NCBI GenBank assembly: GCA_025060325.1
Contig: JANXBW010000033.1
Location: forward strand, 1 to 45,015
Source of the DNA: Thermoguttaceae bacterium
GTDB lineage: Bacteria; Planctomycetota; Planctomycetia; Pirellulales; Thermoguttaceae
Direction of reading: 5' to 3'
DNA: 45,015 bases
The notes below the pieces were generated by a model. The model made no database searches, was not told the DNA's origin, and worked only from the letters and a program-made list of their open reading frames with translations. Below, piece after piece: positions 1-45,015 of the stretch (the first letter of the stretch is position 1; the number at the start of each line of letters is the position of its first letter). A program made the translations under genes and the position numbers.

Positions 1-2333
1 GTGCAGCCTTGGAACTTCGCGGTACTGACGGTGCAGTAGCCGAGCTTCCAATTAAGCTCGATTTCCCCCGTCATACTGCGGACCACCCCCTTAGCCCGAT
101 CGATGTATCGGCTCAGATCGACCACCCGGCTTCGCGATTCCTGACCGCCAAACTTCACATGCACCGGCCCAACAAAGAAGGCTAGTCGGTCCACCTCCTG
201 CCGGATGGGGGATTTAGGAGCAAAATCCCCGGGGTCGCGATTGGGATCATATTTGCCCGCCTCGGCAATGATGGGCACGCGGCGTTCCCACAAGGACTGA
301 AGGCTTCGCTCTTCGTAAACGGCGGGCTCTTTAGCCTCTGCCACATAGCCCAAGCGGAAAGCAATCGCCGCCGCAGGGAACATGCCAGCCATGGTGGGAA
401 CATCGGCCTCCCATTTCTTAAGGGAGTTAAGCCCGGCTACTTTCCACCACGGCCAAACCGGGTCCACCGTCCACCCTTGACCACTAAAGGCAAACCAGTA
501 GAACGCGTCAACGCCGGTTAACGACAAATAGGCGGCCGCCAGGAAGGGGCCTTCCGTCTGGTAAAGCGCCGGGTGGACCCAGGCCGTCTCGGTGACGATC
601 ATCGGTTGACCCACCGTCTGCTTGAGCGCCCCGGGAAATTCCTCCGGCAGCAAAAGACACGATCGACTAGCGTACAGGTGCCCCGGATCAATCCGATAGC
701 CATTGTTCGGTCCCAGATGAATGACAGCGGTGTAACGATTGACCGCCGACACATCAGTCGCCGTGTACGTCCAGCGCTCACAGTCTTCCAAGAGGACCGG
801 GTCGGCCGACTTCCAATTGGTAGCGTTGATGAGTTGTTGACAACCAAGCTCGTCCCGATAAAACCGCACCATTTCGCGATGGAAGTCGTACTGGAGTCGG
901 CACATGAACTCAAGTTGGTCCGCCAGTCGCCGTGCCCAGGCAGGGCTTGGCCGCGGGGCCTGCGATGTCATGTGCCAAATGATCTGAAGCCCTACTTCCC
1001 CTGCAGCGAAATTGTCCTGCGGATGGGTGGCATCACCCCAGGCCTTTTGAGCCGCTTGCAGCGAACCGTACTTCCGCACCAAAAACTCACCGAAAAGCCG
1101 CCGTAAACGCCCAGCATGCGGCTCGCGGATTCCTTGGGAGGTCCAGAAAAGGAGGCTATCCTCGTTTTGAATCTGGATAATGGCTACCGCTGGCTCCTTG
1201 GCCAGCGGCACACCTGTGTACGGATTAGGCTTTGTGTACAACTCGCGAACCCAGGCCTTGTAGGCCTCCTGCATCCGGGGCTCGAAGAAAAGAAGACCTG
1301 TAGGCCCGGATTGACCTGTGTACCCTTCCAGGCCCCAACTGGCCGGGATTTTGTCCACGTGCGCCCAAAAGGGGGAAATGGTCACATAGATGCCGTGCTT
1401 TTTGGCCTCGGCCACATACCGCTGGATTTGATCGACCACCTTCTGGTCCACATCGGTGATCTTGGCCCCTTCTTTGTCCACACACAATTGAGCATGGACC
1501 CGCACCATGTTAACGCCAAGCTTGGCCAGCCAGCGAAGTTGCCGGGCCATGACCTCCGGCTCCTGCCGCCAGCCATAGTCGACAACCGCCCAAAAGCGAA
1601 TCGGCTTGCCATCACCCCGCACAAAGCTCATCCCATCCTTCGATAGGCCAATAAAGCCGGTAGCACCCGCAACTGGCTCATTGAGCGAGCGAAGATCAAT
1701 GAGACATTCCGGCCCGAAGGGATCCTCGCCCGGCTGAAAGGCCCAGGTTCCCTCCTCAGTGACCATGTCAGCCAAGGTTTCTGGCGAACCCGGCCGGGCA
1801 AGTCCCCGCGGGACAAACCGAGCATTGGTAAGCACAAATGCATCCAGTGCCCCGTGGTTTTGCAGCTCCCCAAAAAAGCGGAATCTCAGCGTATGAACAC
1901 CTCGCGCAAGCTCCACCCGCCCAGCGTACACCCAGCCGATAAACCGAAGGTCGATCTTGCCGTCGGCGGCAATGTTTGTGACTTCTCGGGCCCCGTCCAA
2001 CGAAAGCTCCTGCCACGGGCGATCATCAATTTGGACCTCCACGCGGCACCGAACGGGGTTTATCCGGAGCCAAAACGCGTACTGGCCACCCTCCCTGATT
2101 TCTACACGGTAGGTCGCCCGGCCTTCCTTTTCCTCGGAGAAGTTGCTAAGCCAATCCCCGCCGGAGAGGTGCTCCTTTTTGACCTGGTCGTACCACCAAG
2201 GGTGCCGGTTCATCGAATGCTCAACCGGCACTTCCCCTTCCTGCCAAATTGTCTCTTCTGCATGGGAAATCGCCGCCCCCACGAATCCCAGCAACGCAGC
2301 GGCTAGCCAGATGGACCTTTGCCAAAGAGTCAT
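1..2333 (-). CDS. Exported clan GH-A glycoside hydrolase, C-terminus beyond the window
   Basis: The frame is open from an ATG at 2333 to the left edge, giving about 777 residues without a stop. The start is set by a strong ribosome binding site (GGGAGGA, 7 nt upstream) and is followed by a signal peptide ending near SHA-EE. Residues about 25-165 look like a beta-rich carbohydrate-binding or jelly-roll module. A TIM-barrel hydrolase follows. QIQNED places the likely acid/base Glu at about residue 391 and VTETAW the likely nucleophile Glu at about 582, the Asn-Glu and Glu pattern of clan GH-A (GH5, GH42 and relatives). The domain is rich in Trp, as expected for sugar binding. It probably acts on polysaccharide in the periplasm or outside the cell, but the substrate cannot be told. 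The next gene upstream lies on the same strand, 460 bp away. Confidence 0.85.
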   Translation of the reverse strand, partial: MTLWQRSIWLAAALLGFVGAAISHAEETIWQEGEVPVEHSMNRHPWWYDQVKKEHLSGGDWLSNFSEEKEGRATYRVEIREGGQYAFWLRINPVRCRVEVQIDDRPWQELSLDGAREVTNIAADGKIDLRFIGWVYAGRVELARGVHTLRFRFFGELQNHGALDAFVLTNARFVPRGLARPGSPETLADMVTEEGTWAFQPGEDPFGPECLIDLRSLNEPVAGATGFIGLSKDGMSFVRGDGKPIRFWAVVDYGWRQEPEVMARQLRWLAKLGVNMVRVHAQLCVDKEGAKITDVDQKVVDQIQRYVAEAKKHGIYVTISPFWAHVDKIPASWGLEGYTGQSGPTGLLFFEPRMQEAYKAWVRELYTKPNPYTGVPLAKEPAVAIIQIQNEDSLLFWTSQGIREPHAGRLRRLFGEFLVRKYGSLQAAQKAWGDATHPQDNFAAGEVGLQIIWHMTSQAPRPSPAWARRLADQLEFMCRLQYDFHREMVRFYRDELGCQQLINATNWKSADPVLLEDCERWTYTATDVSAVNRYTAVIHLGPNNGYRIDPGHLYASRSCLLLPEEFPGALKQTVGQPMIVTETAWVHPALYQTEGPFLAAAYLSLTGVDAFYWFAFSGQGWTVDPVWPWWKVAGLNSLKKWEADVPTMAGMFPAAAIAFRLGYVAEAKEPAVYEERSLQSLWERRVPIIAEAGKYDPNRDPGDFAPKSPIRQEVDRLAFFVGPVHVKFGGQESRSRVVDLSRYIDRAKGVVRSMTGEIELNWKLGYCTVSTAKFQGC

Positions 2334-2793
2334 CCCTGTTCCTCCCAAAGGAATGCCAGGTCTAACCTACCCACGAGCACGATCAAAAAGGGACGCCTCA
2401 CACCTTCCATTGATTCTGGCGGGAAATTCCAAGCAGATCGATAGCCGGCGGTAAGCGGGGGGATTTCTGCCTCGGCGGCCAGCGCTCTGGGGCGGGCAAA
2501 ATCTCAAGGTTCCGAAATGTAGCTGCATGGACCCTTTGCTTCAAGAAGGTGGCAGACCGCCGAGGGGCGAATACTAAGCGAGAAGCTGCTCTAAATCGGC
2601 TGGACCGAGCCCTGAAAACTCATCGACAAGCGGGATTCTGCTCAATTTAACGAGGAGTTGCGTCTACAGTGAGGAGGCCGACAAAAAGCCGATTTGACAC
2701 CTGGGGAATGTCCTCGGAAGATCGCGATCGAGGTGGGGCTTCGAGCACGGCGCGGAAGAGACGAGACCGACCCTTGTGGCAATCCCGAGCGGC
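2334..2793. other. Intergenic region, no gene seen
   Basis: This 460-bp stretch separates two minus-strand genes. It must hold the leader of the glycoside hydrolase gene and the 3' end of the large repeat protein gene. I see no convincing terminator hairpin, and the short open frames here show no recognisable product. Confidence 0.5.
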
Positions 2794-5700
2794 TCATCGG
2801 CGGACCGCACTATTCCGGCCGGACCCAGAAGATGTCGGCTGCTGGGCCACTCGGGGCGTTGGCGAAGCGGGTGTCGGTTGCGCCGTTGCCTTCACAACCG
2901 CAGCTTCCTGAGGCGCCCCTTTGCTAGGCATATTCGAAACAGGGCCGCCTTGACGTGGGCTCATCGCCGGAGTTGGAGGCGATTGATCCGCCCCGGCCAA
3001 CGCCCGTTCCGGTTGGCTCCTGGGTGCCCCGGGCTGATAAAAGGGGGTAACGTCTTGAGCCACCAACCGCGTCGGTAATTCCGCCGAGTAGAGCTCCACC
3101 CGGCAGGCGTGAGTTCCCGCAGTCTCCGCCCGGGCAATTACTCGGAGTGTCTTCACCTCCCCAGGAGCAATCGGCCCAACTCGACCAAAAATAACTTGGC
3201 CGGGAGCAATCAGGGACGGAGCACCCTCAGCGGCAACCGGCTCAATGCCCCAGGAAAAGAAAACTGCCACCTCCCACTGGTCGATGGTCTTCGTGCCGCG
3301 GTTTTCCACGCGAATTTCGTACGGCACGTCCGTCCCGACAGGGCTCGGAGCTCCCGGGTCACGCAGGGCCAATTCAAGCCGGGCAAACCCTTGCACATCC
3401 GGATTTGCTAAGGCTTTCGCCTCCCACGGCCCTGAGGCCGCCACCGCCGAGCAGGCAAGTTGACCCACCTCTCGTGCGCGAACGCTTAAAGTCAAAAGCT
3501 TTTCCTGGCCTGGGCCGATCGAGCCTACTTTCCAAACGAGGTCGCCGGATCCTGCCTCCCGTTCAACTTGGGGAGGTAGTTCCTGGATTTCAGCCGAGCT
3601 AGGCAGCTGCAGGCGAACGACAGTGTCCTGTGCCGGGGCGTCCCCTTGGTTGCTGAGCACCAAGGTCGCCTCAACCTCCGTGCCCACCAAGATGGTGGTG
3701 GGGACCTGCCAGCGGAGCGCAAGCCGCGGCTCCCGGACCATTAGCCGTTCGCTAAATTGGCCCTGGAATCCCCCCTGGGCGACAGCTTGGCAGGCAAGTG
3801 TCATCGCCCCCGCACGTAGGGCGGTCAACTCCACAAGAACGGTCTTCTCTTCACCCACGTCCACACGGGAAAGAAGCACTGAAGCGGGCGAAAGATCGCC
3901 CGCCCCTTCCAAAGAAAATCGAAGCTGAACATTCTCTGCCGGAGCCGTCCCACGGTTGGCGATCCGGACCTCCACCGGCTGCCGGACCCTGCCTACCACA
4001 TCCCGGGAACTAGCCAGGCGAACCTCCAGCCGGGGCTCCTGAACCTCGATTAACGCCCGACTTTCCGCCGGCCGATGAGACCAGCTTACCGCCAGGTTAA
4101 GTGACTCACTCCGCCGCGGCAAAAGTTGAACCTCAAGCCGCTCCTTCTTCCCCGGCTCAAAACGTCCAATTTCCCAGTAAAGCTGCCGGACCTCCCCCGG
4201 GCCGTTTGCTCCGCCTGCGCTTGCCGCTCGGACCTGCCCAACACTTGGCTTTGAAGAAGCTAACTCAACCCAGCCGGGCAGGGTAACTTCCAGCACGAAG
4301 CTTTCGGCTGCTTCTCTGCCAGCGTTGTGAACGACTATCTCGTAGCGGGCCACCTGCCCAGTGAGCACCCGCTCCGGTCCGAAGGCCTCCACCTCAACCA
4401 CCGGACCTTGACGCACAAGAAGTGCCCGCGAGCTGACTTCAGTCCCGGCCGGTTTGCCCTCCGCCGAGCGAGGTTGAGAATCGGCCGGCTCAGCAATTGG
4501 ATTAGGCCGGTCCGGAGCGACCGCTCGGGATTCTTGAGTGGTCACCAGCTGAGTTGCAGGGGGTTCCCTCTGGGGAACGCTTGCCGCTGGCGAACTTGAC
4601 GGAGCTGCCGGAGGCTCGGCTGCCTCCTGAACCGCCCCGCTGGCGTCAGCCTTTAATTCCTGGGGAGCAGGTGTCGGTTCTCGGGCGCTTAGCGGCTCCT
4701 CCGCCGGGGGCGCAACTTCTTGAGCGGGCGTTGGCTGTGAACTTAGTGTCCGAGCCGGCGGATTCTCCCCTACCACTGCCCGCCCAGGTTCATCCTCGCG
4801 GGCTGGCACCCAAGTATCTGCCCTCGGGCCCTGTGGAGGCGAAGCCTCAACTTGGGGAACTGGCTTCGAGGCGGCGGATGGAGCCGGGGTGCTCCCTTCA
4901 ACATCAGCCACGGGAGCGCTTCCCTGTGCGGAGGTCACCTGCGGCTTTCCAAACGGCGAACTCACCAGCTCCTCAATTCGCCGGTGAATGCCCGTGGTGT
5001 TTGGGGCGGTAGAAGACGGCGACAGCGGTGGTGCGGAAAATTTTGCGGCTGGATCGCGCGGCACTTCCCACGGCAGCCCCAAAGTGCTCCCCGAGCGCGG
5101 TATTTCCCCGGGCGAAACCGCTGCCTCGCGAGTGCCCCCAACCTCCCGCGCGTTCTGATCGCCATCTTCGGCGGCCTGCGGTAAGCCGGGCTCCGGGGGA
5201 AGGGTAAGTGCCGACTCCGACTCAGAGGCCGACTTGGGTGCCGGAGTGCGGGTGGAAGACCTACCGGAGTCTAACCTTTCCGTAGCGGGGATGTTTGCGG
5301 CAGGGGGTGACCAGGCCTCCCCGGCAAGTGGATCAGGGCGCTCGCCCAGCTCACGAGGAGTGACATCGATCGGCGGTGAGGGCCTAGAGCCGGCGTTCTC
5401 CCGCGGCGGAGCGGCCGTGCCCAGCCCTAACACGTTATCGAGCCAGCTTCGCCCCGTGCCCCGAGGGTCCTCCTGACCCACTCCATTACCGGCGGTAGAT
5501 CCCCGCGCCCGCGAAGGCGGAGGAAGGATTCCCCCCAACAATCCCTGAGATGGTTGTCCTTGTGGTGGCGCCGGTCGGCGTGCCTGTGGCGGCTGCGGAC
5601 GATGATGACGGTGGGGCATAGGAGAACGGGGAGCAGTGGAGGCTCGAGGTGTGCCACTAGTCCCCGGCCGGGAAACGGCGCCCGGACGTCTTGGAGAGCT

Positions 5701-6027
5701 TTGGGCACTTGCCACGTCGCCGGGCTGACTTCCAGTAATCCCAAGAAGGGAGTCCCCAAATTGCCGAATCCAGCTTCCAAGTCCCTGGCTGCGGTTCGGG
5801 GATTGGGCTGAGCCGGGATTTGATTGTGCCCAAGCAGTTCCCCCCATGATCAAGGGGACCATGACACCAAAAAGGATGCGGATGATGACTACCCTGGGCT
5901 TAAGTTGCGGGTTGAAACTTAAAGGCCCATTTCTTGGGTAGCCCGAGGGGTACTGCGCACCATTCCGCCCCAAGAAAAGCGGGAAGAGACAAAACGCCGA
6001 TCCAGATAACCTCGTGGTGAGCTTCAT
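2794..6027 (-). CDS. Large exported Pro-rich protein with CARDB/DUF11-like Ig repeats
   Basis: The protein has 1077 residues. The ATG at 6027 is supported by GGGGAG 6 nt upstream. A hydrophobic segment at residues about 46-66, ending TAWA-Q, looks like a signal peptide core, so the N-terminus is longer than usual for a secreted protein. Residues about 67-520 are rich in Pro, Ala, Ser and Glu and are probably disordered. Residues about 535-1000 hold four repeats of about 105-110 residues, each with a pattern like VEVRIANRGTAPAENV, typical of CARDB or DUF11 Ig-like domains. A second Pro/Gln-rich tail follows. No catalytic motif is visible. It is most likely a cell-surface or envelope structural protein, which is inferred from composition and repeats. 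Confidence 0.8.
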   Translation of the reverse strand: MKLTTRLSGSAFCLFPLFLGRNGAQYPSGYPRNGPLSFNPQLKPRVVIIRILFGVMVPLIMGGTAWAQSNPGSAQSPNRSQGLGSWIRQFGDSLLGITGSQPGDVASAQSSPRRPGAVSRPGTSGTPRASTAPRSPMPHRHHRPQPPQARRPAPPQGQPSQGLLGGILPPPSRARGSTAGNGVGQEDPRGTGRSWLDNVLGLGTAAPPRENAGSRPSPPIDVTPRELGERPDPLAGEAWSPPAANIPATERLDSGRSSTRTPAPKSASESESALTLPPEPGLPQAAEDGDQNAREVGGTREAAVSPGEIPRSGSTLGLPWEVPRDPAAKFSAPPLSPSSTAPNTTGIHRRIEELVSSPFGKPQVTSAQGSAPVADVEGSTPAPSAASKPVPQVEASPPQGPRADTWVPAREDEPGRAVVGENPPARTLSSQPTPAQEVAPPAEEPLSAREPTPAPQELKADASGAVQEAAEPPAAPSSSPAASVPQREPPATQLVTTQESRAVAPDRPNPIAEPADSQPRSAEGKPAGTEVSSRALLVRQGPVVEVEAFGPERVLTGQVARYEIVVHNAGREAAESFVLEVTLPGWVELASSKPSVGQVRAASAGGANGPGEVRQLYWEIGRFEPGKKERLEVQLLPRRSESLNLAVSWSHRPAESRALIEVQEPRLEVRLASSRDVVGRVRQPVEVRIANRGTAPAENVQLRFSLEGAGDLSPASVLLSRVDVGEEKTVLVELTALRAGAMTLACQAVAQGGFQGQFSERLMVREPRLALRWQVPTTILVGTEVEATLVLSNQGDAPAQDTVVRLQLPSSAEIQELPPQVEREAGSGDLVWKVGSIGPGQEKLLTLSVRAREVGQLACSAVAASGPWEAKALANPDVQGFARLELALRDPGAPSPVGTDVPYEIRVENRGTKTIDQWEVAVFFSWGIEPVAAEGAPSLIAPGQVIFGRVGPIAPGEVKTLRVIARAETAGTHACRVELYSAELPTRLVAQDVTPFYQPGAPRSQPERALAGADQSPPTPAMSPRQGGPVSNMPSKGAPQEAAVVKATAQPTPASPTPRVAQQPTSSGSGRNSAVRR

Positions 6028-7002
6028 AAGCGGCTCCCCGCAAAAAAAGACCTGACAGTTTACTTCGCTTGGGTTATCGGCACAGTCAGAAAATTCCGAT
6101 TAATCAAACTGAAAAGCTTATCCCGATTAGACGGGCCCATAAGGCGGGGAAAATCTGTAGGGGGCTTTCCTATCACCCTGCGCCAAAGTCGCGCTCGGGA
6201 CTGGCAAGGAAAAGCACACCTCACCAAGGGGGGATTGTTGCGGTTCTCTCGGCGAAAGTGGAACACACGTTCTGTCATCGCCAGGCTACCCAGATCTTGT
6301 TGCCGCCCGAAAGGTTCCCAGTTTTCCCGGTCTTTGAGATTCGCCCGCAATTTCGCCCCGGATCACCCGACGTACGCATCGCCGAACACCCGGGCGCGTG
6401 CCCACCGCAACTGCAAGAAGCACCACTAAAGCAAGAATTTCGCCGCGCCCCTTGTTGAGAACGACGGAGGCCGCCGGTGGGCGTCCGTCGGAGCACTCCG
6501 AAGACGGGAGTCGGTGAGTTCTCCTCTTATCGAGCTGCCAATCGCGGGCGGCGCCTGACTGGCAACACTTCCGAGGCGGACGGGAATCCGGTGAGGGGCC
6601 GGCAATCAGCTAGGGACAAGGACAAGAATCGGCGGAAGTCCGAGAAAACCGATGGCAACAAATTCGCCAACTAATCAATCGAGAAGGAATGGGGCCCGCC
6701 TGCCAGCAAGACTTCCGATGTCGCCGGTGAAATTCAGAGGGCGAGGTCTCACGGCGGCCTTTTTTCGCCGGAGTGGCAACCGCTTGGTGCAGGACGAGGC
6801 ACCCCAGTGGGAAATACCTTCGCGGTGCCGACTTTTAAGGGCGTCTCGGCAGATTAGCTCGGTCAGTGGGGAAAGCACTTAGAAGGTCCAGTGACCCTCG
6901 CCACTAACTCGAGTACCATGCGGTGCCTAATTCGCAACCAATTGGGAAGCAGCACAACCGCCTGAGCGACCAATTTCCTAATGTATCCCGAAAAACGTCA
7001 TC
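6028..7002. other. Intergenic region of about 1 kb, no gene seen
   Basis: Short open frames on both strands have no recognisable motifs and no good ribosome binding sites. A run of seven A at 6042-6048 lies just upstream of the ribosome binding site of the gene starting at 6027. An inverted repeat CGGCG/CGCCG flanks six T at about 6754-6772, but the T run sits in the loop, so it is not a normal terminator. Confidence 0.45.
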
Positions 7003-8280
7003 TCATCCCAGCTTCACCCGGGGGGTCACGTGAGGTGTGCCGTCGTAACGGATTTCAACCGGTATGCCGCTATTCATAATCGAGATCCGGGCGGCCTCGG
7101 TGACAAGCTCGTTGATGTAGCTATTGGCGGGGGTGGCCAGCAACCCCTTGTCGTCGATTTCTTTAAGAACCCGCCGGCGGGCCTGAAGGCTATCCTCCGG
7201 CGCTAATCCCGCCCCAGCTAAGTTGACCTTCAAAGCGGCTTCCACGATGGCGGCGATCGATTCGTAGCCGTAACCGACTGGCTTGAGTCCCTCGCCTTCC
7301 CACGGAACTAAGCGGAAATAGTCCGGACTGACGAATCGGTAAGGCGCGCCGGAAAGGTTGTCGATATACCCATGGCCAACACCGCGGTATTGGTCATCGT
7401 GCTTGATGATCCCGGCCCGATTCGGCCCTTCGCAGTACATCACCAGGCACTGGTCGTTGGTGCCGGGGGCTTCATCCGGATAGCCCAACCCATCTAAAAC
7501 CGAAAGGATGGCCCCATTTTCCCAAACCACCCGGCCGGCCGACCACAAAAAGCCGACGTTCCCGTTGGGAAAAGTCCCTTCCACGCCCCTTACGGAGACC
7601 TCCACCGGACGAAGCCCAGTGATAAAGTAGACAAGATCCACGTAGTGACAGCCGACGTAAGTAAACGGATCGGCATTTTCCTTGGTAAACCAATTCTGAA
7701 AATTGGAATGCCGATAGTAATACGGTTCGATCATTTTGGCCTCGCCCAGCCGGAACTGTCCGAAGCGACCCCGGCGATATTGCAGTCGCGCTTCCAGTGC
7801 CCGGCGATCAAATCGCTTGTGATACTCCACCGCCACCAAGAGTCCACGCCGATAAGCCTCCTCGGCGATTTCGTGCGCTTCCCGGTAAGTACGTACTAGC
7901 GGTTTGACGCAGAGAACATGCTGATTGTGCTCCAAGGCGGCCCGGATAATCGGTGCGTGGACATGGTCCGGCACTGCAACCACAACCAGCTGGCGCTCTT
8001 TTTGCTCCGCTAGCACCTGCCGGTAAAGCTCCGGCTGAGTGACTTCCGGCGGGGTTTCAAGCGGCGGGTAGGGAATAAAGCCTTGGTCCGGGAAGGCTTC
8101 GCGAAGAACGGGGCTTTCCACTAGTGCCCGCAGGGGGCCCGACCGCATTTCGCAGATCTTAATCGGGCCGACCAACCCTAGACGCTGGAGGTGATAAAGG
8201 GAGGGCAGAATTTGGTCGTGGACGATCATCCCCCCGCCAACGATCAGAACATCAACCCGACCCAAGGCCATGGCGGTCAT
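7003..8280 (-). CDS. Gfo/Idh/MocA family oxidoreductase
   Basis: An NAD(P)-dependent sugar or inositol dehydrogenase-type protein of about 425 residues with no signal peptide, so cytoplasmic. VLIVGGGMIV near the N-terminus is the dinucleotide-binding loop. CVKPLVRTYREAHEI is the family's conserved Lys-Pro segment, and VEYHKRFDRRAL with the later GCHYVDLVYF form the substrate-binding half. I chose the ATG at 8280 because GGGAGA lies 6 nt upstream. A longer frame begins with TTG at 8325 but has no ribosome binding site. It lies 300 bp downstream of an aminotransferase gene on the same strand. The two might act together on an amino-sugar or keto-sugar, but that is only inferred from position. 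Confidence 0.88.
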   Translation of the reverse strand: MTAMALGRVDVLIVGGGMIVHDQILPSLYHLQRLGLVGPIKICEMRSGPLRALVESPVLREAFPDQGFIPYPPLETPPEVTQPELYRQVLAEQKERQLVVVAVPDHVHAPIIRAALEHNQHVLCVKPLVRTYREAHEIAEEAYRRGLLVAVEYHKRFDRRALEARLQYRRGRFGQFRLGEAKMIEPYYYRHSNFQNWFTKENADPFTYVGCHYVDLVYFITGLRPVEVSVRGVEGTFPNGNVGFLWSAGRVVWENGAILSVLDGLGYPDEAPGTNDQCLVMYCEGPNRAGIIKHDDQYRGVGHGYIDNLSGAPYRFVSPDYFRLVPWEGEGLKPVGYGYESIAAIVEAALKVNLAGAGLAPEDSLQARRRVLKEIDDKGLLATPANSYINELVTEAARISIMNSGIPVEIRYDGTPHVTPRVKLG

Positions 8281-8580
8281 CCGCTTTCTCCCAGAAAAGC
8301 TGCGGTCAACTTCGCTTGCTGCCAAAGCACCAAGTGCACCCGTCGGCCAACGCGCCCGGTCCCTCCCTGACTTAGAACCGGAGATTCCGCCCGAATACCC
8401 CCGAGTTTAATTCGAAAAGCGGCACCGATGGAAGAAGCGGCCTTCACCTTGCTTGAGAAAAGACGCCAATCTCTCCCCCGCCTAGGACTGGGCGTGGCGC
8501 AGTCGGCCATTTCCGCGGGCGCGATTGCAATCCAACGCAGACGGGGGCCGTTCCACCCGGCCTGCTTCCCAGCCCACAAG
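8281..8580. other. Intergenic region between aminotransferase and oxidoreductase
   Basis: Three hundred bases without a supported gene. An open frame continues upstream of the oxidoreductase start, but it lacks a ribosome binding site and known sequence. Co-transcription of the two flanking genes is possible but unproven. Confidence 0.4.
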
Positions 8581-9987
8581 CTACTTACCCACCGCCCCCA
8601 CCTGAGCAAGGGCCTCGGAGTGCTCGGCGATTGCTTCGGCGATGGCTTCCCGCAAGGCCGCCACACCTTCCTGGATGGCATCTTCCCGAATGGGCAACGG
8701 TGGTGCGATCTTGACCGACGAGGCCATATAGCCCACCGGGGCAAAGAGCATGATACCCCTTTCGACCGCCCGCCAAACAATCCGCCGAGCAAGCTCCGGA
8801 TCCGGCTCGATCCCGCCGGGCTTAACGATATGAAGGGAAGCTACCAGCCCTTTGCCGTGAACCGTGCCGATGTGATCGGGGAATTCCTTCCGCAGCTGAC
8901 GCAAAGCCGGCTGGAGGATTTCGCCCATTTGCCGGGCATGGTCCACAAGGCCTTCCTCATCGATGATTTCCAAGTTGGCCAAGGCTGCCGCACAGCATAC
9001 CGGGTTGCCAGTGTGGGTCGATGTCATCGAGCCCGGCGGATAAAGGTCCATGACATCCGGCCGACCGATCACTGCCGACAACGGCAGGCTGCTGGTGATC
9101 CCTTTGCCGCAGCAAATGAGGTCCGGCACTACGCCGTAGTGTTCAAAGCCCCAGTACTTCCCAGTCCGGCCGAACGCCGCCTGAACTTCGTCGAACACCA
9201 GCAGCGCTTGATACCGCTCGCACCACCGACGCAGCTCCTGGATGTATTCCGGCGGGGCGAAACTTGAGTCCCCACCCTGGTAAGTTTCCGTGATGACGGC
9301 GCAGACGTTCTCCGGGCGGACACCCAGCTCGGCCAGCGACCGCTCGAATAGTTCGAAGCTGGTATCGCGACAGCGGAAGCCGTCCGGAAACGGCACCTGA
9401 ACCATATCTTTGTCAAAATTGACGATCCACTCTTTCAACCGGGGGATTCCGCCGATCATCTGCGCCCCGAGCGTCCGGCCGTGAAAGGCGTTATGAAAGC
9501 TGACGATTGTAATCTTTTGTTTACCGCCAATTTTCAGGCCCCAAGTCCGGCTTAGTTTGATGGCGCACTCGCAGGTTTCGGCTCCGGTGGTTAAGAGGAA
9601 GACCTTCTTACAAGGCTCGGGAGCCCGCTGGGCCAAAGCCTCTACCAACCGCGCCCGGATCTCGGAGGGAAAACAGTAATTGTGCAGTAGGCCGTGCTCT
9701 ACCTGGCGGACAATCGCCTCCCGAATCTTCGGATGTCCATGCCCGGCGTTAGTCACCAGCACGCCCGAAGAAAAGTCCAACCACTTGTTCCCCCAGCGGT
9801 CGTAGACGCATACTCCCTCAGCCCGGTCCCAAATGACCGGCGGCTGGCCGCTCATGGACCGCGGCTCACAGCGGCGCAGCTTCTGGAGAATAGGAATCGA
9901 TTCCGGCACGGGGATGGGAGTAACAATCCGGCGATACCGGGTTTCAATCCGAGGAACCTGACGAGGAACAAGGTCCGAGATATCCAT
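8581..9987 (-). CDS. Class III PLP-dependent aminotransferase
   Basis: A 468-residue cytoplasmic aminotransferase of the GABA/acetylornithine type. The N-terminal half has GVLVTNAGHGHPKIREA and LTTGAETCECAIKLSR, the glycine-rich PLP-phosphate region. LVFDEVQAAFGRTGK contains Asp266, which should contact the pyridine nitrogen. CCGKGITSSLPL contains Lys295, the expected Schiff-base lysine, and STHTGNPVCCAAALA follows as in the family. The ATG at 9987 was chosen over a frame open to 10266. It has GAGG 7 nt upstream, and the extra 93 residues are not family-like. The amino donor cannot be assigned. It is probably expressed with the downstream oxidoreductase gene. Confidence 0.9.
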   Translation of the reverse strand: MDISDLVPRQVPRIETRYRRIVTPIPVPESIPILQKLRRCEPRSMSGQPPVIWDRAEGVCVYDRWGNKWLDFSSGVLVTNAGHGHPKIREAIVRQVEHGLLHNYCFPSEIRARLVEALAQRAPEPCKKVFLLTTGAETCECAIKLSRTWGLKIGGKQKITIVSFHNAFHGRTLGAQMIGGIPRLKEWIVNFDKDMVQVPFPDGFRCRDTSFELFERSLAELGVRPENVCAVITETYQGGDSSFAPPEYIQELRRWCERYQALLVFDEVQAAFGRTGKYWGFEHYGVVPDLICCGKGITSSLPLSAVIGRPDVMDLYPPGSMTSTHTGNPVCCAAALANLEIIDEEGLVDHARQMGEILQPALRQLRKEFPDHIGTVHGKGLVASLHIVKPGGIEPDPELARRIVWRAVERGIMLFAPVGYMASSVKIAPPLPIREDAIQEGVAALREAIAEAIAEHSEALAQVGAVGK

Positions 9988-10730
9988 AAGCAAGCCTCGC
10001 CGATTCAGTGCTAACCTATCAGACGATTTCTCAAACCTCAGCCGTCTACAGACCAAGCAGTTGGCGACGTTTGCAAGGGTGGGGCTGTGGCCGGGAAGAT
10101 CCCGTCTTTTTGCGCTCGCCATAGCCCTTTGCGCCCCGCGGGGGGTGCACTGGGAATCCCTAAAGCATAATTGTCCCCCCGCCGGCTGAAAAGCCACTGA
10201 ACCTTGCCCGCCGAACCCGCGGGACACTCTCCGAATCGCCGGCAGGTTGGGGCCGAGGGCGGGCAAAACCCGGGCCCCCCACCTTCTCGAGCGGATTCCC
10301 CACCAAGATGATGGTAATTCCCTCGGCCTCGGGACAACGGGGACCGAAAATCTCTTGCTTTAGAGGCCAAAAAAGGGAAAGCTGGGCCACGGAAGGATAG
10401 CAAAAGAGGAGACATGGCTAAAGGACGGCAGCCAAAGTCGGGGTGGCCAACGTCGCGGAAAGCCATGCTGGGTTGATACCCCTTCGGATCGCCTTACGGG
10501 AGGTGGACGAGAAACCCGGGCGGTAATCCTTGCAACTTGGCGTCGCGGAAATCCCACCCAAATACGCAGCGGAGCACCTGCACCGTGGCGAACGAGTCAA
10601 GCTGGGGGCAACTGAGCGAGTAAAGCGGAGAAATAGACCGCAAGCGGATAAAGCCCGCGGCGCCTAACGGCCTCCCTCGTCCTGATAGGATGATCGTGCA
10701 AACAGCCCAAGAACCCTGCGGGGGATAGTC
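9988..10730. other. Divergent intergenic region, no gene seen
   Basis: This region of about 740 bp lies between the divergent aminotransferase and MarC genes and should hold both promoters. I do not see a strong promoter match. A perfect 10-bp palindrome CCCCGCGGGG lies at 10134-10143. The open frames here are Arg/Pro/Gly-rich and look like chance frames in GC-rich DNA. Confidence 0.4.
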
Positions 10731-11330
10731 ATGCGTGAATTCTGGCTCTGCTTTGTGCCCCTTTTTGTGGCGGTGGACGCCGTGGGTATCCTGCCGATTT
10801 TCCTCGGCTTGACGGCGGGGCTTCCCTTGCCTCGGCGGCGCCGGATCGTGAAACAATCGGTCGCGACCGCAGGAGCTGTAGGGGTCGGTTTTTTGTTCTT
10901 GGGCCAGGGAGTGCTGCGGCTCCTGGGCATTACGGTGGCTGACTTTATGATCGCCGGAGGCCTGCTTCTGCTAGCACTGGCCACCCTGGACCTCTTGATA
11001 GTTAGTAAACAGCCGCACCCGGCGGCCGATCCGGAGACCTTGGGAGCTGTGCCCATCGGCGTGCCGCTCATTTGCGGCCCGGCTGTTTTGACAACAACGC
11101 TCCTTTTGGCCAATCAGTTTGGCTGGTTGTGGACATCTCTTGCACTAATAGTCAACCTGCTTTTGGCAGGGATCATCCTCTGGCACGCATGCGTCTTGGA
11201 GCGAGTCCTCGGCAATGCGGGAAGTCGAACCGTTTCCAAAGTCGCTTGCGTCCTGCTTGCCGCCTTTGCCGTGATGATGATTCGCAAGGGAGTCTATGGC
11301 GTGATCGCCGAAAACCCCTGGCCCACTTAA
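10731..11330 (+). CDS. MarC family (UPF0056) integral membrane protein
   Basis: A 199-residue protein that is hydrophobic throughout, with about six membrane helices. The N-terminus (FVPLFVAVDAVGILPIF) matches the MarC family pattern. VKQSVATAGAVGVGFLFLG and ADFMIAGGLLLLALATLDLL follow, then a short polar loop. PIGVPLICGPAVLTTTLLLANQFG is the second half, giving the family's internal pseudo-symmetry. The length is normal for the family (about 190-220). It sits in the cytoplasmic membrane and the transported substrate, if any, is unknown. The family's historical link to antibiotic resistance is not supported by later work. It stands alone and starts with ATG after a weak GGGGGA. Confidence 0.9.
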   Translation: MREFWLCFVPLFVAVDAVGILPIFLGLTAGLPLPRRRRIVKQSVATAGAVGVGFLFLGQGVLRLLGITVADFMIAGGLLLLALATLDLLIVSKQPHPAADPETLGAVPIGVPLICGPAVLTTTLLLANQFGWLWTSLALIVNLLLAGIILWHACVLERVLGNAGSRTVSKVACVLLAAFAVMMIRKGVYGVIAENPWPT

Positions 11331-12477
11331 GACAAGCGACTAATGGCGGCCTGCTAACAAGCCACAGACCCCCGACACAACCCTGAACCGCAAATAGGAC
11401 CTTTCTATATTTCCTGCAGGCCAGCAAAATGCGTAAACCTCTCCGGTCGATCGGCAGAGCTTGGTGGCGGAGTGCCCGCTGGGCCAGCGCCTTGCTCTAG
11501 GCCCGCTTAAGGCGCACGAACAAGATCCTCGTCCCTCAAAAGCGAACCGCCGCGCGTCGATGACATCCCTACCGATCGATAATTGGCCGCTACGGTTGGT
11601 AAGACTCCATAGGAAAACTAGTTCTTCCCGGACAGAAAGACCTAGCCTTTGACTCTAGGCAGTTAGCCTCCGTGGCTGAGCTGACAGCAAGTGCATCTCG
11701 TCAACAAAATAAGCTCGAAGAGAAAAGTCGGTAAATACGTTAGGAAATCGCGCACGGCTTTTGCACACGCATTCTCTCGTTCACCAACGCACTATCGTAG
11801 ACCGCCACGAACCTGAACTTTCGGCAAGACCATCTCTCATGCCGGCAAACAATCGAGAGCAAAAAGCGCAAGGGGATGCAGGGGCGAATCGGTTAAAGAC
11901 CGCCCTTCTTGCTTCAAGAGGCGTCCTTGACCGCCACCCCCTTTCATTGCCGCAACCTGCTCCCGGGTGATCCTGCCGTAAACCTCCATCGGCCACACTT
12001 CTCCGAGGTGTGCCGAGTAACGCACTGGCGCGATGACAAACCGTCTTCCCGCAAACGATTGGTCGCGGGAGGATTTTCTCCGACGGACAAAGGGAGGTTG
12101 CGACCCTTCCGGAAACCCGGACCCTAGTCGCAGTAACTCTCGCAGAGGGATTCCCGGCTTTGTTGCCAATTTAAAGAACCCCTCAAGCAAGCGGAGTGTG
12201 GAAGACGCTGGCCCCGTGGACAGGATCCGGCGGCAAACCCACGTTCTATCACCCTCCCCGAGATAGCGCCGTAGTCGACAGCCCGGCCGAAGGGTAGGCT
12301 CCGTGGATATCCTTCCCATTTGCTAGGGCTTGGCTTGGCAACCAAAATGTTACATATGTGCCTGCTTTGGCGGTGTTTGTGATCCAGACACCCAGGCCTC
12401 CGGGTGGCAGGCTACCGAGATGGCGACCCTTAGATAGGTGTAGGGCACAAGGGTAAGCGGCAGGTGAGGATTGCTTC
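11331..12477. other. Intergenic region of about 1.15 kb, no gene seen
   Basis: No open frame here has a ribosome binding site together with a recognisable sequence. The longest, about 160 residues on the minus strand, is Arg/Gly-rich and matches nothing I know. The last 150 bases should hold the promoter of the SNF2 gene pair. A small CACCC/GGGTG hairpin lies near 12390, but no clear -10/-35 pair is visible. Confidence 0.4.
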
Positions 12478-13032
12478 ATGCAGTCGTCCCTTCTGGGATT
12501 TGCTCAAGTTGTAATTGAAGAAAACTTTTCGAAATTTTTTGGCGGTCTTCTCATTGTGGACACCTCAGGCGACCCTAAAGAGTTCCGGTGCACTTCCCCC
12601 GTGCAGCCCTCTGTGCTTCAGCAGATTCTATGGGGCGAGACACTTCGGCGACATGTGCTGTCCAAAGTATTGTTGCCGGCATTGGTCAAGGAACTCCAAT
12701 TACTGCCGAAGGCTATTTTGGTCCAGCACCGCGAATTCCTAGAGGCCCGAAACCAGTTGGAGATGCCCATTGTGCGAGTGCGGCGCGCGGAATCAGGCGA
12801 CCAGCCACTTGCTCCGTCTTTAACGTATGCTGCCACCCGGGTCGATCTTGGCTCGCAAGGCACGGAATCGTTCATTTTGGAATGCGGCGTCGATCATTCG
12901 GCAGACCTCGAGACCGTTAAGCCCTTAATTGTTAAGTTCCACCAAAACTGCTTTCTCCTTGAGCCGTTCAAACGCGTGGAGCAGGCGATCAAGATCCTAA
13001 AGCAAAAGCTAGAAAGAGGGCCAGCAACTTAG
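12478..13032 (+). CDS. Unrecognised 184-aa protein paired with SNF2 ATPase
   Basis: The ATG at 12478 has GTGAGGA 7 nt upstream, a good ribosome binding site. The protein has 184 residues, no signal peptide, no membrane helix and no metal-binding cluster. Its N-terminal part alternates hydrophobic residues like a beta-alpha domain (FFGGLLIVDTSGDPKEFRC, then QQILWGETLRRHVL). The C-terminus ends in a Lys/Glu-rich helix. From memory the GxPxEFxCTxPVxP...ILxGxTL pattern resembles uncharacterised planctomycete proteins, but I cannot name a domain. It ends 2 bp before the SNF2 gene, so the two are almost certainly co-transcribed and probably co-translated. It is therefore likely a partner, adaptor or regulator of the ATPase. 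Confidence 0.8.
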   Translation: MQSSLLGFAQVVIEENFSKFFGGLLIVDTSGDPKEFRCTSPVQPSVLQQILWGETLRRHVLSKVLLPALVKELQLLPKAILVQHREFLEARNQLEMPIVRVRRAESGDQPLAPSLTYAATRVDLGSQGTESFILECGVDHSADLETVKPLIVKFHQNCFLLEPFKRVEQAIKILKQKLERGPAT

Positions 13033-13034
13033 GC

Positions 13035-14900
13035 ATGGCGTGGCGATCGTTGAAAAGCTTGGTGGGGGTTTTAGTTGGGTGGCTCGTACGCCTCTGGACG
13101 GGTTTGTGGAAGCTTCGTCAACAAGATGTCGTGGTGCTATCGCCTCCGGAGGCCTGCGAAGCCCAAAGGCACCCAGGTGTTAACGATTTTAGCCCATTAA
13201 TTTCCCTTAGCCAGCCAAACATTCTTGTCGACGCGAAGCTCATCCACCTTTCTCTGCCGGAGCCACTTTCTTATCGAATTGTACATGCCAAGTGGCAGGT
13301 TCCCAAATTTTTTGTTTACGACACAACAATCCCATCGCCGCAGCTTGACACCCTTCCGATCCCCCAGTGGGAGGAGCCCCAAGTACTGGGTCAACTCCGT
13401 CTGCGGCGAAGAGATCTCTTACGGTTTAAGCGCTCTGGTCAAGTTTGGCCGCCCCCACCGGCCATCCCCGAAGACAAAGACCTTTGGGAGCAAATCTGGG
13501 CGATCCTCTCCCCTCCTCCCCGCATTGATGAGTTGGTTCAGATTAGGTATCCCTTCCAGCTTCGCGGCTACCAGGTCGAGGGGGTCAAGCTCCTTATCGA
13601 AAACGAGCGGTATATCCTGGCTGACGAGATGGGTACCGGCAAGACCGTGCAAGCTTGCGTGGCTCTCTCCCTTCTTATCCAACTGGGACGAATCGATCGG
13701 GCACTGATCCTGTGCCCCAAGACGGTAATGCCGGTGTGGATCCAACACTTGATGGTCTGGGTGCCCGAGGCAATCTGCCACACCTATAAGGATAAACCGA
13801 AGAATTTCAGCCGCGACCGCCCGCACATTTGGGTGATCCCTTACTCCCGGATTAGGCGGGACGATGCCCACCTGTTATGGCAGGACGATTGGGATGCGGT
13901 CGTTATGGATGAAGTCCACGAACTGCGAAACCCGGGGACCAAAGGTTACAAGGCCGTTTGCAAAATCATCTCCAATGCCCGCTACCGTTGGGGCTTAAGT
14001 GGGACACCAATCCAAAATCGGCTTGAGGATCTGTCAGCAATCTTTGCTATCCTTCGCCCAGAACTAAACCTTAAGGCAGAGGAACTTGGTCCGGCGCAAA
14101 CTCGCGAAATGATCCGTCCGTATCTTCGCCGGGTGCGACGAGCGGATGTGCTGGCCGAACTACCGCCTAAAAGGCGGCTTCCCATTTGGCTAACCCTTGA
14201 CGCCGCTCAGAGAAAAGCTTATGAGGCGATTGAAAAAGAACACCGGCTCCGTGCCGCGGAAGGCACGCTTGATTTTACCGCTGCCTGGGAGGCGATTAAC
14301 CGATTAAAACGGATCTGCAACTTCGCCCCGGGTTCATCAACAAGCCCTAAGCTCACAAAACTTCTCGAGCTCGTCAGAGACATAGTCCGCAAAGGGGAAA
14401 AGGTTGTTGTCTTTTCGCACTTTCGCGAATCGGGCGTGGACAATCTCATCCAACCTCTGGAACAGTTTGGCCTGGCTGTCATCCACGGCCAAGTACCCAT
14501 GAGAGAGCGGCTGGAAGCGATCCGCCGCTTTCAGACCGATCCCAGCTGTCGGGTCTTTTTAGGCACGATTTTTACAAGTGGCCAAGGGCTTAGCCTTACT
14601 GCTGCTAATCACGTGGTCCACTTCGACCACTGGTGGAATCCGGCAGTAGTTTGGCAGGCCGAGGACCGCGTTTACCGCTTTGGTCAGAACAAGCCGGTTA
14701 CCGTTTACGATCTCTGGATGAAAAACACCGTGGAAGAAAGAATCCTCATGGTCCTTGAGAAAAAAGGCTTGCTCCACCACGAGGTGATCGAGGCCCTGGC
14801 CAGAAAAGATGTGAAAAAGCTGTTGACACTAGAAGATCTGGCAGTGATTCTTGGTCTTGAGGTGAAAGCAAAGGCCGGCCGCGCAAAGAAGAAGCGGTAA
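13035..14900 (+). CDS. SNF2-family DEAD/DEAH-box ATPase with N-terminal hydrophobic helix
   Basis: A 621-residue superfamily 2 translocase. Motif I ADEMGTGKT is at residues about 196-204, the Walker B variant DEVH at 292-295 and motif III LSGTPIQN at about 321. Motifs V and VI (SGQGLSLTAANHVVHFDHWWNP, AEDRVYRFGQ) follow near 540-570. These are the hallmarks of SNF2 enzymes, which translocate along double-stranded DNA and remodel bound proteins. The core begins near residue 170, so about 165 residues in front are unassigned. Residues 6-25 (SLVGVLVGWLVRLWTGLW) form a hydrophobic or amphipathic helix flanked by basic residues, unusual for this family. No nuclease, methylase or zinc-finger domain is fused. 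The upstream 184-aa gene is 2 bp away. The role could be transcription recycling, repair or defence. Confidence 0.93.
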   Translation: MAWRSLKSLVGVLVGWLVRLWTGLWKLRQQDVVVLSPPEACEAQRHPGVNDFSPLISLSQPNILVDAKLIHLSLPEPLSYRIVHAKWQVPKFFVYDTTIPSPQLDTLPIPQWEEPQVLGQLRLRRRDLLRFKRSGQVWPPPPAIPEDKDLWEQIWAILSPPPRIDELVQIRYPFQLRGYQVEGVKLLIENERYILADEMGTGKTVQACVALSLLIQLGRIDRALILCPKTVMPVWIQHLMVWVPEAICHTYKDKPKNFSRDRPHIWVIPYSRIRRDDAHLLWQDDWDAVVMDEVHELRNPGTKGYKAVCKIISNARYRWGLSGTPIQNRLEDLSAIFAILRPELNLKAEELGPAQTREMIRPYLRRVRRADVLAELPPKRRLPIWLTLDAAQRKAYEAIEKEHRLRAAEGTLDFTAAWEAINRLKRICNFAPGSSTSPKLTKLLELVRDIVRKGEKVVVFSHFRESGVDNLIQPLEQFGLAVIHGQVPMRERLEAIRRFQTDPSCRVFLGTIFTSGQGLSLTAANHVVHFDHWWNPAVVWQAEDRVYRFGQNKPVTVYDLWMKNTVEERILMVLEKKGLLHHEVIEALARKDVKKLLTLEDLAVILGLEVKAKAGRAKKKR

Positions 14901-14978
14901 CTGGCTTTTTGCCTTCACTGTCCCATTGGGCTTGGGTAGTGCGTGGAAGTAGAGGAGCTTGGCTTAAGGAGGATTCCC

Positions 14979-16244
14979 ATGTCCGGAAATTGGGGATTTG
15001 GCGGGGAAGATAGCGTCAAGCGGCGAGAGTTCTTGCATCTTGCCACCGGCGCAACTCTTACAGGTCTTAGCGCTTGGCAGAGCCAGTCGCTCCTAGCCCA
15101 GACAAGCCAAGCCGGAAAAGATCAGCCTCCCAGAGGCCGCACCGTGAAGCTCGGGCTTGTTGGCGCAGGGGGCCGGGGCCGCTGGATTGCCCGACTGTTT
15201 CAAAGCCATGGGGGCTTTCGGCTAATGGCGCTGGCCGACTTCTTTCCGGAGGTGGCCAATCAGGCCGGGGAAGAGTTCGGCGTGGATAAAAGTTTGCGTT
15301 TTGCCGGCCTTAAGGGGTACCGAAAAGTCCTCGACAGTGGCGTGGAAGCAGTGGTGCTGCAAACGCCGCCATGCTTTTTCCCGGAATTTGCCCAAGCGGC
15401 AATCGAGGCCGGTGTTCATGTATACATGGCCAAGCCCGTGGCGGTGGATGTCCCCGGTTGTCAAGCCATTGCCCAAGCCGGCCGTCAAGCGACGGCCAAG
15501 AATCTGGTCTTTCTTGTCGACTACCAGATGCCCACCGACCCGGTGATGCAAAGGGTGGCGGATTTCGTCCGCTCAGGCCAGCTAGGCCCACTTGCCCGAG
15601 TGAGCACGGCGGGCGCAAGCGGCGGTCATGCGGATCCACCTCGAGGCAAAACCATAGCCAGCCGACTCCGCGATTTGATTTGGACAAACGATATTGCCCT
15701 CGGGGGCGGCTCGATTATTTCCTACGACATTCATGCCTTTGATGTGGCAGTGTGGGTTCTCAATCGGATTCCCATGGCCGCCATCGGCTCCTGCCGAATT
15801 ATTCGCCCGGAACCCCGCGGCGGGGATAATCCTGACGTTTATTCGGTCGTTTACGAATACGAAGACGGTCTCCTTCATGATCACTGGAGCCAGCACTTGC
15901 CTAACCGGACGCCGTCCGAGCTGAGTCTGCGAGTGTTCTCTTATTCGGGCCGAGCGTGGATGAATTATTACACCGCGGCCGGTTATGAGATCCGCGGCAA
16001 AGAGCAGTTCGAGGAGTCGGTACAGAGCGTCCACGACGCCGGGGCCGCTCGCAATATTGCCGAGTTCTATCGTCGAATCCTCGAAGGCCCTTACGACAAT
16101 CCCACCGTCCAGCGCGGGGTGATGGGCTGTCTGGCGGCGATCCTCGGTCGGGAAGCTTGCTTGCGAAATCGCCGGGTGACCATGGCCGAGCTTATCGCAG
16201 AAAACCGGAAACTCCCCCTAGATCTGACCGGGCTTGAAGAATAG
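14979..16244 (+). CDS. Tat-exported Gfo/Idh/MocA family oxidoreductase
   Basis: The ATG at 14979 has a perfect AAGGAGG 6 nt upstream, which decides the start over an in-frame GTG at 14943. The 421-residue product has a twin-arginine signal (VKRREFLHLATGATLTGLSA, cut near LLAQ), so it is exported folded with its cofactor. VKLGLVGAGGRGRWIARLF is the NAD(P)-binding loop and MAKPVAVDVPGC the family's conserved Lys-Pro segment. The C-terminal half (GGSIISYDIHAFDVAVW) is the substrate domain. Such exported dehydrogenase-like proteins are greatly expanded in planctomycetes and are thought to act on sugars. It follows the SNF2 gene by 78 bp but is probably functionally unrelated. Confidence 0.9.
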   Translation: MSGNWGFGGEDSVKRREFLHLATGATLTGLSAWQSQSLLAQTSQAGKDQPPRGRTVKLGLVGAGGRGRWIARLFQSHGGFRLMALADFFPEVANQAGEEFGVDKSLRFAGLKGYRKVLDSGVEAVVLQTPPCFFPEFAQAAIEAGVHVYMAKPVAVDVPGCQAIAQAGRQATAKNLVFLVDYQMPTDPVMQRVADFVRSGQLGPLARVSTAGASGGHADPPRGKTIASRLRDLIWTNDIALGGGSIISYDIHAFDVAVWVLNRIPMAAIGSCRIIRPEPRGGDNPDVYSVVYEYEDGLLHDHWSQHLPNRTPSELSLRVFSYSGRAWMNYYTAAGYEIRGKEQFEESVQSVHDAGAARNIAEFYRRILEGPYDNPTVQRGVMGCLAAILGREACLRNRRVTMAELIAENRKLPLDLTGLEE

Positions 16245-16393
16245 GGGCACTTACTCGCTTGACACAAAGCGTTGATAAGCGCAAATGGCTAGTCGCTAGT
16301 GGTCGGCTTTACGGAGACTATTTGCAATCTTTGCGCAACACGCGGATCCGGCGTTGCCCCCACAGAAAGACGATGCAATTTCCCGTTAACAAC

Positions 16394-16411
16394 GTCCTTA
16401 ACCGCAAGGAC
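16394..16411. repeat. Hairpin between convergent genes
   Basis: A perfect 6-bp stem, GTCCTT and AAGGAC around aaccgc, lies between the ends of two convergent genes. It has no T run on either strand, so it is at best a weak bidirectional terminator. Confidence 0.3.
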
Positions 16412-16446
16412 TTAAGGGGCGCACTGCGCACACAGTACCCGGACTA

Positions 16447-17499
16447 TCACCCGGCAGCTTGAAGGCCGAGCATCACGATATTTAGACCTGAACCAATTCC
16501 CATAAGGGCCACGCGTGCCCCAGGGCGGACAAGTCCCCGCTCCATCGCGATGGCTGCGGTAAGGGGAAGTGCCACTGCCCCCGTGTTTCCAAAGTATTCA
16601 AACGTGGTGAAATCTCGCTCAGGTCGCAGGCCGAGCGCCTCTAGAAGCGCCTTGCGATGGGCCTTTCCCACCTGATGACAAAGGGTGAGATCGATTTCGT
16701 CAACTCGCCAGCCGAGTTCCATAAGAAACTGCGGAAAAGCATCCTGAGCGGCGGCGATCCCAGCACACAGGAGGTTGTCGGAATCGGTCCACATGAAGGG
16801 CCGCATTCGATCGCCGCCGGCATCATCCGGGGTGCCATGGCAGAGCTTAACGGAGCGGGTATCCGACCAGACCAACCCGCCCAAAAGTCGGTGACCCTGT
16901 CGACTTAGTTCCCGCCGCACCAGAAGGATGGCGGCACTAGCGGAGCCGATCGTGAGGGAGGCAGTGGCCTGTTTGAGAAGCTCACGGGAAAGGGGCTCGG
17001 CCCGATTTAGTTCGGCGATGGTGTTTTCAATCAAGCAGCGGCTCGACTCTGTCCCCACCACTAGCCCGGCCTCAATTTGGCCTAGCTCGATCATATTGGC
17101 CACGGTCACTACGCCGTCCATGAGGCCCAAACAGGCATTGGAAATGTCAAACACCAAGCAACGCGAAGGAAGCCCCAATCGGGCGTGCACTAAGGAGGCG
17201 GAGGCCGGCTCGATGTAATCCCGGCTCACCGACCCGTGAATGAGTGCCCCGATCTTCTCGGGTGGGAAATTCGCTTGGCGAAGGGCATCGGCGGCAGTGG
17301 CGGCGCTTACCTCGCTGGGCATCGTACCGCGAGGCCAAAGCCGTCGCTCCACAACGCCGGTCATTAGCTCCAGCCGGCCTTCAGCCAGCCGCAAGCGGCG
17401 ATACACCGGCTCCAAACGGCGCTCAATCTCTTCCGAGCTTAACCGCTCTTCGGGAACACGGTAGGCCAGCGCTTCAACACAGACCGATTGATAACGCAT
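16447..17499 (-). CDS. OleA-like thiolase (3-oxoacyl-ACP synthase III family)
   Basis: A 350-residue thiolase-fold condensing enzyme. FDISNACLGLMDG has the nucleophile Cys123, LCHQVG has His275 and YFGNTG has Asn305, the Cys-His-Asn triad of FabH-type enzymes. SVSRDYIEP contains Glu97, matching the VSRDYLEP segment of Xanthomonas OleA, whose Glu117 reaches into the partner active site. The ending ALMGIGSGLNIVML also resembles OleA more than FabH. OleA joins two fatty acyl chains head to head into a beta-keto acid for long-chain olefins. OleB, OleC and OleD genes are absent from this window, so the product may instead be a ketone, or the partners lie elsewhere. No strong ribosome binding site precedes the ATG. 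Confidence 0.88.
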   Translation of the reverse strand: MRYQSVCVEALAYRVPEERLSSEEIERRLEPVYRRLRLAEGRLELMTGVVERRLWPRGTMPSEVSAATAADALRQANFPPEKIGALIHGSVSRDYIEPASASLVHARLGLPSRCLVFDISNACLGLMDGVVTVANMIELGQIEAGLVVGTESSRCLIENTIAELNRAEPLSRELLKQATASLTIGSASAAILLVRRELSRQGHRLLGGLVWSDTRSVKLCHGTPDDAGGDRMRPFMWTDSDNLLCAGIAAAQDAFPQFLMELGWRVDEIDLTLCHQVGKAHRKALLEALGLRPERDFTTFEYFGNTGAVALPLTAAIAMERGLVRPGARVALMGIGSGLNIVMLGLQAAG

Positions 17500-17900
17500 T
17501 GCAACTTTGCTTGGCCTCGAAATTACTCTCCTATGGATCCAGATTCCTAAATAAGCACTGTTTTGCTTGCGGGTGCAGGCAACTTATCCAAAGGGTTCCG
17601 TAAGTGGGCCCGCAAAGGTGGGTCACCAGTCCCTCGGCAAAATTTAACTTGTGGGAATTTCGCCCATGGGGCCGGGATCTTTTCCACCGGCAAGCGAAGC
17701 ACAAAAGGGCGGGAACCGATCAAGGGCAAGCCTTTCGGAAAGGCAGAGAGTGCCACATCCCCAACGGCTGCCCCATCGCTTTTTGGGGCCCTAACACGGG
17801 GGATCCTGCCCACCGCCGGGGGCAGGCTCACCACCTTATGTTGCCCAACCCGCGGCCATAGCCGACAGGCTCGGTGAACGTCATTAGAAACTCCGCAGAC

Positions 17901-17965
17901 AAAAAAGCAACCGGGCCACCTGCGTTTGGAAGGGGCGGGTCCAGGGTCGGCTGCAGGTGACCCGG
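17901..17965 (-). terminator. Stem-loop with T tract, probable minus-strand terminator
   Basis: On the minus strand CCGGG-tc-ACCTGC pairs with GCAGGT-gg-CCCGG (11 bp with a 2x2 internal loop and a 29-nt apical loop), followed by TTGCTTTTTT. This is the shape of a rho-independent terminator, though the loop is long. It lies about 240 nt beyond the fasciclin stop and is the best candidate end for that transcript or for a small RNA inside it. Confidence 0.5.
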
Positions 17966-18139
17966 TGTTTGGTTATTGGGTGCCACCACAGAAGACCTGC
18001 TTCGCTTGGCGTGCTCCCTCCTGCTTGCGTTTTCCGGCCTCCTGGGTGGCCTGCCTTTTTAGGTAGGTAAGTGCCCGGATGAGACTTTTACGTGGTGGAA
18101 CACGTTTTGGCCACATCAGGGACTTACCGTGGGGAGGGA

Positions 18140-18158
18140 CCTAACGGGCAACGTTAGG
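18140..18158. repeat. Perfect 7-bp hairpin downstream of fasciclin gene
   Basis: CCTAACG and CGTTAGG form a perfect 7-bp stem with a 5-nt loop, 50 nt beyond the fasciclin stop. No T run follows on the minus strand, so it may protect the mRNA 3' end rather than terminate. Confidence 0.4.
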
Positions 18159-18207
18159 CACGGGTCGGTTGGGGAGGCTGAAGTCCGTCGCAGATGGTGT
18201 GTGGTTT

Positions 18208-18750
18208 TTAGTGCCCGACCCCACACGCACCGGCAGACCCGTGGTGGGAAACAGCCGGCTTCGGCGGTAGGATCACAGCGTCAATGACGTGAATGATCCC
18301 GTTTGAGGCCCGAATGTCCGTCTGGATGACCCTCGCACCCGAGACGCGGACGCCCTCATTGGAGACCTCAATCCGAATCGGGGAACCTTGCACTGACTTT
18401 AGCTCCTTGGTTTTGACTACCTTGGCGGCCGGATACTCGCCAGCCACCACGTGGTAAGTCAGCACAGCGGTCAGCTCGGCCTTGTTCTGGAGCAGCTTCT
18501 CTAGCGTGCCGGCAGGCAACTTGGCGAAGGCCTCATCAGTCGGCGCGAAGACCGTAAATGGTCCCTTGCCCTTGAGAGTCTCCACCAGACCGGCGGCCTG
18601 AAGCGCCTTGGCCAACGTCGTGAACTTCCCAGCTGCTACGGCCGTGTCCACGATGTCCTTGGGAGCCTGCTCCTGAGCACGGGCAGGCCCGGCCAGCAAA
18701 ACCAAGCACGCCACTACCACGAGAGACCCGGCAAACCACGTGTGACGCAT
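18208..18750 (-). CDS. Exported fasciclin (FAS1)-domain protein
   Basis: The ATG at 18750 has GGAGGT 6 nt upstream, which decides the start over a frame open to 18963. The 180-residue product has a clear signal peptide cut near ARA-QE. One FAS1 domain follows: [13 protein letters not shown], then [25 protein letters not shown] (H1 region), the YHVVAGEY motif and [14 protein letters not shown] (H2 region). The length is typical of single-domain bacterial fasciclins. It probably acts in the periplasm or at the surface in adhesion or matrix binding, and its ligand is unknown. The C-terminus [12 protein letters not shown] is rich in His and Gly and has one Cys, perhaps a metal site. A strong promoter lies about 105 bp upstream. 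Confidence 0.93.
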
Positions 18751-18856
18751 CGACAGACCTCCTTTGAAAAAGGTGGACCTGACACTCCTGGCGGGCCACC
18801 GCAGCCCACCAACCCTTTTGAGCTTTTCGCTCAATCCGTTCAAATCGTTCACCCGA

Positions 18857-18885
18857 ATCTTATCACCCCCGGGCAATAGTGTCAA
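18857..18885 (-). promoter_or_regulatory. Sigma-70 promoter of the fasciclin gene
   Basis: On the minus strand TTGACA (18880-18885) is separated by exactly 17 bp from TAAGAT (18857-18862). An A/T-rich block (AAAAATTTTTT) lies just upstream of the -35 box, like an UP element. The transcript would start near 18850 with a leader of about 100 nt. Confidence 0.75.
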
Positions 18886-19127
18886 GTCCCTCCGACAAAA
18901 AATTTTTCTCGGCTCTCCTCCGCCTTCGCTGGTCGATCGAAACCCCGTCAAACCTAGCAGCACGCTCCGCGCCTAGTGCTTTCGTACGTCCTTGCATAAG
19001 TTTTTGCTATGTAGAGGATTAGGATGAAAAGACGAGAGCAATTCCGCCCGGTTATTGCGCGCGGAGCCAGTAGAGAACCGCTATTGGGGGCTGTCGCCTA
19101 ACGCAGATAAGTATTTCGACAAAAAAC

Positions 19128-19156
19128 TTGGGCGGGAGAGCAAGACCGGCTATACT
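19128..19156 (+). promoter_or_regulatory. Sigma-70 promoter of the MerR/B12-type regulator
   Basis: TTGGGC (19128-19133), a 17-bp spacer and TATACT (19151-19156) precede the gene by 41 bp. An A-rich stretch lies directly upstream. The spacer is normal, not the 19-20 bp of classical MerR-activated promoters, so repression rather than spacer-twisting activation is more likely. Confidence 0.6.
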
Positions 19157-19177
19157 AAGTTTGGAAGGGCACAAATC

Positions 19178-19190
19178 GACCAAAGCGGTC
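19178..19190 (+). promoter_or_regulatory. Possible operator in the MerR gene leader
   Basis: The inverted repeat GACC-aaagc-GGTC lies between the predicted transcription start and the ATG. It could bind the encoded regulator (autorepression) or hide the start region. The evidence is only position and symmetry. Confidence 0.3.
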
Positions 19191-19197
19191 AATTCCA

Positions 19198-20097
19198 ATG
19201 TTTGTTACCCCACGGCAACTTGCTCAGGCAACCGGTCTTAGTGAATCGACGATTAAACGCTGGTGTGATCGGGGCCTACTGCCGTCCCAGCGGACTCCCG
19301 GCGGCCATCGGCGACTAAAACTGGCCGAAGTGGTAGCCATCCTTCGCAGCCGGTCAGTCCCGGTAGTGGATGCTCTGGCACTGGGACTCCCTCCTTTCGA
19401 AGAGCTAGCCCGCGACGGGCTTGCCGGGGCTCGGCAGGCTCTCCTTGACGCCCTCATCCACGCTGACCGACACCGGGTCAATGCCATCCTGCATGCTCTT
19501 GTGCTTGGCGGGATCTCTATCGCGACTATCGGCGACGCGGTGATTTCCCCCGTCTTTGCCCAAATCGGGGAGTGGTGGGCCTGTCGGGAGATTGAGGTCT
19601 TCCAGGAGAGAGAGGCCTGCCTTATAGCCGAGGAAGCCCTCCGGGAGCTGAAACACTTCTTTCCGCCACCGGCACTAGGAGCGCCCCTAGGCATCGGGGG
19701 CACTTTGACCGGCGATTGGTATATCCTGCCGGGACTCCTTGTGGAACTTGTGCTTATGGCTCACCGTTGGGAGGCACGCTTCCTCGGGACTAATCTGCCG
19801 GCCCACACCTGCGCAGAGGCCATCCGGCGAATCCGGCCGGAGCTTTTCTGGCTGTCCCTTTCTCACGTGGCCAGCGCCGAGGAGGTCGTCGAGGCCACAA
19901 AACAATTAGCGGAAGTGGCCCAGGATGTTCACACCCTAGTCGTAGTGGGCGGTCGAGAGCTGGCAGGCGAGCTGGAGAGTCGAATCTTCGCCTCGGCCTG
20001 CTGCCGAAATCTAGCCCAGCTTGAGCTTCTGCTTCGAACCTTGCCGATTACCGGCAGACGTTCGGCCGAGCCACCGAACATTAAGCCTCCCACTTAA
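19198..20097 (+). CDS. MerR-type regulator with degenerate B12-binding domain (CarH-like architecture)
   Basis: A 299-residue protein. Residues 1-50 are a MerR-type winged helix (TPRQLAQATGLSESTIKRWCDRG, then RTPGGHRRL). Residues about 65-155 match the four-helix cap and about 160-285 the Rossmann-like fold of cobalamin-binding regulators such as CarH and LitR. In CarH the cap has Wx9EH and the B12 domain (D/E)xHxxG. Here these read W127-x9-E137-R138 and D173-W-Y175-I-L-P178, so both histidines are replaced and the lower axial ligand is missing. LSLSHV and VVVGGREL of the Rossmann fold are kept. It may sense another ligand or a base-off cobalamin, or act as a constitutive repressor. No ribosome binding site is visible and the leader is about 35 nt. 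Targets could include this gene or its neighbours. Confidence 0.88.
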   Translation: MFVTPRQLAQATGLSESTIKRWCDRGLLPSQRTPGGHRRLKLAEVVAILRSRSVPVVDALALGLPPFEELARDGLAGARQALLDALIHADRHRVNAILHALVLGGISIATIGDAVISPVFAQIGEWWACREIEVFQEREACLIAEEALRELKHFFPPPALGAPLGIGGTLTGDWYILPGLLVELVLMAHRWEARFLGTNLPAHTCAEAIRRIRPELFWLSLSHVASAEEVVEATKQLAEVAQDVHTLVVVGGRELAGELESRIFASACCRNLAQLELLLRTLPITGRRSAEPPNIKPPT

Positions 20098-20170
20098 GTG
20101 ACGTAAATTATCAGCGACCAGCTTGCAGTTCGAACGTCAACTCCTCAGCTTGCGCGTTCACCCGGCTGCG

Positions 20171-21757
20171 TTATCTGCCTTCCCCGGTCAGTCGGAAGAA
20201 GCGATCAAGAACCACAAGCCCTACCAGATCGCCAAAGACGTTGACAAGTGTTCGGCAACGGTCAAGAAGCCAATCAATCGCCAAAATAAGTCCGAGGCCC
20301 TCTGCCGGCACGTTGACAGCAGCCAGAACCAAAAGAAGCGTCACCAGCCCAGCATTAGGAATTCCCGGCGCACCGATCGCTGCCAAGGTCGCCATGATAA
20401 AGACGATTACTAGCTCGGCCGACCCCAGGTGGATGCCCGCAAGTTGGGCTAGGAAAATGGCGGCTACGGCCTCGTAGAGAGCCGTTCCGTCCATGTTGAC
20501 AGTCGCCCCCAGTGGTAAGACAAACCGAGCAAGTGGCAAGGAGAGCCCCAGTCTTTGTCCACACTCCAAACTGACCGGCAAAGTGGCCGAGGAACTACTT
20601 GTCCCGAAGGCAGTAGCCAGCGCCGGCGCTACTCCCCGGAGGAAGTTCCCCGGCGCTTGGCGACCTAAACTCCAACTCAGGATTGTCAACAAAACAAAGT
20701 GGATGCTTAGGCCAACAACGACGGTAAAGGCAAACGAGCCAAGTCGGACAAGCTCACTTGCCACGGCTGGTGCACCGCCGCGGGAAATCATGTGCCCCGC
20801 TACCAGGCCAAAAAGGCCCACGGGCGCAAATGCCATCACCACTTGAACCATGCGGATCATTAATTCGTTTACTCGCTCGACTAGATCAAGAAGCGGTGTG
20901 GCCGACGGCCCCATGGCAGCAAGGGTCAAGCCCGCAAGAAGCGAAAAGAAGATAATACCCAGCACATTCATTTCGGCAGCAGCGGCAAAGAGGTTACTGG
21001 GCACAAGGCCACTACCGGGCCGATCTGGCCGCCCGCGGAGTACTTCCGCAAGTGTTTCGCCGACATTGGCCCGGCCAACCGCTACCGCCTGACCTCCCAC
21101 CGAGGCATTCGGAACAAGCTCCGTTCCCACGCTCCCTGGGCGGATAAGCTCGACCAACACCATGCCCAAAAGGACGGCCACGGCAGTGGTACTGAGATAG
21201 TAGGCGAAGGCCCCGAAAGCGACTCGCCCTAAGGAGGCTGTCCGTCCCAGTGCCGCCGAGCCACTCATGATGCTTGTAAACACAAGGGGTAAAACGATCA
21301 GGGTAAGGAGCCGAAGGTAAAGTTGCCCACATAACTGGATAAGCTGGCCTGCCACCCGAAGCAGGAAATCCCACGGACGAGGCGACTCAGCCACAAGGGC
21401 GGCCAATCGGGCAATTTCGGCCCGGAGCCACTCCTTATGCTTACGAATCGCCTCGATCTTGGACGACTCGGCAGGGGGATCCTGTGCAAGCCATTTTTCC
21501 ACACGCTCAAGCTCAGCCTCAAGAGCAGCGTGTCGCTCGGCCGGGCCTCCCACAGCCCGCCACAATGCTTCCCCGAACAAAATTCCCACCAAGACCCCGG
21601 CCGCAAGCCCCACGAGTAACCCCCGAAAAGCCGGACCTCGGTAGCGGCTCTGCCCCCGCGGATCGGCGGTGGCCACGCCGGGGGAAAACTGTCCGGCCTC
21701 TCTGCCAGCAAAATGCGCCTGAGAAACAACCCCGCTATTAAAGTCATCACTAGACAT
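20171..21757 (-). CDS. DAACS family dicarboxylate/amino acid:cation symporter
   Basis: A 528-residue multi-helix membrane transporter. FGTSSSSATLPVSLECG is the serine-rich HP1 hairpin and LGATVNMDGTALYEA the NMDGT motif of TM7, both diagnostic of the GltP/DctA/GltPh family. IGAPGIPNAGLVTLL is the HP2 hairpin. These proteins import glutamate, aspartate or C4-dicarboxylates with Na+ or H+. Two features are odd. A 40-residue polar N-terminus precedes TM1, and an extra charged helical segment (residues about 72-128, rich in Glu, Arg and Lys) lies between TM1 and TM2, where GltPh has only a short loop. That insert would face outside. The gene converges on the MerR-type gene with a 73-bp gap. Confidence 0.92.
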   Translation of the reverse strand: MSSDDFNSGVVSQAHFAGREAGQFSPGVATADPRGQSRYRGPAFRGLLVGLAAGVLVGILFGEALWRAVGGPAERHAALEAELERVEKWLAQDPPAESSKIEAIRKHKEWLRAEIARLAALVAESPRPWDFLLRVAGQLIQLCGQLYLRLLTLIVLPLVFTSIMSGSAALGRTASLGRVAFGAFAYYLSTTAVAVLLGMVLVELIRPGSVGTELVPNASVGGQAVAVGRANVGETLAEVLRGRPDRPGSGLVPSNLFAAAAEMNVLGIIFFSLLAGLTLAAMGPSATPLLDLVERVNELMIRMVQVVMAFAPVGLFGLVAGHMISRGGAPAVASELVRLGSFAFTVVVGLSIHFVLLTILSWSLGRQAPGNFLRGVAPALATAFGTSSSSATLPVSLECGQRLGLSLPLARFVLPLGATVNMDGTALYEAVAAIFLAQLAGIHLGSAELVIVFIMATLAAIGAPGIPNAGLVTLLLVLAAVNVPAEGLGLILAIDWLLDRCRTLVNVFGDLVGLVVLDRFFRLTGEGR

Positions 21758-22675
21758 TTAGCCGGCCTTTGATTACCGAGCCTTCGCCCACGGAAGCCTG
21801 GCTCCGAACTCCCCTACGCAAACTTCCCTTAGGTGAACCCGCGTCTATTGCGGCTACCATGAACTGGCCCCACCTACTCTCGAGGGCGATGAAGTGGCAA
21901 TCGAGCAAATAAGGCTACCGCCCCCAACTGGAGCAGTGGCGGGCAGAAGCCCGCTTGAGATTGGCGGGCGACTTTGCTTCGGGAATTGAATGGCCTTTCT
22001 TCCGGGGACTGACCCGGAAGTTCCCCCTTCACTCGACCGATCGGGCCGTCTAGCACTAACGTTCCGAAGTTTCGCCAAGCAGCACCGCCGGTCGTCAGAA
22101 AATTCCATCCCGGCTGGCCTAAACATACGCACCCAGTCCCCGGCAAGTGTAGTCTATCCGGCAAAAATCTCCCAGATTCACGCGTCCTTGCGACATCCTG
22201 GCCCTATTATTAGCAAAAGAAATTGGCAAAATTAAGAATCCGCGAACGTCCGGGTTTTTTTGCGGCTGGGGTCCCAATTCGAACCGAATTTCCCCCAAGA
22301 TTTGCCGTTTGGGGATAGCTTTCTCTCCCCTGCGGCGAAATATGATTAGCAGGTAACCTGAGCGGCCAATCGGCTGCGGCCTGGGCGGAAATCGATTCCG
22401 TGTCCGAGCGGAGTGCCGGCCCTGTGTGGTTTTAGGTTAAAGACGACGGAGGATGCTTGTGTGGTCGGAATGACAAGCTGCAACTTCGACCGATCAGGGG
22501 GCAGGAACTTAAGCAAGCCAAGAGGCATAGACCAAGAACCCAGTAGCGCCCTAGCCTTCGCCCCGGCGTGCCCCCAAGCCCGGCAAAGGACCGGAATCGG
22601 CCGCCACACTAAGCCAATCTAGCTGTTAAATAGCGCGGCTACACAACCTCCGAAAGGAGATGTGGAGTTTCGCCA
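21758..22675. other. Intergenic region of about 0.9 kb with inverted repeats
   Basis: No supported gene. A perfect 8-bp hairpin CTTCCGGG/CCCGGAAG lies at 21999-22020, and AATTCG-aac-CGAATT at 22276-22290. A run of seven T follows a weak stem near 22250. The region lies between divergent genes and should hold both promoters. Confidence 0.4.
21999..22020. repeat. Perfect 8-bp inverted repeat
   Basis: CTTCCGGG and CCCGGAAG around a 6-nt loop. No T run follows on either strand, so it is a candidate regulator site or RNA hairpin rather than a terminator. Confidence 0.35.
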
Positions 22676-23083
22676 ATGTCGTTCGCGGCCAAGACCCAGC
22701 GCTATCACGTGGTTGACTTTGACCAAGTTCCAGGGATACGGTGCCCCTGCGGAATTGCCCGCCGCGCCTTGGCCGACGTTGATTTCTTTCCGGGAACCAT
22801 CCACAGGACCGAGTTTACGGGCACCGGCAAGCGACATTATCACCGCCGACTTACCGAGACCTATTACATCCTTGAAGCGGAACCTGGAGCTTACTTGGAA
22901 CTTGACGGGGAACTTATCCCGGCCAAGGTTGGCCTTTGCGTCGTTATTCCCCCGGGGGTGGTGCACCGCGGCATCGGGCGGATGACCGTGCTCAACATCG
23001 TTTTCCCCAAATTCGATCCCACGGACGAGTTTTTAGTTGATGAAACTTCTCCGTCCCCAGCGCAACAATCCGATCGGAGTTAA
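22676..23083 (+). CDS. Small cupin-domain protein
   Basis: A 135-residue single-cupin protein. HYHRRLTETYYILE matches cupin motif 1 (His, His, Glu metal ligands) and VVIPPGVVHRGIG matches motif 2 (Pro, Gly, His), so a mononuclear metal site is likely. It has no signal peptide and is cytoplasmic. Such proteins range from isomerases to sensors and no substrate can be assigned. GGAG lies about 9 nt before the ATG. Only 20 bp separate it from the NuoE-NuoF fusion gene, so it may be the first gene of that operon and could have a regulatory or cofactor role there, which is speculative. Confidence 0.85.
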   Translation: MSFAAKTQRYHVVDFDQVPGIRCPCGIARRALADVDFFPGTIHRTEFTGTGKRHYHRRLTETYYILEAEPGAYLELDGELIPAKVGLCVVIPPGVVHRGIGRMTVLNIVFPKFDPTDEFLVDETSPSPAQQSDRS

Positions 23084-23103
23084 CCCCCCAGGAACCCGCA
23101 AGC

Positions 23104-25575
23104 GTGGTGAAACGTAGCGAAGCAATGGCCTGGAGTAAGCAAGCTGCCCCGGCAAACGAGCCTTTCAGTCACTCTGAGCCCACCCCGGACGACCTGGCCT
23201 ACGTGGACCAGCTAGTGGCTCAATACGGGGCCGACCCGGAGGCTGCCATCCCCCTGCTCCAGGCCCTTCACAACCAGTATCGATATCTCCCCCAGTGGGC
23301 ACTGGAACGCATTTGTCAACAAACAGGCATAAGTCCTGCCCAGATTTGGGGCGTGGCCACTTTTTATTCGCAATTCCGGCTCTCCCCGGTGGGTAAACAT
23401 CTTGTCCAGGTGTGCCACGGGACAGCCTGCCATGCGGGAGGCGCTTGGCTTGTCCAGCAGGCGTTTGAGCACTATCTTGGCATACCGCCGGGCAGTGATA
23501 CTGATCCAGCCCGCCTGTTTACAATTGAGAAGATAGCCTGCCTTGGCTGCTGCAGTTTGGCCCCAGTGGTGCGGATTGACGATGTTATTTACGGTCATCT
23601 CTCACCCGCCCGGGTTCCACAGATCTTACGCGACTTTCTTCGCCACCGCCGGAGCCAAGCCGGCCTAGATGACGATCTGCCGCGGCATCAACCGGCCGAC
23701 TCCCAGGCGGAACTGCGGGTCGGGCTTGACAGTTGCTGTCGTGCCCAAGGGCATGATCGGCTTTACCAGTCGCTAGTGGCAGCTGCCCGAAAGCTTCGGC
23801 TGCCCGTTACGATTAAGCGGGTGGGCTGTAGCGGACTTTGTCACCAAGCACCGGCAGTTGAAGTAGCTGTAGACAAAAAGCGGCTTTTCTATCTTGGGGT
23901 CACTCCGTCGGCTGCTGAGCGGCTAGTCCAACACCGCTTTCCCCCTCGCCCCTGGTGGCGCCGGATCAGCACTCGTGCTCAAAACTTGATCCGTTGGCTG
24001 TGGGAAGAAGATCATCTGCCGCAGGCTTATCCGGCCCAATCGCCCCGGCTTGCGCCTTTCCTCGGCAGCCAATTGCGGATTGCCACCGAGCACGCCGGCG
24101 AGCTTGATCCGCTGGATCTTGACGAATATATCCGTAGCGGCGGTTTGTCGGCCCTTCGGCGGGCAATTTTCCAAATGACGCCGCAGGAGATTATCAACGA
24201 GATTACTGCCAGTGGTCTTCGCGGTCGCGGCGGAGCTGGCTTCCCAACCGGAAAAAAGTGGGCGATTGTAGCTGCTCAGTCCGCCCAGCCTAAATTCGTC
24301 ATTTGTAATGGTGACGAAGGCGACCCCGGGGCCTTTATGGACCGCACCATCCTGGAGTCTTTTCCCTTCCGGGTGATCGAGGGGATGGCCATTGCCGCTG
24401 TGGCCACCGGTTGTCGCCAGGGCTTCTTTTACATCCGCGCGGAATACCCACTAGCTGTGCGGCGAATTCGCCGGGCTTTGGAGATTTGTCGACAGGCGGG
24501 GATCATTGGCCCAAGCATCCTGGGAAGCCAGTACGAGCTTCAGATCTCCGTCCGCGAAGGGGCTGGGGCATTTGTCTGCGGGGAGGAAACGGCCCTGATA
24601 GCCTCGCTTGAAGGCAAACGGGGGATGCCCCGGTTTCGCCCGCCTTTTCCCGCGGAAAGCGGCTATCATGACCTGCCTACTTTGATCAACAATGTGGAGA
24701 CCTTTGCCTGCGTACCGTGGATCATTCGCCATGGGGCAAAGGCTTTCGCCTCGGTGGGAACTGCCACCAGTAAAGGCACCAAGGTTTTTGCCCTGGCGGG
24801 CAAGATCCGCCGGGGCGGTTTGATCGAAGTGCCCATGGGTATGACCCTGCGGCAGATCGTGGAGGATATTGGTGGCGGTGTTCCCCAAGGGCGAACTCTT
24901 AAAGCCGTTCAAGTAGGCGGGCCCTCCGGCGGTTGTCTGCCTGCACATCTCCTAGATCTTCCTGTGGACTATGAGGCCCTCACCCATGCCGGGGCTATCA
25001 TGGGCTCTGGCGGCATGGTGGTGTTCGACGATACCGACTGCATGGTGGATGTCGCCCGCTATTTCTTGAGCTTCACCCAAAGCCAATCATGCGGAAAGTG
25101 TACATTTTGCCGGCTGGGTACCCGGCGGATGCTGGAGATCCTGGAGGCCATTTGCCTCGGCCAAGGCCAGCCACGTGACCTGGAAGAATTGGAAACTTTA
25201 GCCCAGTCCATAAGCCAGGCAAGCTTGTGCGGTTTAGGGAAGACGGCCCCAAACCCTGTGCTTTCCACGTTACGGTATTTCCGGGAAGAGTATGAGGAGC
25301 ATCTTGCCGGCCGATGTCCCGCCCGACGCTGCAAGGCGCTCATCCGCTATGTCATTACCGAGCGGTGCCTTGGCTGTACACTTTGTGCCCAGCATTGCCC
25401 TGCCCGGTGTATTCCGCTGACACCTTACCGGCGGCATCGGATTGACCAGTCAGCCTGCACGCGGTGCGACACCTGCCGAGAGATTTGTCCAGTGGGGGCG
25501 GTGGAAATCCAAACAGGCCCCCCGGAAACGGCCGCCACCCCCGCGGCAGCAGGCAACGCAACGGGACCTACTTAA
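23104..25575 (+). CDS. NuoE-NuoF-ferredoxin fusion, NADH-oxidising subunit of a hydrogenase/Bfu-type complex
   Basis: An 823-residue fusion. Residues about 25-185 are NuoE-like with Cys in CHGTAC and CLGCC for a [2Fe-2S] cluster. Residues about 200-275 are a second thioredoxin-like ferredoxin (DSCCRAQG, VGCSGLCH). Residues about 310-735 are NuoF: GLRGRGGAGFPTGKKW binds NADH/FMN and SCGKCTFCR with CGLGK binds a [4Fe-4S]. CLGCTLCAQHC and CTRCDTCREIC (about 754-795) form a 2x[4Fe-4S] ferredoxin tail. The order matches HydB/HndC subunits of NAD-linked [FeFe] hydrogenases and other bifurcating Bfu enzymes, here with NuoE fused in front. The start is GTG at 23104 with AGGA 10 nt upstream. An ATG at 23125 lacks a site. 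The partner gene is 20 bp downstream. Confidence 0.92.
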   Translation: MVKRSEAMAWSKQAAPANEPFSHSEPTPDDLAYVDQLVAQYGADPEAAIPLLQALHNQYRYLPQWALERICQQTGISPAQIWGVATFYSQFRLSPVGKHLVQVCHGTACHAGGAWLVQQAFEHYLGIPPGSDTDPARLFTIEKIACLGCCSLAPVVRIDDVIYGHLSPARVPQILRDFLRHRRSQAGLDDDLPRHQPADSQAELRVGLDSCCRAQGHDRLYQSLVAAARKLRLPVTIKRVGCSGLCHQAPAVEVAVDKKRLFYLGVTPSAAERLVQHRFPPRPWWRRISTRAQNLIRWLWEEDHLPQAYPAQSPRLAPFLGSQLRIATEHAGELDPLDLDEYIRSGGLSALRRAIFQMTPQEIINEITASGLRGRGGAGFPTGKKWAIVAAQSAQPKFVICNGDEGDPGAFMDRTILESFPFRVIEGMAIAAVATGCRQGFFYIRAEYPLAVRRIRRALEICRQAGIIGPSILGSQYELQISVREGAGAFVCGEETALIASLEGKRGMPRFRPPFPAESGYHDLPTLINNVETFACVPWIIRHGAKAFASVGTATSKGTKVFALAGKIRRGGLIEVPMGMTLRQIVEDIGGGVPQGRTLKAVQVGGPSGGCLPAHLLDLPVDYEALTHAGAIMGSGGMVVFDDTDCMVDVARYFLSFTQSQSCGKCTFCRLGTRRMLEILEAICLGQGQPRDLEELETLAQSISQASLCGLGKTAPNPVLSTLRYFREEYEEHLAGRCPARRCKALIRYVITERCLGCTLCAQHCPARCIPLTPYRRHRIDQSACTRCDTCREICPVGAVEIQTGPPETAATPAAAGNATGPT

Positions 25576-25595
25576 TAAGGGATAAGGGGAACTTT

Positions 25596-27299
25596 ATGGG
25601 TTTGGCAACTATCCCTGCAGTAATCAACGGCCGGCAGGTGGAGGTCCCGCCGGGAACAACAATCCTTCAAGCAGCAGCTCTCATCGGCGTTGACATTCCC
25701 ACCTTGTGTTACCTTCCCGGAAAGCCTCCGCTTACCTCCTGTTTTGTCTGCGTTGTCAAAGTGACCAACCGTGACGGCAGAGCCGATATCCGGCCTGCTT
25801 GCGCTACCCCGATCACCGAACCGGTAGAGATCGACACGCGCTCGGCTGATATAGAGGCCCTTCGCCGGGAAGCGATTGAACTTCTCTTGGCCTATCACTT
25901 GGGGGATTGTCTTGCCCCGTGTCAACTCGCTTGCCCGCTTCGCTGCGACATCCCCACTTTGCTGGGGCTTGTGCGCCGGCACGAGCTTGGTCAGGCCGTC
26001 CGGCTTCTTCGTCAACAGGCTGGGCTTGCCCATTTTTTGGCCCATGTGTGTTCTTCCCCGTGCGAAAAAGCCTGTCGGCGTGCGCAATGGGATGACGGGC
26101 TGGCCATTCGCTCTTTATGCCATGCCCTTGTGCACTGGCAAAAGGACGTTGCAGCACCTGAAAACACACCGGCTCCGCCCCCACAAGGCAGGAGGGTGTT
26201 AATTGTCGGCGCCGGGCCGACGGGGCTTTCTGCGGCATGGCACCTTGGGCTTTTGGGCTATGAGGTCGTCATTCGCGAAAAGGCCTCTGGCCCAAGCGCC
26301 GCGTGGCTTCAGAGCCAAGCAGGCCATTCGGCCGGCGCTTCCCCCACTGCGGAGCCGGCCTGGGTAGCCTTGGAGCAAGACCTGCAGATTGTGCTGGCAA
26401 GTGGCGTCAAGATCCGCTGGAATGATCCGCTTTTAGCCGAAGAATTGCCCGAGCGGCTCCTGTGCGACTGGGATGCCGTCCTGCTTGCCTGCGGGACGGA
26501 AGCGGCGAAAATTGCCGCCGCATGGGGTCTTGCGGTTGAAGGTCAACTTGTTGCCGTAGATAAAACCTCCTGGCAAACAAGTCGGGCAGGGATTTTCGCC
26601 GCTGGCTCTGCTGTTTACGGGAAGACCTCTCCCCTTCGCCGGGTGGCCGACGGCAAGCATGCCGCTTGGGCCCTTGCCAGTTATTTACAACAGGGCAAAA
26701 ACACGACGGCGGAGAACAAATTTGTCTTTCGCGCTGGGCGTTTGTCAAAAGAGGAACTTGCTGTCTTGGCCCAGGTGGCTAGTTCGGCATCGCGGCAGGA
26801 AATAGCCCTGCCGGCCAGTGGCGAAAGTGCTTCGTGGGAGGCGACGATTGAGCAACTTGTTAACGAAGCCGACCGCTGTTTCCGCTGCGCGTGCGTTGCC
26901 GCCGGCCACTGTAAGCTTCGTCAACTGGCTGCCCAGCTCGGTGCCGATCCCCGCCGATTTGCCGGCCATCGGTTGCCCTTAGCGCAAATCGACCCTCACG
27001 GACCCATCGTCTACGAGCCAAGGAAATGCGTCCTTTGCGGACGATGTGTGGCCGTTGCCAAGGAGACGTCAACGGTTGCCGGCCTGACCTTTGTGGGCCG
27101 GGGTTTCGAAACGCGCGTGGGGACACCCTTTAATCAAAGCTTTGCCCAGGCCTTAGGAGCCGCTGGGGAAGCTTGCGTAGCTGTTTGCCCCACGGGCGCG
27201 CTTTACTTCCACAAGGAGCCTCCCAAGGTGGAACGTCCCTCGTCCACAGTGGCCGCCGAGGCCGGCCACAACTCTCCGGGCAAAACGAAAAATGCATGA
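25596..27299 (+). CDS. NuoG-like [2Fe-2S] / GltD-like flavoprotein / [4Fe-4S] fusion
   Basis: A 567-residue fusion starting at ATG 25596 with AGGGGA upstream. Residues 1-75 are a NuoG-type [2Fe-2S] ferredoxin with Cys near 37, 48, 51 and 69. Residues about 100-160 carry HLGDCLAPCQLACPLRCDIP and HVCSSPCEKACRR, the N-terminal [4Fe-4S] region of glutamate synthase small subunits (GltD/NfnB). RRVLIVGAGPTGLSAAW (about 204) binds FAD and IFAAGSAVYGKTS closes the FAD domain. The second Rossmann domain that binds NADPH in GltD is missing, since only about 175 residues lie where about 300 are expected. CFRCAC, CVLCGRC and CVAVCPTGAL follow as a further iron-sulfur module. It is likely the electron-splitting partner of the NuoE-NuoF protein. 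Confidence 0.88.
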   Translation: MGLATIPAVINGRQVEVPPGTTILQAAALIGVDIPTLCYLPGKPPLTSCFVCVVKVTNRDGRADIRPACATPITEPVEIDTRSADIEALRREAIELLLAYHLGDCLAPCQLACPLRCDIPTLLGLVRRHELGQAVRLLRQQAGLAHFLAHVCSSPCEKACRRAQWDDGLAIRSLCHALVHWQKDVAAPENTPAPPPQGRRVLIVGAGPTGLSAAWHLGLLGYEVVIREKASGPSAAWLQSQAGHSAGASPTAEPAWVALEQDLQIVLASGVKIRWNDPLLAEELPERLLCDWDAVLLACGTEAAKIAAAWGLAVEGQLVAVDKTSWQTSRAGIFAAGSAVYGKTSPLRRVADGKHAAWALASYLQQGKNTTAENKFVFRAGRLSKEELAVLAQVASSASRQEIALPASGESASWEATIEQLVNEADRCFRCACVAAGHCKLRQLAAQLGADPRRFAGHRLPLAQIDPHGPIVYEPRKCVLCGRCVAVAKETSTVAGLTFVGRGFETRVGTPFNQSFAQALGAAGEACVAVCPTGALYFHKEPPKVERPSSTVAAEAGHNSPGKTKNA

Positions 27300-28765
27300 C
27301 AAGCTACCAGAGATCCGAAGCCAAATCGCCTTGAAACCCCACGGTGGCGAGCATTCCTCTTCGCTTTCGGCAAAGCGGCGTCCACAGGATGAGACGCCTC
27401 TGGCTGACTGGACGAGGCCGAAGTGTGTTACTCGCCCCGGAGCTTGTCTTAACCGCCAAACTGTGCTGCAACGCTTCGGAGGTGTATTCCCGCCACAGCG
27501 CTTCGTGAATCCCGGCAAGACTGACGCCGTTTTCGTCCACGCGATGTCGGCTAAAGGGCAGGCCGATCCCCGCTCATCAACCCGCGGATGACTGGCACAC
27601 GAAGCAACGCTTGGAAACGCCACGAATGCCGCACTTTTCGCGGATGACCTTTTTGGCCCGAAGTTTATTGTCGGAGACATAAGCAGCCGCTCCGCTCCCG
27701 CCACAAGAGTCAACGTCGCCTTGTAGCCTGTTCGTCACGATTTTCAGGGGTTTCGGGCCAGCGCTCCACGGCCTGAGCTTTCCCCGTTTGGCCGTTCTCC
27801 AGAGCGACTTGTTATTCAAAAAGACTTGGCCTCACCCCCCAGACAAATCTGCCAAATCCACTTGGCACCGGTTGTCGGGAGCGATTTGCTTAATCGCCAG
27901 CAATGTGCGCTTAGCGGGTCCCCGGTGGCTGTACCATAAAGCTATCGGGCCTACCCCCATTTCCTGGGATTGAGCCTGTGCTCTAACCAGGCGGATTCCT
28001 AGCGGGTTTTTGGTGGCCCGGGTTGTTCCGGGCCAGTAAACAAAAGGCACTGCGGCGCCGGGCAATGACGCCGGGCGGAACTGGCGCCTCGCTACCTCCC
28101 CAGGGGTCCTCCGATACCTGTATCCGCCCAACGATCTCAAGCGACTCGTTAGCTTTTTCTATCCCCATATCCGCCGCCACACCTCTCCTTAAGACGGCGT
28201 TTTACGCTCTTTTTGTCGCGAGAGAACCAAAGTGTCCCTCTCGGCCCAGTTAGTCCCGCACAACGAATAACCCTTGTTTTCTTTCGCCTTGAGGGGGTGT
28301 TTTCAACCCACGGACTCGGCCGGGAAAAACCCGGTTGTTGACAGGCCGGGTGTCCCCTCCTCGCTCCGAGCCCAGGGAAACTCCCCGCTGTGTATCGCAA
28401 ACCAGCGGTCACCCTTCCGGGTGCAGCCTAACGACTCGGTTTGAAGCAAGCGGGGAGTTACCCGTCGGCACTGCTTGCATGACCGGCCGGTTAGGAAATC
28501 TGTGGCGGATTTTCCGGTTATGATCCCCTAAGCCTCCGATGGCGCTTCGCGAAAGACCTGCGCCGGGTCGGCCAACGCACGGTGGCTGCCCGAAGAATAG
28601 CAAGGGACACCCTCGGGGTGAGAGTCTGCGCAGCTTCCTGCCGAACCAACCGGAAGCCGACCGGCCTTAAGCCGGCGCCCGGTGTGCCGGGGAGGACAGG
28701 GCCCACGCCGTCGCCCTTTCCTGGAGCTCTCTCGCCGCGGGAGGCACTTCCCGAAAAGCCACCAG
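27300..28765. other. Intergenic region of about 1.47 kb, no gene seen, partly structured
   Basis: The longest gap in the window. Minus-strand open frames of 80-186 codons have no ribosome binding site or known motif. The longest overlaps the end of the flavoprotein gene and is its antisense shadow. Perfect or near-perfect hairpins cluster at 28014-28150 and are listed separately. The FtsK promoter should lie in the last 300 bp, where TATGAT at 28519-28524 is a candidate -10 box without a clear -35. Confidence 0.4.
28014..28158 (+). ncRNA. Candidate structured RNA
   Basis: TGGCCCGG-gttgtt-CCGGGCCA (28014-28035) is a perfect 8-bp hairpin. GGCGCC at 28054 and 28083 closes a second stem. AACGA...TCGTT (28130-28150) is followed by agcttttt. 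Several stems in an otherwise empty gap, ending in a stem and T tract, suggest a transcript on the plus strand. I recognise no known RNA family, so the call is weak. Confidence 0.25.
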
Positions 28766-31504
28766 ATGGTAGAACCGACAATGAGCAGTCCGAGCGGTCA
28801 AACGCCAAAAACGGCGGCCAGGCTTGCCTGGGACCTCCTTGGCCTTGCGCTTGGGGCTTGCTGTGCCCTGGTCGCGGTGAGCCTAATCGGCTACCACCCG
28901 GGGGACCCTCCACGGCCCGAGGCCTACCCCCTCAATTCGGTCCCTGCTAATCCCTGTGGACTAGTGGGTGCTTACGTCGCGTGGGCGGCGCTTTCCCTTT
29001 TTGGCGCCGGGGCGTTCCTCATCCCCGTTTTTTTGGCGCTTGCGGCCTTTGCGTGCTTTCGGCGCAAGATGAACCGGCTCCCGGTGCGGTTACTAGGCGT
29101 GCTTGTTTGCCTGGCCAGTTTCGGCACGTTGATGGGGGTGACTCGGTGGCCCGTGTGGGAAGGCCCGGTTATTGGCCCGGCCGGTTGGCTGGGGATGGCG
29201 ATCCTCGTGCGAGCTGAGAAATACCTAGCCCCAGCAGGGATAGGAATTGTGGCGGTAAGTGGCTTCTTGGCCGGCCTCCTCCTTGCCACCGACTATCTAT
29301 TTGTTCGACTAGCCTACTTCTTTGTTGTTGCCCCCCTTGTCGGGTTGGTCACACGAGCGCTTGAGCCGGCACTCCGACCGCTTGGCATGTGGCCTCGTGG
29401 TAAAGGGGCGCGGATCAAATTGCCAGGCATGCCGGCAGCCCAAACCCTCCCTAAGGGAGCTGTGCCCGTTCGCCGCCCGCGATCGGAACCAGTGGACCTC
29501 TCGCCCCCGGAGCTTGAGTCGGGTGCTGCTTCCGGAATAAGCTCGGGGACTTCAGTGGCTTCGAAACTTCCCGCACCGACCGAGGGTATCTCCGGCGGAG
29601 AGATTCGCATCCGCAAACCTCGGCTTGATCCGCGTCAACAACTACGGGCAGAAATCGAGGCGGAAGCTCGCGAGCACACTCCGCACCACTACGTGTTGCC
29701 GCCCATTAACCTTTTACTCCCCGGCGAGCCTTTCTGCTTCGAAGAGCATGAACGCGACGTTCGGCAAAAGGCGGCGATTTTGGAAAAGACCTTCGCCGAC
29801 TTCGGGTACCACGTTCGTGTTGTGGAGATCCAAACCGGACCTGTAATCGCCCAGTTCGAAGTGGAGCTGGAGGCCGGTCTGCGCGTTAGCAAGATTATGT
29901 CGCTGGCAGATGACCTGGCCATTGCCCTTCGGGTGCCCTCGGTGAGGATTGTGGCCCCGATTCCAGGTAAGAACACCGTGGCGATCGAGGTGCCAAATGC
30001 CCAACGCCAGATTGTTCGCCTGCGGGAGGTGATGGAAGAAGCCGCGGGTGTGGCCCACTCGATGCGCATCCCAGTCTTTTTAGGTAAGGACGTTGCGGGC
30101 AATCCCATTGTGGTTGACCTCACGAGTTTACCTCACCTGCTTATTGCCGGGCGCACCGGCACCGGCAAGAGTGTGTGCCTCAACGCGATCATAATGTCCA
30201 TCCTGATGTCGCGGCGGCCTGATGAGGTGCGAATGCTCCTTATTGACCCCAAGATGGTCGAACTTAGCCCGTACAAGCGGATCCCGCATCTTCTCCATCC
30301 GGTGGTCACCGACATGCGAAAGGCGGAAGCCATCCTGGCCTGGGCCGTAGAAAAAATGGAGGAGCGTTACCAGCTCCTGGCTCGGGCAGGTGTTCGGCAT
30401 CTTAGCGTGTACAACCAGCTAGGAGAGGAGGAGCTTCGTCAACGCCTTTCGCCAATTAGCGACGAGGAGTGGGCGCAAACCCCGCGCCGCCTGCCGTATA
30501 TTGTTATCGTCGCTGACGAGATGGCCGACTTGATGATGACCGCAGCCAAGGAGGTTGAGACCCACATTATTCGCCTGGCACAAAAAAGCCGCGCCGTGGG
30601 CATTCACCTGGTCCTGGCCACGCAAAAGCCCACTGTGGATGTCATCACCGGGCTTATCAAATCTAACTTGCCAGCCCGAATTTGCTTTGAGGTCTCCAGC
30701 CGAGTGGACAGCCGGGTGGTCCTCGACGAAATTGGCGCGGAGAAACTTCTCGGCAATGGCGACATGCTCTTCTTGCGGCCGGGGACGAACACCCTGATCC
30801 GCGGACAGGGAACGTTTGTCAGCGATGACGAGATCAGCCGGGTCGTAGCGGCCATTGCCACAAGTCAGCCGGATTATTTGGCCGAGTTGGTCGAGCTTGC
30901 TCCCAGTTCGGGGAGCGACGGCCCCGTGGCCGGCCGGATTCGCGACGAACTTTACGAGACCGCCGTGGAAATCGTCGTCCGCGAAGGCCGAGGCAGTGTC
31001 TCGCTTCTCCAGCGGGCGCTAGGGATTGGTTACGGGCGAGCCGCCCGACTGATTGACTATATGGCCGAGGATGGGATTGTTGGCCCCTATAACGGCTCGC
31101 AAGCCCGAGAGGTGCTTATTTCGCTTGAGGAATGGGAGGCCCGCAAGTCGCGTGGCGGTGCTGGGAAAGTCTCCCCGGGGCTCTCCCCGCGCCCAAACCG
31201 CCCGACTATCACTCCAGAAACACATACTCCCGAGCAATTGCTGCCGGGGCCCAATGTTGACGAAAGAAAAGAAACAAATGACGCGGCAAGCAAAGGCGGG
31301 CCAATTGTCCACTTGCCCCAAGGCCAGCTTCCGCCCGAAGGCAAAACCGCCCTCCTGCCCGGGAAGCAACCCCCGCCGGCCGACGGCGCTAAACGCGAGA
31401 ACGGAACTCCGGGCCAGCCCTCCCCTGATGGCCGAGGTACTTCCCGCGGCAAGACCTGGCCACCTATCCCGCCTCAGGATGGCGCCCACTGGCCACGCAA
31501 TTAG
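28766..31504 (+). CDS. ftsK: FtsK/SpoIIIE-type DNA translocase
   Basis: A 912-residue translocase that pumps chromosomal DNA through the division septum and helps resolve dimers. The N-terminus has about four membrane helices (residues 20-210). A Pro/basic linker leads to the alpha domain near 290. AGRTGTGKSVCLN (about 460) is Walker A and IVIVADEMADLMM (about 580) Walker B. ATQKPTVDVITGLIKSNLPAR is the typical sensor segment. Residues about 732-780 (GRGSVSLLQRALGIGYGRAARLIDYM) are the gamma domain that reads KOPS sequences. A Pro-rich tail of about 115 residues follows, longer than usual. The start is uncertain. ATG at 28766 or 28781 fits the membrane topology, while a GTG at 28682 adds Arg-rich residues without a ribosome binding site. 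Confidence 0.95.
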   Translation: MVEPTMSSPSGQTPKTAARLAWDLLGLALGACCALVAVSLIGYHPGDPPRPEAYPLNSVPANPCGLVGAYVAWAALSLFGAGAFLIPVFLALAAFACFRRKMNRLPVRLLGVLVCLASFGTLMGVTRWPVWEGPVIGPAGWLGMAILVRAEKYLAPAGIGIVAVSGFLAGLLLATDYLFVRLAYFFVVAPLVGLVTRALEPALRPLGMWPRGKGARIKLPGMPAAQTLPKGAVPVRRPRSEPVDLSPPELESGAASGISSGTSVASKLPAPTEGISGGEIRIRKPRLDPRQQLRAEIEAEAREHTPHHYVLPPINLLLPGEPFCFEEHERDVRQKAAILEKTFADFGYHVRVVEIQTGPVIAQFEVELEAGLRVSKIMSLADDLAIALRVPSVRIVAPIPGKNTVAIEVPNAQRQIVRLREVMEEAAGVAHSMRIPVFLGKDVAGNPIVVDLTSLPHLLIAGRTGTGKSVCLNAIIMSILMSRRPDEVRMLLIDPKMVELSPYKRIPHLLHPVVTDMRKAEAILAWAVEKMEERYQLLARAGVRHLSVYNQLGEEELRQRLSPISDEEWAQTPRRLPYIVIVADEMADLMMTAAKEVETHIIRLAQKSRAVGIHLVLATQKPTVDVITGLIKSNLPARICFEVSSRVDSRVVLDEIGAEKLLGNGDMLFLRPGTNTLIRGQGTFVSDDEISRVVAAIATSQPDYLAELVELAPSSGSDGPVAGRIRDELYETAVEIVVREGRGSVSLLQRALGIGYGRAARLIDYMAEDGIVGPYNGSQAREVLISLEEWEARKSRGGAGKVSPGLSPRPNRPTITPETHTPEQLLPGPNVDERKETNDAASKGGPIVHLPQGQLPPEGKTALLPGKQPPPADGAKRENGTPGQPSPDGRGTSRGKTWPPIPPQDGAHWPRN

Positions 31505-31638
31505 GAGGCTGCGTCGGTAGGCAAAGTTCGTCAATCACGATTGGCTAAGTTGACATCCGCGCCCGGCCGAAAAACAGTCCAGCCTAAGGGACAAGATTTT
31601 GGCCCAGGTGACGGAGGCTTTACCTCAGAACGATCCGG

Positions 31639-33864
31639 CTACTGAATGATTCGCGCCTCGATGTTGGCGATTTGCCGGTTGGTGAAGTCATCTGTCAACA
31701 AGTATTCCTGATAAAGTGCCTCGATTTGCCGGACATACCAGTCGACAGATGCCCGAGTCGTCGTTCTCGGCACGTCCTTTGGCCGATCCTCGTCGCGGAT
31801 GGGTGGCCGAACTCGTGTTTCCGGCGGCCGATATGACGGGTTAAAGACAACAAGCGGCAAGGCCTCGGCCGGCAGCAGATGCCGCCAGAGGAAGGCCTGC
31901 ATCCGGTCCTCAGCGGGCACAGCCTGGCGAGAAATTTCTTCCTCGCCCACTTTGGACGTGCCTACTACTCGGATGTTTACCGGTGTACGAAGCTCCGCCA
32001 ACGAGGTCCGGACCGCCAAATTGACCGAGGTTTGGTTCGGCTGGATGGTTGCTCCGGGAGACTCTACTCCCTCCGGCAAATCAAGGCAGCGGAGCACAAT
32101 CGGCTGGTCAAATCCATCGCGGCGAATGACAAAAACCGTTAGCGGCACTGAACTTTTGCTGGGGATGACCACTCGGGACGGCATAACCCGCAGGGCAAAA
32201 TCGGGCCGAGGCGGGCTAATTCGCAACCGGTAGGCACACTCCACGCCGCCCTGCCGACGCGTATCCCCAATGTGGACAAAGTAACGACCGTCGGCAGGGA
32301 GTTTGACCATCAGATACGAGTCGGCGTGGTCAGTATTCCATCCGGAAGCGGCATCGTGGTAGTCGTCGTTAAGGGCGATGATTTCCCCCGCTTCGTTTGT
32401 CACCTTAACCAAGCTATCCATCGGCGAAGCCAAACGGCGAGCTAGAACCTCGACCACGACCGTCTGGCCAGCGCGACCTTCGACTTCAAACACATCCCAA
32501 TCACCGGGCTGATCGATTCGACCGTTGACAATGACCGGCAAGGTAACTTTCTGCGGCTGAGACCGATCGTTATTTGGCTCCTGGTCGCGGACTTCCGGCA
32601 ACGTGTCGATAGCCACGGGGAGCGGGTTGGACACATACCCACCTTTGCGCACACGCACCAAGTGAACACCAGGGGGAGCATCCGCCGGCGGGGCCATCAG
32701 CTCGGCTCCTTCCAGGTTAAATCCCCGGGTTTCTAATGCTAGCGGTTGGCCAGCGGGACCTCCCAGCGGAAAGACACTTGCCAGGAATGGCATTTCGCCA
32801 ATTGTAATGCGGTACACGAAGCTTTCCCGGCCACGGAACAGGGCATCATGAATCGTCAACACATACTCGCCATCTTCGGGCACCTGGAAGAAAAGCACCG
32901 GATCGGGATTGGAGCGATAATCGTCGGCATAGGCGACCTCTCGACCGGCAGCATCATGCACACGCACAACTGCCTGAAGCCAGCCGGGCACAGCATCCGG
33001 CACATAGGGGATAAGCTCCCTTGCTAAAACCGAGATAACTAGTTGTTGACCCTTTTTGGCAAAGAAGCGGTATCGGTTAAGTTCACCCGGGGCGATTTGG
33101 CCGTTCATCGTGCAGGGGATAGTGATGCGGACTTCTTCCTCTTCCGGCGGACGTTTGCGCTGGGCCAGATGTTCTCGGCCAAGAACCGGCAGTTGGGCGG
33201 TCTTCATCGGCTTGCGGCAAACTTCCGGCACCTGCCCGACGTAAAAAGGCAGCGGGTTGGAAATGCCTTGCGTGGTCAGTACACGAATTTCCCGGCGACC
33301 GGGCGGGGCATCCGGGGCGATTGTCACCTCGGCGAAAACAAGCTCGCAATGTGCCCGCACAGCGGGGAAACGTTCGTCCTCGGCAAAAATCATCTGAATG
33401 CGGCGAATCAAGTTGCGCCGAGCACGCTCTTTAAGCGGCAACTCCGCGTCCCCGTTGCCCAAGGCCTCAAAAGGCTTCACCAGCTCCGGCGGCCCAATCG
33501 GCGCGGGAAATTCCCAAAAGGCCATGCGGGAAATAAGTGGCTCGTCCATCGGGACTTCCGGGTTTTCCAGCTCTTTCAGCTGCTGCCGGAGAAGGTCAAG
33601 CTCCTGGTTACTCATCACCCGGAGAAAATCAACAAGCCGAACGCTCACCCCCTCACCGGTCACGATGAGCCCGGTGGGATAGCTCAGCCCTTGGCCGCCC
33701 AGCCGAATGGGAAAAGTCGTCCCCTGCTGGCCTCCGGCGGGATAGACGTAACCGATGTATTGCCGCTGGGCGAAAGCAACCGAGGCAAAAAGCCACGTGG
33801 AAACAACCAGGAAAGCAACCACCCTGAGGACGTTAACGCGAAGGGCAAACACTCGGGAGCTCAT
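31639..33864 (-). CDS. Exported protein with two PPC domains (planctomycete type)
   Basis: The ATG at 33864 has GGAGG 5 nt upstream, which favours it over a TTG 18 bp earlier. The 741-residue product has a signal peptide ending near AFA-QR. YIGYVYPAGGQQGTTFPIRLGGQGL begins an Ig-like N-terminal domain. Two bacterial pre-peptidase C-terminal (PPC) beta-sandwich domains follow. The first (NGQIAPGELNRYRFFAKKGQQL) is near residue 250 and the second (NGRIDQPGDWDVFEVEGRAGQTV) near 440. No protease catalytic site is seen. It is the last gene of the planctomycete block downstream of DUF1501 and DUF1549/DUF1553. This combination is common in planctomycetes, but the biochemical role is unknown. It likely binds envelope polymers or partner proteins. 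Confidence 0.88.
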   Translation of the reverse strand: MSSRVFALRVNVLRVVAFLVVSTWLFASVAFAQRQYIGYVYPAGGQQGTTFPIRLGGQGLSYPTGLIVTGEGVSVRLVDFLRVMSNQELDLLRQQLKELENPEVPMDEPLISRMAFWEFPAPIGPPELVKPFEALGNGDAELPLKERARRNLIRRIQMIFAEDERFPAVRAHCELVFAEVTIAPDAPPGRREIRVLTTQGISNPLPFYVGQVPEVCRKPMKTAQLPVLGREHLAQRKRPPEEEEVRITIPCTMNGQIAPGELNRYRFFAKKGQQLVISVLARELIPYVPDAVPGWLQAVVRVHDAAGREVAYADDYRSNPDPVLFFQVPEDGEYVLTIHDALFRGRESFVYRITIGEMPFLASVFPLGGPAGQPLALETRGFNLEGAELMAPPADAPPGVHLVRVRKGGYVSNPLPVAIDTLPEVRDQEPNNDRSQPQKVTLPVIVNGRIDQPGDWDVFEVEGRAGQTVVVEVLARRLASPMDSLVKVTNEAGEIIALNDDYHDAASGWNTDHADSYLMVKLPADGRYFVHIGDTRRQGGVECAYRLRISPPRPDFALRVMPSRVVIPSKSSVPLTVFVIRRDGFDQPIVLRCLDLPEGVESPGATIQPNQTSVNLAVRTSLAELRTPVNIRVVGTSKVGEEEISRQAVPAEDRMQAFLWRHLLPAEALPLVVFNPSYRPPETRVRPPIRDEDRPKDVPRTTTRASVDWYVRQIEALYQEYLLTDDFTNRQIANIEARIIQ

Positions 33865-34347
33865 GGATGCCTCCGCCTCCAAGTTGAATAAACAAAAGGC
33901 GCCTCGTCCCGCCGCAAAGCTGGAAAAATCCGCCGCAAGGGCAGGCCTTGGAACTTCCAGTGCTTAACTCCCGCTCCTTCTCCGCCAATCAAGCAACTTT
34001 GCGGAGAAATTGGCGCAACCGGCAAACTGTGCGGGCGCTTACAAACTTGCCGGCCTTAGCGAACATAGTTGCGGTAAGGGGCATAAACCGCTTGTCACTA
34101 CCATGCCTCGGCACGGGGGGAGCCAGTCTCCATCCTGGCTTAGCACGGGCAAAAAACTCCGCGATTTCGTTGGCGTGCCAGCGGACTAACACCCCCTTTC
34201 GGGCCTTGGCAGCCGCCCGAAACTAACCGCAAGTTAGGCTTCCCATCCGCTGGCAGTGGCCGTTTACGATGCTTGGGCCAGCCGGCAGCCGCTTAGCCGC
34301 TACGTTTCCTGTCGCCTAGAGCGCCCTAGGGACCCAGGGCGATGGCT
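33865..34347. other. Intergenic region within the DUF1549-DUF1501-PPC block
   Basis: This 483-bp gap precedes the PPC-domain gene. I see no gene and no clear promoter. Its length makes a separate promoter for the PPC gene likely. Confidence 0.4.
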
Positions 34348-35766
34348 TTAGAGCAATTCCTCGAGCAAGCCGGCCGAGGGCATCTGCTCACCTTCCGGAT
34401 CAAGGACCCGAGCTCCAAGCCCGAGCGGATCGGGAAGTTCGGCCTTCGCATCGATGCCTGCCAGGAGATAGAAGGTCCCGAGCAAGTCCACCGGATAAAC
34501 CGGCCGATCCTTGACGTTCTCGCCTTTGTCGTCCGTTGCGCCGACAACTCGGCCACCTTTCAAACCGCCGCCGGCAACCAGCACGGTGAACACTCGGCCA
34601 TAGTGGTGCCGGCCGCCATTCCACGGCGGCTCCCAGGAGACCCGCGGCGTTCGGCCAAACTCGCCGGTGCACCACACCAGCGTGCTGTTAAGCAACCCAC
34701 GCCGGTGCAGGTCTTCAATCAAAGCCGCCAAGCCCTGGTCAAGCATCGGGCACTGTCGACGCATGGTGGCAAAGTGGTTAGCGTGCGTGTCCCAGCCGCC
34801 GGGGAAGCTAATCGTGATGTACGGCACGCCGGCCTCCACCAGCCGTCGAGCCACCAAGCATTCCTGCCCGAAGGTATTCCGCCCGTATCGATCGCGGACA
34901 TCCCGCGGCTCGTTGTCCAGGTTGAAGACCTCCCGACCTTCGCCAAGGATGAGCTGGTAGGCTCGTTCCCGGGCTTGTTCCACGGCGGCCATGTCGGAAA
35001 CATGGCTCAGACCCGAGCCCAGCAGGTTAATCCGCTCCAGCAGCTGCCGCCGCGCTCGTTGACGATCGTCACTCAGGCCCCTGTTGATAATCCCCTGAAC
35101 CTCAAAGCGCTGGGCATTGGGATCCCCACCTGTGGCAAACGGCTTGTAGGCCGGCCCGAGGAACCCTTCCTCAGAGAATCGCCCGGCTGCCTGGAGCATG
35201 ACGATATACGGCGGCAACAGACCGCTATACTCCTTCCGCTTAAAGTAAGCAAACACAGCCCCCACGCTGGGATAAGAGAGCTGACCGCCGGGTTTGTGGC
35301 CTGTTTGCATTAAATAAGCGGCCGTTTCGTGACCATCGTTCCCGTGGGTCATGCTGCGGATAAGCGAATACTTGTCGGCCTGCTTGGCCAGCTCCGGGAA
35401 CAGCGAGCTAAGCTGGATGCTGTCGACGTTCGTGCCAATGACGCGGTCGAATTCACCCAGATAATCGTAGCCAGCGCCCGGTTTGGGATCCCACGTGTCG
35501 TTGTGGGACATGCCACCCCAGAGGAAGATCTGGATAACTGATCGGATCTTTGGCTTGTCCTTGGCTTTCTCCACGGCGGCCTGGTCGCGGGCGGCCTTTT
35601 GCTCGGCTAGTTCCTCCTCAGGCTTTTTCTGCGCCACGGCGGCATAAACCACCGGATGAAGCGCACTGGCGGCAGCCATCACACCGGCTGCGCCTGCCAC
35701 TCCCTGCCGAAGCACCTCGCGCCGGGAGAGTTCCTGAGCCGAAATGGGTTTGAGCGGTTGCTTCAT
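34348..35766 (-). CDS. DUF1501 protein with Tat signal
   Basis: The ATG at 35766 has AGGAGA 8 nt upstream, which decides the start. The 472-residue product has a twin-arginine signal (SRREVLRQGVAGAAGVMAAASA). A sulfatase-like alkaline-phosphatase-fold domain follows. WGGMSHNDTWDPKP at the start, SMTHGNDGHETAAYLMQTG in the middle and FGRTPRVSWE near the end are DUF1501 hallmarks. Metal-binding Asp and His residues are present in these motifs, so a hydrolase is plausible, but activity is unproven for the family. Planctomycete DUF1501 genes nearly always follow a DUF1549/DUF1553 gene, as here 234 bp upstream on the same strand. The two products are therefore thought to work together outside the cytoplasm. 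Confidence 0.93.
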   Translation of the reverse strand: MKQPLKPISAQELSRREVLRQGVAGAAGVMAAASALHPVVYAAVAQKKPEEELAEQKAARDQAAVEKAKDKPKIRSVIQIFLWGGMSHNDTWDPKPGAGYDYLGEFDRVIGTNVDSIQLSSLFPELAKQADKYSLIRSMTHGNDGHETAAYLMQTGHKPGGQLSYPSVGAVFAYFKRKEYSGLLPPYIVMLQAAGRFSEEGFLGPAYKPFATGGDPNAQRFEVQGIINRGLSDDRQRARRQLLERINLLGSGLSHVSDMAAVEQARERAYQLILGEGREVFNLDNEPRDVRDRYGRNTFGQECLVARRLVEAGVPYITISFPGGWDTHANHFATMRRQCPMLDQGLAALIEDLHRRGLLNSTLVWCTGEFGRTPRVSWEPPWNGGRHHYGRVFTVLVAGGGLKGGRVVGATDDKGENVKDRPVYPVDLLGTFYLLAGIDAKAELPDPLGLGARVLDPEGEQMPSAGLLEELL

Positions 35767-36000
35767 GGCTTTGGTCTCCTGACGACCGATGACCGGCTCG
35801 CTTTGACGCATCCACTAACCCCCGTTACACGATCCTCCTCGGTGACTCCGCTTTTCGTCCACGAAGCAGGTGATTTCTCCTTCTGCCAAAACCGGCAAAC
35901 CCGCAAAGTCGCTTTCGCCCTGGGTGTCCTGCGGTTTTGGGTGGCTAAGCGACCGTCCCCCCGGGACAGCACGCCAAAATGGCCCTTGCTTTCTCCGGCA

Positions 36001-39000
36001 TCAATGCCGCAGCAAAAATTCCGGATTATTAATCAGGGCCCATGCCACATCTAGCCACAGATCCCTCCCCCGGGCCACACCCATTTTCGCATAGTCCTCA
36101 ATGGCCTGAAGCTCAAGCTCCGTCGGATACCGGGAGAGAATGGTCAGGTACAAAGTTTCAGCTACCTCCCGGGTGGAACCACCGGAAGAGGCAATGGCCG
36201 CTAACCGAGGCCCTGTCTGAATCTTGGTGTGAATGTGGACAGAATTAAGCATATGTAGCCACTGGAGGGCCCCCAGCTCGTTGACACGTTCACTTTCCAT
36301 GCCGGTGGCCCGCGCCGAGCGACCAAAGAGCGTCAGGAACGAGTCGGTTACACTTCCGTCGGCAATTGCCGTGGCTGGCATCCCGGTGGGGATGTAAGTA
36401 AACGGCTCCGGAACGGGGCTTGTGTACAAATCGTACGTTCCGGTAATCGTATTAATCGCGTCGATGAGGACCTCGGCTTCCAGCCGTCGTAAGGGATAGC
36501 TTCCAAAAAATGCCCGCGCTTCCGGCGCTTGCGAACGCGGAATTGACGAAAGCTGATAGGTGGCCGAGGTGAAGATAAGCCGCTTGAGATGTTGGAGATT
36601 ATACCCGCTGGCCACAAACTCCTCCTGTAAATAAGTCAACAGCTCGGGAATGCTCGGCGGGTTGTCATCGCGGATATCATCTGGCTCGTGGATAATCCCC
36701 CGGCCCATGATCCAGGCCCAGGTCCGGTTGACAATCGCCCGAACAAACCAGGGGTTATCCGGCCGAATGAGCCAGTCGGCAAACACCTCGCGCGGATCAC
36801 GATCGGGGGGGATGGTCACCTTTGTCCCGTCGGGGAAGGTGGCCTCGATCGGACCATTTTCTCGCTTCGGTTCGGGAAGATTCTGCGGAATTTGATTACT
36901 TACTTGCACAGAGCCAGCCACCGAATCCACACCGGGGGCCACCGCCCCGGGCACCTCGCGGATCTTATAGGGATCCCAGAAAACGATCTCCTCCTTCCAC
37001 TCGCTTGTGGGCTTGTACCCCACTTGGGAGAAGAAGACGGCCATCTGCTGTCGACGTTCGGCAGGCCACTGCTCAATCCGCGTGCCCATCAACGTTAGCG
37101 CCACCGCGGCAGCGATCCCCGCCGGCGAACGATCCTGAATAGCTCGATAAAAGTTCACCGGTCCCACCCGGAAATTACTCCCACTTGAGGTCAAAAGCTC
37201 CCGGGCAAATTGGTCATAGGGCTTGTTCCGGGCGATTGACTCCCACACCCAGCGGTGATAAGCCTGCGCCCCATTAGGCCAAACTTTCACCGGGAATTCC
37301 GCCTTAATCCGCAGGATATCCGCCCACTTCATCGACCAGTAATCATAGTGGGCAGGAGTATCTAGCAATTTGTCAACAAGAGCGGCCCGCTTTCCGGGAT
37401 TGGTATCGGCCAGGAAAGCCCGCACTTCTTCCGGTGGCGGCAACTTCCCGGTAATGTCAAGGTATGCTCGGCGGATGAAGACTGCATCCGAGCACAAAAC
37501 CGGCTGAATACCCAAGCTTTGCAACCGGGCAAAGACGATCTCGTCAATTTTGTTGACGGGTTTTGCCGGCTCAGGACTTTCGAAAATAGCCGGCAGCTGC
37601 TTGGCCGCGATGACAGAGTAGAGTTTTCGCCGGGCTTGATCGGCTAGTGCCCGTTTTTCGTCCGCAGCGGCCTTTGCCTGCAGATAAGCGGCCCGAGCTT
37701 GCTCGGCCTGGCCCCGAAGTGCCTCGGCCGCCTGTTCGGCCTCCTTAGCTGCCTGGTCTTCCGCCTCGAAGTTTTGCTTGGCCGTTTCGATCTGTTTCTT
37801 CAGATTTTCGATCGCCTCAATGGCCGCCTTCTTTTGCGCCTCGGCCCGAGCCAATGTCTGCACAGTCGAGTTTAGCTGCATAGTCAGCTGCTCGACCCGC
37901 TGTTGGGCCGGGTTGAGAGCATTCCGCGCATCGATCACCGCCTTGCGCTTGGCCGCCGCGTCTTCCCGGGCTTGGCGAGCCGCGGTGTCCCGGGCGATGA
38001 TGTCCTTGGCGGCCTCCATGGCCACGGCATGGGCTGCCGTCGCCGAAGCCACCTCGTTTTTCACCTGAGCCAGGGCGTCGTCAGCGGATTTTTTGGCCGC
38101 CTGGGCCGCCGAAAGCTTCTCCCCCACCGCGGCCACACGAGCCTCCGCCTCTTTGACGGCCGCCTGCAATTTCGCAACAAGGGCTTTTGCTTCCTCGGCC
38201 GCTTTCCGTTTGGCCTGTGCCTCCTGTGACGCCTGAGTCTTGTCGGCCTCCGCGGCGTTTGGATCCTCAGCCAACTGCTTAGCGCGTGCCTCGGCCTCCT
38301 GGGCAGCTTTCTCGGCTTGTTCGGCGGCCCCGGAAGCGGTAGCTAACTCGCTCTGAACCTTTTGCAAAGCTTCGTCGGCCGAGCGCTTTGCCGCCTCGGC
38401 TTCCGCGAGCTTCTTGGCAGCCTCGTCCGCGACGGCTTGCGCTTGACGCTCCCGCTCCTGAGCTTGCGCAAGCACACCGGCAGCCTCGGCAACTGCCTTT
38501 CGCTTAGCGACCACTTCGGCCGCAAGCTTTGCCTTCTCCGCCGCCTGAGCTATCCCCTCCTGAAGGGCTTTTTCGGCCAATTCGACGGCCTTGGTGGCGG
38601 CGGCAATTTGCTCCCGCAACGGTGCAAGAGCATCGTCGGTCGGCTTTTTCTGAGCCTCCAAGGGAGCGATTTGACCGGCAAGGGCGGCCGCTCGCGCTTG
38701 AGCCTCCTGCAAGGCCGTCTGTGCCGCCGTCACCGCCTGACGGGCTTCATCCACAGCCTTGCGCTTCGCCTGGGCGTCCTGGCTGGCCGATTGTTTATCT
38801 GCCTCGGCGGCGTTAGGATCCTCGGCCAACTGCTTGGCCCGAGCCTCGGCCTCTTGAGCGGCTTTTTCGGCGGCTTCCAAGGCGGCCTGAGCGGCCGACA
38901 ATCGTTGCTGAGCTGCTTGGACCGCCTCGTCAGCCTCCTTTTTCTGAGCTTGAAGACCAGTTAGTTGCTCGATAAGGGGAGCAATCCGAGCTTCCAGTTC

Positions 39001-39600
39001 TGCCTGCCTTTTGACCAGGAAATCCAGGCCCCGCTTGGCCACATCCAACTGGCCCCGCAAGGCCTGGACCCGGGCCTGAGCTTTCTCGGCTTCGATCTCC
39101 GCAGCCCGGGCGGCCTCATCGGCCTGTTTGGCGGCCATCTCAGCCTGCCGAGCGGCAAGCTCCGCCTGTTCCCACGCCTGACGAAGCGGGGTGGCAGTCG
39201 CTCGCGCTTCCTCCAGCTCCTTTTCCAGCTTCGCTTTGGCCTCGGTCGATTCGACGATCGCTTTTTCCGCAGCCGCTAGGTCGTTTTCCGCCCGCTGCAG
39301 AAGCTGCTGACCTCTCTCGCCGGCCATCTCGCGGCTATCATCAGCCTGTCGCCGCTTGACATAGGCAGTCTGCCGAGCGTTGGCAAACTCCGCTTCCGCT
39401 TTCTGCATTGCCTCCCGCAGGGGACCAAGTGCCGCCTCGGCTTCCTTAGCTGCCTTTTCGGCCGCCTCGTATTCCGCGCGGGCTTGTTGCTCCGGATCAA
39501 GCGCCGCCTCCTGCGCCCAGACTTGCCGCCCCATTCCCAAAAGGATTACCACCACAAGGAGCCAGGGCCTAAGGAGCGGAAGGGTTTGGCAGGGTCTCAT
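36001..39600 (-). CDS. Long coiled-coil protein with DUF1549 and DUF1553 domains, no haem motif
   Basis: I chose the ATG at 39600 because it begins a good signal peptide (LLRPWLLVVVILLGMG, cut near VWA-QE). The frame is open to 39819 but that part is not signal-like. Of 1199 residues, about 30-675 are Ala/Glu/Lys/Gln-rich heptads, a very long coiled coil in which a segment with AKQLAEDPNAAEADK recurs about 185 residues apart. DUF1549 follows (FARLQSLGIQPVLCSDAVFIRRAYLDITGKLPP), then DUF1553 (FADWLIRPDNPWFVRAIVNRTWAWIMGRG, EAEVLIDAINTITG). The usual N-terminal cytochrome domain is absent. The CxxCHxHPF segment normally found between the two DUFs is missing at TRIEQWPAERRQQ. It is first in an operon with DUF1501 and PPC genes and is probably an envelope protein. 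Confidence 0.9.
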   Translation of the reverse strand: MRPCQTLPLLRPWLLVVVILLGMGRQVWAQEAALDPEQQARAEYEAAEKAAKEAEAALGPLREAMQKAEAEFANARQTAYVKRRQADDSREMAGERGQQLLQRAENDLAAAEKAIVESTEAKAKLEKELEEARATATPLRQAWEQAELAARQAEMAAKQADEAARAAEIEAEKAQARVQALRGQLDVAKRGLDFLVKRQAELEARIAPLIEQLTGLQAQKKEADEAVQAAQQRLSAAQAALEAAEKAAQEAEARAKQLAEDPNAAEADKQSASQDAQAKRKAVDEARQAVTAAQTALQEAQARAAALAGQIAPLEAQKKPTDDALAPLREQIAAATKAVELAEKALQEGIAQAAEKAKLAAEVVAKRKAVAEAAGVLAQAQERERQAQAVADEAAKKLAEAEAAKRSADEALQKVQSELATASGAAEQAEKAAQEAEARAKQLAEDPNAAEADKTQASQEAQAKRKAAEEAKALVAKLQAAVKEAEARVAAVGEKLSAAQAAKKSADDALAQVKNEVASATAAHAVAMEAAKDIIARDTAARQAREDAAAKRKAVIDARNALNPAQQRVEQLTMQLNSTVQTLARAEAQKKAAIEAIENLKKQIETAKQNFEAEDQAAKEAEQAAEALRGQAEQARAAYLQAKAAADEKRALADQARRKLYSVIAAKQLPAIFESPEPAKPVNKIDEIVFARLQSLGIQPVLCSDAVFIRRAYLDITGKLPPPEEVRAFLADTNPGKRAALVDKLLDTPAHYDYWSMKWADILRIKAEFPVKVWPNGAQAYHRWVWESIARNKPYDQFARELLTSSGSNFRVGPVNFYRAIQDRSPAGIAAAVALTLMGTRIEQWPAERRQQMAVFFSQVGYKPTSEWKEEIVFWDPYKIREVPGAVAPGVDSVAGSVQVSNQIPQNLPEPKRENGPIEATFPDGTKVTIPPDRDPREVFADWLIRPDNPWFVRAIVNRTWAWIMGRGIIHEPDDIRDDNPPSIPELLTYLQEEFVASGYNLQHLKRLIFTSATYQLSSIPRSQAPEARAFFGSYPLRRLEAEVLIDAINTITGTYDLYTSPVPEPFTYIPTGMPATAIADGSVTDSFLTLFGRSARATGMESERVNELGALQWLHMLNSVHIHTKIQTGPRLAAIASSGGSTREVAETLYLTILSRYPTELELQAIEDYAKMGVARGRDLWLDVAWALINNPEFLLRH

Positions 39601-39788
39601 GGGGCTAACCTTGTTCGTCCACAAGCCGAAGGATTTCTGCGATTGAAGAACCAGCACTGAAAAACAGCCCAACCGGTGGCAGCTAGCGCCCTTTACCATC
39701 ATGCTTTGGGTGAAAAACTTGCCACCCTTTAGCCACCCACTTGCAATCGACGACCTCCCCCGCATCGCCGCCCAAGGGGTTCCTTCCG

Positions 39789-39826
39789 CGCGCAGAACAA
39801 CTCCCTTCGCGCAGAACAATCCCCTT
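39789..39826. repeat. 19-bp tandem duplication
   Basis: CGCGCAGAACAACTCCCTT is followed at once by CGCGCAGAACAATCCCCTT, with 17 of 19 bases identical. It lies about 190 bp upstream of the DUF1549/DUF1553 operon start and could be a repeated regulator site or a slippage product. Confidence 0.6.
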
Positions 39827-40011
39827 AAAGATCAAGCGGGCGTCGACCGGCCGGATGATAATAGCGGGCCAAGTTCGGTCGGGCCGTCGTGAACAATGCT
39901 GCAATCCTACTGAGGCTGACGCCTGCCTGCTGCCAACTCGTAGCCAATTGCTCTCAAAGGTGGGATAGAGGGGCTCTTGGTGGGTTGCCCGTCGAAAACA
40001 TTCCGAATGGG

Positions 40012-40038
40012 CCGTCCTTCCTATGGGCGGGATTTTTT
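40012..40038 (+). terminator. Orphan terminator-like hairpin
   Basis: CCGTCC-ttcctat-GGGCGG (6 bp with one G-T pair) is followed by gaTTTTTT on the plus strand. No plus-strand gene lies upstream within the gap, so it would end an antisense or small RNA, or be a chance structure. Confidence 0.3.
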
Positions 40039-40502
40039 CTGCAACCGCTTTCCTAATTGATTGTCCGCGGAACGAATTTCCATTGCAACCAAAAAATATT
40101 GTACGCCGCTAAAGTTCTCCCCGCTGGCCTAGGAGCATCCTAGGACTACCGCTCTCCGCCAAATTCCCGGCAACGTGCCCCACCAGCTACCCCCGCCTGA
40201 TCGGCCCGTGTTTTTCCCCCAAGGCAAATACCTAAAACTTCTCGCAATAGTTGCCTTTTCGCCTACGACTTTGCCCTCACGCCTCTGCAACACGCATGCA
40301 CGCCCCATCGTACTAGCGAGGATCTTGGCACATTCCCAAAGAATTCGGATTCTCCCCCTCTCGCCAGGTGTCCTGAGTCCCTCAGAAGATCCGGCGGAAC
40401 TCCCCGCCCGGCGACCGAGCTTTTCTTGCCTCGCCCAGAACCTTCCGCCTAAGCGATCGAGGGCTGCCACCGTTCGACAGGGCCTTTAACGACCGGTACA
40501 AT

Positions 40503-40530
40503 CGGTGTGTTATGCTCGGTGTGCTATGCC
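40503..40530 (+). repeat. 14-bp tandem repeat, possible operator or promoter
   Basis: CGGTGTGTTATGCT and CGGTGTGCTATGCC differ at two positions. TATGCT at 40511-40516 with TTAACG 18 bp upstream could be a weak promoter. The repeat would then overlap the -10 region and might bind a regulator. The nearest plus-strand gene starts about 200 bp downstream. Confidence 0.3.
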
Positions 40531-40725
40531 GGACCACCTTCTACCCCCACGCCCCGAATTAACAAGCGTCCGCACGTCGGCGGTCGGCTTGGCGGCACTA
40601 AGGCTCGGGCGGCTTTAGGCGTCCCTTGGGGCCCTTTAAAGGCAGGCAAAAAAGGTGGGTTGAACAAAGCACGCAGAATGGCAGGGAAATTCTCCGCCTG
40701 CTAACTTTCCCTGACACCGTCGACG

Positions 40726-41100
40726 ATGAAATTCGTACCTGATTCCGGGAATGGCAAAGCCCCCACACACGGCAAGCTTGGGCGCCGTTCTGACTCTGCC
40801 AAAAAGTCCGCAGCCCGCAATCCCTCGAAGAAGCCGCCTATGATCACCGCTGCCAAGCAGCCGGACGTCTTGGCCCAGATCGAATCCCGTTACGTCGAAC
40901 TCCTGGAGGGGCTTTCCGAACTGGAGGCTCGAGTGGCCGCCGCGTTGGAGGTCCTCCTACCCCGAAAAGACTCCCGCCCTGACGCTCCGCTACCTCTTGC
41001 CTCCCCCACAGCCCGCCAGTCTGCTGACACATCCCGGACCACGCAGGGGACAGAAGAGAAGGCCACAGCCGAAAGCCCCGTCGAAGTTCCAAGCTCGTAG
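40726..41100 (+). CDS. Small hypothetical protein, Lys-rich N-terminus and coiled coil
   Basis: A 124-residue frame with no known domain. Residues 1-40 are basic and low-complexity (KLGRRSDSAKKSAARNPSKKPP). Residues about 42-80 (DVLAQIESRYVELLEGLSELEARVAAALEVLL) form a good amphipathic coiled coil. The tail is rich in Ser, Thr and Pro. Codon use with many C-ending codons resembles the downstream protease gene. No ribosome binding site precedes the ATG, and an internal ATG at residue 39 is an alternative start. It might bind nucleic acid or a protein partner. The call rests mainly on the plausible coiled coil and same-strand position ahead of the protease. Confidence 0.5.
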   Translation: MKFVPDSGNGKAPTHGKLGRRSDSAKKSAARNPSKKPPMITAAKQPDVLAQIESRYVELLEGLSELEARVAAALEVLLPRKDSRPDAPLPLASPTARQSADTSRTTQGTEEKATAESPVEVPSS

Positions 41101-41454
41101 CCTGGGGCAGACCTTCTTTTATTCCGCCCAGCAGTCACTCTATCCGCGCTTAAATCGCTTGCCACTTTGTCGGACAGATCCCCTCCCGCTCCTTCGCCAA
41201 GCGATTTCAAACCTGCCGCTCGTTCATCCTTCATCCGCAGCGTCCTCATCTCCGATGCAACTACCTCCTTGCATGCGACGGGCCGGCATCTTTCCGCAAG
41301 CTCTGCAAGGACAATCTTGCCCGCTCTTCCCTCGGCAGCTACCATGAGGGAAAACGCTTGACGCAAAGACAACCAAGTTGATGGGATTTGGACTTTTCCT
41401 TCAAGGCAAAGAGGTAGACTACCCCAACCACCGTACTGTCAAGGGTCCTTAGCG
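41101..41454. other. Intergenic region upstream of the processing protease
   Basis: A 354-bp gap. TTGACG (41358-41363) and TGGGAT (41382-41387) with 18 bp between are a weak promoter candidate about 65 bp before the protease gene. No gene is seen. Confidence 0.3.
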
Positions 41455-43503
41455 ATGAGTTTGTCAACCCCTCGGGGCCTTCGGATGATCCCGCCTGCGG
41501 TGGCAGGCTTGTCATGGGTGCTGCTGGTTGTCGCGATAAGCTGGGGAGAACCGACGGCCCCCTCCGCCCGCGAGCGGTATATCACCCTAGAGCTCCTTAC
41601 GCTCCTTCAGCGCGAGCACATCTCCCGGCGGACTTTTGACGACGAACTGGCCAACCGCGCTATCGAGCAACTCCTCCAGATGCTTGACCCCTGGAAGGTT
41701 TACTTCTACGAGGCCGATGTCGCCAGCTTTCGTGCCCAAGCCCAAACCCTTGATGACGCCCTGCGCAAGGGCGATCTGCGCTTCCCCTTCGAACTGTACA
41801 AAATCATGGCTCAACGTGTTGACGAAAGGCTGGCCGTCGCCGAAGAGCTCCTCCAGATCGATCATGACTTTACTGTCGAGGAGGAAATCCTCCGCGACCG
41901 CAAGCTGCAGCAATTCCCCAAGGATCCGGCCGAAGCCCGCGAACGCTGGCGGCAGCGGATCAAATACGAACTCCTCACCCTTAAAGCGGAAGGCACCGAA
42001 GGCCCAGCTGCTCGCGACAAATTGGCCCGGCGTTACCGCAGCTTCGCCAAACGAATTCACCAAATGGACAACGAAGAATTGGTCGAGCTTTTCCTCACCG
42101 CCGTCTGTAGCGCTTACGATCCCCACAGCAGCTACATGTCGCCTAGCACCCTGGAGAACTTCCAGATAAGCATGCGGCTCAATTTGGAAGGGATTGGCGC
42201 TTCCCTTCAGGCCGAGGACGGCTACACCGTGGTGCGAGAGATCGTCCCCGGTGGGGCGGCAGCCCGGGATGGCCGGTTGAAGGTCGGCGATCGCATCATC
42301 GGCGTCGGACAGGGACCGGATGGCGAGATCGAAGACGTGGTGGACATGCGGCTTACCGATGTGGTGAAACGCATCCGCGGGCCTAAAGGAACCATCGTCC
42401 GCCTGAAGGTGGTCAGTCCCGACAACCCCGAGCCCCGGATTATCGACATCACTCGCGATCGCATCGAGCTTCGCGAAGGGGAGGCCCAGTCGGCCGTCTT
42501 CGAAATGGGCCAGAAGCCCGATGGCTCCCCCTACCGCATTGGAGTTATCGACCTACCCAGCTTCTACATGGATATGGAGGGCGCCCGAGCAGGCCTGCCC
42601 AACTACAAAAGCTCCACCCGCGACGTCGCCCGCATCCTCACCGACTTTAATCTCACTGGTGTGGATGCCGTGGTGCTGGACCTTCGCCGCAACGGCGGCG
42701 GCTCACTCCAAGAGGCCCTTGCCCTCACCGGCCTTTTTATCGACGAAGGCCCACTCCTTCAGGTCAAAGATGCCGCCGGACGCATCCAGCCGCACTATGA
42801 CACCGACGGCCAATCCCTGTGGAAAGGCCCGTTAGTCGTGGTGATCAGTAAATTTAGTGCCAGCGCCAGCGAAATCTTGGCCGGCGCTATCCAGGACTAT
42901 CGCCGCGGACTGATCGTCGGCGATCCGGCCACCCACGGCAAAGGAACCGTTCAGTCGTTGATGGAATTAGGCCAACTACTTTCCCCGTTTAATCCCCTTA
43001 ATTTGGGTGCCGCTAAGATCACTGTCCAAAAGTTCTATCGACCCTCCGGCGACAGCACGCAAAACCGGGGCGTCCTCTCCGATATCCAGCTGCCCTCCCT
43101 ATCCGCCCACCTGGACGTGGCGGAATCGGACCTGGATTACGCCCTGGAATTCGACCGCGTCCCCCCCTTGGAATTCCGCCGCTACGACATGGTCAACCCC
43201 GCTATTGTCGCCGAGTTGACCCGCCGAAGCCGCGAACGCATCGCTCAGTCGCCGGAATTCCAGCGCGATCAGCAGCAGATCGATCGCTACTTAGCCCGCA
43301 AGGCACGAAAAACCATCAGTCTTAACGAGGAAAAATTCCTCGCCGAGCGAAAAGCCCTCGAAGCCGAAGAGCAAGAGGAAAAGCTCCTCCAATCCATGGA
43401 GGAAACCCACCGCCGCTCCATCAAACGCGACCACTATCTAAACGAAGTGCTCAATATCACCCTCGATTACATGACGCTTCAGCTTATCGCCCAGCGGAAC
43501 TAG
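41455..43503 (+). CDS. C-terminal processing protease, Prc/Tsp type (S41 family)
   Basis: A 682-residue periplasmic serine protease. A signal peptide or anchor spans residues about 10-32. The N-terminal helical region (FDDELANRAIEQLLQMLDPWKVYF) and DPHSSYMSP are typical of Prc. A PDZ domain covers about 235-335 (LNLEGIGASLQAEDGYTVVREIVPGGAA). The S41 core follows: VVLDLRRNGGGSLQEA, then SKFSASASEILAGAIQDY with nucleophile Ser470, and HGKGTVQ with general base Lys496, the Ser-Lys dyad. The long helical C-terminus (about 560-682) matches the DUF3340 region. Prc trims lipoprotein, penicillin-binding protein and murein-hydrolase substrates from their C-termini and degrades tagged proteins. The start follows no strong ribosome binding site. 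Confidence 0.95.
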   Translation: MSLSTPRGLRMIPPAVAGLSWVLLVVAISWGEPTAPSARERYITLELLTLLQREHISRRTFDDELANRAIEQLLQMLDPWKVYFYEADVASFRAQAQTLDDALRKGDLRFPFELYKIMAQRVDERLAVAEELLQIDHDFTVEEEILRDRKLQQFPKDPAEARERWRQRIKYELLTLKAEGTEGPAARDKLARRYRSFAKRIHQMDNEELVELFLTAVCSAYDPHSSYMSPSTLENFQISMRLNLEGIGASLQAEDGYTVVREIVPGGAAARDGRLKVGDRIIGVGQGPDGEIEDVVDMRLTDVVKRIRGPKGTIVRLKVVSPDNPEPRIIDITRDRIELREGEAQSAVFEMGQKPDGSPYRIGVIDLPSFYMDMEGARAGLPNYKSSTRDVARILTDFNLTGVDAVVLDLRRNGGGSLQEALALTGLFIDEGPLLQVKDAAGRIQPHYDTDGQSLWKGPLVVVISKFSASASEILAGAIQDYRRGLIVGDPATHGKGTVQSLMELGQLLSPFNPLNLGAAKITVQKFYRPSGDSTQNRGVLSDIQLPSLSAHLDVAESDLDYALEFDRVPPLEFRRYDMVNPAIVAELTRRSRERIAQSPEFQRDQQQIDRYLARKARKTISLNEEKFLAERKALEAEEQEEKLLQSMEETHRRSIKRDHYLNEVLNITLDYMTLQLIAQRN

Positions 43504-43540
43504 CCGGAGCAAGCGGCGTCGGACTTCCGCCACCGACGAT

Positions 43541-43581
43541 CCCGCGCCTGCCTTCGGAGAGGGCCGCGCGCGGGAGCTTTT
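43541..43581 (+). terminator. GC-rich hairpin after the protease gene
   Basis: CCCGCGC (43541-43547) pairs with GCGCGGG (43568-43574) across a 20-nt loop, followed by agctttt. A smaller GTCGG/CCGAC stem precedes it. It lies between convergent genes and probably ends the protease transcript, although the T run is short. Confidence 0.4.
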
Positions 43582-43613
43582 GCCGTTTCCACCCTTTCCC
43601 CAATTCGGGCCTT

Positions 43614-44477
43614 TCAGTCGCAGGTATCAAGCGAACTTGTTAGCATCTGGAGATGCGCCAGGGCCCGCCGACCCGCCTCATCCGGATCGTCAACATACGG
43701 ATAAAGCTCCACCGTGATCCACCCCCCATAACCCGTCCGGGCAATTGCCTCCAGCACCGACCGCAAATCAATCGCCCCTTCCCCCGGCACAAGGTGTCGA
43801 TGGACCCGGTCCGCGCCAATGTCCTCAATGTGATAATGCCGCGTGTGACCAGCCATTCGCGGAATCCAACTGGCCGGATCCTCCCCCACGCAAAAGGCAT
43901 GGCCAACGTCAAAGTTAAGCCCCAAACGGGCACTGCCCACGCGCTCGGCCAGCTCCAGATACTGCTCCATCCGCTCAATAAGAAGTCCTGGCTCCGGCTC
44001 GATCAGTAAGTCCACACCCAGCTGCTCGGCCAACTCCACACACGGCATCAGTTCGTCGTAAAAGACTCGCAGGGCCTGGGCTCGACTCATTCCCCGGGGC
44101 AGCGGCCCCCCCGGCTCCGTCTGAATGCTCGGCGCCCCAAGCGCCTCTGCCAGCCGAAGCGCCCTTTTGGTGTGTTCCCGCCGCAAAGCCCGCAGTTCTG
44201 CCGATTCTTCAATCCACGAGGGGTGCCAGTACGGATGTCGCGGATCCCCCACCCCATTCATCATAAACGCGTTGACATTGACCAGCCCTAGGCCCGTCGT
44301 TTCCAGTGTCCGCCGGATCAATCGGAGCGACTCCTCAAGGAGCCCGCACGGCCAGGCATGGGGGACATCGGCCAAAAGCTCCACACCCCGATACCCCAGC
44401 CGGGCAACCCGATATAGCGCTTCCTCCACCGAAAACCGCGTGTACGCATTGCTGCTATAGGCAAAGCGAAATCCCAC
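43614..44477 (-). CDS. Sugar phosphate isomerase/epimerase (xylose isomerase-like TIM barrel)
   Basis: A protein of about 287 residues of the AP endonuclease 2/xylose isomerase-like TIM-barrel family. FRFAYSSNAYTRFSVEEALYRVARLGYRGVELLAD is the usual first strand and helix. The metal-ligand acids and histidines sit in LLIEPEPGLLI, NFDVGHAFCVGEDP, HYHIEDIG and WITVELYPY. It is cytoplasmic, with no signal peptide. Members interconvert keto-sugars or inosose-type polyols, but the substrate here is open. I chose GTG at 44477 because GGGAGGG lies 9 nt upstream and the protein then begins where family members do. A GTG at 44498 is an alternative. It converges on the protease gene. Confidence 0.9.
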   Translation of the reverse strand: MGFRFAYSSNAYTRFSVEEALYRVARLGYRGVELLADVPHAWPCGLLEESLRLIRRTLETTGLGLVNVNAFMMNGVGDPRHPYWHPSWIEESAELRALRREHTKRALRLAEALGAPSIQTEPGGPLPRGMSRAQALRVFYDELMPCVELAEQLGVDLLIEPEPGLLIERMEQYLELAERVGSARLGLNFDVGHAFCVGEDPASWIPRMAGHTRHYHIEDIGADRVHRHLVPGEGAIDLRSVLEAIARTGYGGWITVELYPYVDDPDEAGRRALAHLQMLTSSLDTCD

Positions 44478-45015
44478 AGCTGCCGACCCTCCCAGCACTC
44501 ATCCGGCACCAAGCCCTGTCCGGGCACAATTCCTGCCCACTGGCGCACACGGACACTGCCCGGCCCAACGAGGATCGAGTATTGCCCCACGCACACTGAC
44601 CGACAAGTAGTTACCCCTGCAAGGAGGCCAAAACGATCACAAAAGGACCCCCCCATGGTTTTGACGAGTCACTCACCTGAGAAGCACCTAACCGGTAGAT
44701 GCCCCCTTTCCCGGCTGGTCAATGGCTCTTCGCCTCTCAAGCCGCGCGGGCCGCCGCGACCCCTGTTTACAAAGCTCATTAAACCCGGTTTCCGCCGGAG
44801 CAATGAACCCGAGCAGTTGCAAAACCCCTTCCCTGACAGCTCGGTAATCCGACAGTCTCGATCCCTTTTTCGTCAGGGCAGTGAATCGGAGCGAGAATGG
44901 CTGGGCAGCCAACTGGATGTACCTCATCGAGTCTCGATCCGTTTTTCGTCAGGGCAGTGAATCGGAGCTCGGCAAGAGATAGTCCTGGAAGAAGGGGTCC
45001 ACTACGTGCTTGTCC
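44478..45015. other. Right-edge non-coding region with CRISPR-like repeats
   Basis: No gene is supported. Apart from the repeats at 44854-44968 and a possible worn copy at about 44776-44814, I see nothing recognisable before the window ends. Confidence 0.5.
44854..44968. CRISPR. Two 39-bp repeats with a 37-nt spacer, possible small or decaying CRISPR array
   Basis: Copies at 44854-44892 and 44930-44968 match at 38 of 39 bases, begin AGTCTCGATCC and end GAATCGGAGC. The spacer is 37 nt, a normal CRISPR value. Copy 1 has a small palindrome CCCT...AGGG, as CRISPR repeats often do. Copy 2 breaks it with G for C. A weaker copy (about two thirds identical) lies at about 44776-44814, leaving a 39-nt interval. 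No further repeat starts within the 47 bases right of copy 2, so the array either ends there or has a long next spacer. No cas gene is in the window. Confidence 0.5.

Follow-up and report, generated by a model that had tools for sequence, protein, structure and literature searches.

A planctomycete CarH-like regulator with a rebuilt B12-type cleft and a predicted 9-bp direct-repeat operator

Introduction

CarH is the model for B12-based light sensing. Class I CarH/LitR proteins combine a MerR-type helix-turn-helix (HTH), a four-helix cap, and a B12-type Rossmann fold. The lower axial histidine lies in a motif published as D/ExHx2G/P (PMC9304148). It is needed for AdoCbl binding in Thermus CarH, where H177A led to the loss of both AdoCbl binding and tetramer formation; H193A abolished the function of M. 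xanthus CarH (PMC4557120). The histidine of the Wx9EH motif serves as a cap over the adenosyl group and does not coordinate cobalt, and the upper ligand in the light state of Thermus CarH is H132, beside the Trp (PMC8156234, PMC4557120). CtMerR, the MerR protein of Chloracidobacterium thermophilum, binds AdoCbl and loses its tetramer in the light. Four light-signature elements were described for it (GxxW, GxxxP, EH, and GxxH), and a B12 domain with Arg at the place of the lower His bound hydroxocobalamin alone (PMC11796333).

Light regulons of related proteins are linked with photolyase genes, namely phrB for Pseudomonas class II LitR (PMC9758184) and phr for a Vibrio MerR protein (PMC5241685). 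The RpoE singlet-oxygen regulon of Rhodobacter includes the strongly induced fasciclin gene RSP_1409 (PMC7074977). BldC binds 9-bp direct repeats, AATTCGGAC, of the form AAWTCGnnC (PMC5859096). The openly licensed literature that we searched describes no planctomycete CarH-type regulator and names no family of the present kind, and the restriction to open licences makes this absence weak evidence. Here, we analyze a CarH-like regulator gene in a 45,015-nucleotide stretch of Thermoguttaceae DNA, referred to as the window.

Results

The regulator gene is located at positions 19198–20097 of the forward strand (ATG at 19198, stop codon ending at 20097) and encodes 299 residues. A sequence-only reading had reported this frame with the motifs W127-x9-E137-R138 and D173-x-Y175-x-x-P178. 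Direct inspection reproduced all of these, the second motif in full being D173-W-Y175-I-L-P178, along with the retained S220xS222 and G251G252. The proposed order of HTH, four-helix cap, and Rossmann-like B12 fold was likewise borne out. HTH_17/MerR and B12-binding_2 exceeded their Pfam cut-offs, B12-binding (PF02310) stayed below its own (27.3 versus 32.1 bits), and the NCBIfam CarH equivalog NF052513 gave 47.4 bits against a cut-off of 400. The AlphaFold2 model, calculated from a 23-member alignment (mean pLDDT 92.3, pTM 0.84), displayed an HTH, a four-helix bundle, and a Rossmann-like fold, in line with the class I architecture. The BldC-type HTH spans residues 1–51 approximately, the cap 67–154, and the B12-fold domain 164–281. 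CtMerR (8jbs) was the top structural match of the model (Z 26.4, rmsd 2.1, 221 residues), and further matches were photocobilins (Z 22.6–24.6), Thermus CarH (Z 20.0), and the AppA SCHIC domain (Z 19.8). In a profile comparison, the HTH resembled 6ama (E = 4e-9), which, like 6amk, we take to be a BldC chain. A search of the own genome gave one strong match, the gene itself.

At the lower axial position, the regulator has Tyr175 instead of His. The earlier statement that both B12-ligand histidines were replaced is correct for this residue; the other one, which is Arg138 here while W127 and E137 of Wx9EH are kept, corresponds to the adenosyl-capping His and not to a cobalt ligand. Ala128 occupies the position of H132, and therefore all three pocket histidines of Thermus CarH (132, 142, and 177) are missing. 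Pro178 had been listed as a further deviation. It is not part of the change, because the published motif permits Pro and one photocobilin reads ExHxxP, and this rules it out as a mark of lost B12 binding. The SxT/V...GG tail motif is present, with Ser at position 222 instead of Thr or Val. As for the CtMerR signature, GxxW and GxxxP are intact, EH keeps its Glu, and GxxH has Tyr for His.

Homologues were found in 131 of 396 genomes of the order (E ≤ 1e-20) and in 76 of 392 genomes sampled across the phylum (E ≤ 1e-15). From these matches, 113 were aligned, comprising the best-scoring ones and regions selected by hand. Residues 138/175 were R/Y in 75 proteins, H/Y in 18, H/H in 7, and other pairs in 13. 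Tyr at the lower-ligand position is thus common to 93 of the 113 homologues, which rules out an isolated mutation or a sequencing error. Judged by this alignment, the Tyr set is a conserved, phylum-wide subfamily. The suggested Tyr/Pro/Arg grouping holds for Tyr175 and, in 75 proteins, for Arg138 as well, and its Pro is ordinary.

The tree was calculated for 109 sequences (the 113 homologues minus 7, plus 3 PDB relatives). It contained a planctomycete clade of 100 sequences with a support of 0.984 and CtMerR as its sister, and H/H proteins were basal to both. Of the seven H/H proteins, six fall outside the clade. Two come from Myxococcota (L031 and L032), one from a Candidatus Sulfopaludibacter MAG (L033), and three (L020, L021, and L139) from planctomycete genomes, but these three are on branches other than the planctomycete clade. 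The check for close homologues with intact histidines, proposed with the sequence-only reading, returned a single His/His protein (L107) among the 107 clade members. Some deep nodes within the clade had low support, 0.0 in one case. On the simplest reading, the lower His would have been lost at the base of the clade and His138 would have changed to Arg in one branch, with a nested reversion to His138 in L019, L053, and L123. Outgroup searches yielded one weak match in a plasmid collection and three distant relatives in genome contigs.

L107 (7139–8035) has both histidines and keeps Trp218, the operator described below, and SRPBCC-epimerase and photolyase neighbours. Tyr175 would not be required for the system, because this His/His protein retains W218 and the operator, and L107 is a natural reference with which to compare ligand tests. 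Five other proteins (L018, L122, L124, L126, and L128) make up a paralogous branch that combines R138 with either Ala or Ser at 175 and has Cys or Leu at 218; in G114 and G138, such a paralogue and a Tyr-type copy are no more than about 15 kb apart. G441 (L108) has a pair of neighbouring H/Y copies, one on each strand, at 6537–7415 (+) and 6715–7572 (−, reverse-strand coordinates). G548 (L079) has tandem homologues at 1492–2415 and 2597–3460, the second being degenerate (R138/D175, lacking Trp127).

Conservation was measured over the 75 R/Y proteins, which have a mean identity of 44%. The most conserved C-terminal positions were W218, W127, Y175, P201, W191, R138, P214, and E137, followed by glycines 252, 251, 197, 167, and 124. 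W218 is a second linked change, absent from the sequence-only reading. Trp was found here in 99 of the 107 clade members, and Gly, Ala, Cys, or Val in the six outside-clade H/H proteins, CtMerR, Thermus CarH, and a photocobilin. At this position, motif context assigns Gly, Ala, and Gly to three further B12-domain proteins encoded in the own genome. W218 sits two residues ahead of the first Ser of SxS and, because of this spacing, strand geometry suggests that it should face the cobalamin-tail pocket. The linked substitution lends some support to the earlier idea of a changed ligand. The coupling of Tyr175 and W218 is loose, since L107 and several other non-Tyr members retain W218. By these residue patterns, the cleft is strongly constrained yet rebuilt.

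A dyad scan of the 250 bp upstream of the 113 genes found CAAA-N-CGTT at 58 of them, against about 2 expected from four shuffles. Refinement gave taAAAWT CGTTCAAAW CGTTCAHWT, an operator of 9-bp direct repeats, AAAWTCGTTCAAAWCGTTCA. Sites were called at ≥14 bits within 300 bp upstream. By this measure, 81 of the 113 homologues had a site and 32 had none, and none was seen in 312 kb of control DNA. The operator was found upstream of 59 of 75 R/Y and 16 of 18 H/Y genes (75 of the 93 Tyr-bearing members), one of 7 H/H genes (L107), and none of the five R/A and R/S paralogues.

The window contains exactly two sites at ≥14 bits. One copy, CACAAATCGACCAAAGCGGTCAATT, consists of 9-bp direct repeats at 19170–19194 (+) and ends 3 bp ahead of the regulator ATG (22.1 bits). 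The other, CTCAATCCGTTCAAATCGTTCACCC, is the top site of the window (26.2 bits) and lies at 18830–18854 (+), in the promoter region of the fasciclin gene that is divergent from the regulator. With a matrix from which the window's gene and four near relatives were held out, the fasciclin copy scored 26.7 bits and the regulator copy 18.6 bits. Both exceeded the maxima of 200 simulated windows (mean 8.1, highest 16.0 bits). The repeat unit, AAATCGTTC, matches that of BldC in length and form. The joint presence of a BldC-type HTH and repeats of this form leads us to infer that the regulator binds them. We are highly confident in the predicted operator and in autoregulation through it.

The fasciclin-domain protein is encoded at 18208–18750 (−) and has a signal-peptide-like N-terminus (Fasciclin PF02469, E = 3.5e-43, searched with the longest ORF). 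Its start is better placed at 18750, where AGGAGGT precedes an ATG, than at the GTG at 18963 of the longest ORF. A sigma-70-type promoter-like site for this gene, TTGACA-N17-(TG)-TAAGAT, was located at 18857–18885 (−) by its consensus match alone (one found, 0.2 expected from shuffles), and the operator copy starts 2 bp past its predicted −10 hexamer. Other genes in the window encode a Gfo/Idh oxidoreductase (14943–16244), a ketoacyl-synthase-III-like protein (16447–17499), a dicarboxylate symporter (20171–21757), and a cupin (22676–23083). An 823-aa ORF at 23104–25575 resembles, by eye, a fusion of the NuoE-NuoF type whose C-terminal part is ferredoxin-like.

The neighbourhood was sampled at 61 flanked loci, that is, the window and 60 loci selected from the matches, some of them two per genome. 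The largest cluster of the first neighbour clustering (24 loci) apparently consisted of antisense ORFs over the regulator and was rejected; non-overlapping ORFs were then chosen for clustering. With family identities taken from single representatives, tblastn recovered a sigma-70 factor at 21 loci, an SRPBCC-epimerase at 16, fasciclin at 13, CFA synthase at 11, an FAD amine oxidase, DUF1295, and DUF1365 at 10 each, photolyase and an SDR-TspO fusion at 8 each, a small uncharacterised protein (c9) at 6, and SOUL at 4. In its cluster of 19 loci, the sigma-70 factor gene was next to the regulator and divergently oriented in 18. At least one of the families occurred at 47 of the 61 loci, none at the other 14, and none in 20 control regions taken arbitrarily from 15 of these genomes, a comparison that is partly circular because the families were picked from those 61 loci; the zero among the controls shows merely that they are not everywhere. 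The set overlaps the light and singlet-oxygen regulons of Rhodobacter RpoE, Pseudomonas LitR, and Vibrio MerR.

The exact 15-mer core of the operator had 67 sites in 55 of 296 genomes, and a reversed control pattern had 12. It was present in 47 of 99 gene-positive versus 8 of 197 gene-negative genomes (Fisher p = 7e-19). Twenty regions with distal sites were fetched, the set excluding 8 sites in gene-negative genomes and a contig-end site (G125:C272). One of the twenty, L195, turned out to be a regulator locus, so that 19 remained. In 12 of these, the site lay beside a sigma factor gene (L176, L177, L178, L185, L187, and L191–L194) or a fasciclin gene (L180, L186, and L190). The other seven (L179, L181, L182, L183, L184, L188, and L189) lacked all 11 neighbour families; for L179 and L184, the sites fall inside long ORFs, and the matrix gives no site of ≥16 bits in L183 and L189. 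In L177, an apparent frame-broken regulator copy at about 4419–4792 lies beside the sigma factor, which retains three operator sites, and the same genome has an intact copy elsewhere.

In the own genome, a 19-bp pattern with up to 3 mismatches had the fasciclin site as its sole forward match; the reversed control also had one. A linked sigma factor or a further strong operator was not found in this genome, and the regulon here may therefore consist of the regulator and the fasciclin gene. One sigma protein on contig C11 is 37% identical to the operator-linked sigma factor. Its assignment as the linked factor is unsupported, with no site of ≥5 bits in the surrounding 9.5 kb. Its 608-codon frame (L203, 4129–5955) has several HTH-like segments fused to a sigma-70 factor.

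The adenosyltransferase PF01923 is encoded in the own genome, in 97 of the 99 gene-positive genomes by tally, and in 264 of 296 genomes of the order, which makes it uninformative as a discriminator. PF02572 occurred in 19 of the 296. Two of the 99 gene-positive genomes, G061 (99% complete) and G120 (77%), have neither, and G061 encodes an R/Y protein.

Discussion

With a probability of roughly 0.55, we propose that the regulator is an autoregulated repressor of a photo-oxidative defence regulon, with a CarH-type sensor that no longer operates on His-on AdoCbl. Its BldC-type HTH would bind 9-bp direct repeats head-to-tail, one array lying where transcription of the divergent fasciclin gene is predicted to begin and the second just ahead of the regulator's ATG. 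Many relatives have this operator at an alternative sigma factor gene as well. A light- or photo-oxidative-stress-linked stimulus may alter the assembly of the C-terminal domain and lift the repression. The base-off/His-on AdoCbl of CarH would have been abandoned through rebuilding of the lower corrin face, where Y175 replaces His and W218 a small residue, and, for the R/Y branch, through a changed adenosyl cap, with R138 in place of His. Such a departure from His-on AdoCbl is, in our judgment, very likely. The repressor role and the light or photo-oxidative input are predictions, and a photo-oxidative regulon is likely. Loss of light sensing, which the sequence-only reading had considered, is disfavoured because the neighbours and operator targets match light and singlet-oxygen regulons.

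The rebuilt cleft probably still holds a ligand, because it remains strongly constrained; we consider this somewhat likelier than the proposal as a whole. The candidates are cobalamin in another mode, another tetrapyrrole, or none, and our expectations are divided among them. Under one alternative, the protein is still an AdoCbl photoreceptor that binds the cofactor without His (five-coordinate or with Tyr near cobalt), and Co–C photolysis relieves repression by altering the cap, with the non-bis-His light states of CtMerR and photocobilins as models. W127, E137, GxxxP, SxS, and GG are all retained, the nearest relative CtMerR is an AdoCbl light receptor, and nearly all gene-positive genomes, including the own, have PF01923. 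However, the H177A mutant of Thermus CarH and the Arg-bearing domain that took up hydroxocobalamin alone (PMC4557120, PMC11796333) speak against it, W218 probably fills the tail pocket, and the almost complete genome G061 combines an R/Y protein with no PF01923 or PF02572 match. We regard this alternative as doubtful. A sensor domain without a small molecule is similarly improbable. It would act in oligomerisation or docking and be induced by a protein partner, as CarA is by CarS and class II LitR by a short LOV protein. Precedents for lost B12 function exist (PMC9304148, PMC9758184), and both the lower and upper histidines are missing; against this, the cleft ranks with the best-conserved parts of the domain despite the divergence of the R/Y proteins, CarA has lost its Trp, and no conserved antirepressor-type partner was conspicuous in the neighbourhood clusters (ORFs of ≥100 aa).

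The repeats could also belong to another BldC-like protein, with the regulator gene merely a target. BldC-type proteins bind such repeats (PMC5859096), and the 15-mer occurs in gene-negative genomes at close to the reversed-control rate of 12 sites in 296 genomes. This option is very improbable, as the site tracks the gene across genomes, accompanies most Tyr members and none of the Ala/Ser175 paralogues, and the regulator itself has a BldC-like HTH (6ama). Returning to the favoured repressor proposal, its boldest form is that a phylum-wide CarH branch has exchanged its chromophore. A Tyr175/Trp218/Arg138 pocket would hold an anionic tetrapyrrole (such as heme, protoporphyrin, or a bilin). The repressor would in this way respond directly to a photosensitiser, or to the light state of one, and free the sigma-factor/fasciclin regulon from the BldC-type repeats. 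This is speculative, and we think it more probably wrong than either ligand alternative above. An anionic tetrapyrrole would nevertheless be worth testing because the cap has an Arg, a Tyr lies below, and SOUL and TspO genes are among the neighbours.

A phylum-wide His replacement with the cleft kept, in a light-defence setting, would show how the fold switches its chromophore or sensing mode, and planctomycetes gain a predicted regulon with a defined, testable operator. The best relative in fold and sequence is CtMerR (8jbs/8jbt), with a co-linear HTH, cap, and Rossmann fold (profile E = 3.4e-53) and shared GxxW, GxxxP, and the Glu of EH; CtMerR has EH, GxxH, and Cys at 218, whereas the regulator has ER, GxxY, and Trp218. 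CarH and class I LitR of Thermus and Myxococcus share the MerR-type HTH with a B12 fold, a tandem-repeat operator, and light-related targets. The equivalents of His132, His142, and His177 are missing in the regulator, and its repeat unit is 9 bp, whereas that of Thermus CarH is 11 bp. Photocobilins (8j2w, 8j2x, and 8j2y) share the cap and Rossmann fold, and the Pro of ExHxxP is a counterpart of Pro178. Unlike the regulator, they retain the ligand His and Glu-His and possess a globin-like biliverdin domain (PMC10979010); the regulator ends at residue 299, soon after the Rossmann fold, without such a C-terminal domain. Class II LitR and M. xanthus CarA are CarH relatives that regulate light genes without B12 (PMC9758184, PMC9304148). 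Class II LitR retains the four-helix domain alone, whereas the regulator model also has the Rossmann fold, and CarA keeps the B12 motif and EH and has lost the Trp, whereas the regulator keeps both domains and the Trp and has lost both histidines.

BldC is alike in HTH homology and in its 9-bp direct repeats (AAWTCGnnC), but it has 68 residues and no sensor domain (PMC5859096), whereas the regulator carries a C-terminal B12 fold. The AppA SCHIC domain has a common fold and a changed tetrapyrrole, a precedent for ligand exchange; it binds heme via a His shifted by two residues, and its Trp cap is Leu/Arg (PMC9144470). The regulator has no His at 171–179 (TGDWYILPG) and keeps Trp127. The Rhodobacter genes RSP_1090/1091 we take to be a DUF1365 protein and a COG2907-like oxidase. 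Together with a sigma factor, CFA synthase, photolyase, SDR, and the fasciclin gene RSP_1409, they give the RpoE–ChrR system its likeness to the present neighbourhood (PMC7074977). Control is exerted there by an anti-sigma factor, whereas a CarH-like repressor is proposed here. Known types thus account for the fold, the HTH, and the regulon, and what is new is their combination with a phylum-wide Tyr/Trp/Arg pocket.
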